A stretch of DNA of 64,000 nucleotides, from contig NZ_JAJNOD010000005.1 of NCBI RefSeq assembly GCF_021044885.1, positions 62,001-126,000 on the forward strand. The letters run 5' to 3'. The position numbers were made by a program, and so were the translations under genes. The number at the start of each line of letters is the position of its first letter. Positions within the stretch are counted from its first letter, which is position 1. Positions 1 to 64,000 of this stretch are shown here, one piece after another. A model generated the notes under the pieces. That model worked only from the letters and a program-made list of their open reading frames with translations. It was not told the origin of the DNA and searched no databases. This stretch comes from Microbacterium nymphoidis. GTDB taxonomy: Bacteria > Actinomycetota > Actinomycetes > Actinomycetales > Microbacteriaceae.

Positions 1-2
1 CA

Positions 3-998
3 TGCATCCTGCTGAGCCTGCGCACGCGGATGCCCGTGACATCGGCGTGGTCCACACCGGGAGCCGCACTTCTGGCCGGAGCCAGCGCCGTGGACGGCGG
101 ATGGCCTGCCGCCGTCGGCGCGTTCATCGTCACCGGCCTGCTCATCGTGGTGACCGGAGTATGGCCCTTCCTCGGGGCACTGGTGACCCGCATCCCCGCG
201 CCCCTCGCTCAGGCGATGCTCGCCGGTGTGCTGCTCCCGCTCTGCGTCGCACCGGTCACCGGAGCCGTGACGAATCCGTGGGGCGTGCTGCCGGTCATCG
301 CGGTGTGGCTGCTGGGGCTGCGGTTCCTGCCGCGATGGGCGGTGCCGCTCGCCTTCGTGACGGCGGCGGCGGTCGTCGTGGCCGGCATCGTGCAGAGCGG
401 TGCAGCGGTGGATCCCGCGGCACTGCTGCCACGCCTGGAGTTCGTCACCCCCGCGTTCTCGTTCGGCGGGATCATCGGGATCGCGGTGCCGCTGTTCATC
501 GTGACGATGGCGTCGCAGAACATCCCCGGTGTGGCCATCATGCGTTCGTACGGCTACGAGGTGCCCTGGCGCTCCGCGATGATCACCACCGGTGTCGGCA
601 CGATCCTGGGAGCTCCGGCCGGCGGTCACGCGATCAACCTCGCCGCGATCAGCGCGGCGCTGGCGGCGAGCGACGAGGCGGGCAAGGACCCCTCCCGGCG
701 GTGGATCGCCGGAGTCACCACCGGCGTCGCCTATCTGGTGCTCGGTACCGCCTCCGCGGTGTTCGCCGCTCTCGTGGTGTTCGCTCCGGCCGGCGTGATC
801 GCAGCGGTCGCGGGCCTCGCTCTCCTGGCATCATTCGCCTCCGCCGTGCATCAGGCCATCATCGAGCCCGAGCTGCGCATCCCCGCCGCGGTGACGTTCA
901 TCGTGGCGGCATCGGGGATCTCCCCCTTCGGCATCGCGGCGGCGTTCTGGGCTCTGCTGGTGGGTCTCGTGCTCCACGTCGTGCTGCGCCGCCGCTGA
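3..998 (+). CDS. benE: BenE-family benzoate/H+ symporter, 5' end missing
   Basis: Polytopic membrane transporter of the BenE family, which imports benzoate or related aromatic acids with protons. The frame is open from the first full codon of the window, so roughly 60 of the usual ~390 residues lie upstream; 331 residues are visible. It has about ten hydrophobic segments, the family-typical stretch GGHAINLAAISAALAA, and an RRR tail on the cytoplasmic end. It converges on the sodium:solute symporter gene with only 10 bases between the stops. The substrate is inferred from the family alone; no catabolic genes for benzoate are visible here. Confidence 0.85.
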   Translation, partial: CILLSLRTRMPVTSAWSTPGAALLAGASAVDGGWPAAVGAFIVTGLLIVVTGVWPFLGALVTRIPAPLAQAMLAGVLLPLCVAPVTGAVTNPWGVLPVIAVWLLGLRFLPRWAVPLAFVTAAAVVVAGIVQSGAAVDPAALLPRLEFVTPAFSFGGIIGIAVPLFIVTMASQNIPGVAIMRSYGYEVPWRSAMITTGVGTILGAPAGGHAINLAAISAALAASDEAGKDPSRRWIAGVTTGVAYLVLGTASAVFAALVVFAPAGVIAAVAGLALLASFASAVHQAIIEPELRIPAAVTFIVAASGISPFGIAAAFWALLVGLVLHVVLRRR

Positions 999-1008
999 GC
1001 GCGCCCGC

Positions 1009-2475
1009 TCAGCTCGCGTCGGACTGCTCCGGTGTGTGCAACCGCGCGAGGAATCGGTCGGCGCGGGATGGCAGCCCGCCGCGGTCCAGCAGGGAGACGG
1101 CGACCACCGTGATCGTGGCGAGCGGAATGGTCCAGGCGGCGGGCTGATCCAGCACCGAGGACCACCACGATTCCCGGGGCGCCAGTGCGGAAGCCACCAG
1201 AGCTCCGGCGCTGCTCACGGCACCGACCACCATGCCCGCGGCCGCACCGCGCGCGGTGAGCCTGCGCCACCACACGCCGAGGATGAGGACCGGTGTGAGA
1301 CTGGACGCCGCGAAGACGAACACGACACCGACGCTCGAGACGAGCCCACCCCCGATCGTGAAGAACGAGAACAGCAGGGGGACGATCGCGCAGAGGACGG
1401 CGGAGAAGCGGAACGAGCGCACTGTGCCGCCGAACAGGTCCTGACTCACCACCCCCGCGAGCGCCACCACCAGACCCGACGACGTTGCCAGGAACGCCGC
1501 GAACGCCCCGGCCACCACCAGCGCCGTCACCAGCTGGCCGAGCAGTCCGGGAAGCACGCGCGCGGGCAGGGCGAGCACGGCGGTGTCGGCCACGCCGGCG
1601 ACGGCGAGATCCGGCGCGGCGATGCGGGCGATGAGACCCATCGCGGAGGAGACGGCGTAAAAGGCGCTGATGAGCACGATGACGATGACGGTGGCCCGCC
1701 GAGCCGAGTCTCCGTCAGGGCTCGTGTAGAACCTCACCAGCACGTGCGGGAGGCCGATGGTGCCGAGCAGCAGGGCGATCAGCAACGAGGTGGTGCGATA
1801 GAGGTCCGCTCCGGCGGGGCCCGCATCCGCGGGGAACACCAGCTGTGGGTCGGGCGGAGCCGGGTCCCCCGCCAGCACGATCACCAGCAGCACCACCGGC
1901 ACCAGCAGGGCGAACAGCTTCAGCCAGAAGTGGAAGGCCTGCACGGCGGTGATCGCACGCATGCCGCCACCCGCCACCGCGCCCGCGACCACCACGGCCA
2001 CCACGGCAGCCCCCACCCACAGCGGAAGTCCGGCGGCCACGTTCAGCGTGATCGCCGCGCCGTGCAGCTGGGGGACGATGTACAACCAGCCGATCACCAC
2101 GACCACCAGGCTGGTGATACGTCGCGCCGCGCGGGACTGCACCCGCGCCTCCACGAAATCGGGGATCGTGTATGCCCCGGACCGGCGCAGCGGCGCCCCG
2201 ACGAAGAGCAGGACGAGCAGGTACCCCGCTGCGTAGCCGATCGGGAACCAGAACCCCTCCGCTCCGGCGAGCAGCACCAGCCCCGACAGGCCGAGGAACG
2301 TCCCGGCCGACAGATACTCGCCACTGATCGCCGAGGCGTTCCACACCGGGCGCACGGTGCGAGAGGCGACGAAGAAGTCACTGGTCGTGCGGGAGAAGCG
2401 CACGCCCGCGAATCCCAGGATGACGGTAACGAGCAGCACCACTGCCACCGCGATCAAGACCAGTGTGCTTGTCAT
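1009..2475 (-). CDS. sodium:solute symporter (acetate/pyruvate-type)
   Basis: A 488-residue member of the SSS family (TC 2.A.21), closest in feel to ActP/MctC-type monocarboxylate symporters: N-terminal hydrophobic helix, RTTSDFFVASRTVRP after it, then about 13 transmembrane segments and the SSS signature region GGMRAITAVQAFHFWLK in the middle. It should import a small carboxylate such as acetate, pyruvate or propionate with Na+ or H+. It is the last gene of a minus-strand run beginning with a LytS-type kinase, 52 bases after the small DUF485-like membrane gene that usually accompanies this subgroup. Family assignment is firm; substrate is inferred. Confidence 0.85.
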   Translation of the reverse strand: MTSTLVLIAVAVVLLVTVILGFAGVRFSRTTSDFFVASRTVRPVWNASAISGEYLSAGTFLGLSGLVLLAGAEGFWFPIGYAAGYLLVLLFVGAPLRRSGAYTIPDFVEARVQSRAARRITSLVVVVIGWLYIVPQLHGAAITLNVAAGLPLWVGAAVVAVVVAGAVAGGGMRAITAVQAFHFWLKLFALLVPVVLLVIVLAGDPAPPDPQLVFPADAGPAGADLYRTTSLLIALLLGTIGLPHVLVRFYTSPDGDSARRATVIVIVLISAFYAVSSAMGLIARIAAPDLAVAGVADTAVLALPARVLPGLLGQLVTALVVAGAFAAFLATSSGLVVALAGVVSQDLFGGTVRSFRFSAVLCAIVPLLFSFFTIGGGLVSSVGVVFVFAASSLTPVLILGVWWRRLTARGAAAGMVVGAVSSAGALVASALAPRESWWSSVLDQPAAWTIPLATITVVAVSLLDRGGLPSRADRFLARLHTPEQSDAS

Positions 2476-2527
2476 CGGCGGCCCGTCCGCCCGTTCCGGG
2501 GAGTTGCGCTCCTCATCGCCCGGACCG

Positions 2528-2911
2528 TCATCGCGAGTGCTCCCGCAGCGCCCGGTAGCGGCGCTCGTTGCGCCGGGCAGCGGCAGCGTAGATCAGCGCG
2601 AACACGAAGATGATCGGATAGAAGCCGAACGCATGCACCAGCCACGGCAGCGGCACCCCCGCGATGACCAGCTCGGAGAGACCGGGAACCGTGGCCAGCA
2701 GCACCGCGAGCGCTCCCGCGGTCACGACGAAGCCGAGCACGCAGCCCAGGGCGAGGCGCAGCTGCGCGCGCACCAGGCCCCGCACGTAGACGGCCTCCGG
2801 CTCGGCTACGGCTCGTCCGTCCACCGTGACGGTACGCATCAGCTCCGTCTCCGTCCGCGGGCGGTCGCCGCGACCTGGTGGGTCGGCGCTGACCCGCACG
2901 CGCTCGGTCAT
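2528..2911 (-). CDS. small DUF485-like membrane protein
   Basis: A 127-residue protein with a charged cytoplasmic N-terminus (about 50 residues) and two transmembrane helices (about 50-75 and 85-112), ending in an arginine-rich tail. It resembles the small DUF485-type partners encoded beside ActP-like symporters, although sequence similarity cannot be measured here. Its ATG overlaps the stop of the LytTR regulator by four bases, so it is translationally coupled to the signalling genes and followed by the symporter. A role as accessory subunit of the symporter is inference from position and topology. Confidence 0.75.
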   Translation of the reverse strand: MTERVRVSADPPGRGDRPRTETELMRTVTVDGRAVAEPEAVYVRGLVRAQLRLALGCVLGFVVTAGALAVLLATVPGLSELVIAGVPLPWLVHAFGFYPIIFVFALIYAAAARRNERRYRALREHSR

Positions 2912-3618
2912 GGATGCATCAGCCTGTCGCGGACGTCCGAGACCAGCCGGCGGCTCACGGGCAGTTCGATCTCGGGGAGCGAGACGGTGGGCGCCTGGCC
3001 GCTGAGGCGCGCGGCGACGATCGCGTCGACGTGCACGAGGTAGGACCGGTGGACGCGGAGGAAGCCGGCCCCGGACCAGCGCTCCTCCAGTTCCGAGATC
3101 GGCACGCGCACGAGATGGTCACCGGCCGCAGTCCACAGGCGCGAGTAGTCGCCCTGCGCCTGCACCCAGCGCACCTCGCTGCGGCGAACCAGGCGCGTCT
3201 CGCCCGCGATCGTGACGGGGATGCGCTCGTCGGCGAGGGCGGGCTCGCCCGGGCCGTGCGTCTCGATCGCCCGCCCCACGGCAACGCGGAGGCGCTCGGG
3301 GCGCACGGGCTTGAGGAGGTAGTCCACGGCCGCCACGTCGAACGCCTCGACGGCACGCGCCTCGTCCGCCGTGATGAACACCACCGCCGGCCGCTGCTGG
3401 AACTGCTGCAGCGCACGGGCCAGGTCAAGACCGGACAGCCCCGGCATGTGGATGTCCAGGAACACGACCGACACGGGCGCTTCGCTCAGCAGTCGCAGTG
3501 CGTCGGCGCCGCTGCGAGCCAGCCGGATGTCACCGATCCGTTCGTCGGCGCGCAGCAATGCGGCAAGCTCGTCCAGCACGGGCTGCTCGTCGTCGGCGAT
3601 GAGGATGTCGCAGGTCAC
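2908..3618 (-). CDS. LytTR-family response regulator
   Basis: Response regulator of 236 residues. Residues 1-120 are a receiver domain: acidic pocket at ADDE (8-11), phospho-acceptor Asp55 in FLDIHMPG, and the conserved Lys in LLKPVRPE. Residues about 135-236 form a LytTR DNA-binding domain (VRWVQAQGDYSRLWT, then FLRVHRSYLVHVDAI). The start overlaps the stop of the kinase gene by four bases, so the pair is co-translated. LytTR proteins bind spaced direct repeats; one such pair lies in front of cstA (see 7523-7562). By analogy with BtsSR/BtsT of E. coli, it probably activates carboxylate uptake genes. Confidence 0.9.
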   Translation of the reverse strand: MTCDILIADDEQPVLDELAALLRADERIGDIRLARSGADALRLLSEAPVSVVFLDIHMPGLSGLDLARALQQFQQRPAVVFITADEARAVEAFDVAAVDYLLKPVRPERLRVAVGRAIETHGPGEPALADERIPVTIAGETRLVRRSEVRWVQAQGDYSRLWTAAGDHLVRVPISELEERWSGAGFLRVHRSYLVHVDAIVAARLSGQAPTVSLPEIELPVSRRLVSDVRDRLMHP

Positions 3619-4784
3619 CGTGCCACCGTCTCATGCTCGGGCTGAGAGCGGGGCACACGAATGCGCACCAGCGTCCCCGCGCCGATGGCCGTCTCCACGA
3701 CGATGCCCTCGCCGTACAGCCGTCGCAGGCGCAGGTCGACGTTGCGGAGGCCGACGTGGTCGGATTCTGCGCCGCTGAGCAGCGCCCGCGCTCGTTCGGG
3801 ATCCATCCCGGCGCCGTCGTCCTCCACGGTGATCTCGGTGTGAGCGCCCAGATCCTCGCTCGCGATGGTAAGGCGTCCGCCGCGCTCGCCGGGCTCGAGC
3901 CCGTGCTTCACCGCGTTCTCGACGAGCGGCTGCACGGCGAGATACGGGATCACGGTGGTGAGCGTCTCGGGAGCGATGCGCAGTCGCACCGTGAGCCGGT
4001 CGCCGAACCGGGCACGCTCGAGCTCCAGGTAGGAGTGGATGGAGCGGAGCTCGTCGGCCAGAGTGGTGAACTCCCCGTGACGGCGGAAGGAGTATCGCGT
4101 GAAGTCGGCGAACTCCAGCACCAGCTCGCGTGCGCGCGGCGGATCGGTGGTGATGTACGAGGCGATCGCGGTGAGGGCGTTGTAGATGAAATGAGGGCTG
4201 ATCTGCGCGCGCAGTGCCCGCAGCTCCGCCTCGGCCAGAGCGGCGCGCGAGGAGTCGAGCTGCCCCAGCTCCAGCTGACCGGCGAACCACTCGGCCACTT
4301 CGCCGGTGGCCCGCACGAGCGGAGCGCGCACCGGATCGGCGAACGCGATCACCACGCCCCACACGGCACCGTCCACGAGGATGGGCGCGCCCACCGCTTC
4401 ACCGTCCTCGGACGATCCGCGCTGGCGGGAGTACACCTGACGCCGGCCCGCCGCCGCCACCTGATCAGCGATGGTCCGTGCGGTGTCCGTCAGACCCGTC
4501 GCCGGGCCGTCGAAGACGATCTCGCCGCCGGGGCCGACCAGGGCGACGACGCGACTGCCGAGGAGGGCACGCACATGGCGTGCCGCGCGAGCGAGGTCGG
4601 TTGCGCCGGACTTGCGCAGATCAGCCGCGGCCCTCCGCGCCGTGTGCAGCGTGCGATAGGTGGCGCGCTCCTCCTCCGAACCGAGATCACGGGACCCCCG
4701 GGCCAGGCGCCGCGTGAGCAGCAGCACGATCACCAGCGCGGCGCCGATGACCGCGCCGATCACCAGGAGCACGGCGTCGGGCAT
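3615..4784 (-). CDS. LytS-type sensor histidine kinase
   Basis: A 389-residue sensor kinase: one N-terminal transmembrane helix (5-24), a GAF-like sensory region (about 55-170), then a His_kinase (LytS/YehU) domain with phospho-acceptor His198 in ISPHFIYNALTAIASY, and an ATPase domain with N box NAVKHGLEPG and G box DDGAGMDPE. The single helix plus GAF suggests cytoplasmic sensing rather than the multi-helix sensor of LytS itself. It heads the kinase-regulator-DUF485-symporter operon. A TACCAT hexamer exactly 6 bases before the ATG suggests a leaderless mRNA, although GGGAGG in the gap could also act as a ribosome site. Confidence 0.9.
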   Translation of the reverse strand: MPDAVLLVIGAVIGAALVIVLLLTRRLARGSRDLGSEEERATYRTLHTARRAAADLRKSGATDLARAARHVRALLGSRVVALVGPGGEIVFDGPATGLTDTARTIADQVAAAGRRQVYSRQRGSSEDGEAVGAPILVDGAVWGVVIAFADPVRAPLVRATGEVAEWFAGQLELGQLDSSRAALAEAELRALRAQISPHFIYNALTAIASYITTDPPRARELVLEFADFTRYSFRRHGEFTTLADELRSIHSYLELERARFGDRLTVRLRIAPETLTTVIPYLAVQPLVENAVKHGLEPGERGGRLTIASEDLGAHTEITVEDDGAGMDPERARALLSGAESDHVGLRNVDLRLRRLYGEGIVVETAIGAGTLVRIRVPRSQPEHETVAR

Positions 4785-4790
4785 CCTCCC

Positions 4791-4796
4791 ATGGTA
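4791..4796 (-). promoter_or_regulatory. -10 element, leaderless kinase mRNA
   Basis: TACCAT on the minus strand, 6 bases before the kinase ATG. The spacing matches the TANNNT-N6/7-start pattern seen at 18 other starts in this window. Confidence 0.5.
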
Positions 4797-4842
4797 GGCG
4801 CGCCCCTCAGTACGCCGATGGCGTTCCCCGTCTGCGCGGGAA

Positions 4843-4888
4843 GACGGAAAACGCCACTCCGAGCGCCACGGGAGCTGGGTTTTCCGTC
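4843..4888. terminator. imperfect inverted repeat between ybdD and kinase gene
   Basis: Arms GACGGAAAA (4843-4851) and TTTTCCGTC (4880-4888) pair perfectly across a 28-base loop, in the 115-base gap after ybdD. It could end the cstA-ybdD transcript. The arm resembles the GGAAA/TTTCC palindromes at 21590 and 56085. Confidence 0.4.
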
Positions 4889-4899
4889 CGCCATCGCGC

Positions 4900-5139
4900 T
4901 CAGCAGCACCGCGAACCGGGATTGGCGTCCTGATCGGCGTAGTGGCGACGCCAGAACTCCCGCTCCGTCATCGGCTCGGAGTCCGGGTGCTGGCGGCGAT
5001 GGTGCTCCGCGTAGGTGGCGTAGGCCGTCTCGCCCATGAGGTTCGTGGCGTACCAGCGCACCGCGCGCGCGGCCCCCACGAGGGCGCGCCCGGCGCGGGA
5101 GAGCAGGCCCTCCCGCGCCGGGCGAATGGTGATCACCAT
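4900..5139 (-). CDS. YbdD/YjiX-family small protein
   Basis: A 79-residue protein with the YbdD/YjiX (DUF466) hallmarks: a basic amphipathic N-terminus, the conserved WYATNLMGETAYATYAEHH core and a C-terminal REFWRRHYADQ segment, here ending in GSRCC. Members are always encoded directly after CstA-family transporters, and in E. coli YjiX/YbdD is needed for pyruvate transport by BtsT/CstA. The ATG was chosen because it lies one base after the cstA stop and gives the family length; an upstream extension of the frame would run through the end of cstA. Confidence 0.88.
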   Translation of the reverse strand: MVITIRPAREGLLSRAGRALVGAARAVRWYATNLMGETAYATYAEHHRRQHPDSEPMTEREFWRRHYADQDANPGSRCC

Positions 5140-5140
5140 C

Positions 5141-7432
5141 TCAGTGCCCCGACGAGACCGTGGGCCGCTGCTCCGCCGGCAGCTCCTGCCACTGCTTCTC
5201 GATCTCCCGCTCGGCACGGGTGGCGATGAAGCCGTCCGGTGCGAAGCGGCGCGATGCCACCGGGGCGTCCTCGTGGTTCTCCCCACCCCCGGCCCGCAGG
5301 CTCTTCACGGTGGATCCGATCGCGACGGCCATCACGATGATGGTCAGCACCACGAAGACCACGCTCAGCACGCCCTGCACCATGGTGTTGCGCACCACGG
5401 CCTCCATCGCCTCCACCGTCTTGGCGGTGCCGAACGAGGTCTGGCCGTCCGCGAGCGCGGCGCGGAACGCGGCGTTGTTGGCGAAGTAGCCCACCGCGGG
5501 GACCGGGGAGAAGATCTTGTACATCGACGCGGTGACGGTGACCACGGCGGTGAAGGCCAGCGGAACCGCCACGATCCACAGCCACTTCACGTAGCTGCGC
5601 CCGCGCTTGGCGACGATGGCGAGCACCACCGCGAGCGCGATGGCGGCGAGCAGCTGGTTGGCGATACCGAACAGCGGGAAGAAGGTGTTGATGCCGCCGA
5701 GCGGGTCGGTGACGCCCAGGATGAGGATCGATCCCCATCCCGCCACCATGATCGCGGTCGTGATCCAGACGCCGGGACGCCAGGTGACGTCCTTGAAGCG
5801 CGGCAGGAAGGTGCCGATCGAGTCCTGCAGCATGAAACGGGCGACACGCGTGCCCGCATCGACGGCGGTGAGGATGAACAGCGCCTCGAACATGATGGCG
5901 AAGTGGTACCAGAAGCCCATCATCGCGGTGCCCCCCAGCGCCTGATGCATGATGTGGGCAAGGCCCAGTGCCAGCGTGGGTGCGCCTCCCGTGCGGGAGA
6001 TGATGCTCTCCTCGCCGACGTTCTCTGCGGTCTGCGTCAGGAGTTCCGGCGTGAGGTTGACTCCCGTGATGCCGAGGGAGTTCACCCAGGCGACCGCGCC
6101 CTCCACCGTGCCGCCGGTGGCCGCGGCGGACGAGTTCATCGCGAAGTAGATCCCCTGGTCGATGGAGACCGCGGCGACCAGGGCCATGATCGCCACGAAG
6201 GACTCCATGAGCATGCCGCCGTAGCCGATGAAGCGCGTCTGGCGCTCCTTCTCGACGAGCTTGGGGGTGGTGCCGGAGGCGATCAGCGCGTGGAACCCGG
6301 AGAGGGCGCCGCACGCGATGGTCACGAACAGGAACGGGAAGAGCGGACCGGAGAACACCGGCCCCGTCTCGCCGGAGGCGAACTGGCTGATCGCCGGCAC
6401 CTCGATGGCGGGCATCACGATGATGATCGCCCCCGCGAGCACCACGATCACGCCGATCTTCATGAAGGTCGAGAGGTAGTCGCGCGGTGCCAGCAGAAGC
6501 CAGACGGGCAGGACCGCGGCCACGAAGCCGTAGATGATGATGCCCCAGGCGATGGCCTCCTTGGGCAGGTGGAACATCGCGTAGCCCCAGTCGGTGCTGG
6601 CCACCCAGCCGCCCGCGACGATCGCGGCGATGAGCAGCACGAAACCGATGATCGAGATCTCGGTGATGCGCCCCGGGCGCCAGTACCGCAGGTACACGCC
6701 CATGAACAGGGCGATCGGGATGGTCATCGACACGGAGAACACGCCCCACGGGCTCTCACCCAGGGCGTTCACCACCACAAGGGCGAGGATCGCCACGATG
6801 ATGATCATGATGAGCAGCGAGGCGATGATCGCCGCGGTGCCGCCGATACGGCCGAGCTCCTGCTTGGCCATCTGACCGATGGTGCGTCCGCCGCGACGCA
6901 TCGAGAAGAACAGCACGAGGTAGTCCTGCACCGCGCCGGCGAACACGACGCCGAGGATGATCCAGATGGTTCCGGGCAGATAGCCCATCTGCGCCGCGAG
7001 CACCGGGCCCACCAGCGGCCCGGCACCGGCGATGGCCGCGAAATGGTGGCCGAACAGCACACGACGGTCCGTGGGCGTGTAGTCCTTGCCGTCGTTCTTG
7101 TATTCGGCAGGGGTGGCCCGGCGATCGTCGGGGCGGGTGATGAACTTCTGGATCACCTTCGAGTAGAAGCGATAGGCGATCAGGTAAGTGCACACCGCAG
7201 CGAACACGAACCAGACGGCGTTGACGGTCTCGCCACGAACGATCGCGAGCATCACCCAGGCCACACCGCCGAGCAGCGCGATCGCCGCCCACAGCAGGAT
7301 CTTCGGCAGGGTCCACTTCGCCTCGGCGGCCCGCACCTCTGCGGGGACCGCCGTGGGCGGCAGCGCGGGATCGGTGACGATGGTCGCCCCTCCGCTGTCG
7401 GCGCCGCGTGCGCCGGATTCGTCCGTTGCCAT
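5141..7432 (-). CDS. cstA: CstA-family peptide/pyruvate transporter
   Basis: A 763-residue carbon-starvation protein A family transporter. After a 40-residue polar N-terminus come about 16-18 transmembrane segments and the strongly conserved family blocks RRVLFGHHFAAIAGAGPLVG (about 125), GLAHIMHQALGG and GGINTFFPLFGIANQLLAA. In E. coli the relatives CstA and BtsT import pyruvate, with peptides as the older assignment. It is followed directly by its YbdD partner and then by a LytS/LytTR pair, the arrangement that controls btsT in enterobacteria, so pyruvate or a similar carboxylate is the likely substrate. Its promoter region holds a direct repeat fitting a LytTR operator. Confidence 0.95.
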   Translation of the reverse strand: MATDESGARGADSGGATIVTDPALPPTAVPAEVRAAEAKWTLPKILLWAAIALLGGVAWVMLAIVRGETVNAVWFVFAAVCTYLIAYRFYSKVIQKFITRPDDRRATPAEYKNDGKDYTPTDRRVLFGHHFAAIAGAGPLVGPVLAAQMGYLPGTIWIILGVVFAGAVQDYLVLFFSMRRGGRTIGQMAKQELGRIGGTAAIIASLLIMIIIVAILALVVVNALGESPWGVFSVSMTIPIALFMGVYLRYWRPGRITEISIIGFVLLIAAIVAGGWVASTDWGYAMFHLPKEAIAWGIIIYGFVAAVLPVWLLLAPRDYLSTFMKIGVIVVLAGAIIIVMPAIEVPAISQFASGETGPVFSGPLFPFLFVTIACGALSGFHALIASGTTPKLVEKERQTRFIGYGGMLMESFVAIMALVAAVSIDQGIYFAMNSSAAATGGTVEGAVAWVNSLGITGVNLTPELLTQTAENVGEESIISRTGGAPTLALGLAHIMHQALGGTAMMGFWYHFAIMFEALFILTAVDAGTRVARFMLQDSIGTFLPRFKDVTWRPGVWITTAIMVAGWGSILILGVTDPLGGINTFFPLFGIANQLLAAIALAVVLAIVAKRGRSYVKWLWIVAVPLAFTAVVTVTASMYKIFSPVPAVGYFANNAAFRAALADGQTSFGTAKTVEAMEAVVRNTMVQGVLSVVFVVLTIIVMAVAIGSTVKSLRAGGGENHEDAPVASRRFAPDGFIATRAEREIEKQWQELPAEQRPTVSSGH

Positions 7433-7522
7433 CGTTCTCGCTCCATCTCCTGCCGCCTCGTCGCGACCGCGTCAGCCTAGGCGGGTGATGCACCCCGGGT
7501 TCCGGCCCACCGATCAACCGCC

Positions 7523-7562
7523 CGAACCTGCGACGAACGGTAGGTTCGGCGCGACGAACGGG
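7523..7562. promoter_or_regulatory. candidate LytTR operator upstream of cstA
   Basis: GCGACGAACGG occurs at 7531-7541 and again at 7552-7562, exactly 21 bases apart (two helical turns on one DNA face), about 100-130 bases upstream of the cstA start. Overlapping it, CCGAACCT (7523-7530) and AGGTTCGG (7543-7550) form a perfect 8-bp inverted repeat. Spaced direct repeats are typical of LytTR regulators such as BtsR and AgrA, and such a regulator is encoded in the same block. Confidence 0.5.
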
Positions 7563-7628
7563 CGATGAGCGGAACCGGGAACATTCCGCGCGCAGCACCG
7601 GTTGTCTCCCGAAACGACGGGAGAACCC

Positions 7629-8027
7629 ATGACGGAGCAGATCGAGATCACCCGCGCCGATGATCGTCAGCGCTACGAGATCCACGTGGACGGCGCGCTC
7701 GCGGGATGGGCGGATTTCCGCGACACCCCCACCGGCAAGGTGCTCTTCCCCGCCACCGAGATCGACCCGGCATACGGGGGTCGCGGCCTCGGCTCGCGCC
7801 TGATCGACGCCGCCGTTCGCGACGTCGCGGATCAGGGCCGGATCGCCGTGCCGCGCTGCCCCTTCGTGGTGTCCTATCTTCGCAAGCACGAGATTCCCGG
7901 GCTGGTCGTGGAGTTCCCCACGGCCGAGGAAGCCGCGGCGCACGCGGCGGCCCATGCCGCCGGACGTGGCGGTGACGAGGCCGCCGGCCACGGCGGTGGC
8001 GCGGAGTCCGCTTCGGTGCAAGGCTGA
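7629..8027 (+). CDS. GNAT N-acetyltransferase, YidJ/NATD1 type (copy 1)
   Basis: A 132-residue protein of the compact GNAT group (COG2388): short beta strands ending in DPAYGGRGLGSRLIDAAV (acetyl-CoA loop, G-R-G-L-G), then CPFVVSYLRKHEIPGL, the usual C-terminal motif. Residues 100-132 are an Ala/Gly/His-rich tail absent from the next gene. The ATG follows GGGAG at suitable spacing. It is followed after 23 bases by a paralogue with the same layout, so the two arose by tandem duplication. Substrate unknown; transcription diverges from cstA. Confidence 0.8.
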   Translation: MTEQIEITRADDRQRYEIHVDGALAGWADFRDTPTGKVLFPATEIDPAYGGRGLGSRLIDAAVRDVADQGRIAVPRCPFVVSYLRKHEIPGLVVEFPTAEEAAAHAAAHAAGRGGDEAAGHGGGAESASVQG

Positions 8028-8050
8028 CAACACCTGCCGGAAGGAAGAAC

Positions 8051-8365
8051 ATGTCGGACGTCACGGACGAGATCACCGTCAGCCGCAACGAGAGCGAGGG
8101 GCGCTACGAGATCCGCGTGGGCGGTGAGCTCGCCGGTTTCACCGAGTTCGTCGCCACACGCGACGGCAAGCTGGTCTTCCCGCACACACTGATCGACCCG
8201 GCCTTCGAGGGCCGCGGGCTGGCGACTCGGCTCGTCGGCGACGCCATGGCCGATGTTGCCGCGCAGGATGGCACGGTGGTGCCGCTGTGCCCCGTGGTGG
8301 CGCACTACCTCCGCAAGCACGAGGTTCCCGGGCTCACCGTCGAGTTCCGTGGCGCCGCGTCATGA
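8051..8365 (+). CDS. GNAT N-acetyltransferase, YidJ/NATD1 type (copy 2)
   Basis: A 104-residue paralogue of the gene just upstream, with matching blocks RYEIRVGGELAGFTEF, DPAFEGRGLATRLVGDAM and CPVVAHYLRKHEVPGL. It is near the minimal length for this GNAT subgroup and lacks the Ala/His tail of copy 1. GGAAGGAAG precedes the ATG as a ribosome site. Its stop overlaps the pirin ATG by four bases, so the three genes probably form one transcript. Function unknown beyond acetyl transfer. Confidence 0.8.
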   Translation: MSDVTDEITVSRNESEGRYEIRVGGELAGFTEFVATRDGKLVFPHTLIDPAFEGRGLATRLVGDAMADVAAQDGTVVPLCPVVAHYLRKHEVPGLTVEFRGAAS

Positions 8366-9357
8366 GCCGCCTGGACGCCGCACCGGAGGAGGCCGAGACG
8401 CCGGTGTCGTGCGATGGACCGCGTGCCGATCTGTATGACGCGCGCGAAGTCCCGCTGGGCGGCCTCCGCGCGATGGAGGTGCGGCGGGCACTGCCTCAGC
8501 GCCCGCTGCCCACCGTGGGCGCCTGGTGCTTCCTGGATCGCTTCGGCCCTCAGCAGGCCGTGATGCGCGTGGAGCCGCATCCGCACATCGGGCTGCAGAC
8601 CGTCACGTGGCCCTACTCCGGCGAGATCCGCCACCGCGACGTGCTCGGCAGCGATGTGGTGATCACGCAGGGCTCGCTGAACCTCATGACCAGCGGCCGG
8701 GGCATCGCGCACTCCGAGTACTCCGTCGGCGAGGACGCGATGCTGCTGGACGCCCTGCAGCTCTGGGTCGCGCTTCCAGACTCGCGACGCCACGGCGAGC
8801 CCGCCTTCGAGAAGCACGATGACCTGCCCCAGGTGCACCTTCCGGCGGGCGATCACGGCACCGGCGACGAGTCCACCGCCGTCGTGACCGTCGTGCTCGG
8901 CTCCTTCGCCGGAGTCCGCTCCCCGGCGAGCGTCTACACGCCCATCGTGGGAGCCGAGATCCGACTCCCCGCCGGGCGACGCGTGCGGCTGCCGCTGGAG
9001 GCGGCATGGGAGCACGCGATCATCCCCGTCACCGGCGAGGTGATCGTGGAGGCCGACCCCACCACCGTCGCCGCCCCGGATCAGTTGCTGTATCTGGGCA
9101 TCGGACGCGAGGGGATCGAGGTGGCCGCCGAGCAGGACACCACGCTGTTCCTCATCGGCGGAGAGCCGTTCGAGGCGGAGTTGGTGATGTGGTGGAACTT
9201 CGTGGGCAGGACCCACGAGGAGATCGCGCAGGCACGCGAGGACTGGGCGAACGAGGACCCCCGTTTCGGCGGGCGGATCGTGGGGCACGGGGATGAGCGT
9301 GTGCCCGCCCCGCCGATGCCGAACGTGCGCCTCACGCCGCGCAAGCGCCGCCCCTGA
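8362..9357 (+). CDS. pirin-family bicupin protein
   Basis: A 331-residue pirin-like protein. The N-terminal cupin carries HPHIGLQTVTWPYSGEIRH, which supplies the metal-binding His residues and the pirin core, followed by NLMTSGRGIAHSEYS; a C-terminal cupin domain follows from about residue 180. Bacterial pirins are iron-dependent redox proteins, some with quercetinase activity and some regulating pyruvate metabolism (Serratia), but the role of this one is not known. The ATG overlaps the stop of the GNAT gene (ATGA), and this start gives the expected family length. Confidence 0.9.
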   Translation: MSRLDAAPEEAETPVSCDGPRADLYDAREVPLGGLRAMEVRRALPQRPLPTVGAWCFLDRFGPQQAVMRVEPHPHIGLQTVTWPYSGEIRHRDVLGSDVVITQGSLNLMTSGRGIAHSEYSVGEDAMLLDALQLWVALPDSRRHGEPAFEKHDDLPQVHLPAGDHGTGDESTAVVTVVLGSFAGVRSPASVYTPIVGAEIRLPAGRRVRLPLEAAWEHAIIPVTGEVIVEADPTTVAAPDQLLYLGIGREGIEVAAEQDTTLFLIGGEPFEAELVMWWNFVGRTHEEIAQAREDWANEDPRFGGRIVGHGDERVPAPPMPNVRLTPRKRRP

Positions 9358-9389
9358 TTTTCTCCGGTCGGGCGCTGGTGAGGGTGCAC

Positions 9390-9395
9390 TAACCT
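9390..9395 (+). promoter_or_regulatory. -10 element of ykoE
   Basis: TAACCT, 6 bases before the GTG of ykoE, fits a leaderless transcript. No full TPP riboswitch is present in this gap. Confidence 0.45.
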
Positions 9396-9401
9396 GGATC
9401 A

Positions 9402-9953
9402 GTGAGCCCGAACCAGCGCATCTCCACGCGCGTCCTGCTGATCTGTGCCGCCATCGGCGTGGTCACCGGACTCGTCTCTGCGCTCGCCGGAGCCCTGAGC
9501 GGACCGACCATCATCGTTGCGCCCGTCCTGTACGGGCTCGTCCTCACCGCCCATGCCCTCCCGGGAGTGCTGGCCCAGGCCGTTCTCCGCGAGCGCTGGG
9601 TCGCGCTGATCACCCATCTGCTCGCGGCGCTCGTCGCCTCCGCCACGCAGCCGGCGTTCATCGGCAGCTACCTCGCCGCCGTCGTCATCATGGGCGGCGT
9701 GCAGGAGGGGTGGGCGGCCATCGGCCGTTACCGCCGCTGGAGCGCGGGCTGGCTGTGCACGGGTGGGGCCATCCTCGGCGTGATCCTCGGTCTCACCGCG
9801 GGGCTCATCATCGGCATGAAGCACCTGCCCTGGTGGGGGACGATCCTCTCCGTGGCGCTCACGATCATCGGCGGCGTGGCGTGGTCCCTGGTGGCCGTTG
9901 CCGTCGGGCGCGCGCTCGGTCGCGCCGGACTGACGAGGACCCACCGTGGCTGA
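9402..9953 (+). CDS. ykoE: ECF transporter S component (YkoE type)
   Basis: A 183-residue membrane protein with five or six transmembrane helices, matching YkoE substrate-binding (S) components of energy-coupling-factor importers. YkoE of Bacillus is linked to thiamine or hydroxymethylpyrimidine uptake. The matching ATPase and T component lie downstream, so this is the specificity subunit of the ykoEDC importer, here split from them by a GNAT gene. The GTG start is supported by the -10 hexamer 6 bases ahead of it. Thiamine as substrate is inferred from the family; no thiamine riboswitch was found. Confidence 0.82.
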   Translation: MSPNQRISTRVLLICAAIGVVTGLVSALAGALSGPTIIVAPVLYGLVLTAHALPGVLAQAVLRERWVALITHLLAALVASATQPAFIGSYLAAVVIMGGVQEGWAAIGRYRRWSAGWLCTGGAILGVILGLTAGLIIGMKHLPWWGTILSVALTIIGGVAWSLVAVAVGRALGRAGLTRTHRG

Positions 9954-10446
9954 CATCCTGATCCGACGAGCCTTCCCCGCCGACGCCGACGATCTCACGC
10001 GCATCGAGGAGGCGGCCGACGCCCTGCTGGTCGACCTGCTGTCGCCGCCGTCCTGGCCCGAGGTGGAGCCGGGAGAGGTGCGCCTCGCGATGCCCGGTTT
10101 CGCGCTCATCGCCGAGATCGACGGCGAAGCGGTCGGCTTCGCCCACGTGATGGAGGTGGACGAGCACGCGCATCTCGAGCAGCTGTCCGTGCTCCCCACC
10201 CACGCCGGTGCCGGAATCGGGCGGGCGCTGCTCACCGCGGCGATCGATGATGCTCGCGCGCGCGGTCACGTCCTGATGACACTGCGAACGTTCGCCGAGG
10301 TTCCCTTCAACGCGCCGTTCTATGCGTCGGCGGGCTTCACGGTGACAGAGCCGGACACCGATTTCCTCCGCGAGCTCATCGACATCGAAACCTCCCTCGG
10401 CCTCACCGGCATCGGCCCTCGGGTGCAGATGTCACTCCCCCTCTGA
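9946..10446 (+). CDS. GNAT N-acetyltransferase
   Basis: A 166-residue GNAT enzyme: typical N-terminal IRRAFPADADDLTRIEE, central strand FAHVMEVDEHAHLEQLSVLPTH, the acetyl-CoA binding loop HAGAGIGRALLTAAI, and APFYASAGF near the end. Its GTG lies 8 bases inside the end of ykoE, so the two are co-translated, yet no acetylation step is known in ECF import. After it comes a 79-base gap with its own promoter-like sequences before ykoD. Substrate unknown. Confidence 0.8.
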   Translation: MADILIRRAFPADADDLTRIEEAADALLVDLLSPPSWPEVEPGEVRLAMPGFALIAEIDGEAVGFAHVMEVDEHAHLEQLSVLPTHAGAGIGRALLTAAIDDARARGHVLMTLRTFAEVPFNAPFYASAGFTVTEPDTDFLRELIDIETSLGLTGIGPRVQMSLPL

Positions 10447-10483
10447 GCTGGCCGGCGTTCTGGCGACGCTCAGCGCAGGGCGA

Positions 10484-10508
10484 TAGCGTGGTGAGGTAAG
10501 CCTTACCC
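10484..10508 (+). promoter_or_regulatory. promoter with DtxR/IdeR-like palindrome before ykoD
   Basis: A TAGCGT hexamer (10484-10489) could be a -10 element. Just downstream, GGTAAG (10495-10500) and CTTACC (10502-10507) form a perfect inverted repeat around one base, within AGGTAAGCCTTACC. That resembles the core of iron-dependent DtxR/IdeR boxes (AGGTTAGGCTAACCT) and would cover the transcription start. Confidence 0.45.
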
Positions 10509-10525
10509 ATCCCGGACTGGATACC

Positions 10526-12568
10526 GTGCCCTTCGACGCCGCCGATCCCCCGCTGCTGCGGGTGCGCGATCTGTCGATCCTGCACGACGGAAACGCCTCT
10601 CCCGCGCCGAACGGCGTCTCCTTCGACATCCGCGCCGGCGAGGTTGTGCTGCTCCTCGGCCCATCGGGCTCGGGAAAGTCCACGCTCGCGCTCGCACTGA
10701 ACGGGCTCATCCCCCACGACATCCCCGCGGAGGTGACCGGGTCTGTGACGGTGCAGGGCCTGGATGCCGCGACGGTCACGCCCGCGGAACTCTCCTCACG
10801 CATCTCGATGGTGTTCCAGGATCCCGACGCCCAGCTGGTCACCGGCACCGTACTGGACGAGGTGGCCTTCGGCCCCGAGAACCTGCTGGTCCCCGTCGAA
10901 GAGGTGCTCGCCCGGGCCGAACGGGCGCTGCGCCGGGTGCACCTCTGGCACCGTCGCCAGGACAACCCGGACACCCTCTCCGGCGGCGGGCGTCAGCGCC
11001 TGGCGATCGCGTGCGCGCTGGCCATGGGGTCTCCTCTCATGGTTCTGGACGAACCCACCGCCAACCTCGATCCCGCCGGTGTCGAGGAGGTCTACGCGCT
11101 GCTGGCTGAGATCGTCGCCGAGGGCGACCGCTCGATCCTGCTGGTGGAGCACAACCTGGACGAGGCGATCGGCTTCGCGTCACGGGTGATCGTGCTTGAC
11201 GCCGCGGGACGGATCGCCTTCGACGGCCCTACCGCCGACGTGCTGCGCGAGCACGCCCACGACCTCGCGGCCCTGGGCGTCTGGCTTCCCACCCCCACGC
11301 TCGCCGGCTTGCACCTGCGCGCAGCGGGTGCTCTCCCGGGTGAGCTGCCCCTGAACGCCCCTGCGCTGCGAGCCGCGCTGCCGGGAGCCGAGCCGTCCTC
11401 CCCCGTGCCGGCGACGACCGTCGCGTCGGACGCCATCGTGGAAGTCAGCGGGCTGAGCGTGCTGCGCGGCGGCCATCGCGTACTCGACGACGTCTCGTTC
11501 CGGATTCCCCGCGGCTCCTTCACCGCGGTCGTCGGCGGCAACGGGGCGGGAAAGACCACGCTGGTGCAGGCTCTGGCCGGGGTGGTCCGCCCCCCGAAGG
11601 GTGCCATCCGCATCGACGGGATCGATGCGGGCCGTGCATCCGCTCGCGTCCTCGCGCAGCACGTCGGCTTCGTGTTCCAGAACCCGGAGCACCAGTTCAT
11701 CGCGCCGACCGTGTACGACGAACTCGCCTACGCGCTGCGCCAGCTGAAGCTTCCGGAGTCCGAGGTCCGCGAACGCGTGAGTGACGTGCTCGCGCGGTTC
11801 GGGCTGGCCGACAAGGGTGAGATCCATCCCTTCCTGCTGTCCGGCGGCCAGAAGCGACGCCTCTCGGTCGGCACCGCGCTCATGTCAGCGGCCCCCGTCC
11901 TGGTGCTGGACGAGCCCACCTTCGGTCAGGACCGCGCCCGCGCCGGTGAACTGCTCGACCTGCTCGACGAGCTGAACGCCGCGGGCACCACCGTCGTCAT
12001 CGTCACCCACGACATGCAACTGGTCGCCGACCGTGCCACCCACGTCGTCGTTGTACACGGTGGTCGAGTGCTCACCACGGGCGCTGCGCAGGAGGTCTTC
12101 GGCGACGACGAGCTGCTGGAGACCACCGGGCTGCGCCTTCCCGCACTGCCCGCCGCCGTACGGGTGGTGCCGGGGTACGCGCACGTGTGGGGCATGGCGG
12201 ACCTGCTGTCTGCGGCGGCTTCCGAAACGCGGACGAGCGGCGATGGTGCAGGCGGCGATGGCCACTCCGGCACCAGCACCCCCGTGCGTGACCTCGACGC
12301 CACGGAGACCAGCGACCTCGACACCAGCAAGCACGACACCCGCACCCCCGACATCGCTGACACCAGCGACCTCGACACCAGCACGAGCACCACCACCAGC
12401 AGCACCAGCACCGGCACCGGCACCGGCACCGGCACCAGCGCGAGCACGAGCGAAGCTCCGAGCGTGAATCGCGACGACGCTGTGGCTGCTCGCGGGTCGC
12501 GAGGGTCATCCGTGGGTACCTCCCTGCTCCCCGGCACGGGCCCTGCGAACGATGGGACCGGATCATGA
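10526..12568 (+). CDS. ykoD: ECF transporter dual ABC ATPase (YkoD type) with long tail
   Basis: Energizing ATPase with two fused nucleotide-binding domains. Domain 1 (about 10-250): Walker A GPSGSGKST, signature LSGGGRQRLA, Walker B LMVLDEPTANLD. Domain 2 (about 300-535): Walker A GGNGAGKTT, signature LSGGQKRRLS, Walker B VLVLDEPTFGQD. Both sites look intact. Residues about 565-680 form an unusual Thr/Ser/Asp/Gly-rich low-complexity tail (TSDLDTS repeated, then GTGTGTGT), coded by short tandem repeats, not part of the family. The GTG start follows a promoter with a DtxR-like palindrome. The stop overlaps the T-component ATG by four bases. Confidence 0.9.
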   Translation: MPFDAADPPLLRVRDLSILHDGNASPAPNGVSFDIRAGEVVLLLGPSGSGKSTLALALNGLIPHDIPAEVTGSVTVQGLDAATVTPAELSSRISMVFQDPDAQLVTGTVLDEVAFGPENLLVPVEEVLARAERALRRVHLWHRRQDNPDTLSGGGRQRLAIACALAMGSPLMVLDEPTANLDPAGVEEVYALLAEIVAEGDRSILLVEHNLDEAIGFASRVIVLDAAGRIAFDGPTADVLREHAHDLAALGVWLPTPTLAGLHLRAAGALPGELPLNAPALRAALPGAEPSSPVPATTVASDAIVEVSGLSVLRGGHRVLDDVSFRIPRGSFTAVVGGNGAGKTTLVQALAGVVRPPKGAIRIDGIDAGRASARVLAQHVGFVFQNPEHQFIAPTVYDELAYALRQLKLPESEVRERVSDVLARFGLADKGEIHPFLLSGGQKRRLSVGTALMSAAPVLVLDEPTFGQDRARAGELLDLLDELNAAGTTVVIVTHDMQLVADRATHVVVVHGGRVLTTGAAQEVFGDDELLETTGLRLPALPAAVRVVPGYAHVWGMADLLSAAASETRTSGDGAGGDGHSGTSTPVRDLDATETSDLDTSKHDTRTPDIADTSDLDTSTSTTTSSTSTGTGTGTGTSASTSEAPSVNRDDAVAARGSRGSSVGTSLLPGTGPANDGTGS

Positions 12569-13392
12569 CGGCCGCGCCGATCACCGGCGGCATCGCGACC
12601 GACCCGTATCTGGCCGGCGAGCCCGCGCCCTCCTGGCGGTATCTCCACCATCTCAACCCGCTGGCGAAGCTGGCCGCGCCCATTCTGCCGATCATCGCGC
12701 TGCTGTTCGTGCGGGACATTGCCACGCCCGCGGCCCTCATCGTCCTGACGTACCTGATCCTGCTCACCGGTCAGCGCCTGTCCCGCGGGCTCGTGCTCCT
12801 CCTGCTGCTCGCACCGCTTGCGATTGCGCTGCTGGCGGTCGGCCTCGCGCTGTGGACCGACCCGGGGACGCTGGAGAGGGTGGGCGAGCCGGTGGTGTCG
12901 ATCGGGTCGTGGCACCTGTACTCGGGTGCGCTCGTCGCCGGGCTCGCCAGCTCGCTCCGCCTCTCGGCGATGCTGATCCTGGCTCTGATCTGCGGTGCGG
13001 CGACCACCGGTCCCGATCTGGTCCGCTCGGCGGTGCAGCACCTGCACTTGCCGTACCGCATCGGGTACACCGCGCTCGCCGCCTACCGTTTCATCCCGCG
13101 TTTCCGCCACGAGCTGGGGGTCATCCGCGCCGCACACCGGGTGCGCGGCCGCAACGCCGGCGGTGGCCCCGTCGCCGCATTCGTCCGTGGCTGGGGCTAC
13201 GTGCTTCCGTTGATGGCAGGGGCCATCCGCCACGCGGAACGCGTCGCACTCGCCATGGACTCCCGCGCGTTCGGCGCCCACCCCACACGCACCGAACGCC
13301 ATCTCGTCCCCTGGCACCCCCGCGACACCGCGTTCCTCATCGTGTTCACGCTGGCGTGCGCCGCGATCTTCGTGGCCGGCGCCCTCGTCTGA
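12565..13392 (+). CDS. ykoC: ECF transporter T component (YkoC/CbiQ type)
   Basis: A 275-residue membrane protein of the CbiQ/EcfT family with about five transmembrane segments. The two Ala-Arg-Gly-type coupling motifs of T components are seen as AAHRVRGRNAGGG and ALAMDSRAFGAHPTRT; these contact the ATPases. It couples the YkoD ATPase to the YkoE S component. ATGA overlap with ykoD means translational coupling. It is the last gene before a 1.2-kb repeat island. Confidence 0.88.
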   Translation: MTAAPITGGIATDPYLAGEPAPSWRYLHHLNPLAKLAAPILPIIALLFVRDIATPAALIVLTYLILLTGQRLSRGLVLLLLLAPLAIALLAVGLALWTDPGTLERVGEPVVSIGSWHLYSGALVAGLASSLRLSAMLILALICGAATTGPDLVRSAVQHLHLPYRIGYTALAAYRFIPRFRHELGVIRAAHRVRGRNAGGGPVAAFVRGWGYVLPLMAGAIRHAERVALAMDSRAFGAHPTRTERHLVPWHPRDTAFLIVFTLACAAIFVAGALV

Positions 13393-13522
13393 GCTGCCCG
13401 GCACCGGCTGCGCAACTACCCCGCCGCCGTCGCCACCACGGCCACCGCCACCACCACGGCCACCGCCACCGCCACCGCCACCGCCGAACCGTGCTCGCGG
13501 GGATGACGACATCGCCGCCAAC

Positions 13523-13567
13523 TCTCGCATGTGCGTCGACATCTGCCTCTCGCATGTGCGTCGACAT
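13523..13567. repeat. 20-base direct repeat, two copies
   Basis: CTCGCATGTGCGTCGACATC at 13523-13542 and 13548-13567, identical, 25-base period. Confidence 0.8.
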
Positions 13568-13690
13568 CCGTGCGGACCTCGCGCCAACGCGCGCATTCCC
13601 GTGATCTCGCGCCGTCCTCGCGCCCGCCCCGCCACTGTCCCGCCGACCCACCTACCCACGCTGCTAACACCAACGCCGACGACGCCGCCG

Positions 13691-13784
13691 CCGATAGTGC
13701 ACCAAATGAGGACATTCGCCCGAAACCAGGACCAAAACGCCCGATCGATCCTCATCTCGACGACATCTCCTCGTTTGGCGACAC
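13691..13784 (+). repeat. 94-base intergenic element, copy A
   Basis: Matches 13998-14091 at 92 of 94 positions without gaps. Internally, CCAAATGAGGACATTC near the left and the complement of GACATCTCCTCGTTTGG near the right make an imperfect stem around GATCGATC. Confidence 0.8.
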
Positions 13785-13961
13785 AACCTCGTCGTCCACT
13801 GCACGAACCCTGCACCGGCCGCAACAAGCAGCGCACTTGCCAACCCATTCCGCGCTTGCGACGTGACGACACCGACGCCAACCCTCGCACTCCGCTCACG
13901 TCCGCGCCGGTCTCCCGCCCGCACCCGCCACTTCCCTGCTGACCAACGCCAACCACCGCCA

Positions 13962-14091
<130 letters not shown>

Positions 14092-14211
14092 GAAGCCACG
14101 CCGCAGCAGCCAGCCGAAGTCCGTCGGCTCCCGTGCTTGCTTGCGCCGTTCGAAAGCTGCGTGCTCGCCGATGGGCACGCCCACCTGTCGGACCGCCGCT
14201 CGATCCGCCAG

Positions 14212-14261
14212 AGCCCGACCAAGACCCCGAGCCCGACCAAGACAATGAGCCCGACCAAGAC
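14212..14261 (+). repeat. 18-base tandem repeat
   Basis: AGCCCGACCAAGAC starts at 14212, 14230 and 14248; the spacer is CCCG then AATG. Confidence 0.75.
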
Positions 14262-14621
14262 AATGACGCCCGACGAACCCCTCCTCCCCGACCAGGATCG
14301 TGACGCCGGGTGCGCACAATGACGCCGAGTGCAGACAACGACGACGACGCAGGCAAGACACGCCATCGGAGACAGCGGTGACGAACGAACGCAATCACGC
14401 GAAACGAGGAGATTGCGTTGAAACGAGGACCAAAGGGCTTGATATGTCCTTGTTCCGACGAAAAACCCTCGTTTCGGGGCAGCATCCCCCTCTCAGGGAC
14501 CAGTCACCGCACGCCAACGCACACCGACCGCCGGCTCACCCCAGCGCCCGCGTCACCCTAGCGCCCGCGTCACCCCAGCCCCCGGCTCACCCCAGCGCCC
14601 ACCCCACCCCGGCGGCTCACT

Positions 14622-15584
14622 TCAGAGGCGGGAGAAGCGGCGGCGGTAGGCGGTGGGTGTCGTGCCGACGGTGCGCGAGAAGTTCTGACGAAGCACCGCG
14701 GCCGAGCCGAAGCCGGCTCGGGTGGCGACGGACTCGATGTCGTCGTCGGTCTGCTCCAGCAGTCGCTGGGCGAGACCGACGCGCTGTCGGATGATCCAGG
14801 CGGCTGGCGTTGTGCCGTACTCGCCGACGAAACGGCGGGCGAAGGTGCGATCAGACATGTGTGCGCGGGCGGCGAGCGAGGCCACGCTGATGTCGTCGTG
14901 CAGGTTGTCGATGGCCCACTCGGCGACGGGCGCGAGGGACAGCTCTGCCGATGGCGGGATCGGGCGGGAGATGTACTGCGCCTGACCGCCCTCACGCTGC
15001 GGTGCGACCACCATGCGCCGGGCAACGGTGTTCGTGAGCTCCGCGCCGATCGTCTGGCGCAGCAGGTGCAGACAGGCGTCGATGCCGGCCGCGGTTCCGG
15101 CGCTCGTGATGATGCGCCCCTGTTGCACATAGAGGGCGTCCGGATCCACATCGATGCTCGGGTGCATCTGAGCGAGCACATCGGCGTACATCCAATGCGT
15201 GGTGGCGCGCAGACCATCCAGGACCCCGGCCGCAGCCATGCGGAATGATCCGCTGCAGACTCCGACCACCCAGGCGTCTCGTCGGACGGCGGCACGGATC
15301 ACGTCGAGCACATCGGCAGGCGCATCGCCCCAGGTCGCGCGGGGAACCGGCAGCACGACGAGCACGTCGGCGTCTTCGGCCACATCGAGACCGTGCTCGA
15401 TCTGCATGGTCAGCCCGATGCTGTTGCGCACGGGCCCCGGAACGGACGTGGCGACCCGGAAGTCGAAACTGGGCACCCCGTCGTCGCTGCGATCGAGGCC
15501 GAAGACCTCGCAGGCGATGCCGAACTCGAAGGGCGTGAAACCCGGCTCCACCAGCGCGACCACGCGTCGGATGTACTCGCTCAT
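14622..15584 (-). CDS. GlxA-type AraC regulator with DJ-1/PfpI domain
   Basis: A 320-residue transcription factor. Residues 1-185 form a DJ-1/PfpI-like (amidase-type) domain, with VVGVCSGSFRMAAAGVLDG in the nucleophile-elbow position (Cys followed by Ser), and residues about 210-320 carry an AraC helix-turn-helix pair (SVASLAARAHMSDRTFARRF; IESVATRAGFGSAAVLRQNF). GlxA-type regulators control amine, polyamine or amino-acid catabolic genes in many bacteria, but no target is adjacent. It diverges from a 38-residue small protein gene. GAGGAAG precedes the ATG. Confidence 0.9.
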   Translation of the reverse strand: MSEYIRRVVALVEPGFTPFEFGIACEVFGLDRSDDGVPSFDFRVATSVPGPVRNSIGLTMQIEHGLDVAEDADVLVVLPVPRATWGDAPADVLDVIRAAVRRDAWVVGVCSGSFRMAAAGVLDGLRATTHWMYADVLAQMHPSIDVDPDALYVQQGRIITSAGTAAGIDACLHLLRQTIGAELTNTVARRMVVAPQREGGQAQYISRPIPPSAELSLAPVAEWAIDNLHDDISVASLAARAHMSDRTFARRFVGEYGTTPAAWIIRQRVGLAQRLLEQTDDDIESVATRAGFGSAAVLRQNFSRTVGTTPTAYRRRFSRL

Positions 15585-15659
15585 GCTTCCTCGCTCGCAT
15601 TGGCAGAATTCGTTCGAATGATGATTATCCAGCCACTCGTGACGGGATAAGCACGATCA

Positions 15660-15665
15660 TAGCGT
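15660..15665 (+). promoter_or_regulatory. -10 element of 38-residue gene
   Basis: TAGCGT, 7 bases before the ATG of the small gene at 15673; fits the leaderless pattern. Confidence 0.4.
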
Positions 15666-15672
15666 TTCTGCC

Positions 15673-15789
15673 ATGACCATTCTCCTCATCGTCCTCGCCC
15701 TCGCCGCCTGGGGCGCCGTGCGCACCCTGCGCGAGCTCCCCCGTGACGGGTACCGGGCAATCCGCACCGACCCGCGTCGGCTCCCCTGA
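15673..15789 (+). CDS. 38-residue small membrane protein
   Basis: Starts MTILLIVLALAAWGAV, a single transmembrane helix with the N-terminus outside or at the membrane face, followed by a basic cytoplasmic tail with RELPRDGYRAIRTDPRR. Similar tiny proteins (hydrophobic helix plus a DGYR-type basic tail) are, as far as I recall, common in Microbacteriaceae, but no function is known. Support comes from a TAGCGT hexamer 7 bases upstream, sensible topology and a free-standing place between the GlxA-type gene and the glycosyltransferases. Confidence 0.55.
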   Translation: MTILLIVLALAAWGAVRTLRELPRDGYRAIRTDPRRLP

Positions 15790-15882
15790 CCCCAGCGATC
15801 CCCGTGAAAACCCCAGGACGTCCGAGAGGCCCCGCGTTGCCGGGCATCTCGGACTCGGACGGGTTGCTCGCGGCGGACGAGC

Positions 15883-17199
15883 TCAGGCCGAGAGGACGCG
15901 GGTGTAAATCTCGAGCATCGCGGACGTGCGCGACGACTGCCGGAAGCGCTCGGCGATCTCCGGATTCACGGCAACCGCCCGCCCCGCGTCGATGTCGTCG
16001 GCGGCGCTGCGCAGCGCCTGCGCCAAGGCGGACGTCGACAGCGGCTCCGCCACGGGCCAGAACCCCGATTCCAGCTCCGCTGCGATATCAGGATCGCTCA
16101 CGACCGCCGGCGTTCCGAGCGCTGCCGCCTCGAACGGCGTCATGCCCTGCGTCTCGAAACCGACGGAGGTCTGCACCACGGCATCGGCGGCCCCGAGACG
16201 AGCGAGCGTGTCACGGTACGCCAGCCTGCCCAGGAAGCGGACGTCCGCCCGGGGCGAGCGACGAGCCACCAGTCGCTCGGCTGCGCGGCGCTCCGCGCCC
16301 CCGCCGATGATGTCGACCTCGGCGCGCATTCCGGATTCGGCCACGGCCTCCAGGAATGGCAGCAGACGCTTCTCGGGACTCATCCGGCCGACCCACACGA
16401 AGCGCGGCACGCCGTCCTTGCGCGGGCCGCGAGTGGCGAGGGCGGCATCCAGCACCGCATCGTCGATCCCGTTCCAGACCACGTCAACGGGCCGGAACAC
16501 ACCGTGCCCCTCGAGCCGGCGCGCGAAGTGGGCCGAGGGGGCGGTGACGGCAGCGGAACCCGCCGCGATGCCGGCGAGGAAGCGCCACCCGGCGGACTCG
16601 CGGGTGGAAGCAGCTTCCGCACCGCCGCCAAGGTGAGTGCGCACAGCGTCGCCGGGACCGGTCTCCGCGACATCGCGCGGGTCCTCGGCCGCGTCCGCAG
16701 TCCCCGTGCGGGTGGCGCCACGCAGACCGAGACTCGGCCCCGCCGGGAGCATCCACCGCTGCCATCGCACCAGGGCGGCCAGCACGAGGGGAGCAAGCGG
16801 CGTCACGGCCTGGATCCCCACGTCGACGCGGTTGTGCATCGTGTGCACGACGGGAAGACCGTGCCGGCGGGCGAACCGATGACCGGTGAAGGCCCCCCAG
16901 AAGTCCGCCTGCACGTGCACCACATCCACCGGGGGGCGCTCAGCGAGCGCTCTATCGACGAAGGCGTCCGTACGGGCGCCCGGCCAGGTCATCGAGTACT
17001 CACGATCGAGCTGGATGGGGATCGACGGCGTCTCCACGTACGCGGGGTCGCCGAAATCCCGCCCATGCATGCGCGGAGCGACGACCGTCACGGTATGACC
17101 CGCGCGCTCCAGGAACTGACGCTGCAACCTCATCGACACCTGGGCGCCGCCCGAGGACTCCACGTGCTGGTCGCCGAAGAAGACGATGTGCATCGTCAC
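15883..17199 (-). CDS. GT4 glycosyltransferase with low-complexity insert
   Basis: A 438-residue GT-B fold glycosyltransferase of family GT4. The N-terminal domain opens with HIVFFGDQHVESSGGAQVSM (acceptor side); the C-terminal domain has VWVGRMSPEKRLLPFLEAV and the nucleotide-sugar E-x7-E site in SVGFETQGMTPFEAAALG. Residues about 155-203 are an Ala/Gly/Thr/Asp-rich stretch interrupting the usual fold. ATGA overlap with the preceding GT4 gene suggests the two act in one pathway, probably glycolipid or surface glycan assembly; donor and acceptor are unknown. Confidence 0.85.
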   Translation of the reverse strand: MTMHIVFFGDQHVESSGGAQVSMRLQRQFLERAGHTVTVVAPRMHGRDFGDPAYVETPSIPIQLDREYSMTWPGARTDAFVDRALAERPPVDVVHVQADFWGAFTGHRFARRHGLPVVHTMHNRVDVGIQAVTPLAPLVLAALVRWQRWMLPAGPSLGLRGATRTGTADAAEDPRDVAETGPGDAVRTHLGGGAEAASTRESAGWRFLAGIAAGSAAVTAPSAHFARRLEGHGVFRPVDVVWNGIDDAVLDAALATRGPRKDGVPRFVWVGRMSPEKRLLPFLEAVAESGMRAEVDIIGGGAERRAAERLVARRSPRADVRFLGRLAYRDTLARLGAADAVVQTSVGFETQGMTPFEAAALGTPAVVSDPDIAAELESGFWPVAEPLSTSALAQALRSAADDIDAGRAVAVNPEIAERFRQSSRTSAMLEIYTRVLSA

Positions 17200-18461
17200 T
17201 CCGGGATGGGCTCGCCGCGGTACAGCGCCTCGAACGTGTCCAGGGTGCGGTTGATGTCGTGGATCGACACGCCGTCGAGAGACGCCTGCTGCATGCGAAG
17301 ACGCTCCTCGGGCGATGCCGTCAGCACCCGTGTGATCCGCTCGCGGACGGCGTCGACATCTCCCGGAGGGAACAGGTAGCCGTTCTCACCATCGTGCACG
17401 AGGTGCGGGAGAGCCATCGCGTCAGCGGCGACGACGGGCAGCCCCGATGCCATCGCCTCCATCGTCGAGATGGACTGCAGCTCCGCGATCGAGGCGATCA
17501 CGTAGAGGCTGGCTCGCGAGTACAGTGCGCGCAGCTCCTCATCACTGGCATGACCGTGGAACGTGACGACGTCTTGCAGACCGAGCTCGGTGACCAGCGC
17601 TTCCAGGTTGTGGCGCTGATCGCCGCCACCGACGATGTCCACGACCGTGTGCAGATCGGGATCCAGGCGCGCGATGGCCCGGAGGGTGACATCGACCTGC
17701 TTCTCGGAAGTCAGGCGGCCCACGATGAGCACCCGGTTCTCCTCGCGCGGCGTGAGATCGGGCGAGTAGAAGCGCCGGTCGATGCCGCAGCTGATGGGGA
17801 TCACTCCGGTGAGGCCCGTGGTGCGCTCGAGGAAGTCGGCAGCCTTCCGCGTGGGGGTGGTGACGGCGCGGGTCATGTCGAACGTGCGACGCGCGTCATC
17901 CCACGCGAACTTCAGGAAGATCTTGTCCAGCAGCGGCGGCAGCGTGGTGAAGTCGAGGATGTTCTCGGCCATCACGTGGTTCGTCGCCACCACGGGGATG
18001 CCGCGCTTGCGGGCCTCGCGGGCGAGACCGCGCCCGATGACGATGTGGGACTGGATGTGCACCACATCGGGCTTCACGGAATCCAGCACCTGACGCGCAT
18101 AGTGGCGCGAGCGCCACGGCCAGACGAAGCGCAGCCAGTCGTGCGGGGGCCACCGCAACGACGGCAGGCGATGCATCATGAGCTCGGCGCCTTCGATGGT
18201 CTCGCGGTGCGGCTCGCTCTTGCGGTAGGCGGTGGCCGGTGCCATCACATGCACGTCGTGGCCGCGCTCGGTGAGCCCGGCCGCCAGCCGCTCGGCGAAG
18301 CGCGCGGCGCCGTTGATGTCCGGCGAGAACGTGTCCGCCCCCATGACGATGCGCAGCGGACGGTCGGTGCGGATGGCGCCGTCGCGGGCCTGTGCGGCGC
18401 TGGCGGGCGCGTTGCCGTCGGAAGCGGAGCCCTCGGGTGCGGGGGGCGCGGATTCGGTCAC
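17196..18461 (-). CDS. GT4 glycosyltransferase
   Basis: GT4 enzyme of about 421 residues. DTFSPDINGAARFAERLA marks the N-terminal acceptor domain; RLTSEKQVDVTLRAIARL and ELQSISTMEAMASGLPVVA (the E-x7-E donor site) mark the C-terminal domain. It resembles glycolipid-forming GT4 enzymes (PimB/MgdA-like), an inference from motif style. The GTG at 18461 is my choice: it leaves about 35 residues before the first core strand. The frame is open further upstream to 18581, and no clear ribosome site supports either start. Confidence 0.82.
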   Translation of the reverse strand: MTESAPPAPEGSASDGNAPASAAQARDGAIRTDRPLRIVMGADTFSPDINGAARFAERLAAGLTERGHDVHVMAPATAYRKSEPHRETIEGAELMMHRLPSLRWPPHDWLRFVWPWRSRHYARQVLDSVKPDVVHIQSHIVIGRGLAREARKRGIPVVATNHVMAENILDFTTLPPLLDKIFLKFAWDDARRTFDMTRAVTTPTRKAADFLERTTGLTGVIPISCGIDRRFYSPDLTPREENRVLIVGRLTSEKQVDVTLRAIARLDPDLHTVVDIVGGGDQRHNLEALVTELGLQDVVTFHGHASDEELRALYSRASLYVIASIAELQSISTMEAMASGLPVVAADAMALPHLVHDGENGYLFPPGDVDAVRERITRVLTASPEERLRMQQASLDGVSIHDINRTLDTFEALYRGEPIPE

Positions 18462-18604
18462 GGGTGGGGGTCGCCTATTCTCTGCGGTCGAGCGGCCGCA
18501 GTCGCGCCCCCCACTGTACCCGCTGACCTGTGCACGGACCGGGAGCAGACGTACAGGTGGCGCAACCCGCACGGGACGCACAGCCTGGGGAGGAATCGAT
18601 CACC

Positions 18605-18610
18605 TAGCCT
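18605..18610 (+). promoter_or_regulatory. -10 element of gene at 18618
   Basis: TAGCCT, 7 bases before the ATG at 18618; leaderless pattern. Confidence 0.4.
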
Positions 18611-18617
18611 GTGTTGC

Positions 18618-19208
18618 ATGCCTCGTCTGTACGCCGAAGCCGATGCCACGCGCTGGGTCCCCGTCACCGAGTCGTTCGGCCTGCGCGGACGACGCCAGCG
18701 CAAGCAGGCGATCCGCATGCTGATGGCCCAGGTGAACCGGTCGATGGGTATCGAGCAGCGCGGTGGTGGTCGCTTCACCGCGTGGGCGATGAGCCAGGCG
18801 GCCCCGATGCTCATGCGCAAAGCGGCGGGCCGCGTGCTGGTGTGGGTGTGGAAGGAAGACCCCGAGCTGATCGTCGCGATGGCGACGCTGCAGGAGGCGA
18901 CCCCGCAGGCGCGCACGGCGCGAGCGATGCGCCCGATGGAGTACGACGACACCGAGTCGTTCCGCCACCCCACGTTCGGTGTGGGCGAGCGCCTCGTCAT
19001 GGATGCACCCGGCGGCGACAGTCCGCCCTTCGTGGGCTACAGCTTCGACCTCGGAACGCATCTGGTGGAGCTCACCGCAATCTCCGGCGATGCGAACCGG
19101 TTCCGCACGATCCTCGGCGATCTGGATGCCCTGGCGCGCGAGCTGCGTCTGGTGGATGACCTCACGGTGGGCGAGTCCGCGGGCGTGCTGCGCCTTCCGC
19201 CGGCCTAA
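18618..19208 (+). CDS. conserved hypothetical protein, 196 aa
   Basis: I do not recognise a named family. The protein is soluble, with an Arg/Lys- and Met-rich first third (RGRRQRKQAIRMLMAQVNRSMG), a short apolar patch around residue 70-80 (RVLVWVWKEDPELIVAMATLQ) and an acidic C-terminal third (LVDDLTVGESAGVLRLPPA). It has no signal peptide. It diverges from the glycosyltransferase pair and its stop is 4 bases from the stop of the convergent lipoprotein gene. TAGCCT 7 bases before the ATG supports this start. Coding is supported by length, clean start and position. Confidence 0.75.
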   Translation: MPRLYAEADATRWVPVTESFGLRGRRQRKQAIRMLMAQVNRSMGIEQRGGGRFTAWAMSQAAPMLMRKAAGRVLVWVWKEDPELIVAMATLQEATPQARTARAMRPMEYDDTESFRHPTFGVGERLVMDAPGGDSPPFVGYSFDLGTHLVELTAISGDANRFRTILGDLDALARELRLVDDLTVGESAGVLRLPPA

Positions 19209-19212
19209 GCCC

Positions 19213-19851
19213 TCAGCCCAGCCCCGCGTCCAGGCCGGCCCGCAGCAGCGCCTCCGCGACCCGCGCCTGAGTGTCCACATCACCCGCGACGGACACGGTC
19301 GTGCTGACCACATAGGTCGGGAACTCCACGATGGCCGCGGCGATGGGCGACTCTGTTCCTGACACCGTGCTGGCGAACACCACCGCCTGACCGGTGAAGC
19401 CGGACAGCGGCCGCGGCGTCTGATCCGTGAGCAGCGAGCGCGAGCCGTACGACACCTCGTTGAACGTCCCCTCCGTCCCCTCCTGCACCGCGAGGGACGC
19501 GCTGCCTCCGCTCGCGGTCGTGTACTGGCACGAGACACCGACGAGGTGCTCGGTGGTGACCGCCTCTCCGAAGACCTCCGCCAGCCGCTCCGCGCCGACG
19601 AGCGGGCAGAGGTCCTCGGTGAGCACCGGTGGCGCATCGGCGGCAGTGCTGGGGTCGGCGGCAGTGCTGGGGTCGGCGGCGGTACTGGGATCGGCAGTCG
19701 CGGCGGGATCCGCGGCGGCGGTCGGGTCCGCCGCCGCGGAGGCCCCGGCGGCGACGCTCGGCGACGTACCGCCGCCCGTACCGGAAGCACATCCCGCCAG
19801 CAGGACGATCGCGGTGAGGATGACCGGCGCACCGGTTCTCCTGTTGGACAT
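19213..19851 (-). CDS. putative lipoprotein with hexapeptide repeats
   Basis: A 212-residue exported lipoprotein: signal peptide ending in the lipobox LLAGC (Cys about 20), then an Ala/Asp/Pro linker with near-perfect DPSTAA hexapeptides (about residues 45-75), then a globular domain with TEDLCPLVGAERLAEVFGE and VGVSCQYTT; its two Cys could form a disulfide. It resembles DUF3558-like actinobacterial lipoproteins, which is only a guess. GAGGAGGGG precedes the ATG. Function unknown. The repeat is coded by an 18-base minisatellite, a likely site of length variation. Confidence 0.75.
   Translation of the reverse strand: MSNRRTGAPVILTAIVLLAGCASGTGGGTSPSVAAGASAAADPTAAADPAATADPSTAADPSTAADPSTAADAPPVLTEDLCPLVGAERLAEVFGEAVTTEHLVGVSCQYTTASGGSASLAVQEGTEGTFNEVSYGSRSLLTDQTPRPLSGFTGQAVVFASTVSGTESPIAAAIVEFPTYVVSTTVSVAGDVDTQARVAEALLRAGLDAGLG
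19637..19690. repeat. 18-base minisatellite inside lipoprotein gene
   Basis: Unit TCGGCGGCAGTGCTGGGG at 19637 and 19655, with a diverged third copy at 19673. In frame, it codes DPSTAA hexapeptides on the minus strand. Confidence 0.8.
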
Positions 19852-19968
19852 GAGCCCCTCCTCTCGCGGGTGACTGCAGCCATGATCCTCAGGCGGAGGC
19901 GGTGGCGCCATGGGGGATCGGGGTAATTTCTCCGGCTCGATGCGTGCACCCGCGCACTGCCGGGGGAA

Positions 19969-19974
19969 TACTGT
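19969..19974 (+). promoter_or_regulatory. -10 element of double-HTH regulator
   Basis: TACTGT, 6 bases before the ATG at 19981; leaderless pattern. Confidence 0.5.
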
Positions 19975-19980
19975 CGCGCC

Positions 19981-21570
19981 ATGGATCGACGCGCACTGAT
20001 CGCCGACGCCGGAGAGGCGATCGTCACGGATGACGCCGATGCGGCGGCCGCCGTGCTCGCCGGCGAACGCGGCCCGATCGCCGATGCGCTGCGCGCCTTC
20101 GCGGCGTACTGGAGCGCCGACTACGCAGCCTGCGCGCACTTCGCCCGGCGCTCCTACGCGGATGCTGTGGACTCCCAGCAGCGAGCACTGGCCCTCGCCG
20201 TCACGCTGTGGGCACAGGCGGCGGGCGGAACCGGCTCCGCATCGGCCGAGGTGGAGGCCGCCCCTGCTGTGGTGGCCGAACTGCACGGAGACGAAGAAGT
20301 GTCGGTGCTGGCTCGCGGCTTCATCGCCGACGGCGCACTGATGATGGGCAGACTCGACGTCGCGCAGGCTGTCGCACCGGCACCGGAAGACACCTCCTGC
20401 TGGCGTGACAGCGCGTTGGAGGTGCCGTTGCGCGGGGTGCCGGTGCGGGTGGCCGCATTCGCGGGGCGGATTGAGCGGGCCCGCGCACAGCTCGCCGGCC
20501 TGCAGGATGCGGGGCGCCGCCACCGGCTGCCCGCATGGCCGCTGGCGTGCGAGGCGATGGTGGCCGCAACCGCCGGCGACACGAGTGCTGCCCGCCAGTG
20601 CGTCGATGCCCTCCTCGCACTGGGGCTGGATGAGACCTCCTTCGCGGGCCGTGGCGCACTGATGCTCGCTGCCTACGGCGCCGCGGCCACGGGCGACGAG
20701 TCTGCGGCCGCCGCGCTGGCCCGACGTGCCGGCGGTCACCGGGATCTCAGCCTGCTCGCCTGTGCGGACCGTGCCATGGCGGTCGATCTTCTCGTCGCCG
20801 ACGCCATCACCCGAGGCGACGAGAGGGCCGTCGTCCGCTCCGAGCTGCTGCTCGCCGAGCTCGACCGCACGGCCGAGGTGACCCTTCCCACGCTGCTGCG
20901 CACGCGCGCACGGATCCTGCTTCATCGCGGCGACGCGGCCGATGCCGCGCTCGTGGCGGAGGCGTCCGCCGAGCTTGCCGGCGCAGCGCAGCGCCGCCTC
21001 GAACACGGGGACGCACGCATCATCGCGGCACGTGCGCTGCTTCATGCCGACCTCCCGGCCGCGGCCCGCCTGCTTCGCGACGAAGTGCGCGCGGCCGATG
21101 CCGCCGGCGAGCATGCGCTGCGCGTACGGGCCGCGCGGGTTCTGTCGGCGGCCCGTCGCCGTCTTCCTCCGCCGCAGACCGCCTGGGCCGCGCTCTCCCC
21201 GCGCGAGTGCGAGGTGCTCGACCTCCTGCGCGCGGGGCATGGCGAGGACGCCATCGCCGGCCGCCTACATCTGGAGCGCTCCACCGTGCACCGCCACCTC
21301 ACGCGAGCGATGTCCGCGTTCGGGACGTCGGGTCGCGTCGCCCTGCTCTGGGCAGCCGGTGCCACCGGCGAGCGGCGCCCGCTTCCGGAGCTCACCTCGC
21401 GGCAGCGGGCGGTGACCGAGCTGATGAGCACGGGCCTCACGAACGCCGCGATCGCCGACGTCCTCGGTGTCAGCGCGAAGGCCGTGGAGGCGCACCTTGC
21501 GCAGGCGATGCTGCGGTGCGAAGTCCCCACGCGCCTCGCGCTGGCTCACCGGTGGCTGCTTCGGGAGTGA
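19981..21570 (+). CDS. regulator with two C-terminal LuxR-type HTH domains
   Basis: A 529-residue protein with about 400 residues of Ala-rich helical (TPR-like) repeats and two consecutive LuxR/GerE helix-turn-helix domains at the end: LSPRECEVLDLLRAGHGEDA from residue 405 and LTSRQRAVTELMSTGLTNAA from 471. No Walker motifs are present, so it is not a full LAL/MalT ATPase; it looks like the C-terminal part of such a protein with the HTH duplicated. Usual LuxR regulators have one HTH. TACTGT 6 bases before the ATG supports the start. It ends 20 bases before a strong hairpin. Target genes unknown. Confidence 0.85.
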   Translation: MDRRALIADAGEAIVTDDADAAAAVLAGERGPIADALRAFAAYWSADYAACAHFARRSYADAVDSQQRALALAVTLWAQAAGGTGSASAEVEAAPAVVAELHGDEEVSVLARGFIADGALMMGRLDVAQAVAPAPEDTSCWRDSALEVPLRGVPVRVAAFAGRIERARAQLAGLQDAGRRHRLPAWPLACEAMVAATAGDTSAARQCVDALLALGLDETSFAGRGALMLAAYGAAATGDESAAAALARRAGGHRDLSLLACADRAMAVDLLVADAITRGDERAVVRSELLLAELDRTAEVTLPTLLRTRARILLHRGDAADAALVAEASAELAGAAQRRLEHGDARIIAARALLHADLPAAARLLRDEVRAADAAGEHALRVRAARVLSAARRRLPPPQTAWAALSPRECEVLDLLRAGHGEDAIAGRLHLERSTVHRHLTRAMSAFGTSGRVALLWAAGATGERRPLPELTSRQRAVTELMSTGLTNAAIADVLGVSAKAVEAHLAQAMLRCEVPTRLALAHRWLLRE

Positions 21571-21589
21571 GCAGGCCCTGATCCCCCTC

Positions 21590-21641
21590 GCCGAGGGAAA
21601 TCGCACCGCCGAGGTACCTCGAAGGTGCGATTTCCCTCGGC
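21590..21641. terminator. 18-bp perfect hairpin between convergent genes
   Basis: GCCGAGGGAAATCGCACC (21590-21607) pairs perfectly with 21624-21641. The 16-base loop holds a second palindrome, GAGGTACCTC (21611-21620). It lies between the convergent regulator and sugar-binding genes and could terminate both. Confidence 0.7.
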
Positions 21642-21687
21642 CACGACAAGCGCGCTCCCGAAGACGGTGGCGCACTCCCGGGCCGCC

Positions 21688-23049
21688 TCAGCCCGCTGTG
21701 GCGTTCTCGTAGGCGCGCATCGCCGCCTTCTGCGCATCGGCCAATGCCTGCTGCGGCGTCTTGTCGCCGAGCAGCGCCGCGGTGATCGCGTTGTTCAGCT
21801 CGTTCTGGATCTCCTGTCCCGCCGGGGAGGATCCGAACGACTGACCGTAATCCACCACGTCGTAGTACGCGGAGATGACCTGGTCGAAGTCCGCATTGCC
21901 GCTGGGCTTGACCCACGTGTCGCGCAGCGCCTTGTCGGCGTCGGGCGAGCCCGTGAACAGGCCCGTGTTGATGCCGCCGTCCTTCGCGCGCGTCTCACCG
22001 CGGGCTTCGCCCGCGGCATCCCAGGCGTCGTCCGAGGTGAGATCGATCATCCAGGCGCAGGCCGCGGCGGGGTTCTTCGCCCCGACCGGGATCACGAACG
22101 CCGTTCCCGAGGCGACCGAGAACGGCTCACCGTCCGCGTTGCGGAACGGAACCGCTTCCAGCTGCAGCTGGTCGACGTAGGGCGAGAGCACGTTGGGATA
22201 CCACTGCGCGTTGATCTGCGCTCCCACCTGTCCCTTCACGTACTGGTTGTCGTCGCCGAACGTGTCGAAGGAGTCGGTGAAGCTCTTCACGGCCGCAAAG
22301 CCACCCTGCGCATCCGTGATCTTCTTCAGCAGCTCGATGCCGGCCACGTTGCTGGGGTCATCCAGCGTGGGCGCACCCTTGTCGTCGTTCAGCTTTCCGC
22401 CGGTGCCGAGGATCCACAGCCCGCCCTGACCGGTGGCGACGGGATCGAAGCCGAGCCTGCTGGGAACGCCGCCGTTCTCCTGGTACATCTTCGCGATGGC
22501 ACCGAGCAGCACGTCGGGCTTCGACGTGTCGATCTGGTCGGAGGTGACGCCCGCTTCGGCGAGGACCTTCTTGTTCACAAGGATGGCGGGCGGCTGGTAG
22601 AACTGCGGCACAGCCCAGGTGGCATCGTCGTAGGTGACGTCGTCCACCACGAACGGATACCAGTGATCGCGCGGCGACACGTCCTGTGCCGTGAAGCACT
22701 CGTCCAGCGGCATGATGAGCTTCTGCGCCGCGTAGGTGGTGACGTAGCGCCGGTCCATCTGCACCACGTCGGGCACATCGCCGCTGGCGAGGCGGGTGGT
22801 GAACTTCTGCGCGTCGAAGGCGGTCGCATCCAGCTCCACCTTTACGTCGCTCAGCTGGCCGGCGGCGTAGTCGAGGCGGGACTGACCAACGTCGTCGGCG
22901 TTCTCGAACCCCCAGGCCTTCAGCGTGCCCGTCGGCTTGGCGGAGAAGTCCGCGCCGGCCACACCGCCGTCGCCTCCCCCGCCGCAGCCGGACAGCACGA
23001 CGGCGGTTGCCGCGGCCATCGCCGCGATTCCCCATATGCGCTTTCGCAT
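21688..23049 (-). CDS. ABC transporter sugar-binding lipoprotein
   Basis: A 453-residue family-1 extracellular solute-binding protein. Signal peptide with lipobox VVLSGCG (Cys about 21), then GTLKAWGFENADDVGQSRLD and the family block KFTTRLASGDVPDVVQMD near residue 80. It should deliver a sugar to the two permeases encoded upstream. AAAGGA precedes the ATG at 23049. Unusually it is the last gene of the operon, with 125 bases between it and the second permease gene. No ATPase gene is nearby, so a shared MsiK-type ATPase is likely, as is common in actinobacteria. Substrate unknown. Confidence 0.9.
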   Translation of the reverse strand: MRKRIWGIAAMAAATAVVLSGCGGGGDGGVAGADFSAKPTGTLKAWGFENADDVGQSRLDYAAGQLSDVKVELDATAFDAQKFTTRLASGDVPDVVQMDRRYVTTYAAQKLIMPLDECFTAQDVSPRDHWYPFVVDDVTYDDATWAVPQFYQPPAILVNKKVLAEAGVTSDQIDTSKPDVLLGAIAKMYQENGGVPSRLGFDPVATGQGGLWILGTGGKLNDDKGAPTLDDPSNVAGIELLKKITDAQGGFAAVKSFTDSFDTFGDDNQYVKGQVGAQINAQWYPNVLSPYVDQLQLEAVPFRNADGEPFSVASGTAFVIPVGAKNPAAACAWMIDLTSDDAWDAAGEARGETRAKDGGINTGLFTGSPDADKALRDTWVKPSGNADFDQVISAYYDVVDYGQSFGSSPAGQEIQNELNNAITAALLGDKTPQQALADAQKAAMRAYENATAG

Positions 23050-23174
23050 GTCATTCCTTTCGTCGGGCGCTCTCCCCCCGCCGCGATGCGGGATCCTTCC
23101 GCATCGCTTCGTCGGGCGGAAGGATGACGGCGCCGAGTTTGCGTGGTGATCTTGAGTTGTCACGGAGCGGGGTC

Positions 23175-24128
23175 TCACCCCTTGCGCCCCTGCGTGGCGA
23201 CGCCCTCGATGAAGTACCGCTGACCGAAGGCGAAGAGGATGAGCATCGGCAGCGTCACGATGAGCGATGCCACCATCACGTACTGGTAGTCACCGTGGCC
23301 TCCGGCGGTAGGGCTGTACTTCGTCATCGCGTAGGCGATCCCCAGCGGCGCCGTGAAGTCCTCCACCGATCCCGCGTTCAGGTAGATGAGCGCCGCCTGC
23401 AGGTTGTTCCAGCTCGCCTGGAACTCGAACAGGAAGACGATGATGAACGAGGGGATCGACAGCGGCATCGCAATGCGCCAGAACAGCCCCCAGTAGCTGG
23501 CTCCATCCAGGCGAGCGGCCTCGAACAGCTCCCTCGGCAGCCCCAGATAGAACTGTCGCTGCAGGAAGATGTAGAACGCTGACCCGAACAGGTTCATCCC
23601 CCACAGCGGCACCCAGGTGCCGAGCAGACCGGTCTGCTTCCAGATGAGGTAGATCGGGATCATCGTCACTGCTCCGGGCAGCATCATCGTGGCCAGCACC
23701 AGCCCGAACAGCAGCCCGCGGCCCGGGAAGCGGAAGTAGGCGAATCCGAACGCCACCACGGAGCTGGAGAGGGCCACAGCCGTGGCTGCCAGCAGCGCGA
23801 TGCCGATGCTGTTGCCCATCCAGCTCAGAAGCGGCAACTCGTTCCACACCTGTGCGTAGTTGCCGGGGGTGAAGGTCTTCGGGATCAGCGAGTTGTCGAA
23901 CACCTCACCTCGCGGCTTGAGGCTCGCAGCCACCAGCCAGGCGAAGGGATAGAGGAAGAGCAGGCCGAAACCGATGAGGAGCACGGCGAGCACGACGCGA
24001 CCGGCGAGGGTCCGCGGTCGAGCGATGTTGCGGCGCCAGCGCGAGCGATGCGGCACGGTGACGGCGACGGTCTCCGATTCACGGCCCGGGCGTGAGGGGC
24101 GGGGCAGCTGCTGCAGTGAAGCGGACAT
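23175..24128 (-). CDS. ABC sugar transporter permease (MalG type)
   Basis: A 317-residue inner-membrane permease with six transmembrane helices and the EAA loop ELFEAARLDGASYWGLFWRI (about 210) that docks the ATPase. The N-terminal 40 residues are polar. The ATG at 24128 is set by its one-base overlap with the stop of the MalF-type gene (TGATG), so the two permeases are co-translated. It forms the CUT1-type channel with that protein, fed by the binding protein at 21688. The sugar is not identified. Confidence 0.9.
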   Translation of the reverse strand: MSASLQQLPRPSRPGRESETVAVTVPHRSRWRRNIARPRTLAGRVVLAVLLIGFGLLFLYPFAWLVAASLKPRGEVFDNSLIPKTFTPGNYAQVWNELPLLSWMGNSIGIALLAATAVALSSSVVAFGFAYFRFPGRGLLFGLVLATMMLPGAVTMIPIYLIWKQTGLLGTWVPLWGMNLFGSAFYIFLQRQFYLGLPRELFEAARLDGASYWGLFWRIAMPLSIPSFIIVFLFEFQASWNNLQAALIYLNAGSVEDFTAPLGIAYAMTKYSPTAGGHGDYQYVMVASLIVTLPMLILFAFGQRYFIEGVATQGRKG

Positions 24129-25186
24129 CAGCGATCTCCCTCGTAGTAGACGAACTTGTTGCCGAACTTCACCTGGATCACCGTGATGACCATGATGATG
24201 ACGAACAGCAGCCAGGCCATGGCCGCAGCGAAGCCGAAGTTGAACTGCCGGAACGCCTGCTGGAAGAGGTAGATCGCGTAGAACAGCGATGCTTCGGGCG
24301 ACGAGTTGCTCTGATCCCGCCAGAACAGGACATACGCCTGATCGAACACCTGGAAGGCGGCGATCGAGAGCACGATCACGTTGAAGAACAGCGCCCCCGA
24401 GATCATCGGCAGCGTGATGGCGAAGAACGTGCGCACCGGGCCTGCGCCATCGAGAGAGGCGACCTCGTAGAGCTCCACCGGCACGTTCTTCAGCGCCGCG
24501 AGGAAGATGACCATGGTGCCCGCCACGGTCCACAGCGTCATCAGGACGATGCTCGGCTTCACCCAGGCCGGATCCACCAGCCACTGCGGTCCCTGAATCC
24601 CGAAGAGGCGGAGGAACTGGTTCACGGCGCCGTTGTTGCCGTTGAGCAGCAGGAAGAACATCGAGGCGGTCGCGACCGCCGGGGTCATCTTCGGCAGGTA
24701 GTAGAGCGTGCGGAACACGCCGGCACCGCGTCCGACGCGGTTCAGCAGCATGGCCAGGAACAGCGCCACGATGATCTCCAGCGGCACCGCCAGCACGGCA
24801 TAGAACAGGGTGTTGCCGAGCGCCACCCCCACGCGCGGGTCGCTGAAGAGGTTCGCGTAGTTGTCGAGGCCGAGGGGACGCGCCGTGTTCGTTGCCAGGT
24901 TGTAGCTGCTGAAGGAGATGTAGAGGCTGTAGATCATCGCGCCGGCGGTGAAAACCAGGAAGCCGATGATCCAGGGCGAGATGAACAGGTATCCCGCGAG
25001 CGCCTCGCGCTTGTTGTACCGATCGCGGGGCTTGCGAAAGCGGCCCGGCCTCGCCTCGGGCACACGGACACGACGCGTGCGGCGCCCGTTTCCCTCGGCG
25101 CCATCGATCGAATGCTGCGGTGGGGGTTCCACTCCGGTGGTGGGAGCGATCGCAGCGCTTCTCCTGATGTAAGAATGCGACGACAT
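24128..25186 (-). CDS. ABC sugar transporter permease (MalF type)
   Basis: A 352-residue permease: about 60 polar N-terminal residues, six transmembrane helices, and the EAA loop ELYEVASLDGAGPVRTFFAI. It heads the operon permease-permease-binding protein. TACGTT lies exactly 6 bases before the ATG, the leaderless pattern. A 10-bp palindrome GAAGCGCTTC sits about 47 bases upstream and a partial copy of it falls within the first codons, which suggests control by a LacI-type regulator encoded elsewhere. Confidence 0.9.
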   Translation of the reverse strand: MSSHSYIRRSAAIAPTTGVEPPPQHSIDGAEGNGRRTRRVRVPEARPGRFRKPRDRYNKREALAGYLFISPWIIGFLVFTAGAMIYSLYISFSSYNLATNTARPLGLDNYANLFSDPRVGVALGNTLFYAVLAVPLEIIVALFLAMLLNRVGRGAGVFRTLYYLPKMTPAVATASMFFLLLNGNNGAVNQFLRLFGIQGPQWLVDPAWVKPSIVLMTLWTVAGTMVIFLAALKNVPVELYEVASLDGAGPVRTFFAITLPMISGALFFNVIVLSIAAFQVFDQAYVLFWRDQSNSSPEASLFYAIYLFQQAFRQFNFGFAAAMAWLLFVIIMVITVIQVKFGNKFVYYEGDR

Positions 25187-25192
25187 GGGCCG

Positions 25193-25247
25193 AACGTAGG
25201 CCGGGCCCGCGGCGCTGTCGCGGGCCTTGCGCGAAGCGCTTCTCCTG
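25193..25247 (-). promoter_or_regulatory. promoter and LacI-like operator of sugar ABC operon
   Basis: TACGTT at 25193-25198 is 6 bases ahead of the first permease ATG. Upstream is the perfect palindrome GAAGCGCTTC (25233-25242); AGCGCTTCTCCTG at 25235-25247 recurs at 25154-25166 inside the gene. Central CG palindromes are typical of LacI-family sites. Confidence 0.4.
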
Positions 25248-25404
25248 TGCTTCTCCCCCCGTGACTCCGGCAGGAAGTCTCCCGAAATTTGCAGGGATAA
25301 ACATCGGATGTTCTAATGGAGCGTCGCCTCACGAGACGCGCCTTTTCGCAGGCGACAGCGGAGGGGCAGCTCAACTTTCGTCAGAAACATAGGAGTTATG
25401 ATCG

Positions 25405-26718
25405 ATGTCTACGGAGACGCCCCTACACGCTGACCCCGCTGCACGCGCACGGAACCTGCGTCGCACGGCGTGGGCAGGCGTCATCGGGAGCGTGATCGAG
25501 TACTACGACTTCACCCTGTTCGGACTCGCCGCGGCGCTGGTCTTCGGGCCCCTCTTCTTCCCCGGTTCGGACCCCAGTACACAGGTGATCAACTCCCTGC
25601 TGACCTTCGCGATCGGGTACTTCGGGCGCCCGATCGGCGGAATCCTGTTCAGCCACTTCGGCGACCGCATCGGCCGCAAGCCCATGCTCGTTCTCACCCT
25701 GATGCTGATGGGTGTGAGCACGCTGGCCATCGGACTTCTGCCCACCTATGCCGTGGTCGGCCTCTGGGCGCCGGTCCTGCTCGCCGTGTGCCGCGTGCTG
25801 CAGGGAATGGGCGCGGGCGCCGAGTATGTCGGCTCTCTCGTGATGATGGCCGAGTCCGGCGACCGGCGCCGGCTCGGCGTACGCGTGGCGCTGCCGGGCA
25901 TGGGCGTCTTCGGCGGCATCGTCATCGCGACGGGCGTCTTCGCCCTGATCGCGCTGCTTCCGGAGGACGCTCTGCACAGCTGGGGCTGGCGTGTGCCGTT
26001 CCTCCTCAGCATCGTGACGGTCGCGATCGGGCTGTGGGTGCGCACCGGCATCCACGAGACGGAGGAGTTCACGGCGCTGCGCGAGCAGGGACGGGTGGTG
26101 CGGTTCCCGCTGGGCCAGGCCATCCGTCACCAGTGGCGCGAGATCCTCATCGGCTTCGGGATCAACGGTCCGTATCTGGCGTTCTCCTCGCTCACCCAGG
26201 TCTACCTCCTCTCCTACCTGACCGGATCGATGGGCCTGCCCGCCTCGTTCGGCCTGGCGGCCAATCTCGTGTCTTCGACACTCGCCATCGCCGTCGTCCC
26301 CCTGGCGGGCTGGCTCGGCGATCGCCTCGGACGACGGCAGATCTGGCTGTTCGGCTGCGGTGTCTTCATCGTCTTCGGCGCCATCGCCTTCCCCCTGTTC
26401 GCGACGGGCAACGAGTTCGTCATCATCGCGACGATGGTGCTCGGCATCTCCGTGGGTCTGGCCACGATGTACTCGACGCAGGGCGCCATCCTCACGGCCC
26501 TGTTCGACCCCGCGCACCGGCTGTCCGCCGTGGTGATCGTGCGCGAGCCCACTGCCGCACTCATCGCGGGCCCCGTTCCGGCATTCGCCGCGTGGCTCGT
26601 GCTGTCGGCCGGCGGGGCCACCTGGCCGGTGACCGTCCTGTTCGTGGGGGCCGCTCTCATCGCGGGCATCACCGTCATCCTCGGGTGGAAGCGACTCGCG
26701 CGCGTCGAGTCGCGCTGA
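25405..26718 (+). CDS. MFS transporter, metabolite:H+ symporter family
   Basis: A 437-residue major facilitator of the MHS group (ShiA/ProP/KgtP-like). Features: GSVIEYYDFTLFGLAAALVF at the first helix, the loop 2-3 motif SHFGDRIGRKPMLV, RVLQGMGAGAEYVGS in helix 4 and WGWRVPFLLSI ahead of helix 6; twelve transmembrane helices in all. Such proteins import organic acids or osmolytes with protons. AGGAG lies 9 bases before the ATG. It diverges from the sugar ABC operon with 218 bases between. The substrate cannot be called. Confidence 0.88.
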   Translation: MSTETPLHADPAARARNLRRTAWAGVIGSVIEYYDFTLFGLAAALVFGPLFFPGSDPSTQVINSLLTFAIGYFGRPIGGILFSHFGDRIGRKPMLVLTLMLMGVSTLAIGLLPTYAVVGLWAPVLLAVCRVLQGMGAGAEYVGSLVMMAESGDRRRLGVRVALPGMGVFGGIVIATGVFALIALLPEDALHSWGWRVPFLLSIVTVAIGLWVRTGIHETEEFTALREQGRVVRFPLGQAIRHQWREILIGFGINGPYLAFSSLTQVYLLSYLTGSMGLPASFGLAANLVSSTLAIAVVPLAGWLGDRLGRRQIWLFGCGVFIVFGAIAFPLFATGNEFVIIATMVLGISVGLATMYSTQGAILTALFDPAHRLSAVVIVREPTAALIAGPVPAFAAWLVLSAGGATWPVTVLFVGAALIAGITVILGWKRLARVESR

Positions 26719-26730
26719 CATCACGGCAGC

Positions 26731-26765
26731 GACCTGCGTGGCGGGCGGTTTCCGGCACGCAGGTC
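26731..26765. terminator. 10-bp hairpin after MHS transporter gene
   Basis: GACCTGCGTG (26731-26740) and CACGCAGGTC (26756-26765) pair perfectly across 15 bases, 12 bases past the stop. No U-tract follows. Confidence 0.5.
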
Positions 26766-26855
26766 CCTCTCCCGCTCGCTGAGCGTGGCTGACCCCGGCG
26801 CGTCCGAGACGGCCGCGGCCCGACGAGGCACCGCCACCCGTCGACGCGGACTCCG

Positions 26856-26861
26856 TAAACT
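26856..26861 (+). promoter_or_regulatory. -10 element of leader peptide
   Basis: TAAACT, 6 bases before the ATG of the 14-codon frame at 26868. Confidence 0.4.
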
Positions 26862-26867
26862 CACCGG

Positions 26868-26912
26868 ATGGCGGGTTTCACGAGCGCGGAGAGGAGCAGC
26901 GGCGGACAGTGA
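26868..26912 (+). CDS. 14-codon leader peptide frame
   Basis: ATG at 26868 opens a frame coding MAGFTSAERSSGGQ and stopping at 26910-26912, where the TGA overlaps the GTG of the next gene (GTGA). A TAAACT hexamer exactly 6 bases before the ATG implies transcription starts at this ATG, so the mRNA for the membrane protein at 26909 would begin with this short frame and reach it by translational coupling. There are no runs of one amino acid that would suggest classical attenuation. Evidence is positional only. Confidence 0.35.
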   Translation: MAGFTSAERSSGGQ

Positions 26913-27553
26913 GGGCACGGACGATCTTCGGCGTGCTGCGTCTGACCGCCGCAGGCGTGTGCCTGACCGCGCTGGTGCACCGCCTGTTCTGGGGACTGAG
27001 CTCGCACACCACCGCGGGCGACAACTTCTTCGCCTACCTCACGGTGCAGTCCAACTGCGCCCTGGTGGCCGTTCTCGTCATCGGCGCTGTCCTGGCCTTG
27101 CGGCGCCCGGCGGACCCGCGCTGGTTCACCGTTGCGCTCTCTCTGGTGCTGACGTGGACCATCACGGCAGGCATCGCGTTCGCGCTCATCGTCTGGCAGG
27201 CCGGGATCCGCGGCATCCGGGTGGATGTGCCCTGGTCGGATCAGGTGCTGCACTTCTGGCTGCCCGCCTGCACGGCTCTCGCGTGGATCCTCACCCCGGG
27301 CCATCGCGGTGTGAGCTGGTGGATCGTGCCGATCTCCCTCGCGTTCCCGCTGGCCTGGGGCGGCGTGACGCTGTGGCGCGGACCGTTCGTCGGCTGGTAT
27401 CCGTACTATTTCCTCGACCCGCGTCAGGTCTCCGGCCCCGCCGAGTTCCTGATCACGTGCGCGGCCGCTCTCGCGATGTTCGCGCTGATCGCAACGCTCA
27501 TCGTGCTCGCCAGCCGGATGCACCGGCCGGGACACCCGCGCGCGGCGGTCTGA
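26909..27553 (+). CDS. Pr6Pr-family membrane protein
   Basis: A 214-residue membrane protein with six transmembrane helices that matches the Pr6Pr family: conserved FFAYLTVQSN after the first loop, a mid-protein DQVLHFWLPACTALAWIL and the C-terminal GWYPYYFLDP. Biochemical role is unknown. The GTG start overlaps the stop of a 14-codon leader frame and lies about 10 bases after GAGAGGAG-rich sequence. It converges on the amine-oxidase gene with 3 bases between stops. Confidence 0.8.
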   Translation: MRARTIFGVLRLTAAGVCLTALVHRLFWGLSSHTTAGDNFFAYLTVQSNCALVAVLVIGAVLALRRPADPRWFTVALSLVLTWTITAGIAFALIVWQAGIRGIRVDVPWSDQVLHFWLPACTALAWILTPGHRGVSWWIVPISLAFPLAWGGVTLWRGPFVGWYPYYFLDPRQVSGPAEFLITCAAALAMFALIATLIVLASRMHRPGHPRAAV

Positions 27554-27556
27554 CGA

Positions 27557-28951
27557 TCAGGCTGCCGGCGACTGCGTGGACCCGAGGAACGGCGTCAGTG
27601 ACGCCAGCGCGGCTGTTTTCGCTGCATCGTCGTCGAGCTTCGCGAACTCACCCGCGGGCGCCCCGCCGACGAGACCCACCAGGATGTTCTCGCCCGTCGC
27701 CGGGGCGAGGTTGAGCCAGGTGCGGATCGTGGCGTCCCCGCCGACCACGTGCCAGAGCGAGGCGTCCGTCTCGATCACCGGCTCGTCGAAGCGCAGCCAC
27801 ACGGTCTCGATGAGGCCCATACCGAGGTCGGCGATGGCACCGCGATGCGCGAACGGCAGCGCGGGGGAGAACTCGATGCCGTCGGTCTTCAGCACGCCCA
27901 GGGGAACCGTCACCAGCACGCGATCGAACGAGAGAGACTCTCCCGTGGCCACGCCGAGGCTCACACCGTCATCGTCGTAGGCGATACGGCTCACGGGCGA
28001 GGACACGCTGACCTTCGCCCCGTCGAGGAGCTCCTCGAACAGCGCGGCGAGGTCTCCGAGCACGGCTGTGCGCTCGATGGGCGGCAGCACCGGCGGGAAC
28101 CAGGACGATGCCTGATCGGCGTCGGCGCCCGACATCGTCGAGAGGTAGGCCAGCAGCGCCTGCAGAGCCGCGTCGTCGGGATCCGCCCCGCCTTCGGTGA
28201 GCGCTTCGGTGAGCGACTCGTCCGTCACGCGAGACTGCGCGGTGGTGATCGCCTCCGTCAGCGGCTTCGCCGAGACGGGCTCGACGTCATCGCCCTCGGT
28301 GGAGCGCCACAGGGCGCCGGACAGGACCGCGGTGCGAAGGTCGAGCGACGCGGGCCAGTCGATGACGGCATCGAGGGCATCGTCCACCAGCCATCCACCC
28401 AGTTGCGCGGACACCGGCCACTCGTCATCGTCGACGTGGGACTGAACACGCCCGCCCACCCGGTCCCGTGCCTCGAAGACCGTCAGCTCCAGTCCGCTGG
28501 AGGCGAGACGGGCGGTCGCGGCGGCACCCGCCAGTCCTGCGCCGACGATGGCGACGCGGTCACCGTTGGCGGAGGCGGCGAGCAGGGCCTCCGCAGCGCT
28601 GATACCCGACCGCACGGCGGCGGACATCGTTCCGGGTGCCTGCTCATCGGTGGCCTCACCCGCGAAGAACAGACGATCGATCACGGGGGCGGCGAGGGCG
28701 GTGCGGGCGCTCTGCTGCACGCCCACCGGCGTGAAGCTGGCCGCGCCGAGGGAGAACGGATCCTCCGACCACGCGCTACGGACGAACGCCGACGGCTCGA
28801 GCGAGCTCGGGGCGGTGGGCTCCGGCGCGGGCGTCGTGGACGACGGATCGGGCGTGGGTGAGGGCGCCGGCTCCGGGGTGCAGGAGGCTAGAAGCACCCC
28901 CAGGACACCGGCTCCGGCGCTGACCAGCAGAGTACGCCGCGTGATCCTCAT
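27557..28951 (-). CDS. flavin amine oxidase, apparently circularly permuted lipoprotein
   Basis: A 464-residue FAD-dependent amine oxidase family protein in an unusual order. Residues 1-24 carry RR and a lipobox (LLASC), so it is exported, probably by Tat, and lipidated; a Pro/Ser/Thr linker follows to about 50. Residues 56-124 hold AWSEDPFSLGAASF and RLFFAGEATDEQAPGTM, blocks that normally end such enzymes. Only after them comes the FAD-binding start, VAIVGAGLAGAAATARLA (133-150) and ARDRVGGR (161-168). The protein then runs through the substrate domain and stops where the former C-terminus would begin. All elements of the fold are present, so activity is possible. Substrate unknown. Confidence 0.85.
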   Translation of the reverse strand: MRITRRTLLVSAGAGVLGVLLASCTPEPAPSPTPDPSSTTPAPEPTAPSSLEPSAFVRSAWSEDPFSLGAASFTPVGVQQSARTALAAPVIDRLFFAGEATDEQAPGTMSAAVRSGISAAEALLAASANGDRVAIVGAGLAGAAATARLASSGLELTVFEARDRVGGRVQSHVDDDEWPVSAQLGGWLVDDALDAVIDWPASLDLRTAVLSGALWRSTEGDDVEPVSAKPLTEAITTAQSRVTDESLTEALTEGGADPDDAALQALLAYLSTMSGADADQASSWFPPVLPPIERTAVLGDLAALFEELLDGAKVSVSSPVSRIAYDDDGVSLGVATGESLSFDRVLVTVPLGVLKTDGIEFSPALPFAHRGAIADLGMGLIETVWLRFDEPVIETDASLWHVVGGDATIRTWLNLAPATGENILVGLVGGAPAGEFAKLDDDAAKTAALASLTPFLGSTQSPAA

Positions 28952-29276
28952 CGTGTCGCAACGATACCCGTCCGGGCACGCCCGCGGGGAGCGACGACGC
29001 CGTCGGGGCTGTTCTTATCCCCCGAGACGCCCGCGCGGCAGTGGGTCCCGATGGCATCTCCGTCAGAACGGGCGGCGTGACTTCCTGAGCCCGGACGTCG
29101 ATGAGGCGTCTGGCACGCCGCGACGGCGGAGCTGTCGTGAGCGGAGGGCTTATCAGCGGGGCACGCCGAAACCCGGATTCGGCCCTCATCTCGCGACGGC
29201 GTCCTCATCTGGCGCCGCGCTCGGTCCGTAGCGGCCGCAGACACCGCACCGTCCTCACCGGACCACGTGCGCGTGT
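28952..29276. other. intergenic gap before the heat-shock operon end
   Basis: No credible coding frame. TATCGT on the minus strand (28961-28966) could be a -10 element for the amine oxidase gene. Nothing else recognised. Confidence 0.5.
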
Positions 29277-29729
29277 TCAGTCTTCGTCGAGGTGGCTCTC
29301 GCGCAGGTGCGGCGGGCGCCAGATCATGACCTCGGTCGCGCGGCGGACTCGTCGGCCGGCGCGCAGGGTGATCACCGAGCCGGTGGTGCCCGCGGCGAAC
29401 ACACGCGCACCGGGTCGGGTCTCCGCGTCCGCCTGCGCCTGGGCCTGCAGCTGCGACACCTGGCGGCGCAGCGCCCGCACCGACTGCTCCAGCTCGAGGA
29501 TGCGCGCGATGGCGGGCAGGCTCATGCCTTCGGCGGACATCTGCGCCACCTCGCGGAGCTGACGGATGTTGGTGACCGAGTACCGGCGCGAGCCGCCGCG
29601 CGTGCGTCCGGGGACGACCAACCCCATGCGGTCGTACTGGCGCAGGGTCTGGGGGTGCATGCCGGCCAGCTCCGCAGCCGCGGCGATCGCGAAGATCGGC
29701 GCATCCTCGTCCATCTGGTCCTGATTCAT
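29277..29729 (-). CDS. hspR: HspR heat-shock repressor (MerR family)
   Basis: A protein of about 150 residues with a MerR-type winged helix at its start (FAIAAAAELAGMHPQTLRQY, then DRMGLVVPGRTRGGSRRYS), followed by a short coiled-coil (SVRALRRQVSQLQAQAQAD) and a basic tail. HspR binds HAIR inverted repeats and needs DnaK as co-repressor; two HAIR sites flank the dnaK promoter in this window. It is the last gene of dnaK-grpE-dnaJ-hspR. I chose the ATG at 29729 because GGGGG lies just before it; the frame also has an ATG at 29762, 8 bases after the dnaJ stop. Confidence 0.9.
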   Translation of the reverse strand: MNQDQMDEDAPIFAIAAAAELAGMHPQTLRQYDRMGLVVPGRTRGGSRRYSVTNIRQLREVAQMSAEGMSLPAIARILELEQSVRALRRQVSQLQAQAQADAETRPGARVFAAGTTGSVITLRAGRRVRRATEVMIWRPPHLRESHLDED

Positions 29730-29770
29730 GTCACCCCCGTTCCCGGCGTCGTGCTTCGTCATCGCGCACT

Positions 29771-30739
29771 TCAGCGCGCTTTTGCGAGCAGGTCCGCTCG
29801 CGGATTCTCCTTGGGCTCGGCCTCGGCGAACTTCTCCAGCGCCTCCTTGGCGGCGGCATCGAGGTGCGAAGGCACCACGATCTGCACCTCGGCCAGCAGG
29901 TCGCCGGTGCCCTTCGAGGACTGCACGCCACGACCCTTCACCCGCAGCACGCGGCCGGAGGGTGTGCCGGCGGCCACCTTCAGCTTCACCGGATCGCCGC
30001 CGAGCGTGGGTACCTCGATGGTGGCACCGAGGGCCGCTTCCGTGAAGGTCACCGGGACGGTGACCCGCAGGTTCAGCCCATCGCGGGTGAACACCGGGTG
30101 CTTGCGCACCGTGACGGACACCACGATGTCGCCGTTCTCGCCACCCGAGGTCGAGGGGCGTCCGCGACCGCGCAGGCGGATCTTCTGTCCGTCCTGCACG
30201 CCCGCCGGGATCTTCACCTTGAACGGCTTGCCGTCCTCACCCTGGAGGGTGATGGTCTCGCCCTTCACCGCGGTGGCGAAATCGAGTGTGGTGCGCGCCG
30301 TGACGTCGGCGCCCTTCTGCGGCCCCTGCCGGAAGCCGGCCTGTCCGCCGAAGCCACCACCGCCGCGGTTGAACATCGAGAAGATGTCGTCGAAGTCCGC
30401 CTGCTGCTGGCCCCGACCGCCGCGGTTGAACATCGAGAACACGTCCTCGAAGCCACCCCCGGCTGCGGAGCTTCCGCCACCGGGAGCCTGGAAACGAGCC
30501 CCCGAGCCCATGGCCCGGATCTGGTCGTACTCCTCGCGCTGAGCCTTGTCGCTCAGCACCGTGTACGCCTCGCTGATCTCCTTGAACTTCGCTTCTGCCG
30601 CGGTGTCCCCGGGGTTCGAGTCCGGGTGGTACTTGCGCGCCAGCTTCCGGTAGGTCTTCTTCAGGTCGGCCTCGGACACGTCCTTGGACACGCCGAGCGT
30701 CTTGTAGAAGTCCTTCTCGAACCAGTCGTTGCTTGCCAT
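29771..30739 (-). CDS. dnaJ: DnaJ co-chaperone lacking zinc finger
   Basis: A 322-residue J-domain protein: J domain 1-75 with the HPD tripeptide ([10 protein letters not shown]), a Gly/Phe-rich linker, and two C-terminal substrate-binding domains. The four CXXCXGXG zinc repeats of type I DnaJ are absent, so it is a type II (CbpA-like) form, as for DnaJ1 of actinobacterial hspR operons. The linker holds a near-exact internal duplication, (E/D)D(V/I)FSMFNRGG twice. It stimulates the DnaK ATPase. 16 bases separate it from grpE. Confidence 0.95.
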
Positions 30740-30755
30740 GCGTCCCCTTTCCGGC

Positions 30756-31334
30756 CTACTCGGCCGGGACCGAGACGACCACCTTCGCGGGACGCAGTTC
30801 CACGTCTCCCAGGCGGTAGCCCACCTCGACCACGTCGAGGATGGTGGACTCGGTGGCGCCCGGAACCGGCTGCTGGAAGATGGCCTCGTGCTGCTGCGGG
30901 TCGAAGACGTCGCCGACCGCGCCGTACGACTCCACGCCCTGACGCGACACGATGCCACGGATCTTCTCGGCGATCACGGCGAAGGCGCTGCCCTCGGCGA
31001 GGTCGCCGTGCTTCTCCGCACGATCGATGTCGTCCAGCACCGGAAGCAGGCTCTTGACCACGTCACCCGTGGTGCGCTGCTTCTCGATCTGACGCTGCTC
31101 CTCCGTGCGACGACGGTAGTTGGCGTACTCCGCCGTGATGCGCTTGAGGTCGTTCAGGTGGATCGACTCGACGTCCATCACGTCGGCCGCGGCCGCGTCG
31201 TCGGTCTGGGCAGCACCCAGGATGTCGTCGATCGTGAGTTCCTCGTCCTGCGAAGCGGGGTCGGAGGCGTGAGCCTCCGACCCCTGCTCGCCGGACGGGG
31301 CTTCGTTGTTCTCGAAGTCCTTGTCGTCCGTCAT
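30756..31334 (-). CDS. grpE: GrpE nucleotide exchange factor
   Basis: A 192-residue GrpE. Residues 1-60 are acidic and probably unstructured; a long helix runs from [20 protein letters not shown], and the C-terminal beta domain has the family signature around [31 protein letters not shown] (given in part). It releases ADP from DnaK. Starts 4 bases after the dnaK stop. Confidence 0.95.
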
Positions 31335-31338
31335 GTCT

Positions 31339-33329
<1,991 letters not shown>

Positions 33330-33357
33330 CTTAGAACAGGAGCAGTTTTCGTGTCAA
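33330..33357 (-). promoter_or_regulatory. dnaK operon promoter
   Basis: On the minus strand, TTGACA (33352-33357) is a perfect -35 box, and TCTAAG (33330-33335) a fair -10 after a 16-base spacer. Placed between the two HAIR operators. Confidence 0.7.
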
Positions 33358-33363
33358 GTCGAA

Positions 33364-33384
33364 GTTGAGTCGCAGCGACTCAAC
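33364..33384. promoter_or_regulatory. HAIR operator 2 (HspR site)
   Basis: GTTGAGT, 7 bases, ACTCAAC: the arms are perfectly complementary. It lies 6 bases upstream of the -35 box. Confidence 0.88.
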
Positions 33385-33403
33385 TTTGGGTGAACATTCA
33401 GGG

Positions 33404-33964
33404 TCAGACCGATTTCGCCAGCTGCTGCAGGGCGACCACGCCGAATCCCGCCGCCACGAGCCCGGCCAGCACGATGATCTTCGCCAGCACCGGCAGCGTG
33501 GAACGCCGCACTGCGAGCCAGCCGATTCCCGCCAGCGTCACGATGTAGATCCACGAAGAGATGCGTAGTGCCAGGTGCAGTTCCATCCACCCGAGCCACG
33601 CGGCGCCGATCAGCGCGATCGGGGCGGCCACCGTCCACAGCGCGCCCAGACCCGCGCGGATCATGATGCGTAGTTCGCTCCCCCGCGCGACGGTGCGATG
33701 GACGATGAGGTGCGCGATGTACTCGGACAGCGTGCCCGCCACGACGATGCCGATCACGCCCATCAGCAGCGCAAGGAAGGCGTGCCGCGCCTCGAGGTGG
33801 GTCCCGGACTCCACGACGCGCACGATCGCGAGGCCCGTGAAGGTGGCGTACAGCCGCTCCCGGAAGTACGGCACGGTCCCCGGCGGCAGCTCCCGCTCGA
33901 CATCGCGTGATCGCGCCCCCTCCCGCATCGCCCGCCTGTGCTGTCGTCCCCGCTCGCTGCTCAT
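33404..33964 (-). CDS. membrane protein of unknown function, 186 aa
   Basis: I do not recognise a named family. A basic N-terminus of 55 residues (MSSERGRQHRRAMREGARSR) precedes four transmembrane helices (about 65-85, 105-130, 133-152, 158-180). The short luminal loops contain EYIAHLIVHRTVARG. It is upstream of and co-directional with the dnaK operon, but the heat-shock promoter lies between, so it is probably separate. The ATG at 33964 is the first after a long open stretch that runs into the G-rich repeat region and is not credible as protein. Confidence 0.65.
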   Translation of the reverse strand: MSSERGRQHRRAMREGARSRDVERELPPGTVPYFRERLYATFTGLAIVRVVESGTHLEARHAFLALLMGVIGIVVAGTLSEYIAHLIVHRTVARGSELRIMIRAGLGALWTVAAPIALIGAAWLGWMELHLALRISSWIYIVTLAGIGWLAVRRSTLPVLAKIIVLAGLVAAGFGVVALQQLAKSV

Positions 33965-34064
33965 CCCGTCATCGTCGCAGGTCCGCGTCGGATGCGGTGG
34001 CTTGGAGTCGCGGATGAGGGGTATCGGGGCGCGGCGGTGGCGCGCGGCGGCGGCGCGGGCGGCG

Positions 34065-34112
34065 GTGGGGCGGGGCGGGCTGCGGGGCGCGGCGGTGGTG
34101 CGGGGCGGCGGC
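34065..34112 (+). repeat. 48-base G-rich duplication, copy 1
   Basis: Identical to 34218-34265. Contains GGGGCGGGGCGGGCTGCGGG, four G-runs with short loops, a canonical quadruplex pattern. Confidence 0.8.
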
Positions 34113-34217
34113 AGCGATGCCGCGGCGGTGAGCCGGGACGGCGAGGCGAGGCGCGGCAGCCGGCCGAGGCGAGGCGCTGCGGCAGGCCGAGGCTGCGAGT
34201 CGCGGCGCGGCGCGGCA

Positions 34218-34265
34218 GTGGGGCGGGGCGGGCTGCGGGGCGCGGCGGTGGTGCGGGGCGGCGGC
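34218..34265 (+). repeat. 48-base G-rich duplication, copy 2
   Basis: Exact copy of 34065-34112, 153 bases further on. Confidence 0.8.
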
Positions 34266-34457
34266 TGGGTGGCAGCGAGGCGCGGCGCGGCAGGGGGCGG
34301 GACAGCGGTGGGGCGGCAGCGAGGCGAGGCGCGGCGCGGCAGGGGGGCGAGGCGGGCTGCGGGGCGAGGCGGCGGGGCGAGGCGGGGCTGCGGTGGTGAG
34401 GTGGTGAGGCGGGCGACGACGAGGCGGGACGGCGGGGCCAGGCGCGCCTCACGCGCT

Positions 34458-34546
34458 GTCGCGAAACGAGGACATTGTCGCCAAACAAGGACCATCCCGC
34501 GGCGCGCCGCCCTACATTGGCGCAAATCCCCTCCTTTCACGACACC
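34458..34546 (-). repeat. 89-base intergenic element, copy 1
   Basis: Starts GTCGCGAAACGAGGACA and ends CCTCCTTTCACGACACC on the plus strand. Aligns without gaps to 34624 and 34803. Contains two inward AAACNAGG motifs 16-17 bases apart. Confidence 0.75.
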
Positions 34547-34623
34547 TCAAATCACGCGACTGAGCCGCCGATACCCCAGGCAAACGCGCCCACCCCGCTC
34601 AACACTTGCGGCCGCGGAGTGCA

Positions 34624-34712
34624 GTCGCCAAACAAGGACGATGTCGCCAAACGAGGGCCATCCCCCGGCGCGCCGCCCTACACTCGCGCAAATCCCCTCC
34701 TTTCACGACACC
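34624..34712 (-). repeat. 89-base intergenic element, copy 2
   Basis: Second copy, 166 bases after the first. Its similarity to copy 3 continues about 45 bases beyond the right end (CACGCGCTCCGATCAGCCAC). Confidence 0.75.
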
Positions 34713-34802
34713 CACGTCATATGCACGCGCTCCGATCAGCCACCGAAACGACAGACCACGCCGGACCGCAGCACTCCATGCCGCACGCCCACCCAACGCG
34801 CT

Positions 34803-34891
34803 GTCACGAAACAAGGACGACGTCGACAAACGAGGGCCATCCCCCGGCGCGTCGCCCTACACTCGCGCAAATCCCCTCCTTTCACGGCACC
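34803..34891 (-). repeat. 89-base intergenic element, copy 3
   Basis: Third copy, 179 bases after the second; shares the extended right flank with copy 2. Confidence 0.75.
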
Positions 34892-35117
34892 CACGTCACG
34901 TCCACGCGCTCCGATCAGCCACCGACAGGACAGGCCGACCCGGAGCCAGGACGGTCAGCGCGAGCGGCCAGGCGTGCCGCCACGAAACGGGCCGTCGCCC
35001 GGCACCGTTTGAACGCGAAGCCGATCACCTCCGTTGACGACAGGGCGCGCGGCGTCGCCGCGCAGGCGCCCGCACGCAGCCACGCCGGGACGGACCGCCG
35101 CGCGGCGGCGGTGAGGG

Positions 35118-36515
35118 TCAGCGGCGCTCGAGGGCGGGGATGCGCACGAACAGCATCAGTACGAGACCGGCGGCGATCACGATGATGATGCCGAGGATGC
35201 CCCAGTAGATCGCCCCCATCGCGGCGACCAGGATCGTCCACAGGCCCGATGCCAGGAAGCTCGCGACCCGTCCGGTCGTGGCGTAGAGGCCGAAGACCTC
35301 ACCCTCCCGGCCGGCCGGAGTGACCCGGGCGAGCAGCGAACGCGACGCCGACTGGACCGGGCCCACGAGCGCGGAGAGCACCATGCCGCAGATCCAGAAC
35401 ACCGTCTGACCGGCATCATGCAGCAGGAAGACCGCGAGACCCGCCACGCATAGTGCTGTGAGCGCTCCGATGATCACCGGTCGCGGGCCGAAGCGGTCGT
35501 CGAGACGCCCGGCGATGATCGTCCCGACGCCGGCGACGAGGTTCGCCGCGATTCCGAAGATGATCACCTCATTGGCAGAGAAACCGAACACCCGCGCCGC
35601 GATCACGGCGCCGAAGGTGAAGACGCCGCTGAGCCCATCGCGGTACACGGCACTGGCCACCAGGAACCAGAAGGTGGGACGCGAGTCACGGAAGATCGAG
35701 CGGATGTGGCGCCAGAGGTCCACGTAACTGAGGAAGAAGTTGCGTCGCGCGACACTCTGGCGCGCGGTCTCCGGCACGTTGAGCAGGAGCGGGATCGAGA
35801 ACACCACAGCCCACACCGCGCACCCGACGGCGATGATCCGATACGGCAGCCCATTGTCGGTGGACAGGCCGAACCAGTCGAAGCTGTTGCACAGCACCAC
35901 GATGACGAGAGCGACGATGCCGCCCACGTAGCCGAGGCCCCATCCGAGTCCGCTCACGCGCCCCACCGTCCGCGGGGTCGACACCTGCGTGAGCATCGCG
36001 TTGTAATTGACGCCTGCGAGCTCGCTGAACAACGTCCCTGCCGAGACCAGAGTGACACCCAGCAGGAAGTAGTTCGGCGACCCCTCCACGAAGAACATCC
36101 CGGCCATCGTCGCGATCAGCAGCGTGGTGTAGATGATCAGCCAGCGCTTGCGGCGGCCCGCGGCATCGGCGCGCTGGGCGAGCACGGGCGCGAGGATGGC
36201 CAGCAGGATGCCCGCTGCGGTGGTGCCGAGTCCGAGCTGGCTGCTGAGCGCTGCGAGCGCCGCGTCCTTCGCTTCATCCCCATCCGGCAGTGCGGCGATC
36301 GACGAATCGAGGAAAGTGTCGCTCACCAGATACAGCGCGGTGAACACGAACGTGAGGATCACGCTGTTGAACGGCTGCGTCGCCCAGTCGTAGATCGCCC
36401 ACGACCACACCTGCTTGCGCGGGATGGTGCGATCAAGGTTCTGATCGAGCGCCAGCGCCGGCAACGCATCGGTGTCGACCGTTGCCGGGGGCGTGTGGGG
36501 AGTCTCGCCGGTCAT
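35118..36515 (-). CDS. MFS transporter, UMF1 (Atg22-like) family
   Basis: A 465-residue twelve-helix facilitator of the UMF1 type: VWSWAIYDWATQPFNSVILT opens helix 1, followed by the LAQRADAAGRRKRWLI loop and a second half with RLDDRFGPRPVI. Bacterial members are mostly uncharacterised; fungal Atg22 exports amino acids from vacuoles. TAAGGT lies exactly 6 bases before the ATG, suggesting a leaderless mRNA independent of the MarR-like gene upstream. The gap to that gene holds a decayed palindrome. Confidence 0.85.
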   Translation of the reverse strand: MTGETPHTPPATVDTDALPALALDQNLDRTIPRKQVWSWAIYDWATQPFNSVILTFVFTALYLVSDTFLDSSIAALPDGDEAKDAALAALSSQLGLGTTAAGILLAILAPVLAQRADAAGRRKRWLIIYTTLLIATMAGMFFVEGSPNYFLLGVTLVSAGTLFSELAGVNYNAMLTQVSTPRTVGRVSGLGWGLGYVGGIVALVIVVLCNSFDWFGLSTDNGLPYRIIAVGCAVWAVVFSIPLLLNVPETARQSVARRNFFLSYVDLWRHIRSIFRDSRPTFWFLVASAVYRDGLSGVFTFGAVIAARVFGFSANEVIIFGIAANLVAGVGTIIAGRLDDRFGPRPVIIGALTALCVAGLAVFLLHDAGQTVFWICGMVLSALVGPVQSASRSLLARVTPAGREGEVFGLYATTGRVASFLASGLWTILVAAMGAIYWGILGIIIVIAAGLVLMLFVRIPALERR

Positions 36516-36521
36516 GCGCTC

Positions 36522-36527
36522 ACCTTA
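36522..36527 (-). promoter_or_regulatory. -10 element of UMF1 transporter gene
   Basis: TAAGGT on the minus strand, 6 bases before the ATG; leaderless pattern. Confidence 0.5.
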
Positions 36528-36559
36528 GTGGCCACGGGGGTCGCGGCGGTGAACACCCC

Positions 36560-36619
36560 GTTCGTTGCGCGCGAATGGACCCCATTCCCGTGGAATTCGA
36601 GCGATGTGCGCGCTATGAA
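36560..36619. repeat. decayed copy of the GCGCGAATGG palindrome
   Basis: Left arm GTTCGTTGCGCGCGAATGG (36560-36578) matches the arms at 57382 and 62579. The right side keeps only scattered parts (ATTCG; GTGCGCGCTATGAA), so the stem is broken. Confidence 0.5.
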
Positions 36620-36625
36620 GGCGAA

Positions 36626-37504
36626 TCAGTCGCGGGGCCAGGCGGCGGAGAACTTGCCGAGCAGGCGAATGAACTCCGTCTGCTCCTCCGGGGTGAGCGC
36701 GGCAAGAGCTGTGCGCACGGTGTCATGCCGGTGTCCGCGCATGCCCCCGGCCATCGCGCGCCCCGTCTCGGTGAGCGCCACACGCGTGCGTCGAGCGTCA
36801 TCGGGATCCGCTTCGCGCTGAACGAGGCCGAGCTGCACCGACTGCTGCACCAGACGCGATGCACGCGGCTGATCCACACCCACGGCTTCGGCGATCTCGG
36901 ACACGGTCAGCGACGCGGGTGCCGCTGCGAGCACCTCCAGCAGGCGAAAACGCGCGGGACCGCCGAGTCGCCCGCCCATCGCGGACATCCATTCGGCGGC
37001 ACGCGGGTCCGCGCCCCTACCCGCAAAAGGCCCCCATTCGGGCCCGCCCCGATGTCCACGCCGACCACGGGCGCCATCGCCGCGCACATCGTCACCGCCG
37101 CGCCCATCGTGACCGCCATGCCCCTCGTGACCGCCATGCCCATCGTGACCGCCGTGCGCCTCGCCAGCGCCGTGTGCCTCACCGGCGCCATGCGCGTCGT
37201 CGTGCCGGTGCACGCCGTCGCGACCATACGCCCCCTCGGGACGAGGGCCACCGCGCGAACCATCGCGGACATGCGAATCGCTGTGGCTTTGGGAACCATC
37301 GTGGACATGCGAGTCGCCATGCCCGTGGGAACCACCGGGGCCGTGCGAATCGCCATGGCCGTGGGAATCGCCGTGGCCGTGGGAATCACCGCGCCCGAAC
37401 CCGTGCGAGCCCGGGCCTCCCGGCCGGGGTCCGCGCCGCCCCCGGATACGGCCGAGCGCGGCGACGATCGCCTCGACGGGGTCGCTGGGCTGCTCGTCGG
37501 TCAT
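36626..37504 (-). CDS. MarR-family regulator with histidine-rich N-terminal region
   Basis: A 292-residue protein. Residues about 175-270 are a MarR winged helix (ARFRLLEVLAAAPASLTVSE, IAEAVGVDQPRASRLVQQSV, then the wing READPDDARRTRVALTETG). Between a short N-terminal helix and this domain lies a 120-residue His/Gly/Asp tract built of GDSHGH and GHDGHGGHEGH repeats, fit to bind Zn, Ni or Cu. Normal MarR proteins are about 150 residues. TATGCT lies 6 bases before the ATG at 37504, and one arm of a 16-bp inverted repeat is next to it, so autoregulation is likely. Metal sensing is inference. Confidence 0.82.
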   Translation of the reverse strand: MTDEQPSDPVEAIVAALGRIRGRRGPRPGGPGSHGFGRGDSHGHGDSHGHGDSHGPGGSHGHGDSHVHDGSQSHSDSHVRDGSRGGPRPEGAYGRDGVHRHDDAHGAGEAHGAGEAHGGHDGHGGHEGHGGHDGRGGDDVRGDGARGRRGHRGGPEWGPFAGRGADPRAAEWMSAMGGRLGGPARFRLLEVLAAAPASLTVSEIAEAVGVDQPRASRLVQQSVQLGLVQREADPDDARRTRVALTETGRAMAGGMRGHRHDTVRTALAALTPEEQTEFIRLLGKFSAAWPRD

Positions 37505-37510
37505 GACAGA

Positions 37511-37577
37511 AGCATATATGTCACTTGACAAGCTTTCCGAATACATGTCACACTACATTCACTTGTCAAGTGACATA
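37511..37577. promoter_or_regulatory. divergent promoter with MarR-type operators
   Basis: TATGTCACTTGACAAG (37517-37532) and its exact reverse complement (37562-37577) flank the gap between the two His-rich genes. Each arm contains CTTG(A/T)CAAG, and the right one includes the perfect palindrome ACTTGTCAAGT (37561-37571). TATGCT (37511-37516, minus) is 6 bases from the MarR start. TTGACA boxes occur on both strands inside the arms. Confidence 0.7.
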
Positions 37578-37610
37578 CATCCGAGCTTCGGCTCCCGAAA
37601 GGACTTCCTC

Positions 37611-38765
37611 ATGAACACCCCGAACGACAGACTGCTCCGCGAGCGATCGCTCGCGTTCCTCATCCGCGCCGCCGACCAGCTGGTTCGCGCGGAGCGCACC
37701 GACATCCTCGCCTCGGAGGGGATCCGTCGCCACGACCTGCGCTTGCTGCACCGGCTCACGCACCGCGGCAGCACGCAAACGCGGACCGGAGACGACCTCT
37801 CATCCCCGGATTCCTCACTGCAGGACACCGCGAGCGCCGACGGGCCGGAGACCGCCGCCGGCGACATCCTCCCGGACGCACAGCCTGCGGACGTGGATCC
37901 GACGAACGATGATCCCCGCCACGGGCGGCACCCGCGCGGAAACCACCGCCGCGGCCCCCACGCTCGCGCACGCCTCGGCGGATTCCGCCTCCGTCATCTG
38001 CTGATGCGCGGGTGGGTCACCCTCGCGGACGGATACCCCACCATCACAGTGGAGGGCGCCCGGGCACTGGCCCGCATCGACGACCGGCTGACCGAATCGC
38101 GTGCCCGCATCGAATCAGCGCTCACCCCGGAGCAGCTGACCGCCGTCACCGACGGACTCTCCGCAATCGTGGAGGAGCTCGGTGGCACGGACCGGCTGCG
38201 CGAGGTGCGTCGCCGTCGCCGCCTGATGCAGCAGCTGCGGGAGGGCGGATCTCGACACGGCTTCGGCCGCCGCGGGTTTGGCGAGCGCGGCATGCACGGT
38301 GCACACGTCGGCCTCGGCGCCCACGCCGAGTTCCACGAAGGCGGGGGCTGCGTTCATCGGGCCGATGACGCCGACAGCCAGGGATACCGCGGCCGTCCTC
38401 ACCACGGCGGCTTCCGCGACGGACATGGACACGCCGGCCTTTCCGGTCGGCATGAACACGACGGGCTTCCCGGCCGACACGGACACGACGGCTTCCCCAG
38501 CCGACACGGACACCGCCGCTCCCGCGACGCATACGGACACGACGGCTTCCCCAGCCGACACGGACACAACGGTCCCCGCGACGCATTCGAACACGGCGAC
38601 GTCCCCGGCCGGTGCGTACACGGCGACGTCCCCGACACGCACGGCGCGCACGGCGACTCCCTCACCAGGCACGGCGGCTTCCCCGGCGGGCACAGGGGCG
38701 GACGCCGTCATCACCGCGGGGCCGGACACCACGGCGAGGCGGGACGTCACCGCCCGGGCTTCTGA
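37611..38765 (+). CDS. MarR-like protein with histidine-rich C-terminal repeats
   Basis: A 384-residue protein divergent from the His-rich MarR gene. Residues 1-50 and about 140-210 read as the two halves of a MarR-like winged helix (LAFLIRAADQLVRAERTDIL; LRHLLMRGWVTLADGYPTIT; then a long helix SRARIESALTPEQLTAV), separated by an acidic insert (about 55-125). Residues 255-384 are His/Gly/Asp/Arg repeats such as GHDGFPSRHGH. GAAAGGA precedes the ATG. The reading frame is clean across 1.1 kb, but the C-terminal repeats could partly reflect composition. Probably a partner or antagonist of the neighbouring regulator. Confidence 0.65.
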   Translation: MNTPNDRLLRERSLAFLIRAADQLVRAERTDILASEGIRRHDLRLLHRLTHRGSTQTRTGDDLSSPDSSLQDTASADGPETAAGDILPDAQPADVDPTNDDPRHGRHPRGNHRRGPHARARLGGFRLRHLLMRGWVTLADGYPTITVEGARALARIDDRLTESRARIESALTPEQLTAVTDGLSAIVEELGGTDRLREVRRRRRLMQQLREGGSRHGFGRRGFGERGMHGAHVGLGAHAEFHEGGGCVHRADDADSQGYRGRPHHGGFRDGHGHAGLSGRHEHDGLPGRHGHDGFPSRHGHRRSRDAYGHDGFPSRHGHNGPRDAFEHGDVPGRCVHGDVPDTHGAHGDSLTRHGGFPGGHRGGRRHHRGAGHHGEAGRHRPGF

Positions 38766-38855
38766 TTCACGGAAGGCCTCGACATCGGCGGCCCGGACCA
38801 CCTCGGCCCGTCCCTCCGAAGCAGTCGACAGACATGACGACGCACGATCGACGAA

Positions 38856-38896
38856 CACGACGGCGGCGCATCCCGAAAGGATGCGCCGCCGTCGTG
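38856..38896. terminator. 18-bp perfect hairpin, loop CGAAA
   Basis: CACGACGGCGGCGCATCC (38856-38873) pairs fully with 38879-38896 across a five-base loop, between convergent genes. No U-tract follows on either strand. Confidence 0.75.
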
Positions 38897-38900
38897 CTCG

Positions 38901-40067
38901 TCAGGCCGCGAGCGCTGCGGCCATGCGGCGCACGGCCTCGCGGAGGATGGGACGCGGCGTGGCGAAGATCATGCGGACAAAGCCCTCGCCCGGACCACCG
39001 CAGTCGATGCCGTCGGTGAGTGCGACCCCTGCGTGCTCACGGAAGAACGCGGCGACCGATCCCTCGATGGGCAGATCACGACAGTCGAGCCAGGCGATGT
39101 AGGTCCCCTCCGGCATCGTGTAGCGGATGCCGGGGATCTGCTCCGCGAGATCCTCACCGAGGGTGCGCCGGTTCTCATCGAGATAGGCGGTCACCTCATC
39201 CAGCCAGGAACCGCCCTCTTCATAGGCCGCGATGTTCGCCACCACGCCGATCGTGGATGCGCCCGGCGCGCCCTCGCCGAACGCAGTGGCCCAGACCTCG
39301 GCATCGGCGTCGTTGGAGAGGATCACCTGCGCGCACTTCACACCCGGCATGTTCCAGGCTTTGGAGGGCGATGTGGCGGTCACGGTGTGGGCGGCCGTCG
39401 CTGTGGAGAGCGAGGCGTACGGGATGTGAGAGGCGCCTGCGTAGACGAGCGGCGCGTGGATCTCGTCGGAGAACACGCGACCGCCGTGACGCTCGACGAT
39501 GCTCGCGACCGCTTCCAGCTCCTCGCGGTCGAAGACACGACCCACCGGGTTGTACGGATTGCACAGGATGAGCAGCCCGGCACCGTCGGCGAAGGCGGCC
39601 TCGATGCCATCGAGGTCCAGGCTGTACCGCCCGTCCTCCACCAGCATCGGCACCTCCACGATCTCGCGGCCCATCGACGGCGGAATGGTGAGGAACGGCA
39701 TGTAGGCGGGCGTCGGCAGGACGATCTTCGAGCCGGCGGCCGAGAACTGCTCGATCACAATGCGCAGCGCGGTGAGGACGTCACCCACCGGACGAACGCG
39801 GCCGGCCGGGACGTCCCAGCCGTACCGATCCCGCTGCCAGGCGGCCGTGGCCTCCCCCAGCCGGCTCACCAGCGTCGGCGGCAGGTAGCCCAGCAGCCCG
39901 TCGTCGATGGCGCGATGCATCGCGTCGCGGACCGCGGGCGCCGTGCCGAAGTCCATCTCGGCCACGAACATCCCGATGGTGTCGGGGAATCGCGTCCACT
40001 TCAGGCCTCCGACGGAGCGGAGGGAGTCGAGATCGATGCTGTCGAATTCGGAGGTCGCAGTGCTCAC
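38901..40067 (-). CDS. MalY/PatB-type PLP-dependent C-S lyase/aminotransferase
   Basis: A 388-residue fold-type I PLP enzyme of the MalY/PatB subgroup: FAVEMDF-type start (IGMFVAEMDFGTAPAVRDAM), LLILCNPYNPVGRVF binding the substrate carboxylate, FSDEIHAPLVY with the PLP-nitrogen Asp, and the Schiff-base Lys in TSPSKAWNMPG. Members act as cystathionine beta-lyases. The GTG at 40067 was chosen for its ribosome site (GGAGGAG 10 bases upstream) and family length; the frame extends 14 codons further without support. Confidence 0.9.
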   Translation of the reverse strand: MSTATSEFDSIDLDSLRSVGGLKWTRFPDTIGMFVAEMDFGTAPAVRDAMHRAIDDGLLGYLPPTLVSRLGEATAAWQRDRYGWDVPAGRVRPVGDVLTALRIVIEQFSAAGSKIVLPTPAYMPFLTIPPSMGREIVEVPMLVEDGRYSLDLDGIEAAFADGAGLLILCNPYNPVGRVFDREELEAVASIVERHGGRVFSDEIHAPLVYAGASHIPYASLSTATAAHTVTATSPSKAWNMPGVKCAQVILSNDADAEVWATAFGEGAPGASTIGVVANIAAYEEGGSWLDEVTAYLDENRRTLGEDLAEQIPGIRYTMPEGTYIAWLDCRDLPIEGSVAAFFREHAGVALTDGIDCGGPGEGFVRMIFATPRPILREAVRRMAAALAA

Positions 40068-40557
40068 CCCTCGATTCTCCTCCGTCCGCGATGCCGCGGC
40101 ACCGACCACCCGCGACGAAGTGGTCGGGCACGCCGAGGTGGAAACCGCACCGCCTCAGGGAGAGGTGCCGGCAATCCAGCGGGGTCGGTACCCATCGCCC
40201 CCCGCAGGGCAGGCCGGATCGGCGTCATGGCCCGCGGATCCAGCTGAAGATCCACGACACCGAGCAGACCTCGCCGACCGGGTCCGACTCGCCTCCCGCG
40301 GGCCGGATCCCCGCGGAGGGCGATCACTCACTGAGTTTCACCTGTGCGCGATCGTGCGGGGAGTCCCCGCGCGAGGGGGTTCGACGTCGGTCAACCGTTC
40401 GAGCCGTCCACCCCGTGGACCCACGCATCGAAGCCATCGACGCGTGGAACTTCTGCGCCTCCTGCGGACATGTCTTGTTGTCGGCGCAGAACGCGGAGAG
40501 CCTGTCGCCAAGTCCCTGTCGCCGAGTCCCTGTCCCCCTGTCCCTGAGAGGAGCGAC
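40068..40557. other. intergenic, possible CxxC mini-frame
   Basis: Mostly without features. A GTG at 40415 opens a 53-codon frame to 40576 coding DAWNFCASCGHVLLSAQN, a possible zinc ribbon, but it has no ribosome site and overlaps the next gene. The direct repeat CCCTGTCGCCGAGT/CCCTGTCCCC near 40500-40545 precedes the small gene. Confidence 0.4.
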
Positions 40558-40728
40558 ATGCTGGGAAACGCCGTAGCTCTGCCGATGCTCATCCTCGTGC
40601 TCGTCGTGATCCTGATCCTCGCCGCCGTAGCAGCCCTGATCGTTGCCATGCGGCTCATGCTGGCGCTCACCAGGGTCGCCAACCGCCGGCTCCGCGATGC
40701 TTCCGACGGAGCTGCCCTCGACAGGTAG
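40558..40728 (+). CDS. 56-residue single-pass membrane protein
   Basis: A short protein whose first 40 residues include a strongly hydrophobic helix (VALPMLILVLVVILILAAVA, extending to about 35), then a polar tail RVANRRLRDASDGAALDR. GAGAGGAG 7 bases before the ATG is among the best ribosome sites in the window, which supports a real gene. Function unknown; it ends 32 bases from the stop of the convergent GPP34 gene. Confidence 0.6.
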   Translation: MLGNAVALPMLILVLVVILILAAVAALIVAMRLMLALTRVANRRLRDASDGAALDR

Positions 40729-40760
40729 ACGACGTGAAGGCCTGCCGCCGGGTCGGCGGC

Positions 40761-41504
40761 TCAGCCCGCCGACGCGCCGGCGGTGGCGACCACGGCGGCC
40801 GACACCGCGGCAGAAACCGCGGCGATGGTGGCTGCTTCGGCCGCCTGCATGGCTGCCTGGAGGGTGGCCTCCACAGCGTCCGAGGCGAGGTTCGCCTCAC
40901 GGATGGCCTTCGCGCGCTTGGTCACGTCGCGCAGCGTACGAGCCTCGTCCTTCGCGACCACCCGCAGCTGGTTCAGCGCCTGCAGGATCGAGATGACAGC
41001 CGCCTCGTGCGGGCTGGGATCCCGATCGAGGATCAGCACCTCGCGGAGGCCGGCGCGCAGCGCCGCCTCGTGGGCGGCGTCTGCTGTGGGCCACTCGGTG
41101 CGGGGGAAGAGACCCAGGACTCGTCCTCCGCGCCGTTCCAGCACGCCGCGCTCGACCAGCCGTGCGGCCACCAGGTCGCGCGTGGATTCGCCGTCGACCT
41201 TGGCGAGGGTGCGCACCATGACCATGGCGTTCCGTGGCTTCGCCGCGACGACTCCCGCGCCCGCGCGCAGGAGCGGATCGCTGGTGTGCGCATCGGGTAC
41301 CGCGGTCACCGTCGGTGAGGACAGCAGCCCGGCACGCGGCGAGAGTTCCACAAGGCCGGCCCGTGCCAGATCCATGAGCAGCGCGCCACCCATGGCCAGC
41401 CCGGGGTCAACACCGACCGACAGCGTCCCCCGCTGATCATCCAGCAGGAGGAGCAGCAGATCCTCGACCACCAGCCAGGGCTGCGTGCGCATCGTCTCGT
41501 CCAT
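40761..41504 (-). CDS. GPP34 (GOLPH3-like) family protein
   Basis: A 247-residue member of the GPP34 family: VVEDLLLLLLDDQRGTLSVG at the start, LLMDLARAGLVELSPRAGLL, and LVERGVLERRGGRVLGLFPRTEWP in the middle, all hallmarks of the fold. Eukaryotic GOLPH3 binds PtdIns4P at the Golgi; bacterial members are actinobacterial and of unknown role. The last 40 residues are Ala-rich. TATGGT lies exactly 6 bases before the ATG at 41504, which settles the start over an upstream extension. Confidence 0.88.
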   Translation of the reverse strand: MDETMRTQPWLVVEDLLLLLLDDQRGTLSVGVDPGLAMGGALLMDLARAGLVELSPRAGLLSSPTVTAVPDAHTSDPLLRAGAGVVAAKPRNAMVMVRTLAKVDGESTRDLVAARLVERGVLERRGGRVLGLFPRTEWPTADAAHEAALRAGLREVLILDRDPSPHEAAVISILQALNQLRVVAKDEARTLRDVTKRAKAIREANLASDAVEATLQAAMQAAEAATIAAVSAAVSAAVVATAGASAG

Positions 41505-41510
41505 GATCCG

Positions 41511-41516
41511 ACCATA
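41511..41516 (-). promoter_or_regulatory. -10 element of GPP34 gene
   Basis: TATGGT on the minus strand, 6 bases before the ATG; leaderless pattern. Confidence 0.5.
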
Positions 41517-41718
41517 GGCGGAGGCACCCGCCCGGCGGATCCCCCGAGCGGCTGATCTTGGTCGTCCACCGGGCTCGACGGCCGTTCCGATGCCGCACCC
41601 CACGTCGCGAGCGCATGATCAGGCGACCAATCCATGACGCATGCCGCGGACCGCTCATGGATTCGGTGCATGCTCATCAGTTCACGACACCGGGACGCGC
41701 TCCCCCAAGCGCGCCGGT

Positions 41719-43461
41719 TCAGTACCCGATGAACTCCTCGGCCTCACCGAAGTCGGGGCGCTCGCGCAGCTCGACCCGAGCCGGCAGCGACACGAAGTCC
41801 ACCACACGCACCTCGTTCGGCCCCTCACGCCACAGCGGAGCGGGAGCATAGAGCGTGATCTGGGGCCCAACGCGGTCATAGCGACCGAGCAGGAATCCGT
41901 TGAGCCACACCCACCCGGCGCCGCCCTCGGCAAGCGCGAGCCACGCGTCGGCCACGTCCGTCACGTGCACCTCCGCGACGGCCACGCCATCCGAGCCCGG
42001 TGCCACGGGTGCCTCCCACACGGTCTCGGGAAGCAGTGTGTGCGACCAGCCGTGGACCAGTCGCCGCTCCAGACGCACACCCGTGATTCCCTTGTGCTCA
42101 CCCAGCCGGTAGCCATAGTTGATGCGCCCCAGGGCTTCCACCACGATCGTGATCTCGGCACGCCGCGCGCTGCCCGTGAGCACGGCGCTGGTCGCGCCAT
42201 CGCGCTCCAGCGTCGCCGCGCGCACGCCGTCGACGAACACCACGGCCCGGTCATGGAGGCCGTCGACCGACAGCTCCACATCGCCCGGCAGGTCCGCGAT
42301 GGCCCGGTACGCGACAACGCCGTCGGGCTGTCCGAGTTCCTCGAACGTCTGCGGCATGGCGGAACGCGGATCCGTGTCCGCGACGTAGGCGCGCACCGTG
42401 TCATACAGCGAGGCGACCGGCGTGAACGTCACCGTCTGCGGCTGCTGGAACACCGGCGCGGGAGGGATCGCCGGCAGCTCCGCGCTGTGGAACCGCGCGA
42501 ACGCCGCCCGCAGGGCGGAGAACTTCTCGGTGATCGTCCCGTCCTCACCGATCGGGGCGTCGGAGTCGTAGCTGGTGATCGTGGGCTGCAGCACGCCATC
42601 CCAGTTCGCCCCGGCCCACAACCCGAAGTTGGTCCCGCCGTGCGCCATGTACAGGCTCACCGACCCGCCCCGACCCAGCAGGTCCGTGACGGTGCCCATC
42701 ATGCTCTCCGCCGAGCGCACGTGGTGCTTCTCACCCCAGTGATCGAACCACCCGCCCCACAGCTCGCCGCAGATCAGCGGCGCTCCCGCCGGACGCAGCG
42801 CGTCGGCGAGCGCCGCGCCAGTGCCGAAGGTGAAGGTCGGCGTCGCCGATTCCAGCAGCGAGCCGTGGGACAGCATGTCGGCACGTGTGCCGTCAGCCGT
42901 CGTGAGCAGTTCCACCACTCCCCGCTCCCGGAGACCCGTGGCCAGATGCTCCAGATAGCCACGGTCGGAGCCGAACGAACCGTACTCGTTCTCCACCTGG
43001 ACCGCGACGATCGGTCCGCCGTACGCCGCCTGCAGCGGTGTGATCCGGGGAATCAGCTCGTCGTACCAGGCATCCACGGCCGACAGGAACACCGGATCGG
43101 AGGAGCGGAGGCTGCGGGTGCGCGCCGTCAGCCAGCTGGGAATCCCGCCGTTGTTCCACTCTGCGCAGATGTAGGGGCTCGGACGCAGCAGCACGTCGAG
43201 GCCGGCTTCCCCGGCGAGCCGGATGAAACCGGTGAGATCACGCCATCCGTCGAACGCGAACTCACCCTCGCGTCGCTCATGGAAGTTCCAGGGGACATAG
43301 GTGTCCACCGTATTGGCGCCCATGGCGGCCAGACGACGCAGGCGGTCCTCCCACTGGGCCGGGTGTACCCGGAAGTAGTGGACCGACCCGGAGAGCAGGC
43401 GGTACTCCGCGCCATCGCGGACGAGCACGCCGTCGCCGGGCGTGAGGGCGGGAGTCGTCAT
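41719..43461 (-). CDS. GH35 beta-galactosidase
   Basis: A 580-residue glycoside hydrolase family 35 enzyme without signal peptide, so cytoplasmic. The (beta/alpha)8 domain has YVPWNFHERREGEFAFDG, the acid/base Glu159 in QVENEYGSFG and the nucleophile Glu233 in CGELWGGWFDHWGE; beta-sandwich domains follow from about 390. It releases terminal beta-galactose from oligosaccharides. The ATG at 43461 follows GGAAG. The gene diverges from a LacI-family regulator 168 bases away, which most likely controls it. No transporter for its substrate adjoins it. Confidence 0.93.
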   Translation of the reverse strand: MTTPALTPGDGVLVRDGAEYRLLSGSVHYFRVHPAQWEDRLRRLAAMGANTVDTYVPWNFHERREGEFAFDGWRDLTGFIRLAGEAGLDVLLRPSPYICAEWNNGGIPSWLTARTRSLRSSDPVFLSAVDAWYDELIPRITPLQAAYGGPIVAVQVENEYGSFGSDRGYLEHLATGLRERGVVELLTTADGTRADMLSHGSLLESATPTFTFGTGAALADALRPAGAPLICGELWGGWFDHWGEKHHVRSAESMMGTVTDLLGRGGSVSLYMAHGGTNFGLWAGANWDGVLQPTITSYDSDAPIGEDGTITEKFSALRAAFARFHSAELPAIPPAPVFQQPQTVTFTPVASLYDTVRAYVADTDPRSAMPQTFEELGQPDGVVAYRAIADLPGDVELSVDGLHDRAVVFVDGVRAATLERDGATSAVLTGSARRAEITIVVEALGRINYGYRLGEHKGITGVRLERRLVHGWSHTLLPETVWEAPVAPGSDGVAVAEVHVTDVADAWLALAEGGAGWVWLNGFLLGRYDRVGPQITLYAPAPLWREGPNEVRVVDFVSLPARVELRERPDFGEAEEFIGY

Positions 43462-43554
43462 GCGTCTTCCGTTCTGTGGGGGGGGTGGTGTGTGACGCGT
43501 GTGGCGGCGTGCCGCGATGGGGTGACTGCGCGCCCGCCGGCGATCCGGATGTCG

Positions 43555-43568
43555 AAACAACAATGTTT
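43555..43568. promoter_or_regulatory. possible LacI-type operator
   Basis: AAACA (43555-43559) and TGTTT (43564-43568) form a small inverted repeat in the divergent gap; TGAGAGCG (minus strand) nearby recalls half of a LacI site. Confidence 0.3.
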
Positions 43569-43617
43569 GCGCTCTCATTATCGCGCACAGCCCCGCATGC
43601 GCAACCCGCGCGAGGCC

Positions 43618-43623
43618 TACCAT
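43618..43623 (+). promoter_or_regulatory. -10 element of LacI gene
   Basis: TACCAT, 6 bases before the ATG at 43630; leaderless pattern. Confidence 0.5.
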
Positions 43624-43629
43624 GGGGGC

Positions 43630-44640
43630 ATGCCGCGAAGACCGTCGCCCGACCGCGCCCCCAACCAGGTGGACGTCGCCCGCCGTGCCGGGGTGTCGGC
43701 GCAGACGGTGTCACGCGTGATGTCCGGTCAGGACACGGTGAGACCGGAAACGGCGCAGCGCGTGCTGGCCGCCGTGGATGAGCTCGGGTACCGCGTGCAC
43801 GGAGCCGCGGCTGCCCTCGCCACCGGCCGGACGCGCATGCTCGGGGTGATCGTGGTCTCCAACGTGCAGTACTCGTCCGCCGTCATCAGCGCCGGCATCG
43901 AAGACGTCGCCACCGACCGCGGCTACACCGTGACCACCACGGCCGTCGCCAAGCACGCCCCCGTCTCCGACTTCACCGACGCCTTCGACCGGCTCGAACG
44001 CCAGGGGGCCGAGGGCATCATCCTGGTGGCGCCGTTCGAGTTCGAGGACGAGGCCATGCAGCAGCGTCTGGCGCGCACTCCCACCGAGCGCGGCGACCGG
44101 CGTGCGGGCGTGGTCGATCAGGAGCTCATCGCGCGCCTGGCCACCGAGCATCTGCTGGAGCTCGGCCATGGCAACGTCTGGCACATCAGCGGCGACGAGG
44201 GGTGGGCGGAGACGCACAAGCGCCGCGACGGCTGGACGCGCGTGCTCCGGGAGCGCGACATCACACCGCCGCCGGTGATCCCCGGCGACTGGACACCGGA
44301 GTCGGGGTACCGCGCCGGACAGGTGCTGGCGGGCATCCCCGACGCCACGGCCGTCTTCGTCGCCAGCGACGAGATGGCCTTCGGCGTGATCCGCGCACTC
44401 CACGAGGCCGGCCGGATGGTGCCCGACGACGTCTCCGTGGTCAGCGTCGACGACATCGATCTCGCCGCCTACGCCTCGCCCGCTCTCACGACCGTGCGCC
44501 AGCCGTTCCGTTCCGTCGGCCGCGACGCCGCGCTGCGGGTGATCGCGCAGATCGAGGGCCGCGATCCGGACGCCGAGGATTTCGACGTCACGGAACCCAC
44601 GCTCATCATCCGCTCCTCCACGGCGGCACCGGCGCGCTGA
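43630..44640 (+). CDS. LacI-family transcriptional regulator
   Basis: A 336-residue LacI/GalR repressor: helix-turn-helix VDVARRAGVSAQTVSRVMSG near residue 14-33, hinge helix around AAAALATG, and a periplasmic-binding-like effector domain (LGVIVVSNVQYSSAVISAGI; FVASDEMAFGVIRALHEAG; VSVVSVDDIDLAAYASPALT). In the middle, ARTPTERGDRRAGVVDQELI replaces the usual Val-rich strand. It diverges from the GH35 beta-galactosidase gene, the natural target. TACCAT 6 bases upstream supports the ATG and a leaderless mRNA. Confidence 0.93.
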   Translation: MPRRPSPDRAPNQVDVARRAGVSAQTVSRVMSGQDTVRPETAQRVLAAVDELGYRVHGAAAALATGRTRMLGVIVVSNVQYSSAVISAGIEDVATDRGYTVTTTAVAKHAPVSDFTDAFDRLERQGAEGIILVAPFEFEDEAMQQRLARTPTERGDRRAGVVDQELIARLATEHLLELGHGNVWHISGDEGWAETHKRRDGWTRVLRERDITPPPVIPGDWTPESGYRAGQVLAGIPDATAVFVASDEMAFGVIRALHEAGRMVPDDVSVVSVDDIDLAAYASPALTTVRQPFRSVGRDAALRVIAQIEGRDPDAEDFDVTEPTLIIRSSTAAPAR

Positions 44641-44643
44641 CAC

Positions 44644-45024
44644 TCACCCCCAGGGGCTGACCGGCTGCTCGCCGGGCTCCGGGTGGCGCAGCGTCCGGGG
44701 TGCGGGCCATTCCAGCTCGATCAGCTGGACCGGCACGTCGATGGCACCGAAGTCGTCGGTCTTGACGACGACGCGTTCGGGGGTCACCTCCACCAGCCGC
44801 ACCACCCAGGCACCGCCGTCCTCGCGATCCAGCACCCACTTGTCGGCGAGCCAGCTGAGACCGATGGAGTCCAGCGAAGCCTCGGCGTCCAGCCAGTCGA
44901 CCACCCCGGGCACCTCGCGGCCGAGCAGGTTCACGGCCACCCAGGCATCTCCCTCGGGACGGATCCAGCCGAGCAGCTCGCGATCTTCGGCACGGCGGTG
45001 CTCGGTCCAGTCTTCGGGGATCAT
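44644..45024 (-). CDS. hypothetical protein, 126 aa
   Basis: A soluble Trp-rich protein (IPEDWTEHRRAEDRELLGWI, GLSWLADKWVLDREDGGAWV, then VRLVEVTPERVVVKTDDFGA) with alternating strands; no signal or membrane segment. I know no named family. Two starts are in frame: GTG at 45030 and ATG at 45024. TACGAT lies exactly 6 bases before the ATG and directly abuts the GTG, so the ATG is preferred. Convergent with lacI, 3 bases between stops. Confidence 0.75.
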   Translation of the reverse strand: MIPEDWTEHRRAEDRELLGWIRPEGDAWVAVNLLGREVPGVVDWLDAEASLDSIGLSWLADKWVLDREDGGAWVVRLVEVTPERVVVKTDDFGAIDVPVQLIELEWPAPRTLRHPEPGEQPVSPWG

Positions 45025-45030
45025 GTGCAC

Positions 45031-45036
45031 ATCGTA
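45031..45036 (-). promoter_or_regulatory. -10 element deciding the start at 45024
   Basis: TACGAT on the minus strand; 6 bases from the ATG at 45024, none from the alternative GTG at 45030. Confidence 0.45.
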
Positions 45037-45055
45037 GGCGCAACGGTCGTCAGAG

Positions 45056-45991
45056 CTAGTGCACGTACTCCATGAGCTCGAGTCCGAGGATCCGCAGCGC
45101 CTCCGCCACCTGCAGGCGGTGCGCCGACGACAGGTCGTCGAAGGCCGCCGTCACCGCGTACGCCACACCTGCCCGCGGACCCGCGAGCACGCCCGCCTCG
45201 CTGCGGACGCCGTCCGCCCGGCCGGTCTTGTTGACGAACAGCAGCCGGTGCTTGTCATCCTCGTGATCGTAGGGATCGAGTCCCGTCGCCGCCCCCACCA
45301 TGCTGAGGTCGGTGGCCAGATTCAGCCACTCCCCCACCTGGGCGCTGACGGCAGCATCCACCGCGGCCCCGTTGACGATGAGAGTCATCAGCTCGGCGAG
45401 TTCGCGCGTGGTACCGAGGGCGAACTGCGGGGCGTCATCCGGGCCACGGGTGTCCCGGTGTTCGTCGAGCACCGCGAGGTGGGCGAGACCGAGTGCTTCC
45501 AGACGGGAGCTGACGGCGGGCAGCCCCACCTGCGCGAGCAGCGCGTTCGTCGCCGCCTGATCGCCCACGGCTGCAGACAACACGGCGAGGTCGGACAGCG
45601 ACAGCGTTGAGGCGCGCAGGTGCGCCCACAGGCCGCGAGAGACCGAGCCACTCAGCGCGGAGCGCTCCACGGTGGCCGCGGGATCCAGCCGGCCATCGCG
45701 GAACGCGGCGGCAACCTCCACGAGGATGGCCACCGAGCCGACGTCCGCCACCGGCAGCGAGACGAAGTCGTCGCCGGCGAAGACGACCATGTCGTTGTCG
45801 AGGTCGCGCACGTGCGCCGACACCCGGGCGCCCGCACGTGCCAGATCGCTGAGCGCCGCGAGGGTGGCATCGAACGAGCGCTTCGTGGGGCCACCACGAC
45901 GACGCGACACCGGCGCAGGCTGCGAGGCGCGGCTGGAACGGCGGGTGGGGCGCACTCCGCCCGCGTCGTCCGAACCCGCGGCCTCGATCAT
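45056..45991 (-). CDS. class A beta-lactamase-like serine hydrolase
   Basis: A 311-residue protein similar to class A beta-lactamase/serine hydrolase domains: helical ALSDLARAGARVSAHVRDLD, SVAILVEVAAAFRDGRLDPA at the usual SxxK position, a mid-domain AVGDQAATNALLAQVGLPA (the SDN-loop region), and VNKTGRADGVRSEAGVL at the KTG strand. The Ser-x-x-Lys pair is not intact (SVAILVEV), so hydrolase activity is doubtful. No signal peptide is visible: about 40 residues at the start are Arg/Pro/Ser-rich. Start at 45991 is the best ATG. May act in cell-wall or ester metabolism. Confidence 0.72.
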   Translation of the reverse strand: MIEAAGSDDAGGVRPTRRSSRASQPAPVSRRRGGPTKRSFDATLAALSDLARAGARVSAHVRDLDNDMVVFAGDDFVSLPVADVGSVAILVEVAAAFRDGRLDPAATVERSALSGSVSRGLWAHLRASTLSLSDLAVLSAAVGDQAATNALLAQVGLPAVSSRLEALGLAHLAVLDEHRDTRGPDDAPQFALGTTRELAELMTLIVNGAAVDAAVSAQVGEWLNLATDLSMVGAATGLDPYDHEDDKHRLLFVNKTGRADGVRSEAGVLAGPRAGVAYAVTAAFDDLSSAHRLQVAEALRILGLELMEYVH

Positions 45992-46028
45992 CCGCTGCTG
46001 CCTCCTCGTCCGGCTCAGGGCCGAACGG

Positions 46029-47993
46029 TCACCAGATCGTGACACGCTCGTCGGCCGGCAGGAAGAGGGCGTCCTTCTCGGTGACCTCGAACGCGTCGTA
46101 GAACGCATCGACGTTGCGGAGGATCTGGTTGCAGCGGAACTCGTTGGGCGAGTGCGGGTCGACCGTCAGGAGGCGGACCGCCTCAGCGTCGCGGATCTTC
46201 AGCTGCCACACCTGACCCCACGACAGCAGCAGGCGCTGCACGCCCGTGTAGCCGTCGATCACCGGCGCCTGCGCGCCCTCGAGCGAGAGCTCATACGCGC
46301 GCAGCGCGATGCCGAGACCACCGAGGTCGCCGATGTTCTCACCGATGGTGAGGGCGCCATTGACGTGGTGCTCCTCGCCGAGACCCAGCGGGGTGAGCTG
46401 GTCGTACTGCGCGATGAGGGACGCCGTGCGCTCCTCGAACGCCGCACGATCGGCATCGGTCCACCAGTCCTCGAGCTTGCCGTCGCCGTCGAAACGGCTG
46501 CCCTGGTCATCGAAGCCGTGGCCGATCTCGTGCCCAATCACCGCGCCGATGCCGCCGTAGTTCGCCGCAGCATCGCGATCCAGCTCGAAGAACGGGAACT
46601 GCAGGATAGCCGCCGGGAAGACGATCTCGTTCATCAGCGGGTTGTAGTACGCGTTGACCGTCTGCGGCGTCATCAGCCACTCGTCGCGGTCGATGGGCTG
46701 TCCCACGCGACGCACCTGACGGTCGTGCTCGAACTGGTTGGAGCGGAGCACGTTGCCCAGCAGGTCGTCGGCCGCGATCTCCAGTTCGTCGTATTCACGC
46801 CAGACGTCGGGGTAGCCGATCTTCGGGGTGAACTTCGACAGCTTGTCGAGCGCCTTCGCACGCGTCTCCGGCCCCATCCAGTCCAGCGTCTCGATGCTCT
46901 GGCGGTAGGCCTCGATGAGGTTGGCCACCAGCGTGTCCATCTCGGCCTTCGCCGCCGGCGGGAAGTGACGCTCCACGTAGACCTTGCCGATGGCGTCTCC
47001 CAGAGCGCCCTCCGCGAGCGAGACGCCCCGCTTCCAGCGAGCGCGGATCTCGGGGACACCGGTGAGGGCGGTGCCGTAGAAGGCGAAGTTCTCCTCGACG
47101 AACGCGCTGCCCAGGTACGGGGCTGCCGCGTGCACCAGGCGCCAGCGCAGCCACGCCCGCCAGTCGTCCAGTCGCTCGGCCACCAGGAGCGAGCCCAGCG
47201 ACTCGGCGAAGCTCGGCTGGTAGAGCACGACCTCGGCGAAGGCGTCGGGCTGCGCCACCGCGACGGCATCGCGCCAGGGAGTCAGATCGACACCCGCGGC
47301 CTGCTGCAGCTCGTCCCAGGTGCGGAGGTTGTACGTGGCCACCGCGTCGCGGCTGCGGACGTTGTCCCAGTGGTGCGAGGCGATCTCGGTCTCCAGCGCG
47401 AACACCCGCTCGGCCTGCTCGTCGGCGTCCGAAACGTCCGCGAGGCGCAGCATGGCCGCGACGTGAGCGCGGAACTGGTCGCGGACGTCGGCGAAGTTCT
47501 CCAGCCGGTAGTAGCTCTCATCCGGCAGCGAGATGCCCGACTGGACCAGGAACGGAACGTAGCGCTCGGGGTTTCCCGGGTCGGGCTCGACGAACAGACC
47601 GAGCAGGGAGGCGACCCCTTCGCGATCCAGCGTGCCCAGCAGGTTCAGCAGCGATGAGACGTCGGTGACCTCCTCGACGCGGGCGAACTGCGCCTGCACG
47701 GGCGCGCTGCCGGCGGCCTCGATCGCGGCCTCGTCCATGAAGGAGGCATAGATGTCGCCGATCTTGCGTGCGGTGGTGCCGGGCTCGGCCTGCTGCGACT
47801 CCTCGACGATCTCGCGCACATGCTTCTCCGCGGCCTCGGCCAGCAGCATGAACGATCCCCAGCGAGCCTTGTCGGCGGGGATCTCGGTGCGATCGAGCCA
47901 GGTTCCGTTGACGAAGCGGTATAGGTCATCCTGCGGCCGGATGGTGGGGGAGAAGTCTTCCGTGAGCAGTCCAGAGCGCAGGTTTTCCGTCAT
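46029..47993 (-). CDS. pepO: M13-family metalloendopeptidase (PepO type)
   Basis: A 654-residue neprilysin-type zinc peptidase, cytoplasmic by lack of a signal. Zinc site HEIGH (488-492, in VIGHEIGHGFDDQGSRFDGD) with the third ligand in ENIGDLGG (about 552), substrate-binding NAYYNPLMNEIVFPA before it, and the family C-terminal W. It should cleave small peptides. The frame is open upstream to about 48200, but TATCCT lies 7 bases before the ATG at 47993 and gives the family length. Confidence 0.93.
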   Translation of the reverse strand: MTENLRSGLLTEDFSPTIRPQDDLYRFVNGTWLDRTEIPADKARWGSFMLLAEAAEKHVREIVEESQQAEPGTTARKIGDIYASFMDEAAIEAAGSAPVQAQFARVEEVTDVSSLLNLLGTLDREGVASLLGLFVEPDPGNPERYVPFLVQSGISLPDESYYRLENFADVRDQFRAHVAAMLRLADVSDADEQAERVFALETEIASHHWDNVRSRDAVATYNLRTWDELQQAAGVDLTPWRDAVAVAQPDAFAEVVLYQPSFAESLGSLLVAERLDDWRAWLRWRLVHAAAPYLGSAFVEENFAFYGTALTGVPEIRARWKRGVSLAEGALGDAIGKVYVERHFPPAAKAEMDTLVANLIEAYRQSIETLDWMGPETRAKALDKLSKFTPKIGYPDVWREYDELEIAADDLLGNVLRSNQFEHDRQVRRVGQPIDRDEWLMTPQTVNAYYNPLMNEIVFPAAILQFPFFELDRDAAANYGGIGAVIGHEIGHGFDDQGSRFDGDGKLEDWWTDADRAAFEERTASLIAQYDQLTPLGLGEEHHVNGALTIGENIGDLGGLGIALRAYELSLEGAQAPVIDGYTGVQRLLLSWGQVWQLKIRDAEAVRLLTVDPHSPNEFRCNQILRNVDAFYDAFEVTEKDALFLPADERVTIW

Positions 47994-48000
47994 GTCGACA

Positions 48001-48006
48001 AGGATA
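48001..48006 (-). promoter_or_regulatory. -10 element of pepO
   Basis: TATCCT on the minus strand, 7 bases before the ATG; leaderless pattern. Confidence 0.4.
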
Positions 48007-48208
48007 TGTGCCGCGCCCGACATCGCGGCTGTGAAGCACCATTGCGTCATATCGGCGTCACATTGATGTTGCCGTCCATGCAGCGTCGCGGCGGTCTCGG
48101 GATGGCACGGGCCGGATCGGCCCCGTTCCCCCGCGCCACGCCGGGGCCCGTATGCCGCGTGCATACCCATGCCAGAATCGACGTACCTCCCACCCCTCAA
48201 GGAGTGTC

Positions 48209-49258
48209 ATGTCCCCCGAAGCGCCTCCGACAGCGCCCCGCGTCCTCGTGGTCGACGACGACCCGGACGTCGCCCTTCTGGTGAAAGTCCTGCTCGAACG
48301 CCGCGCCGGGGCGGAGGTCGAGGTCGCCACCAGTGGTGAATCCGCCCTGGCACGGGTGAGCGCCTTCCGCCCGGATCTGGTCGTCACGGACATCGAGATG
48401 CCCGGGCTCAGCGGCTTGGAGCTGCTGGCCGAACTGCGCCGACGCATGCCCGGCGTCCCGGTGGTGGTCATGACCGCGCACGTTTCGGTCGAGTACGCCG
48501 TCTCGGCGTTGCGCGCCCAGGCCGACGAGTTCCTCACCAAGCCGCTGGACAATGCGCGCCTGGTCGATGTCGTGCAGCGTCTCGCTGAGGAGGGTCGTGC
48601 GCGCCGCGGCCATCGCCGCCAGACCGTGCTGGCGGTGGGCGCCCACCCGGATGACGTGGAGATCGGCGTGGGCGGGATCCTCGACGCGCACGCCGCTGCC
48701 GGGGACGAGATCACCATCCTCACCCTGTCTCGCGGCTCGCGCGGCGGCAATGCCGACAGCAGACAGGGCGAGTCGCTGGCGGCCGCCGAGCTGCTCGGGG
48801 CGCGCCTGTTCCTCAAGGATCTGGTGGACACCGAGATCTCCGGCGGCGGGGCCACCGTCCGTCTCATCGAAGAGGTCGTCGCCGAGGTGCAGCCCACGGT
48901 CGTCTACACCCACAGCGTCCATGATCGCCACCAGGACCACCGTGCGGTGAGCGAGGCGACGACCGTCGCCACGCGGCGCGTCGGCACCGTCGCCTGCTAT
49001 CAGAGCCCTTCGGCCACGATCGAGTTCCACCCGACCCGCTTCGTGCGGATCGAGGACTACCTGGATCGCAAGCTCGAGCTCTTGGCGTGCTTCGGCTCGC
49101 AGACCGCGTCCCGCGACTATCTGGCGCCCGACTTCGTCACGGCCACGGCCCGGTACTGGTCGCGTTTCGGGGGCGGCTCCGCGGTGGAGCCGCTGGAGAT
49201 CCTCCGCGAGACCGCCGAATTCGTACGCGTGCACGCGTACGCCGAACAGGAGGCATGA
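48209..49258 (+). CDS. receiver domain fused to PIG-L deacetylase
   Basis: A 349-residue fusion. Residues 10-125 are a CheY-like receiver with a complete active site: DDD (16-18), phospho-acceptor Asp61 in VTDIEMPG, Thr89 and Lys111 in FLTKP. Residues 137-349 are a PIG-L (LmbE-like) zinc N-deacetylase: AHPDD (145-149), and HDRHQDH (238-244) supplies the third zinc ligand. PIG-L enzymes remove acetyl from GlcNAc-containing lipids or thiols. Here the activity is presumably controlled by phosphorylation, an unusual output. GGAG precedes the ATG. It heads a seven-gene overlapping operon that ends in a histidine kinase. Confidence 0.9.
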   Translation: MSPEAPPTAPRVLVVDDDPDVALLVKVLLERRAGAEVEVATSGESALARVSAFRPDLVVTDIEMPGLSGLELLAELRRRMPGVPVVVMTAHVSVEYAVSALRAQADEFLTKPLDNARLVDVVQRLAEEGRARRGHRRQTVLAVGAHPDDVEIGVGGILDAHAAAGDEITILTLSRGSRGGNADSRQGESLAAAELLGARLFLKDLVDTEISGGGATVRLIEEVVAEVQPTVVYTHSVHDRHQDHRAVSEATTVATRRVGTVACYQSPSATIEFHPTRFVRIEDYLDRKLELLACFGSQTASRDYLAPDFVTATARYWSRFGGGSAVEPLEILRETAEFVRVHAYAEQEA

Positions 49259-50244
49259 TGCCGATCCGCGTACTCGTGACAGGGGCCGGCGGCCCCGCCG
49301 GCGTCGCCGTCATCCGTTCCCTGCTCACGCGCACGGATGTCACGGTCTTCGCCGCCGACATGGACGGCTGGGCGAGCGGCATCTACCTCGTTCCCGCCCC
49401 GCAGCGGCGTCTGGTACCTCCGGGCGCGGACGCCGGCTTCGTCCCCGCCCTGGCACGACTGGTGCGCGAGGACCACCTCGACCTGGTGATCTCCACCGTC
49501 GACGTCGAGCTGATCGAGCTGGCGGATCGCCGTGGCGAGCTCGCACCCGCCATGCTGGCGGCACCGACGGCCGACACCCTCGCCTGCGCGCTGGACAAGC
49601 TCGCCCTGGCGCGTCGCTGCCAGCACACCGGGCTGGTGCCGCGCACCGAGCCCGTCGGCCCGGACGCCCTCGCGGTGGACTGGACCTTCCCGGTGTTCGC
49701 CAAGCCGCGCCGGGGAGCCGGCAGCCGCGGCATCCGCCTGGTCCCGGATCGCGCGGCCCTCGAAGCCCTGCCGGGTGACGCCGACCTCATCGTGCAGGAC
49801 TTCCTACCCGGCGACGAATACTCGGTGGACGTGATCGCCGATCACGACAGCCGTGTGGTGGCTGCAGTGCCGCGCACCCGCACACGGGTCGACTCCGGCG
49901 TGGCCATCGCCGGTCGCACCGTGCACGACCCTGAGCTGGAGGAGGCCGCAGCGCGCATCGCCGAGGCGATCGGGCTGGTGGGTGTCGCCAACGTGCAGCT
50001 GCGACGCGACCGCGACGGACGAGCGGTCCTGCTGGAGGTCAACCCCCGCTTCCCCGGAGCGCTGCCGCTCACGATCGCCGCAGGTGTGGACATCCCGTCC
50101 CTCGTGGTGGATCTGTTCACCGGCGTGGACCTCCCGGACCGCCTGCCGTTCCGGGAGCTCGCCACGGTGCGCTTCCTGGAGGACGTGATCCTCGATCCCG
50201 CAGAGCTGCTGGAATCGGACCACGCCGGACACCAGGACGACTGA
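49258..50244 (+). CDS. ATP-grasp enzyme (carbamoyl-phosphate-synthase-like)
   Basis: A 328-residue ATP-grasp protein: pre-ATP Rossmann start RVLVTGAGGPAGVAVIRSLL, ATP-binding strands with FAKPRRGAGSRGIRLV (about 140-155) and VQDFLPGDEYSVDVIAD, and the Mg2+ site LLEVNPRFPG. Similar to CarB-like/PylC carboxylate-amine ligases that join an acid to an amine. Two ATG codons in frame (49255, 49258); the second has AGGAGG at better spacing and overlaps the preceding stop by one base. It is in the deacetylase operon, so it may modify the freed amine, an inference. Confidence 0.88.
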   Translation: MPIRVLVTGAGGPAGVAVIRSLLTRTDVTVFAADMDGWASGIYLVPAPQRRLVPPGADAGFVPALARLVREDHLDLVISTVDVELIELADRRGELAPAMLAAPTADTLACALDKLALARRCQHTGLVPRTEPVGPDALAVDWTFPVFAKPRRGAGSRGIRLVPDRAALEALPGDADLIVQDFLPGDEYSVDVIADHDSRVVAAVPRTRTRVDSGVAIAGRTVHDPELEEAAARIAEAIGLVGVANVQLRRDRDGRAVLLEVNPRFPGALPLTIAAGVDIPSLVVDLFTGVDLPDRLPFRELATVRFLEDVILDPAELLESDHAGHQDD

Positions 50245-50957
50245 TGCTCGAGATCCTGCGCGGCGACCATCACGTGCACTCCACGTTCTCCGACGATGCC
50301 GTCTCCACGCCGGAGGAGAACGTCGCGGCCGCGCACACCGCAGGGCTCCGGGAAGTCCGCCTCGTCGATCACGTCCGCCGGAGCACGACGTGGGTTCCCG
50401 ACTACGTCCGGGCGATGCGTGCCCTCGCCGTTCCGGACGGGCTGAAGGTGCGCACCGGCGTCGAGGCGAAGATCCTCGATCGCGACGGGACGCTCGACAT
50501 CCCGCCACTGCCCGATGGCGTGGAGCGGATCCTGATCGCCGACCACCAGTTCCCCGCCGCGGAGGGTCCGCTCGGGCCGACCGAAGTGCGACGGCGCATC
50601 GATGCGGGATGGTCGATCGCCGATGTGCTGGACGACTACGTGGGTGCGCTCATCGCGGTGATGCAGCGCCACCCCGGCAACCAGCTCGCGCACTGCTTCT
50701 CGCTGCTTCCCAAGCTGGGCATCGAGGAGTCCGCCGTCGGTGAGGAGCGCCTCACCGCCTGGGCCGATGCCGCGCGGGCGACGGGCACCATCGTCGAGGT
50801 CAACGAGAAGTGGGCGTGCCCTGCCCCGGCCGCCCTCGCGGCAGCACGCCGCGCCGGTGTCGAGCTCGCGGCGGCCACCGACAGCCACACCGCCGGTGAC
50901 GTGGGACGGTACGCCCGAGTCCGCGACCTGCTCGACGCGCTCGGTGACCCGCTGTGA
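50244..50957 (+). CDS. PHP-domain metal-dependent hydrolase
   Basis: A 237-residue PHP protein: first metal ligands RGDHHVHSTFSDD (8-18), LVDHVRRS, Glu in RTGVEAKILD, ADHQFP, HCFSLLPK and the last cluster ATDSHTAGD near 217. All the expected His/Asp/Glu ligands are there. Related to histidinol-phosphate phosphatase and polymerase-type PHP domains; phosphatase activity on a sugar or nucleotide is likely. TGATG overlap with the ATP-grasp gene, GTGA overlap with the next. Confidence 0.87.
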   Translation: MLEILRGDHHVHSTFSDDAVSTPEENVAAAHTAGLREVRLVDHVRRSTTWVPDYVRAMRALAVPDGLKVRTGVEAKILDRDGTLDIPPLPDGVERILIADHQFPAAEGPLGPTEVRRRIDAGWSIADVLDDYVGALIAVMQRHPGNQLAHCFSLLPKLGIEESAVGEERLTAWADAARATGTIVEVNEKWACPAPAALAAARRAGVELAAATDSHTAGDVGRYARVRDLLDALGDPL

Positions 50958-52435
50958 ACGGTTTCGACGTCGCGCTCATCGTGGTGCTGCTGGTGTGCGT
51001 GTTCCTGGGCACGATTCCGGTGCTGTCTTCGGCTTACCAGTTCCTGCTGCTCCCGCTGCACGCGGTGCGCAACCACTACGGCAGAGCACGTCCGCACACC
51101 CCGCGGGTCGCCGTGGTGATCCCGGCGTGGAACGAGGGGCTGGTGATCGGCTCGTCGATCGACCGCCTCCTCACCCTGGACTACCCGGAGGACCTGCTAC
51201 GCATCTTCGTCGTGGACGATGCCTCCACGGACGACACCCCGGCCGTGGTGCGCGAGCGCGCCGCACGCCATCCCGGCCGCGTGGTGCACCTGCGGCGCGA
51301 GGTGGGCGGCGAAGGCAAGGCCCACACCCTGAACCATGGGATCGGCCGGATCCTGGCGGACGACTGGGCCGACGCCGTGCTGATCATGGACGCCGACGTG
51401 ATCTTCGCGCACGACTCGCTGCGCAAGATGGCACGTCACCTGGCGGACGAGCGCGTCGGCGCTGTCACCGCCTACATCGCGGAGGGCAGCGCGGATCGCA
51501 ACTATCTGACGCGCTTCATCGCGATCGAGTACGTGATCTCCCAGCTGGCCGCACGACGCACGCAGAACGTGCAGGGAGCCATCGCGTGCCTCGCCGGAGG
51601 CGCTCAGCTGCACTCACGGGCCAACCTCGAGGCGATCGGCGGACGCATCCCCACGGGCACCCTCGCCGAGGACACCATGACCACCTTCGAAGGCCAGCTT
51701 CACGGGCGGCGCATGGTGTTCGAACCGCACGCGGTGGTGCTCGCGGAGGAGCCGCGGACGATCGATGCCCTGTGGAAGCAACGGCTGCGCTGGGCGCGCG
51801 GCAACGTGCAGCTCACCTCGATCTACAAGCGTCTGTGGTTCCGTCCCAGCCGCGAACACCGCCTCGGCAGCCTCTCATTCGGACTGGTCTGGTTCAGCAT
51901 CCTGCTGCTGCCGGCGTTCATGCTGCTGGCATCCGCCGCCCTCCTCGTGCTGCTGATGCTGCACAGCGACATCGCTGAGGCGGCGTTTCGCTACATGTGG
52001 ATCTTCACGGCGTGCGTCTACATCTATCTGATCGTCTTCTCCGTGCAGCTGGACCCCCGGATCGGATGGCACTCGTGGCGAGAAGCGATCCTGTTCCCGG
52101 GCATCGGCGCGGTGCTTCTCATGCTCGCGGCGCTCTTCCCGAACCTGCCCGAGTTCGTCGCGCAGACGGTGTTCGGGGTGACGCTGGGCCATCAGGGCCA
52201 GATCACCCTCCTCGTGATCTTCTATCTCTGGGGACCGGTGTCGATGCTGGGAGCGTGGGTGGCGCGCTTCGCCGAGCGGCTGCCCGGTGGCCGCTTCCTC
52301 GCCGGCCTCATGCTGTACGTGTTCGGCTATGGCTCGCTCCTGTGCGCCATCACCGTCGATTCGTACATCAAGGAATGGCGGCGCGCGGACGCGTCGTGGG
52401 TCAAGACCGAGAAGGTCGGAAGGGTCGCCTCATGA
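50954..52435 (+). CDS. processive GT2 glycosyltransferase (membrane synthase)
   Basis: A 493-residue membrane synthase of family GT2 with the cellulose/hyaluronan synthase layout: one N-terminal transmembrane helix, GT-A domain with VVIPAWNEG and FVVDDASTDDT, DxD in IMDADVIF, TED-like base in GTLAEDTMTT, the processive motif QRLRW, then five or so helices at the C-terminus. Such enzymes polymerise and export a beta-linked glycan from UDP-sugars (NodC, PgaC, HasA). With a deacetylase in the operon, GlcNAc is a candidate monomer. GTG start overlaps the PHP stop (GTGA). Confidence 0.9.
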   Translation: MNGFDVALIVVLLVCVFLGTIPVLSSAYQFLLLPLHAVRNHYGRARPHTPRVAVVIPAWNEGLVIGSSIDRLLTLDYPEDLLRIFVVDDASTDDTPAVVRERAARHPGRVVHLRREVGGEGKAHTLNHGIGRILADDWADAVLIMDADVIFAHDSLRKMARHLADERVGAVTAYIAEGSADRNYLTRFIAIEYVISQLAARRTQNVQGAIACLAGGAQLHSRANLEAIGGRIPTGTLAEDTMTTFEGQLHGRRMVFEPHAVVLAEEPRTIDALWKQRLRWARGNVQLTSIYKRLWFRPSREHRLGSLSFGLVWFSILLLPAFMLLASAALLVLLMLHSDIAEAAFRYMWIFTACVYIYLIVFSVQLDPRIGWHSWREAILFPGIGAVLLMLAALFPNLPEFVAQTVFGVTLGHQGQITLLVIFYLWGPVSMLGAWVARFAERLPGGRFLAGLMLYVFGYGSLLCAITVDSYIKEWRRADASWVKTEKVGRVAS

Positions 52436-52581
52436 GCGCACACTCGCCCCGGGACGCGGAGAGGGACGCGCGGGACATCGCCCGTGACGCCCGCCGCGAG
52501 CGGCTGCTGATTCCGCAGGCGCTCATCGCCCTGATCGTCGTGGCGGCCGTGGTCGTCCTGCGCGAACTGCTGCTGCGATGA
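52432..52581 (+). CDS. 49-residue single-pass membrane protein in signalling operon
   Basis: Polar, strongly charged N-terminus rich in Arg/Asp (DAERDARDIARDARRERLL) and one C-terminal transmembrane helix (ALIALIVVAAVVVLRELLLR at the end). The heptad-like charge pattern could form a short coiled coil. It overlaps both neighbours by four bases (ATGA twice), so it is a genuine co-translated part. Could anchor or regulate the GT2 synthase, or couple to the kinase. No family recognised. Confidence 0.7.
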   Translation: MSAHSPRDAERDARDIARDARRERLLIPQALIALIVVAAVVVLRELLLR

Positions 52582-52925
52582 TCTCGCGACCGCTTGCTCT
52601 CGTGGTCGAAGACAGCGAGGACCAGGTGGAGCTGCTCCGGCGCTACCTGGGTCGTGAGGGCTTCGACACCTTCGCCGCCTTGGACGCGGAGGCGGCCATC
52701 GCCGCGCTGGATGACATCTGCCCGCAACTGGCGATCATCGATCTGCTGCTGCCGGGCATCTCCGGCGCGGAGTGCGCGCTCCGCGTGCGCGAACGTCACC
52801 CCGACTGCCGCCTGGTCATCAGCTCGGTGCTCGACGAGGCCGACTACCCCGCGGCTGACGCAGCGCTCCCGAAGCCGGTGCGAGGATCGGAATTCCACGA
52901 CATGATGCAGCGGATGTACCCGTGA
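52578..52925 (+). CDS. stand-alone receiver protein (CheY-like)
   Basis: A 115-residue receiver with no output domain: acidic pair VVEDSED (10-15), phospho-acceptor Asp55 in IIDLLLPG, Ser at VISSV and Lys in LPKPV. It probably shuttles phosphate between the kinase at 52922 and the receiver of the deacetylase fusion, or tunes one of them; a phosphorelay within one operon. Overlaps the small gene and the kinase gene by four bases each. Confidence 0.9.
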   Translation: MISRPLALVVEDSEDQVELLRRYLGREGFDTFAALDAEAAIAALDDICPQLAIIDLLLPGISGAECALRVRERHPDCRLVISSVLDEADYPAADAALPKPVRGSEFHDMMQRMYP

Positions 52926-54646
52926 GCGGCACCCGCTCCGACCGCGCCCGCGTGCGCTGGTATGGCGTGATCGACGATCCGAACCCGCTCGTCAAGCAGC
53001 TCCCCACCATCGGGGCGGTCCTCGTCGCGCTGCTGCTGGTGCTGTCGATCCCCGGAATCGAGTTCAGCAACGCGCTGCTGGCGCTGATCGGGGTCGGCGT
53101 CGTGGCGGTGGCCACTGCGGGGGCCGCCGTGCTCAGCCGGCGCAGCGTGTCCGACGGGTGGTGGGTGCTCGCGATCCCGATGGTGGACATCCTCGCCATC
53201 GGCCTGTTCCGCGCCGGCACTGGCGGGACGACGTCCCTGTTCGGATCGCTCGTGCTCCTGCCCGTCGTGTGGCTGGCTGCCACTCCGGGGCGTCGTCACG
53301 TCTACATCGTCGCGGTGCTCACCTCCATCGCCCTCCTCATGCCCTACTTCGCGTCGCCGCCGAGCAACACGGTGGACTGGCTGCGCGGTGTGATCTCCCC
53401 CCTGGTCTTCGCGGCCGTCGCCGCAGTCGTCAACGAGCTGTCGCGCCAGCAGCGCCGGCAACTGCGCCGATCGGAGCGTCTGGTCACCGAGCGCACCCGC
53501 GCCCTGCGGGAGAACCAGGAGATCGTGCTGCGGCTGCGCGAATCGGAGCAGCGCTATCGAGGTCTCCTGGACTCCTACCAGAGCCTGTGGGCATCCATCA
53601 CCGCCCAGGCGATGATCGCCACCGACCCCGAGGGAATCGTGGTCTCGTGGAACCCCGGCGCGCGCCGCCTGCTGGGCCACACCGAAGAGGAGGCGCTCGA
53701 CGGGGTGAGCATCGAGCGGTTCTTCCCGGCGGGGTCGCTCGGGGGTTTCACGGGCATCGCCTCGGAGTCTCCTGTGACGGCGCTGTTCGCGATGGTCGAT
53801 GCGGGTGCGGAGGTTGACGGCGACATCGACGCGATCACCGCGAGCGGCTCGGTGTTCCCGGCCCGCCTCACCGCCACGCCGCGTCGCGATGGAGCCGGCC
53901 GGCACATCGGGTACCTCCTCGTGCTCAGCGATGAGACCCGCACCGCCGAGATCGCGCGGATGAAGGACGAGTTCGTCGGAATGATCTCGCACGAGCTGCG
54001 CACCCCGTTGAGCTCGATCGTCGGATTCCTGGACCTCCTGCAGACCGACCCGGCAAGCCCGCTCACCGACGAGCAGCTCGGATTCGTGGAGGTGATCGAG
54101 CGCAACGCGCAGCGGCTGCTCAAGCTGGTCGGGGATCTGCTGTTCACCGCTCAGGTGGAATCCGGGCGGTTCCCCGTCGAGCGCACCAGCATCGACCTGG
54201 GAAGCGTGGTCCGCTCCGCGGTCGCGTCCGCAGGTCCGCAGGCCGTGCGCGACGGCATCGAGCTGCACTCGGACGTGCCGGACGAGCCGGTGATCATCTC
54301 CGGTGACGCGGGGCGCCTCGGACAGGCGGTCGACAATCTGCTCTCCAACGCGCTGAAGTTCACGCGCGCGGGCGGGTCGGTGACCGTTGAGGTCGACTCC
54401 GACGCCGAAGCCACGGTGGTGCGTGTGCGCGACACCGGCATGGGCATCCCGCTCGACGAGCAGAAGAAGCTGTTCACCCGGTTCTTCCGCGCCTCCACGG
54501 CCACCCGCAACGCGGTTCCCGGTGTCGGGCTCGGGCTCACGATCACGCGCGCGATCGTGCTGGCCCACGGCGGCGAGATGAGCGTGACGAGCGAGGAGGG
54601 CGTCGGCACCGAGTTCCGCATCCGTCTTCCCCGCACGTCCCGCTGA
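52922..54646 (+). CDS. membrane PAS sensor histidine kinase
   Basis: A 574-residue kinase: five or six transmembrane helices (about 27-170), a coiled linker, PAS domain (about 220-340, MIATDPEGIVVSWNPGARRL), HisKA with His357 in MISHELRTPLSSIVGFLDLL, and HATPase_c with N box NLLSNALKFTRAGG, G1 DTGMGIPL and G2 GVGLGLTITRA. The membrane part suggests sensing in the membrane or outside. GTG start overlaps the receiver stop. It ends the operon, so it is coexpressed with both receivers. Confidence 0.93.
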   Translation: MSGTRSDRARVRWYGVIDDPNPLVKQLPTIGAVLVALLLVLSIPGIEFSNALLALIGVGVVAVATAGAAVLSRRSVSDGWWVLAIPMVDILAIGLFRAGTGGTTSLFGSLVLLPVVWLAATPGRRHVYIVAVLTSIALLMPYFASPPSNTVDWLRGVISPLVFAAVAAVVNELSRQQRRQLRRSERLVTERTRALRENQEIVLRLRESEQRYRGLLDSYQSLWASITAQAMIATDPEGIVVSWNPGARRLLGHTEEEALDGVSIERFFPAGSLGGFTGIASESPVTALFAMVDAGAEVDGDIDAITASGSVFPARLTATPRRDGAGRHIGYLLVLSDETRTAEIARMKDEFVGMISHELRTPLSSIVGFLDLLQTDPASPLTDEQLGFVEVIERNAQRLLKLVGDLLFTAQVESGRFPVERTSIDLGSVVRSAVASAGPQAVRDGIELHSDVPDEPVIISGDAGRLGQAVDNLLSNALKFTRAGGSVTVEVDSDAEATVVRVRDTGMGIPLDEQKKLFTRFFRASTATRNAVPGVGLGLTITRAIVLAHGGEMSVTSEEGVGTEFRIRLPRTSR

Positions 54647-54750
54647 CCGCGACCCTGCGGCCCGTGTGACCCGCGACGCTTCCTTCCGGGGGCCAGAATC
54701 CCCGTAACGCCGGGATCCTCACCCGGGGACGGAAGTCCCACGGTGCCGAA

Positions 54751-54756
54751 TAGGGT
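54751..54756 (+). promoter_or_regulatory. -10 element of MATE gene
   Basis: TAGGGT, 6 bases before the GTG at 54763; leaderless pattern. Confidence 0.45.
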
Positions 54757-54762
54757 GGATCC

Positions 54763-56079
54763 GTGGCAGACACCCTCAATCGCGACATCCTGAGACTGGC
54801 TCTGCCCGCGCTCGGCGCCCTCATCGCCGAGCCGATGTTCCTCATCGTCGACTCCGCGCTCGTCGGCCACCTCGGCACCACTCCGCTCGCCGGACTCGGC
54901 ATCGCCTCCGCCGTGCTGCAGACCATCGTCGGTCTCATGGTGTTCCTCGCCTACTCCACCACCCCGGCGGTGGCGCGCCGATTCGGATCCGGCGACATGC
55001 GCTCGGCGGTCTCGGTCGGCATCGACGGCATGTGGCTGGCTCTCGGCCTGGGTGCGATCCTCGCGTTGATCGGCTACGGCGCCACCCCGTTCCTGGTTCA
55101 GTTGTTCGGTCCGACCGAGGCGGTGGCCCATCAGGCGGAGCAGTACCTGGGCATCTCGATGTGGGGCCTTCCGGCGATGCTCATCGTCTTCGCCGCCACC
55201 GGCCTGCTGCGCGGCATGCAGAACACCCTCATCACGCTGTGGATCGCCGGCGGCGGGTTCGCGCTGAACGCCCTGCTGAACGCCCTGTTCATCTACGGCT
55301 TCGGCTGGGGCATCGGCGGCTCGGCCTTCGGCACCGTGGTGGCGCAGTGGACCATGGTGGTGGCCTATGTGCTGATCGCTGCCCGGCTGGCCAAGCAGCA
55401 CGGCGCCTCCCGGCGCCCGCAGCGTGAGGGCGTCCGCGGATCGGCGCGCTCCGGGGGATGGCTGTTCCTGCGGAGCCTGAGCCTGCGTGTCGCCCTTCTG
55501 GCAACCGTGGCCGTGATCACCGGTATCGGCACCGAGGAGCTTGCCGGTTATCAGGTGGTCTTCACGATCTTCTCCACCGCGGCGTTCGCCCTCGATGCCC
55601 TTGCCATCGCGGCACAGGCGCTCGTCGGCAAGCAACTCGGCGTGGGCGATCGGCGGGCGACCCAGGCGGTGCTTCGCCGCCTCCTCGGATGGGGTCTGTG
55701 GTTCGGCGTCATCGTGGGCGTCGTCATCGGCGCGCTCTCGGGCGTGATCGGCCTGCTCTTCACGGGCGACGCCGCCCTCGCCTCGCTGATCCAGCCCGCG
55801 CTCATCGTGCTGGCCGTCTCGCAGCCGATATGCGCGATCGTGTTCGTCCTCGACGGCATCCTCATCGGCGCGGGGGACGCGCGCTATCTGGCCGTGGCCG
55901 GGGTTCTGAACCTGGTGCCCATGGTGCCCGCCCTCGTCCTGGTCAGCGTGACGAGTCCGGCGGACGCCGCAGGGCTCGCGTGGGTGTCGGTCTGCTTCTT
56001 CGGCGTGTACATGATCGCGCGACTGCTCACGCTGGGCTGGCGCATCCGCGGCACGCAGTGGATGAACGCTCCGGTCTGA
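54763..56079 (+). CDS. MATE-family efflux transporter (DinF-like)
   Basis: A 438-residue twelve-helix MATE transporter of the DinF branch: helix-1 motif LPALGALIAEPMFLIVDSALVGH, GLGIASAVLQTIVGLMVF, and in the second half TAAFALDALAIAAQALVGKQLG. DinF-like members export drugs, bile salts or oxidised compounds using H+ or Na+. GTG start supported by a -10 hexamer 6 bases ahead. The gene ends just before a 19-base hairpin. Confidence 0.9.
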   Translation: MADTLNRDILRLALPALGALIAEPMFLIVDSALVGHLGTTPLAGLGIASAVLQTIVGLMVFLAYSTTPAVARRFGSGDMRSAVSVGIDGMWLALGLGAILALIGYGATPFLVQLFGPTEAVAHQAEQYLGISMWGLPAMLIVFAATGLLRGMQNTLITLWIAGGGFALNALLNALFIYGFGWGIGGSAFGTVVAQWTMVVAYVLIAARLAKQHGASRRPQREGVRGSARSGGWLFLRSLSLRVALLATVAVITGIGTEELAGYQVVFTIFSTAAFALDALAIAAQALVGKQLGVGDRRATQAVLRRLLGWGLWFGVIVGVVIGALSGVIGLLFTGDAALASLIQPALIVLAVSQPICAIVFVLDGILIGAGDARYLAVAGVLNLVPMVPALVLVSVTSPADAAGLAWVSVCFFGVYMIARLLTLGWRIRGTQWMNAPV

Positions 56080-56084
56080 TCGAT

Positions 56085-56138
56085 GAAAGATCAGAAACGC
56101 ACCGCGCGCGCGGCTCGGAGGTGCGTTTTCCATCTTTC
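56085..56138. terminator. long hairpin after MATE gene
   Basis: Left arm 56085-56103 (GAAAGATCAGAAACGCACC) and right arm 56120-56138 pair over 19 bases with two mismatches; G+C-rich loop. Core GAAA-CGCACC/GGTGCG-TTTTCC matches the hairpin at 21590. Confidence 0.65.
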
Positions 56139-56193
56139 CCCGGCGCTCGGCGACCTCGGGGCGGGTCGGCGGCGTTCGCGCGGCGCAGCGGGT

Positions 56194-56199
56194 TAGCGT
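56194..56199 (+). promoter_or_regulatory. -10 element of lipoprotein gene
   Basis: TAGCGT, 6 bases before the ATG at 56206; leaderless pattern. Confidence 0.5.
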
Positions 56200-56205
56200 G
56201 GCAGC

Positions 56206-56706
56206 ATGCGCCGCACCCTCGCCTTCGCAGCCCTCGCTCTCGCCGCGATCGGCATGGTGGGATGCACCGCGACCGCGGAGTCGGACAACAGCGCGCAGAC
56301 CACGAGCACGCGGGTGCCGACTCCGGATCCCGTGATGACGGCGACGGCGCCGCCGTCACTGGATCAGATCGATCTGTCCTACTGGTCCGCGCAGGTCTTT
56401 GGCGCGGAGACGCCGCTCTGGCGCAAGGACGAGGTGCTCGCGCCAGGGCACGATGAAGAAGCCGACGTCACCGGCGGCGACGACGCCCGGGTCGACATCG
56501 CCTGCACCGGGTTCGGCGCGGCCACCGTCACCGTCGTCGTCACCTCGGCGGGCACTGCCGCCGCGCCGGAGTCGCTGACGTGCTCGCCCAATCTCGACCC
56601 CGAGGCGGCCGTGCTGAGCATCGACGTGGTCGGCGGCACAACCACCACCGTCGCGATGTCCGCCAGCGCCGAAGCCGGCGTGGCGATGCAGTCCGTCGCG
56701 CGCTGA
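56206..56706 (+). CDS. small lipoprotein of unknown function
   Basis: A 166-residue exported lipoprotein: signal with lipobox IGMVGC (Cys about 20), Ser/Thr-rich linker, and a small beta-rich domain with two Cys (VDIACTGFGAATVTV and SLTCSPNLD) that could pair. No recognised family. TAGCGT 6 bases ahead supports the ATG. The gene sits between a MATE transporter and a convergent RNA methyltransferase. Confidence 0.72.
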   Translation: MRRTLAFAALALAAIGMVGCTATAESDNSAQTTSTRVPTPDPVMTATAPPSLDQIDLSYWSAQVFGAETPLWRKDEVLAPGHDEEADVTGGDDARVDIACTGFGAATVTVVVTSAGTAAAPESLTCSPNLDPEAAVLSIDVVGGTTTTVAMSASAEAGVAMQSVAR

Positions 56707-56734
56707 CGCGGTCTGCGCGCACCAGGTCAGGGAC

Positions 56735-57355
56735 TCAGTCCGCGTAGCGTCGGCACCACTCGTACATCACGACGGCGGCGGCAGCGCTGGCGTTGATGGA
56801 TCGCGTCGATCCGTACTGGGTGATCTCGATGAATCCGTCCGCGCCCGCCAGGGCCTCCGGCGACAGGCCGGGTCCTTCCTGCCCGAACAGCAGGACGCAT
56901 GCCTCCGGCAGTTCGGCGTGATTCACCGGCTGAGCGTCGCCGACGTTGTCCACGGCGATCACGGGGAGTTTCTCGGCACGCGCCCAGCTGAGGAACGAGG
57001 CGACGTCTTCGTGATGCACGACGTGCTGGTAGCGATCGGTGACCATCGCGCCCCGACGGTTCCAGCGACGGCGACCGATGATGTGCACCGTGTCGGCGAG
57101 GAAAGCGTTGGCGCTGCGCACGATGGAGCCGATGTTCATGTCGTGCTGCCAGTTCTCGATTGCCACGTGGAACGGGTGGCGGCGGGTGTCGAGGTCCGCC
57201 ACGATGGCCGCCATGCTCCAGTACCGGTAGCGGTCGATCACGTTGCGGGTGTCGCCCTCGCGCAGGAGCTCCGGGTCGTACCAGGGGTCGGTCGGCCAGT
57301 CCCCCGTCCAGGGCCCCACACCGTACGTGCTCTGTTCGGCAGTCTCCTCGCTCAC
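56735..57355 (-). CDS. TrmH/SpoU-family RNA methyltransferase
   Basis: A 206-residue SPOUT 2'-O-ribose methyltransferase. Signature motifs: motif 1 NWQHDMNIGSIVRSANAFLA (N and R near residue 70), motif 2 VLLFGQEGPGLSPEAL, motif 3 IEITQYGSTRSINASAAAAV. It methylates a tRNA or rRNA ribose using SAM; the exact site is not predictable. The GTG is preceded by TACCGT at exactly 6 bases, the leaderless pattern. It diverges from mntH. Confidence 0.9.
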   Translation of the reverse strand: MSEETAEQSTYGVGPWTGDWPTDPWYDPELLREGDTRNVIDRYRYWSMAAIVADLDTRRHPFHVAIENWQHDMNIGSIVRSANAFLADTVHIIGRRRWNRRGAMVTDRYQHVVHHEDVASFLSWARAEKLPVIAVDNVGDAQPVNHAELPEACVLLFGQEGPGLSPEALAGADGFIEITQYGSTRSINASAAAAVVMYEWCRRYAD

Positions 57356-57361
57356 CCCTCA

Positions 57362-57367
57362 ACGGTA
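57362..57367 (-). promoter_or_regulatory. -10 element of TrmH-family gene
   Basis: TACCGT on the minus strand, 6 bases before the GTG; leaderless pattern. Confidence 0.5.
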
Positions 57368-57381
57368 GTCGGCCCCAGACC

Positions 57382-57444
57382 GTTTCATTGCGCGCGAATG
57401 GCTCCATCGCGGGCCGGATAGGGACCTTTCGCGCGCAATGAAAC
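57382..57444. repeat. 17-bp perfect palindrome, GCGCGAATGG family
   Basis: GTTTCATTGCGCGCGAA (57382-57398) pairs perfectly with 57428-57444 across 29 bases. It lies between divergent genes, so it is not a simple terminator. Same arm as at 36560 and 62579. Confidence 0.75.
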
Positions 57445-57463
57445 ACGTCGGTGCCATCTGGAC

Positions 57464-57513
57464 TTTTCGGCATGCCTAAATATCTGGCGTAGAGTTTTCG
57501 GTATGCCGAAAAC
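57464..57513 (+). promoter_or_regulatory. two metalloregulator (DtxR/MntR-type) palindromes at mntH
   Basis: Box 1, TTTTCGGCATGCCTAAATAT (57464-57483), has core GGCATGCC. Box 2, GTTTTCGGTATGCCGAAAAC (57494-57513), has perfect 8-bp arms and contains the mntH ATG (57503-57505). TAGAGT (57490-57495), 7 bases before the ATG, is the likely -10. Either box bound would block transcription. Confidence 0.7.
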
Positions 57514-58747
57514 TCTCGACGCTCCCCCCACCCGAGTCCCCCGCTCCGGCTGGCTGCTGGGCCCCGCACTGGTGGCCGGCATCGCCTACCTGGACCCCGG
57601 CAACGTCGCAAGCAACATGTCCGCCGGCGCCGAGTACGGCTTCCTGCTGGTGTGGGTCGTGGTGCTGGCGAACCTGATGGCGTGGCTCGTGCAGTACCTG
57701 TCCGCGAAGCTCGGGATCGTCACGGGTCAGAGCCTCGCCGAGCTCATCGGCGCACGCATGCGGAACCGGCCCGCGCGCATCGTCTACTGGTTGCAAGCCG
57801 AGCTCGTCGTGATGGCCACCGACATCGCCGAGGTGATCGGCGGCGCCGTGGCCCTCCACCTGCTGTTCGGGGTGCCGCTCGTGCTGGGCGGGCTGATCAC
57901 GGGAGTCGTGTCCCTCGGCCTGCTGATGCTGGCGTCGCGGCGCGGCATCCGTCCGTTCCAGCGCGTGATGATCGGGATGGTGGTGATCATCGCGATCGGC
58001 TTCAGCGCGGGAATGCTGCTCGCGCCACCCGACGCCGGTGACGTTCTCGGTGGCCTGGTGCCGCGTTTCGAGGGAAGCGGCTCCGTCCTCCTGGCGGCGT
58101 CGATTCTCGGGGCCACGGTCATGCCGCACGCGATCTACGCCCACTCCGCTCTGGTCCGGGACCGGTTCGGAGCCGACGACGGCACCCGGCCGCCCGTGGG
58201 ACGGCTGCTGCGGGCCACGCGATGGGATGTGTCGATCGCGATGATCGCTGCGGGAAGCGTCAACCTCTGCATGCTGCTGCTCGCCGCGACCCACCTCCCC
58301 GGCGTGGCGGGTACCGACACGATCGAGGGCGCGCACGCGGCACTCGGCTCGGCCATGGGACCGGTGATCGCCACGCTGTTCGCCGTGGGACTGCTCGCCT
58401 CGGGGCTCGCGTCCACATCGGTCGGGGCGTACGCCGGTGCCGACGTGATGCACGGCCTGCTGAAGGTGGACGTCCCGGTGCTGCTGCGCCGTGCGGTCAC
58501 GCTGATCCCGGCGATCATCGTGCTGGGTCTCGACGTGGATCCCACCTTTGCGCTGGTGCTCAGCCAGGTGGTGCTCTCCTTCGGCATCCCGTTCGCGGTG
58601 ATCCCGCTGGTGCGCCTGACCGCGCGCCGCGACGTGATGGGTGCGCAGCGCAACCACGTCATCACCAGTACGCTGGGGCTCCTCGTGGCGGCGGCGCTGA
58701 TCGTGCTGAACGTGATGCTGCTCTGGCTGACCTTCACCGGCGGATGA
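57503..58747 (+). CDS. mntH: MntH Nramp-family manganese transporter
   Basis: A 414-residue Nramp transporter with eleven helices. Metal-binding DPGN (31-34) in helix 1 and MPH (207-209) in helix 6 are both intact, as in Mn2+/H+ importers. The start is fixed by a -10 hexamer 7 bases ahead and the ATG lies inside a palindromic operator, so expression is very likely repressed by a metal-loaded DtxR-family protein; one is encoded at 62656. Convergence with no neighbour; a small membrane gene follows. Confidence 0.95.
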   Translation: MPKTLDAPPTRVPRSGWLLGPALVAGIAYLDPGNVASNMSAGAEYGFLLVWVVVLANLMAWLVQYLSAKLGIVTGQSLAELIGARMRNRPARIVYWLQAELVVMATDIAEVIGGAVALHLLFGVPLVLGGLITGVVSLGLLMLASRRGIRPFQRVMIGMVVIIAIGFSAGMLLAPPDAGDVLGGLVPRFEGSGSVLLAASILGATVMPHAIYAHSALVRDRFGADDGTRPPVGRLLRATRWDVSIAMIAAGSVNLCMLLLAATHLPGVAGTDTIEGAHAALGSAMGPVIATLFAVGLLASGLASTSVGAYAGADVMHGLLKVDVPVLLRRAVTLIPAIIVLGLDVDPTFALVLSQVVLSFGIPFAVIPLVRLTARRDVMGAQRNHVITSTLGLLVAAALIVLNVMLLWLTFTGG

Positions 58748-58787
58748 CCGGTTCTCGAACCGGCGCAGAACCTGATTGACTGGAGTC

Positions 58788-59405
58788 ATGCGTCGGTCGC
58801 CGCTTCCCCGGATCGCACGCGGCTCGTCCGCGGCGTTCATCGCGACCTTCACCGCGCTCGTCTCCCACGTGGCCGCCGGCGGCGCTATGCCCGCTGCGAC
58901 GGGTCTGATCGTGCCCCTTCTGCTCTCCGCGGCGGTGTGCATCCTGCTCGCGGGCCGGCGGCTCTCCGCCGTCCGGCTGAGCGTAGCGGTGCTGATCAGC
59001 CAGGGGATCTTCCACGTGCTGTTCGTGCTGGGCGCCGACCCGCTGATCGTCGGCCACCTGCACGGCGCTGAGCTCACTGCAGCCATGAGCGCGGCCGCCG
59101 CTTCGTCCACGACGACCATCGTGCCGACCACGGCCGCGATGTGGATGGGTCACGCGGTCGCGGCGGCTCTCACCATCACCGCCCTGCACCGGGGCGAGAG
59201 CGCGGTCCGATCCGGCCTCGCCCTGGTGCGGGAGATCGTCGCAGCCTCCGCGCGCCGCATGCGACTGCTCCTCGGTGCCATCGCCACCCGACGTCCGGTG
59301 CGCACGACGATCCCCGCTCCGCGCCGGATCGTGCCGCGCCCGGCTCCCCTGCTGCGATCTGTCCGCCGGCGCGGCCCGCCGCTCGCGCCTTTCGCCGTTT
59401 CCTGA
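58788..59405 (+). CDS. His-containing membrane protein near copper genes
   Basis: A 205-residue membrane protein with five transmembrane helices (about 15-35, 40-58, 65-85, 90-108, 115-137) and a very basic tail (about 150-205, many Arg/Pro). Several His and Met sit in or next to the helices (LVSHVAAGGAMP, GIFHVLFVLG, VGHLHGAELT, MWMGHAVAA), as in proteins that carry heme or copper. GGAG precedes the ATG at 58788. Its place upstream of copC is suggestive; no family was recognised. Confidence 0.6.
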   Translation: MRRSPLPRIARGSSAAFIATFTALVSHVAAGGAMPAATGLIVPLLLSAAVCILLAGRRLSAVRLSVAVLISQGIFHVLFVLGADPLIVGHLHGAELTAAMSAAAASSTTTIVPTTAAMWMGHAVAAALTITALHRGESAVRSGLALVREIVAASARRMRLLLGAIATRRPVRTTIPAPRRIVPRPAPLLRSVRRRGPPLAPFAVS

Positions 59406-59991
59406 GCGCACACCGCAGTGTGACTCTGCGCCGTGGCGCCCGACCACCTCGTGGCGCGGCACTCTGACGCACCGGCGGATGCCGGCTCCGCGCGTGAGCG
59501 CTCCGCGAAACGGAGGGCCGCGCACGGGGCGCCGCCGGCGAGTGAGCGCACGAGACGACGTTTCGCGCAGATCGTGTCGCCCACACGAGACGGCCTCGGG
59601 CTCCCGAGCACGCAGGCCTGACGCGTGTGCCGTTCACGGAGCTCGCGATCCGTCGCGGTGTGCGGGACGAGATTCGTGGTGTGCCATGCAGGTCTCGCTC
59701 ACGGGATGAGACCCGGAAGTCTCGCCCGCCGGACACGGAACGCATAGCTCACCCGCGGCGCACGGAACGCATGTCGGTTCGCGCCGGCTCCCGCCGACGT
59801 CTGCGACACGTTCGCGTGTCCGCGGATGCTGCGTGGGGCCGGTGCCCGGCGTCTCCGTCTCACCGCGCAAGTCCGGAAACCCCTCACGACAACGCAGTGC
59901 GCGAGCGTCACGTTCACGCTCACGCCACCTCTTCATCGCGCCTCCGCGCGCACCGACTCCGCCGGCTCTCCGGCACGACCGAAAGGCCCCC
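59406..59991. other. intergenic stretch before copper operon
   Basis: Nothing coding is supported. ACGGAACGCAT occurs at 59735-59745 and 59762-59772. CGCGAAACG (59504-59512) and CGTTTCGCG (59559-59567) form a loose inverted repeat. The promoter of copC must lie near the right end but is not obvious. Confidence 0.5.
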
Positions 59992-60726
59992 ATGTCCACC
60001 ACGTCCCCAGCCCGCTCCCGCCGGCACGTACGGCGAACGGCGGTGATGGCCGCCATCCTCGCGCTGCTCACCGTGTTCGCGCTGCCGACGGCGGCGTCCG
60101 CGCACGACCAGCTGATCTCCTCGGACCCCGCGGCTGACGCACAGCTCGACACCGCTCCGACCACCGTCACCCTCGAGTTCTCCGCCGCCATCATGACCAC
60201 AGGTCTCGCGATGACCGTGGTGGATGCCGACGGTACGGATCACCTCGCCGATGCACCCATCGCAGACGGCACCACCGTGACCGCGACCCTCGACGCCCTC
60301 CCGGTCGGTGGGTATCAGGTGCGGTGGCGCGTGGTCTCCAGCGATGGGCACCCGATCAGCGGATACATCCCCTTCACCGTGGGGGATGCCGAACCGCTGC
60401 CGGTGCCTACCGCCGGGGAGGAGACCGCCTCCGACGGAGACACCGCAACCACGGACGACGACGAGACCATCACCACGGCCAGCACCGACTCCGCCGCGGG
60501 CTCCGACTCGGGTTCGGACGATCCGGCTGTGCTGCGCACCGTCCTGATCGGCGCCGCGGGCGCAATCGTCGCGGTCGGCGTGCTCGTCGTGATCGTCGTC
60601 CTCAATCGGCGCTCGCGCCGCGGGGATGACGCCCGCGACGACTCCACCACCGACACCACCTCGACCACTGACACCACCTCCACCACCTCCACCACAGACA
60701 CCACTGACGAAAAGGCACACTCGTGA
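59992..60726 (+). CDS. copC: CopC-domain copper-binding protein, membrane-anchored
   Basis: A 244-residue exported protein: signal peptide cleaved after ASA so that the mature chain begins with His38 (HDQLISSDPA), a Cu(II) ligand of CopC; a CopC beta sandwich to about 135 with a second ligand His120 in SSDGHPISG; an acidic/Thr linker; one transmembrane helix (about 180-203) and a Thr-rich tail (DTTSTTDTTSTTSTTDTT). It binds copper outside the cell. GAAAGG precedes the ATG. The stop overlaps the start of the PCuAC gene. Confidence 0.88.
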   Translation: MSTTSPARSRRHVRRTAVMAAILALLTVFALPTAASAHDQLISSDPAADAQLDTAPTTVTLEFSAAIMTTGLAMTVVDADGTDHLADAPIADGTTVTATLDALPVGGYQVRWRVVSSDGHPISGYIPFTVGDAEPLPVPTAGEETASDGDTATTDDDETITTASTDSAAGSDSGSDDPAVLRTVLIGAAGAIVAVGVLVVIVVLNRRSRRGDDARDDSTTDTTSTTDTTSTTSTTDTTDEKAHS

Positions 60727-61319
60727 ACATCTCCTCCCGCAGCGCTCTGATCACCGCCGGAGCGCTCGTCCTCTCTCTCGGCCTCGCCGGTTGCGCAGGC
60801 TCCGCCGACGCCGCCGCTCCCTCGGGCGGTGTGACCGCCGGCACCGCGTCAGAGGCGACAGCACCTCTCGCCCTGACCGATGCCTGGGCCAAGGCCGCGA
60901 AGGTGGGCGATATGACCGCCGCATTCGGCACGCTCACCAACGACGGCGACACCGATCTGACCGTCACGTCCGCCACCGTGGAGCTCGCGGGCACGGCCGC
61001 CGCGTCCGAGATCGAACTGCACGAGACCGTGATGGACGCCTCGGGGACCATGACGATGCGCCCGGTGGACGGCGGATTCACCGTGCCCGCACACGGTTCG
61101 CTCACCCTGGAGCCGGGCGGAAACCACATCATGCTGATGGGTCTGGCGTCCGACCTCGTCGCGGGTGACGAAGTGTCCATCACCCTCACCCTCACCGATG
61201 GATCGACGCTGTCGGTGACGGCGCCGGTGAAGGACTTCACAGGAGCCAATGAGACCTACGGGGGCGACGACATGAGCGGAATGGACCACGGCGAGCACAC
61301 TTCGGATCCCACGCCATGA
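60723..61319 (+). CDS. PCuAC-type copper chaperone lipoprotein
   Basis: A 198-residue lipoprotein (lipobox GLAGC, Cys about 24) with a PCuAC domain. The Cu(I) motif H(M)x10Mx21HxM is recognisable as His100, Met110/Met112, His135 and Met137 (ELHETVMDASGTMTMRPVDG, GGNHIMLMGL). The C-terminus DMSGMDHGEHTSD may bind further copper. It carries copper to cuproproteins outside the cell. GTG start overlaps the copC stop (GTGA). Confidence 0.9.
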   Translation: MNISSRSALITAGALVLSLGLAGCAGSADAAAPSGGVTAGTASEATAPLALTDAWAKAAKVGDMTAAFGTLTNDGDTDLTVTSATVELAGTAAASEIELHETVMDASGTMTMRPVDGGFTVPAHGSLTLEPGGNHIMLMGLASDLVAGDEVSITLTLTDGSTLSVTAPVKDFTGANETYGGDDMSGMDHGEHTSDPTP

Positions 61320-62572
61320 CGTCGGGCGACCACTCCTCGATGCCACGTCGGCGCCTGGCGAGCCGGCGACAGTTCCTCCTCGGAGGAGCTGTCGCCGGCG
61401 TGGGGGCAGCGGTCGCGATCGGGGCGGACCAGTTGCTGGCCCGCCCCGCCGCACCCTCATCTGCCACGCCGCCCGCTGCCGCAGATGCTGCCGCCGAGCA
61501 GGTGCACGGCGCGGACATCGTGATGTTCCACGGGAAACACCAGGCCGGAATCGATACCCCGCCCGCAGCCCACGCGACGTTCCTCGGCCTCGATCTGCGA
61601 GAGGACGTCGATCGTGACGGGCTGCGCCGGCTCATGCGTGTGTTGTCGGATGACGCCGCCCGTCTCACGGCGGGTCGCGCGGCCCTGGCCGACACCGAGC
61701 CGGAACTCGGTGCGGCCCCCGCCCGGCTCACGGTGACCTTCGGCTTCGGTCCGGGCTTAGTCACGCGCGCGGGAGGCGCAGCCCCCGGCTGGCTCGCTCC
61801 GCTTCCCGCGTTCGGCATCGACCGGCTTCGGCCGGAGTACAGCGAGGGCGACCTGCTCCTCATCGTCTCCTCGGACGACGCGGTCACGCTGGCCCACGCC
61901 ACCCGCATGCTGCTGAAGGACGCACGCTCGTTCGCCTCCGTGCGCTGGAGCCAGTCCGGATTCCGGCGTGCGCGGGGCACGGAGGCATCGGGCACCACGA
62001 TGCGCAACCTGTTCGGGCAGGTCGACGGCACCAGCAATCTCGTCCCCGGCACGGCGGACTTCGATCGCCTGGTGTGGATCGACGACGGCTGGCTGGCCGG
62101 AGGCACGAGCTTCGTGCTGCGGCGCATCGAGATGAACCTGGACACGTGGGATGAGGTGGATCGAGCCGGTCGCGAGCAGTCCATGGGGCGCTTCCTCGAC
62201 TCGGGTGCGCCCCTCACCGGGACGAAGGAGCACGATGAACCGGACTTCGCAGCGACCACCTCGCTCGGGTTCCCCGTGATCCCGGACTTCTCACACGTGC
62301 GCCGCGCGCGCAGCGACAATCCGGACGAGCGTATTCTCCGTCGGGCATACAACTACGACGAGCCGCCGGGCGGGGCAGCGGTGAGCCGTTCCGGACTGCT
62401 GTTCGGCTCATTCCAGGCGGATGTCTCCCGGCAGTTCACCCCACTGCAGCGCCGGCTGGACGAGCTGGACCTGCTCAACACGTGGACCACTCCGATCGGG
62501 TCGGCGGTCTTCGCCATCCCGCCCGGCTGCGAACCCGGCGGGTACGTCGGGGAGACTCTTCTCGACGCCTGA
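61316..62572 (+). CDS. Tat-exported dye-decolorizing peroxidase (DyP)
   Basis: A 418-residue DyP-type heme peroxidase (DtpA/EfeB-like). Twin-arginine signal RRRLASRRQFLLGGAVAG; GxxDG motif GQVDGTSN with catalytic Asp237; proximal heme ligand His327 in FSHVRRA. It uses H2O2 on small substrates at the cell surface. ATGA overlap with the PCuAC gene: in Streptomyces lividans the homologous DtpA sits in a locus with Sco, ECuC and CopC-like proteins serving copper-enzyme maturation, so a copper link is plausible. Confidence 0.93.
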   Translation: MTSGDHSSMPRRRLASRRQFLLGGAVAGVGAAVAIGADQLLARPAAPSSATPPAAADAAAEQVHGADIVMFHGKHQAGIDTPPAAHATFLGLDLREDVDRDGLRRLMRVLSDDAARLTAGRAALADTEPELGAAPARLTVTFGFGPGLVTRAGGAAPGWLAPLPAFGIDRLRPEYSEGDLLLIVSSDDAVTLAHATRMLLKDARSFASVRWSQSGFRRARGTEASGTTMRNLFGQVDGTSNLVPGTADFDRLVWIDDGWLAGGTSFVLRRIEMNLDTWDEVDRAGREQSMGRFLDSGAPLTGTKEHDEPDFAATTSLGFPVIPDFSHVRRARSDNPDERILRRAYNYDEPPGGAAVSRSGLLFGSFQADVSRQFTPLQRRLDELDLLNTWTTPIGSAVFAIPPGCEPGGYVGETLLDA

Positions 62573-62578
62573 ACCCCG

Positions 62579-62637
62579 TTCATCGTGCGCGAATGGCCCC
62601 TTCCCCCCGGATATGGGAGCCATTCGCGCACGATGAA
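62579..62637. terminator. 18-bp perfect palindrome, GCGCGAATGG family
   Basis: TTCATCGTGCGCGAATGG (62579-62596) pairs perfectly with 62620-62637 across 23 bases, 6 bases after the DyP stop. Shares its arm with 57382 and 36560. Confidence 0.75.
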
Positions 62638-62643
62638 GCGGGA

Positions 62644-62649
62644 TAGATT
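62644..62649 (+). promoter_or_regulatory. -10 element of DtxR-family gene
   Basis: TAGATT, 6 bases before the GTG at 62656; leaderless pattern. Confidence 0.5.
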
Positions 62650-62655
62650 GAGGGG

Positions 62656-63258
62656 GTGGCATCCCCTGCGGTCGACGACTATCTGAAGACCATCTACGCG
62701 CACACGGAGTGGCAGGACGACCCGATCACCCCGTCGGTGCTCGCCGGCGCTCTCGGCGTGGCCCCCTCCAGCGTCACCGAGATGGTCAAAAAGCTCGCGG
62801 CCGCCGGGCTCGTCTCCCACCAGCCCTACGGTGCGATCCGCCTCACTGACGGCGGGACGATCCGGGCCCTGGGAATGCTGCGGCGGCACCGCCTCATCGA
62901 GACGTGGCTGGTCCGCGAGCACGGTTATGCCTGGCACGAGGTGCACGACGAGGCAGAGGTCCTGGAGCACGCGATCAGCGATCGTCTGCTGGAATCGATC
63001 GACGAGCAACTGGGCCGCCCGCGCTTCGATCCCCACGGCGACGCCATTCCTGACGCCTCAGGTCGCATCGAACGCGAGCCCTTCGTACTGCTGGGCGACG
63101 CCCACACCGGCCACCGCGGCCGGGTGCTGCGCGTGAGTGACCGGGACCCGGACCTCCTGTGCGCCATAGAGGACGCCGGCATCCAGGTGGGGTCGGAACT
63201 CGTGGTGGGAACGGCCGTACCGGCCGGCGCGGAAGCCGCCATCTGGCTCACGGTCTGA
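62656..63258 (+). CDS. DtxR-family metal-dependent regulator (MntR/IdeR type)
   Basis: A 200-residue DtxR-family repressor: winged helix VDDYLKTIYAHTEWQDDPIT, then ALGVAPSSVTEMVKKLAAAG, dimerisation/metal domain with GMLRRHRLIETWLV, HEVHDEAEVLEHAISDRLLE (metal-binding His/Glu), and a C-terminal FeoA-like SH3 domain (TGHRGRVLRVSDRD). Mn or Fe as cofactor cannot be told from sequence. The likely target is mntH 5 kb away, whose start region carries two fitting palindromes, and perhaps the box at 10495. TAGATT 6 bases ahead of the GTG indicates a leaderless mRNA. Confidence 0.9.
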   Translation: MASPAVDDYLKTIYAHTEWQDDPITPSVLAGALGVAPSSVTEMVKKLAAAGLVSHQPYGAIRLTDGGTIRALGMLRRHRLIETWLVREHGYAWHEVHDEAEVLEHAISDRLLESIDEQLGRPRFDPHGDAIPDASGRIEREPFVLLGDAHTGHRGRVLRVSDRDPDLLCAIEDAGIQVGSELVVGTAVPAGAEAAIWLTV

Positions 63259-63301
63259 CGCCCGCCCGCGACCGACCCGTGCGGTGCGAGCGCAGGGCAC
63301 A

Positions 63302-63307
63302 TAGGGT
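63302..63307 (+). promoter_or_regulatory. -10 element of M3 peptidase gene
   Basis: TAGGGT, 6 bases before the GTG at 63314; leaderless pattern. Confidence 0.45.
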
Positions 63308-63313
63308 CGAAGC

Positions 63314-64000
63314 GTGATCGAACCCATCGCCTTCCCCGCCGTCGATGCCGACTGGACCGCCTTCACCACCACGCGCTACGACGATCGTCTCGCCGAGGTG
63401 GTCGACCTCGCAGATCAGCTGAAGGACGGCAGCAGCCGACCCGCCGCCGACGTTCTGGAACTGTGGAACCGCCTGCAGATCGCGCTGATCAGCGTCGCAG
63501 CCGAGGCCTCGCTGGTGTCAGAGACGCATCCCGACCGGGACATCCGCGCGGGCGCCGAGGAGCGCGTGACACGCGCCGGCGCCATCGAGGCCCAGCTGAT
63601 GGCCGACGCCGATCTCGCCGCCGTGTTCGCGGCGACGGACGTGACGGGTCTCGACGCGGATGCTCTCCGCCTACGCGACCGGGTGCTGCGCGATTTCCGT
63701 CGCGGCGGCGTCGACCTCGACCCGGCGACGCGGGCCGAGGTCACCCGGCTCGCGGATCGCGACACCGAGCTCAGCCTCGCGTTCGGTCGCAACATCCGCG
63801 AAGGCCGGCGCGAGATCCGCGTGACACCCGACTCTCTCGCGGGCCTTCCGCAGGACTTCGTCGACTCCCATCCCGCGGATGCCGAGGGGCTGGTGACCAT
63901 CTCGACCGACTACCCCGACCTCATGCCTGTTCGAGAATACGCGCGGGATCGCGCGACGCGGCTGGCCATCTCAGCCGCGTTCGGTGATCTGGCCTGGCCG
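63314..64000 (+). CDS. M3-family oligopeptidase, 3' end missing
   Basis: The first 229 codons of a thimet-oligopeptidase-like (M3, Dcp/PrlC) zinc peptidase. The visible N-terminal helical part includes DWTAFTTTRYDDRLAEVVDL, LRLRDRVLRDFRRGGVDLDP, RLADRDTELSLAFGRNIREG and GLPQDFVDSHPADAEGLVTI, in the order of this family; the HEFGH zinc site lies beyond the window end. It degrades short peptides in the cytoplasm. GTG start supported by TAGGGT 6 bases ahead. Confidence 0.85.
   Translation, partial: MIEPIAFPAVDADWTAFTTTRYDDRLAEVVDLADQLKDGSSRPAADVLELWNRLQIALISVAAEASLVSETHPDRDIRAGAEERVTRAGAIEAQLMADADLAAVFAATDVTGLDADALRLRDRVLRDFRRGGVDLDPATRAEVTRLADRDTELSLAFGRNIREGRREIRVTPDSLAGLPQDFVDSHPADAEGLVTISTDYPDLMPVREYARDRATRLAISAAFGDLAWP

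What the first reader, a model, noticed from the sequence alone, without database searches (positions are those of the whole stretch)
48209..54646. Seven-gene phospho-regulated surface-glycan operon with a receiver-PIG-L deacetylase
Seen: seven genes each overlap the next by 1-4 bases: receiver-PIG-L fusion, ATP-grasp, PHP hydrolase, processive GT2, 49-residue membrane protein, lone receiver, PAS kinase. All catalytic residues I could check are intact. Known: GT2 synthases (PgaC/NodC type) make GlcNAc polymers, PIG-L removes acetyl groups, ATP-grasp ligases join acids to amines, kinases phosphorylate receivers. Inference: the kinase senses a membrane or surface signal, passes phosphate via the lone receiver to the fused receiver, and so switches a deacetylase acting on the polymer or its precursor; the ATP-grasp enzyme then decorates the amine. 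A receiver whose output is a PIG-L enzyme instead of DNA binding is rare, and I know of no description of this set.
Basis: partly seen in the sequence, partly recalled or inferred. Interest (0 to 1): 0.85.

Follow-up and report, generated by a model that had tools for sequence, protein, structure and literature searches.

The report
Receiver-deacetylase glycan operon of actinobacteria
Many actinobacteria share a set of genes that seems to build and chemically modify a sugar-based envelope molecule, with a signalling switch fused directly onto the modifying enzyme instead of onto a DNA-binding protein.

Summary
The seven genes, overlaps and domains are as described. The operon is widespread, not a one-off. 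In 108 non-identical loci the core is [receiver]-PIG-L, ATP-grasp, PHP, GT2 and a one-helix membrane protein; 101 of 107 PIG-L genes carry an intact receiver. Named hosts include Microbacterium, Leifsonia, Leucobacter, Cellulomonas, Janibacter and Blastococcus. PHP and GT2 hit exactly the same 20 of 396 genomes of the order. Ten of eleven Leifsonia loci lack GT2 in the operon; 9 of 9 such genomes searched hold it elsewhere. One locus carries PIG-L and ATP-grasp of an exosortase-linked glycan cluster type, so these two probably act in sequence.

Correction: the kinase's constant partner is the fused receiver. Ten of 96 kinase-bearing loci have no lone receiver beside them, so relay through it is not the general mechanism.

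Best reading: a two-component-gated pathway to an N-modified amino-sugar envelope glycan or glycolipid, switched at the enzyme. Product, substrates and phosphotransfer are inferred. Seven paper searches found no description. New variant of a known kind.

The parts
48209..49258 (+). Receiver (residues about 12-122) fused to PIG-L de-N-acetylase (about 139-330); phospho-acceptor Asp61, catalytic AHPDDxE and HQDH
   Evidence: AlphaFold2 mean pLDDT 90, pTM 0.71
49255..50244 (+). ATP-grasp ligase or carboxylase, CPS-like (PRK12767 / ATPgrasp_Ter); start at 49255 or 49258
   Evidence: AlphaFold2 mean pLDDT 93, nearest fold 2pn1
50244..50957 (+). PHP-domain metallohydrolase, YcdX/HisJ-like; a discrete subfamily that marks this operon
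50954..52435 (+). Membrane GT2 glycosyltransferase with DxD and QxxRW, best score to PgaC/IcaA
52432..52581 (+). 49-residue protein with one hydrophobic helix; conserved EI..DRR.ER-like segment before the helix
52578..52925 (+). Lone receiver (Asp55, Lys99); optional in the family
52922..54646 (+). Membrane PAS histidine kinase, His357

Best explanation
A pathway for an N-modified amino-sugar glycoconjugate of the cell envelope (exopolysaccharide most likely, glycolipid next), controlled by a two-component system at the enzyme itself. Shown: a co-inherited core of PIG-L, ATP-grasp, PHP, GT2 and a one-helix protein, most members with an intact receiver on the PIG-L and a kinase gene beside it. 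Inferred: (1) the GT2 builds an N-acetylhexosamine glycan from the cytosolic face; (2) PIG-L, which begins with a receiver and so should be cytosolic, removes N-acetyl groups from the precursor, nascent chain or lipid-linked sugar; (3) the ATP-grasp enzyme modifies the freed amine with an acyl, aminoacyl or carboxyl group; (4) PHP hydrolyses a phosphoester of an intermediate; (5) the kinase phosphorylates Asp61 of the fused receiver, changing PIG-L activity or its docking at the membrane, perhaps to the one-helix protein; (6) lone receivers, where present, are a second output or a phosphate sink. My estimates: one linked pathway 0.95; kinase acts on the fused receiver 0.8; PIG-L then ATP-grasp 0.7; polymer product 0.5; whole chain as written about 0.4.
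For: Linkage: PHP profile and GT2 profile each hit exactly the same 20 of 396 order genomes; GT2 in 38 of 247 genus genomes; core order kept in 108 non-identical loci, with the variants listed. Detachment: 10 Leifsonia loci lack GT2 in the operon, and all 9 of these genomes searched hold one elsewhere. Catalytic residues: PIG-L H146/D148/D149/E151 in 105 of 105 readable, PHP ligands H10/H12/H43/E74/H101/H150/D213/H215 in 108 of 108, GT2 QxxRW in 98 of 98, kinase His in 96 of 96. Control: receiver with D, T and K in 101 of 107 (2 cut by contig ends, 1 absent, 3 degenerate); a same-strand kinase gene nearby in 95 of those 101 and in 0 of the 4 without an intact receiver. Minimal pair: 10 of 96 kinase-bearing loci have kinase and fused receiver only. 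PIG-L/ATP-grasp pair: in L041 both group with an exosortase-cluster clade (support 100/99 and 100/100) while GT2 groups with the main family (100/100) (identities). Glycan context: best GT2 score is PgaC/IcaA over 10-369; relatives of a camelysin/TasA-type and a SipW-type gene nearby in 13 of 108 loci, a GGDEF/EAL gene beside them in the one locus scanned; PIG-L fold nearest BC1534, BshB and diacetylchitobiose deacetylases.
Against: GT2 is far below the PNAG-synthase cut-off (125 against 422 bits) and also aligns with HpnI over 13-340, so coverage does not decide between polymer and lipid; QxxRW also occurs in non-processive relatives (recalled). No export, flippase or sugar-nucleotide domain among the seven proteins, and the solitary Leifsonia GT2 has no glycan neighbours that I recognise in the four contexts read. 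The one-helix protein stays with PHP when GT2 leaves, which weakens the idea of a synthase subunit. ATP-grasp folds nearest include biotin carboxylase and PurK, so amide formation is not established. The TasA/SipW neighbours are essentially one clade, plus a SipW-like gene in one Blastococcus locus. Six loci with an intact receiver have no same-strand kinase nearby (L071, L072, L086, L171, L175, L177; L072 and L171 are cut by contig ends, L086 has one on the other strand). The L041 trees carry long-branch warnings, and the PIG-L difference there is modest: 53% and 184 bits to L043 against 47% and 163 bits to the window. Distance correlation did not single out kinase and fused receiver: partial r 0.20, against 0.29 for kinase and lone receiver. 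pTM 0.71 leaves the domain arrangement open.
Confidence: 0.5

Rival explanations
1. Glycolipid route: the GT2 is not processive but puts a GlcNAc-type sugar on a membrane lipid (as HpnI does on hopanoids); PIG-L de-N-acetylates it at the inner leaflet and the ATP-grasp enzyme acylates or carboxylates the amine. The switch tunes membrane charge.
For: PIG-L proteins include GlcNAc-PI de-N-acetylases (name of PF02585). GT2 also scores HpnI 58 bits, HpnB 71 and Glyco_transf_21 60. No polymer export or processing domain among the seven proteins; a cytosolic PIG-L can reach the inner leaflet.
Against: PgaC/IcaA scores twice HpnI (125 against 58 bits), with similar coverage; biofilm-type neighbours in the Cellulomonas-type loci; the sister PIG-L/ATP-grasp cluster carries exosortase and WecB.
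Confidence: 0.22
2. Soluble small-molecule route, by analogy with mycothiol or bacillithiol (glycosyltransferase, phosphatase, PIG-L deacetylase, ATP-dependent ligase): the PHP enzyme would be the phosphatase.
For: Same order of chemical steps (recalled pathways); best deacetylase hit of the PIG-L part in NCBIfam is BshB1 (87 bits); GT2 also hits MftF of mycofactocin (82 bits).
Against: BshB1 is far below its cut-off (87 against 182.5); the GT is a multi-pass membrane GT2, not a soluble GT4 (MshA and BshA are GT4, recalled); patchy distribution, 20 of 396, within an order whose members make mycothiol anyway (recalled).
Confidence: 0.1
3. The receiver mainly regulates location or stability, not catalysis: phosphorylation docks or releases the PIG-L enzyme at the membrane complex.
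For: Domain arrangement is weakly determined (pTM 0.71); a one-helix protein with a charged segment before the helix follows GT2 (or PHP in Leifsonia) in 105 of 106 loci examined.
Against: None direct; not testable here.
Confidence: 0.15
4. One reading: kinase to lone receiver to fused receiver.
For: A lone receiver gene lies before the kinase gene in the window and in the other loci of the same gene order (53 of 108 in all).
Against: Ten of 96 kinase-bearing loci have none beside them, five have only the other type, and the ten GT2-less Leifsonia loci only that type; direct receiver-to-receiver transfer is not known to me; no HPt hit among the seven proteins. The distance correlation is slightly higher for kinase and lone receiver (0.29 against 0.20), which does not exclude it here.
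Confidence: 0.05

Closest known systems
Receiver fused to a BcsA-like glycosyltransferase in Methanobacteriaceae (MTH_548), and receivers fused to metabolic enzymes in general (PMC5847659, section on enzymatic output domains read; Galperin 2006 and 2010 cited there, not held)
   Same: Two-component control placed on a glycan or metabolic enzyme itself, without DNA binding
   Different: There the glycosyltransferase carries the receiver and the paper found it only in three genera of one archaeal family; here the de-N-acetylase carries it, inside a conserved multi-gene set across several actinobacterial families
PgaC/IcaA (PNAG) synthase systems with PgaB/IcaB deacetylase and PgaD/IcaD (system composition recalled)
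   Same: PgaC-like GT2, small membrane protein, a de-N-acetylase
   Different: GT2 is below the equivalog cut-off; the deacetylase is a receiver-bearing PIG-L, not an exported CE4 enzyme (CE4: recalled); ATP-grasp and PHP added; the small protein has no family hit
Exosortase-linked cluster PIG-L / GT2 / exosortase(-ATP-grasp) / WecB seen here in G049 and G852 and, without WecB in view, in G812
   Same: Homologous PIG-L, ATP-grasp and a PgaC-like GT2; L041 has PIG-L and ATP-grasp of this type in an operon of the present family
   Different: No match to this operon's receiver, PHP or kinase proteins in L043, L203 or L205; exosortase and UDP-GlcNAc 2-epimerase instead
Mycothiol / bacillithiol biosynthesis (MshA-B-C, BshA-B-C; recalled)
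   Same: Glycosyl transfer, PIG-L deacetylation, ATP-dependent ligation
   Different: Soluble GT4 and small-molecule product (recalled); BshB1 model not met

Membership tests
PIG-L / LmbE de-N-acetylase (PF02585) | Pfam score over cut-off with AHPDDxE and HxDH metal site | tested here: met
   84.3 bits against 28.2; H146/D148/D149/E151 in 105 of 105 readable and H241/D243/H244 in 107 of 107
Two-component response regulator | Receiver fold with acidic pocket, phospho-Asp, Thr/Ser and Lys | tested here: met
   110 bits; D17, D61, T89, K111; fold hits to receivers
Two-component response regulator | Phosphorylated by a histidine kinase | not testable with these tools
   Only gene proximity: same-strand kinase gene near 95 of 101 intact fused receivers
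PgaC/IcaA poly-GlcNAc synthase (TIGR03937) | Equivalog cut-off 422 bits | tested here: not met
   125 bits
QxxRW membrane GT2 (BcsA/HAS/PgaC type) | D, DxD, D and QxxRW motifs | tested here: met
   97 of 98 (one gap) for the first D, 98 of 98 for the others
QxxRW membrane GT2 (BcsA/HAS/PgaC type) | C-terminal membrane helices | not tested
   Hydrophobic stretches read from the sequence by eye; no predictor was run
QxxRW membrane GT2 (BcsA/HAS/PgaC type) | Processive polymer synthesis | not testable with these tools
   Needs an enzyme assay
BshB1 bacillithiol deacetylase (TIGR04001) | Equivalog cut-off 182.5 bits | tested here: not met
   87.1 bits
PRK12767 carbamoyl-phosphate-synthase-like ATP-grasp | Equivalog cut-offs 218 to 390 bits | tested here: not met
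   Best 144 against 390 and 137 against 218; fold match 2pn1
PHP metallohydrolase (PF02811) | Metal ligands HxH, H, E, H, H, DxH | tested here: met
   108 of 108; 42.5 bits against 26.4
Exosortase-linked glycan cluster | Exosortase gene in the cluster | tested here: inconclusive
   No exosortase listed for the seven operon proteins (lists of proteins 1, 6 and 7 are capped at 25); flanks not scanned for it

The most novel reading that the evidence does not exclude
A bacterial envelope-glycan pathway in which a cytosolic de-N-acetylase, the step that creates the amine to be decorated, is itself the response regulator, so that charge or decoration of the glycan can be changed within seconds without new transcription; the pathway uses an ATP-grasp enzyme to put a new group on that amine, giving a class of N-modified glycan not yet described.
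Probability: 0.4. Interest if true: 0.8.

Novelty: new variant of a known kind. Interest (0 to 1): 0.66.

Why it matters
If right, these bacteria control the chemistry of their envelope glycan after translation, through phosphorylation of the modifying enzyme, unlike the usual two-component control of transcription. The named scan found 168 stretches that encode a relative of the PHP marker, the best 80 of which include strains of Microbacterium, Leifsonia and Cellulomonas, so it can be tested directly. It also gives four orphan enzymes (PIG-L, ATP-grasp, PHP, GT2) a shared pathway, which narrows the search for their substrates.

Tried and rejected
Rejected: the fusion is a private oddity of this genome (101 of 107 PIG-L genes have an intact receiver). 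Rejected as a general mechanism: relay through the lone receiver. Rejected as membership: PNAG synthase, BshB1, PRK12767. Inconclusive: distance-matrix correlation to pair kinase with a receiver, on 66 loci; raw values 0.93 to 0.98 for every kinase pair tested, so all genes share one history. Inconclusive: domain arrangement of the receiver-PIG-L model (pTM 0.71). Led nowhere: paper searches for the gene set. The papers opened were PMC1183210 (passages) and PMC5847659 (passages and one section); all others were seen only in search listings. In one search the L043 rows for ATP-grasp and GT2 were taken in a wrong frame (ATP-grasp row left out by the program, GT2 row 11% filled); the result rests on L203 and L205 (and L204 for ATP-grasp), and correct-frame pairwise identities are. 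The program also warned of long branches meeting in the PIG-L and ATP-grasp trees. One search stopped on an N base after 11 of 13 loci; the gene lists of the other two (L087, L089) were not printed later, but both are in the counts. A first ORF picker gave wrong antisense genes in L041 and was replaced. Dropped before counts: 10 of 118 loci as identical PHP copies; L106 and L135 from the small-gene and overlap counts (broken genes); L099 has no PIG-L because its contig ends.
Full report
OBSERVATION. The window is G000:C5:62001-126000 of a 3.77 Mb genome in 12 contigs. Three genomes labelled 'same genus' have contigs whose lengths equal those of named records (774412, M. algeriense; 489075, M. 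oxydans NBRC 15586; 1176301, Microbacterium sp. 1.5R), so the genus is Microbacterium (inferred). The seven genes, their coordinates and their 1 to 4 nt overlaps are as stated and Pfam confirms every named domain. The 49-residue protein has no family match. The neighbours are a divergent M13 peptidase gene and a MatE transporter gene.

DISTRIBUTION. A search of 58 relatives gave seven matches that span receiver and PIG-L, all in the same genus; the long tail of weaker matches is not fully listed. The GT2 occurs in 38 of 247 genus genomes at E 1e-60. A PHP profile gave 20 of 396 order genomes in 12 of 109 genera, and 3 of 396 phylum genomes (own included); the weakest hit has 222 bits and nothing lies between it and the E 1e-18 threshold: a discrete marker. 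A GT2 profile on the same 396 order genomes hit exactly the same 20. A scan of named genomes found 300 pattern stretches, 168 encoding a relative, of which the best 80 are kept: Microbacterium, Leifsonia, Leucobacter, Okibacterium, Pseudoclavibacter, Agromyces, Agrococcus, Mycetocola, Salinibacterium, Glaciihabitans, Cellulomonas, Sanguibacter, Janibacter, Blastococcus and others.

ANATOMY ACROSS LOCI. The window, 37 unnamed and 80 named loci gave 118, of which 108 differ in PHP sequence. Gene order in the 108, by tblastn: 53 like the window; 10 with two lone receivers; 10 with kinase but no lone receiver (checked in gene lists); 10 without GT2 in the operon, all named Leifsonia (an eleventh Leifsonia locus, L115, keeps it); 5 with only a second type of lone receiver; the other 20 are variants, including kinase genes upstream, tandem receiver-PIG-L copies, contig-cut loci and loci without a kinase. 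A start codon giving a 1 or 4 nt overlap joins PIG-L to ATP-grasp in 87 of 95, ATP-grasp to PHP in 87 of 96 and PHP to GT2 in 89 of 96. A 43 to 92 residue gene with one hydrophobic helix follows in 105 of 106; the one miss, L081, has a 59-residue gene there that fell under my hydropathy threshold. In all 105 a Glu is invariant in a DRR.ER-like segment before the helix.

RESIDUES. Receiver D61, T89 and K111 all intact in 101 of 107 PIG-L genes; two are cut by contig ends (L159, L164), one has no receiver (L041), three have a degenerate receiver without the Lys (L083, L084, L085; no Pfam receiver hit for the two scanned, L083 and L085). PIG-L H146, D148, D149, E151 in 105 of 105 readable; H241, D243, H244 in 107 of 107. 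Kinase His in 96 of 96. PHP ligands in 108 of 108. GT2 DxD and QxxRW in 98 of 98. ATP-grasp K150, R152, E188, E261, N263 and R265 in 108 of 108. A same-strand kinase gene lies nearby in 95 of 101 loci with an intact fused receiver and in none of the 4 without one. These four are at most a few independent events (tree), so I read this as suggestive only.

TWO NATURAL EXPERIMENTS. First, ten Leifsonia loci lack GT2 between PHP and the one-helix gene, yet each of the 9 such genomes searched whole has one GT2 of this family elsewhere, at 796 to 809 bits (the tenth, L126, was not searched). The four contexts read show, by eye, housekeeping neighbours and no glycan genes that I recognise (two more were fetched and not read). 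So the link between GT2 and the rest is functional and not a by-product of adjacency. Second, in L041 the PIG-L and ATP-grasp proteins group with an exosortase-associated clade (support 100/99 and 100/100) while its GT2 groups with this family (100/100) (midpoint-rooted, with long-branch warnings). Identities agree: ATP-grasp 47% and 254 bits to L043 against 38% and 130 bits to the window; GT2 50% and 453 bits to the window against 36% and 124 bits to L043; PIG-L less sharply, 53% and 184 bits against 47% and 163 bits. So the two seem to have been exchanged as a pair, which is what consecutive enzymes would do. The sister cluster is PIG-L, PgaC-like GT2, exosortase, ATP-grasp and WecB. A search with its ATP-grasp matched 4 of 246 phylum genomes: two hold the cluster (one contig ends before WecB), one shows only the ATP-grasp gene, one is an operon of the present family (family hits).

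WHAT THE ENZYMES RESEMBLE. PIG-L: fold nearest BC1534, BshB, TT1542 and diacetylchitobiose deacetylases. ATP-grasp: nearest 2pn1 (CPS-like, no tested function known to me), then biotin carboxylases, PurK and the L-amino acid ligase YwfE; amide ligation and bicarbonate activation are both possible. PHP: nearest YcdX, polymerase X PHP domains and histidinol phosphatases. GT2: NCBIfam ranks PgaC/IcaA first at 125 bits over residues 10-369, below its 422-bit cut-off, then MftF, EpsU, NodC, HpnB, CelA, the XrtG- and XrtP-associated transferases and HpnI; nearest solved structures are the family-2 glycosyltransferase 6yv7 and BcsA. In 13 of 108 loci relatives of a camelysin/TasA-type gene and of a SipW-type peptidase gene lie near (7 named Cellulomonas, 6 unnamed); in L079, the one scanned for families, a GGDEF/EAL protein lies beside them. 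One Blastococcus locus has a SipW-like gene. This points to biofilm matrix but weakly.

MECHANISM. I infer: GT2 makes an amino-sugar glycan at the membrane; cytosolic PIG-L removes acetyl groups from a precursor, nascent chain or lipid-linked form; the ATP-grasp enzyme modifies the amine; PHP cleaves a phosphoester; the membrane PAS kinase sets the activity or docking of PIG-L through Asp61. The lone receiver is not a required relay in the family. Shown here are co-inheritance, residues, architecture and the paired exchange; not shown are any activity, phosphotransfer or product.

KNOWN AND NEW. Receivers fused to metabolic enzymes are known, and a receiver-BcsA-like fusion is reported for Methanobacteriaceae (PMC5847659, section read). 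I found no description of a receiver-PIG-L protein or of this gene set in searches; the two Galperin reviews most likely to list it are not held, so an earlier listing of the fusion cannot be excluded. I file it as a new variant of a known kind.

Noticed in passing
L043:10041-15590 (G049), L203 (G852), L205 (G812): Sister glycan cluster without a detected receiver: PIG-L, PgaC-like GT2, exosortase (fused to ATP-grasp in L043), WecB; no paper found.
   Followed up: partly
L041:8229-12174 (G038): Chimeric operon: PIG-L and ATP-grasp of the exosortase-type clade, PHP and GT2 of the present family, no receiver and no kinase.
   Followed up: yes
L144:14767-15762 (Agrococcus jejuensis): A second, degenerate receiver-PIG-L gene (36% identity over the PIG-L part) just after the kinase; both domains score below the Pfam cut-offs.
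   Followed up: partly
L112:6826-7848 and L156:6847-7824: Tandem second receiver-PIG-L gene directly upstream of the operon.
   Followed up: no
L106 and L135 (Leucobacter coleopterorum, L. komagatae): GT2 (and in L106 the kinase) split over frames; sequencing error or real decay, not resolved.
   Followed up: no
L193-L196 (Leifsonia genomes): The family GT2 stands alone; a gene that reads like purL (by eye) lies near in three of the four contexts read.
   Followed up: partly
L079:12792-16571; relatives in 12 other loci: Camelysin/TasA-type protein and SipW-type signal peptidase beside the operon; in L079 also a GGDEF/EAL protein.
   Followed up: partly
L113:13078-13884 and 21 other loci: A nitrilase-family gene (deaminated glutathione amidase type, below that model's cut-off) near the operon in 22 of 108 loci; probably plain synteny.
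   Followed up: no
G536:C1:2492501-2493958: A second family GT2 (790 bits) in a genome whose operon already has one.
   Followed up: no
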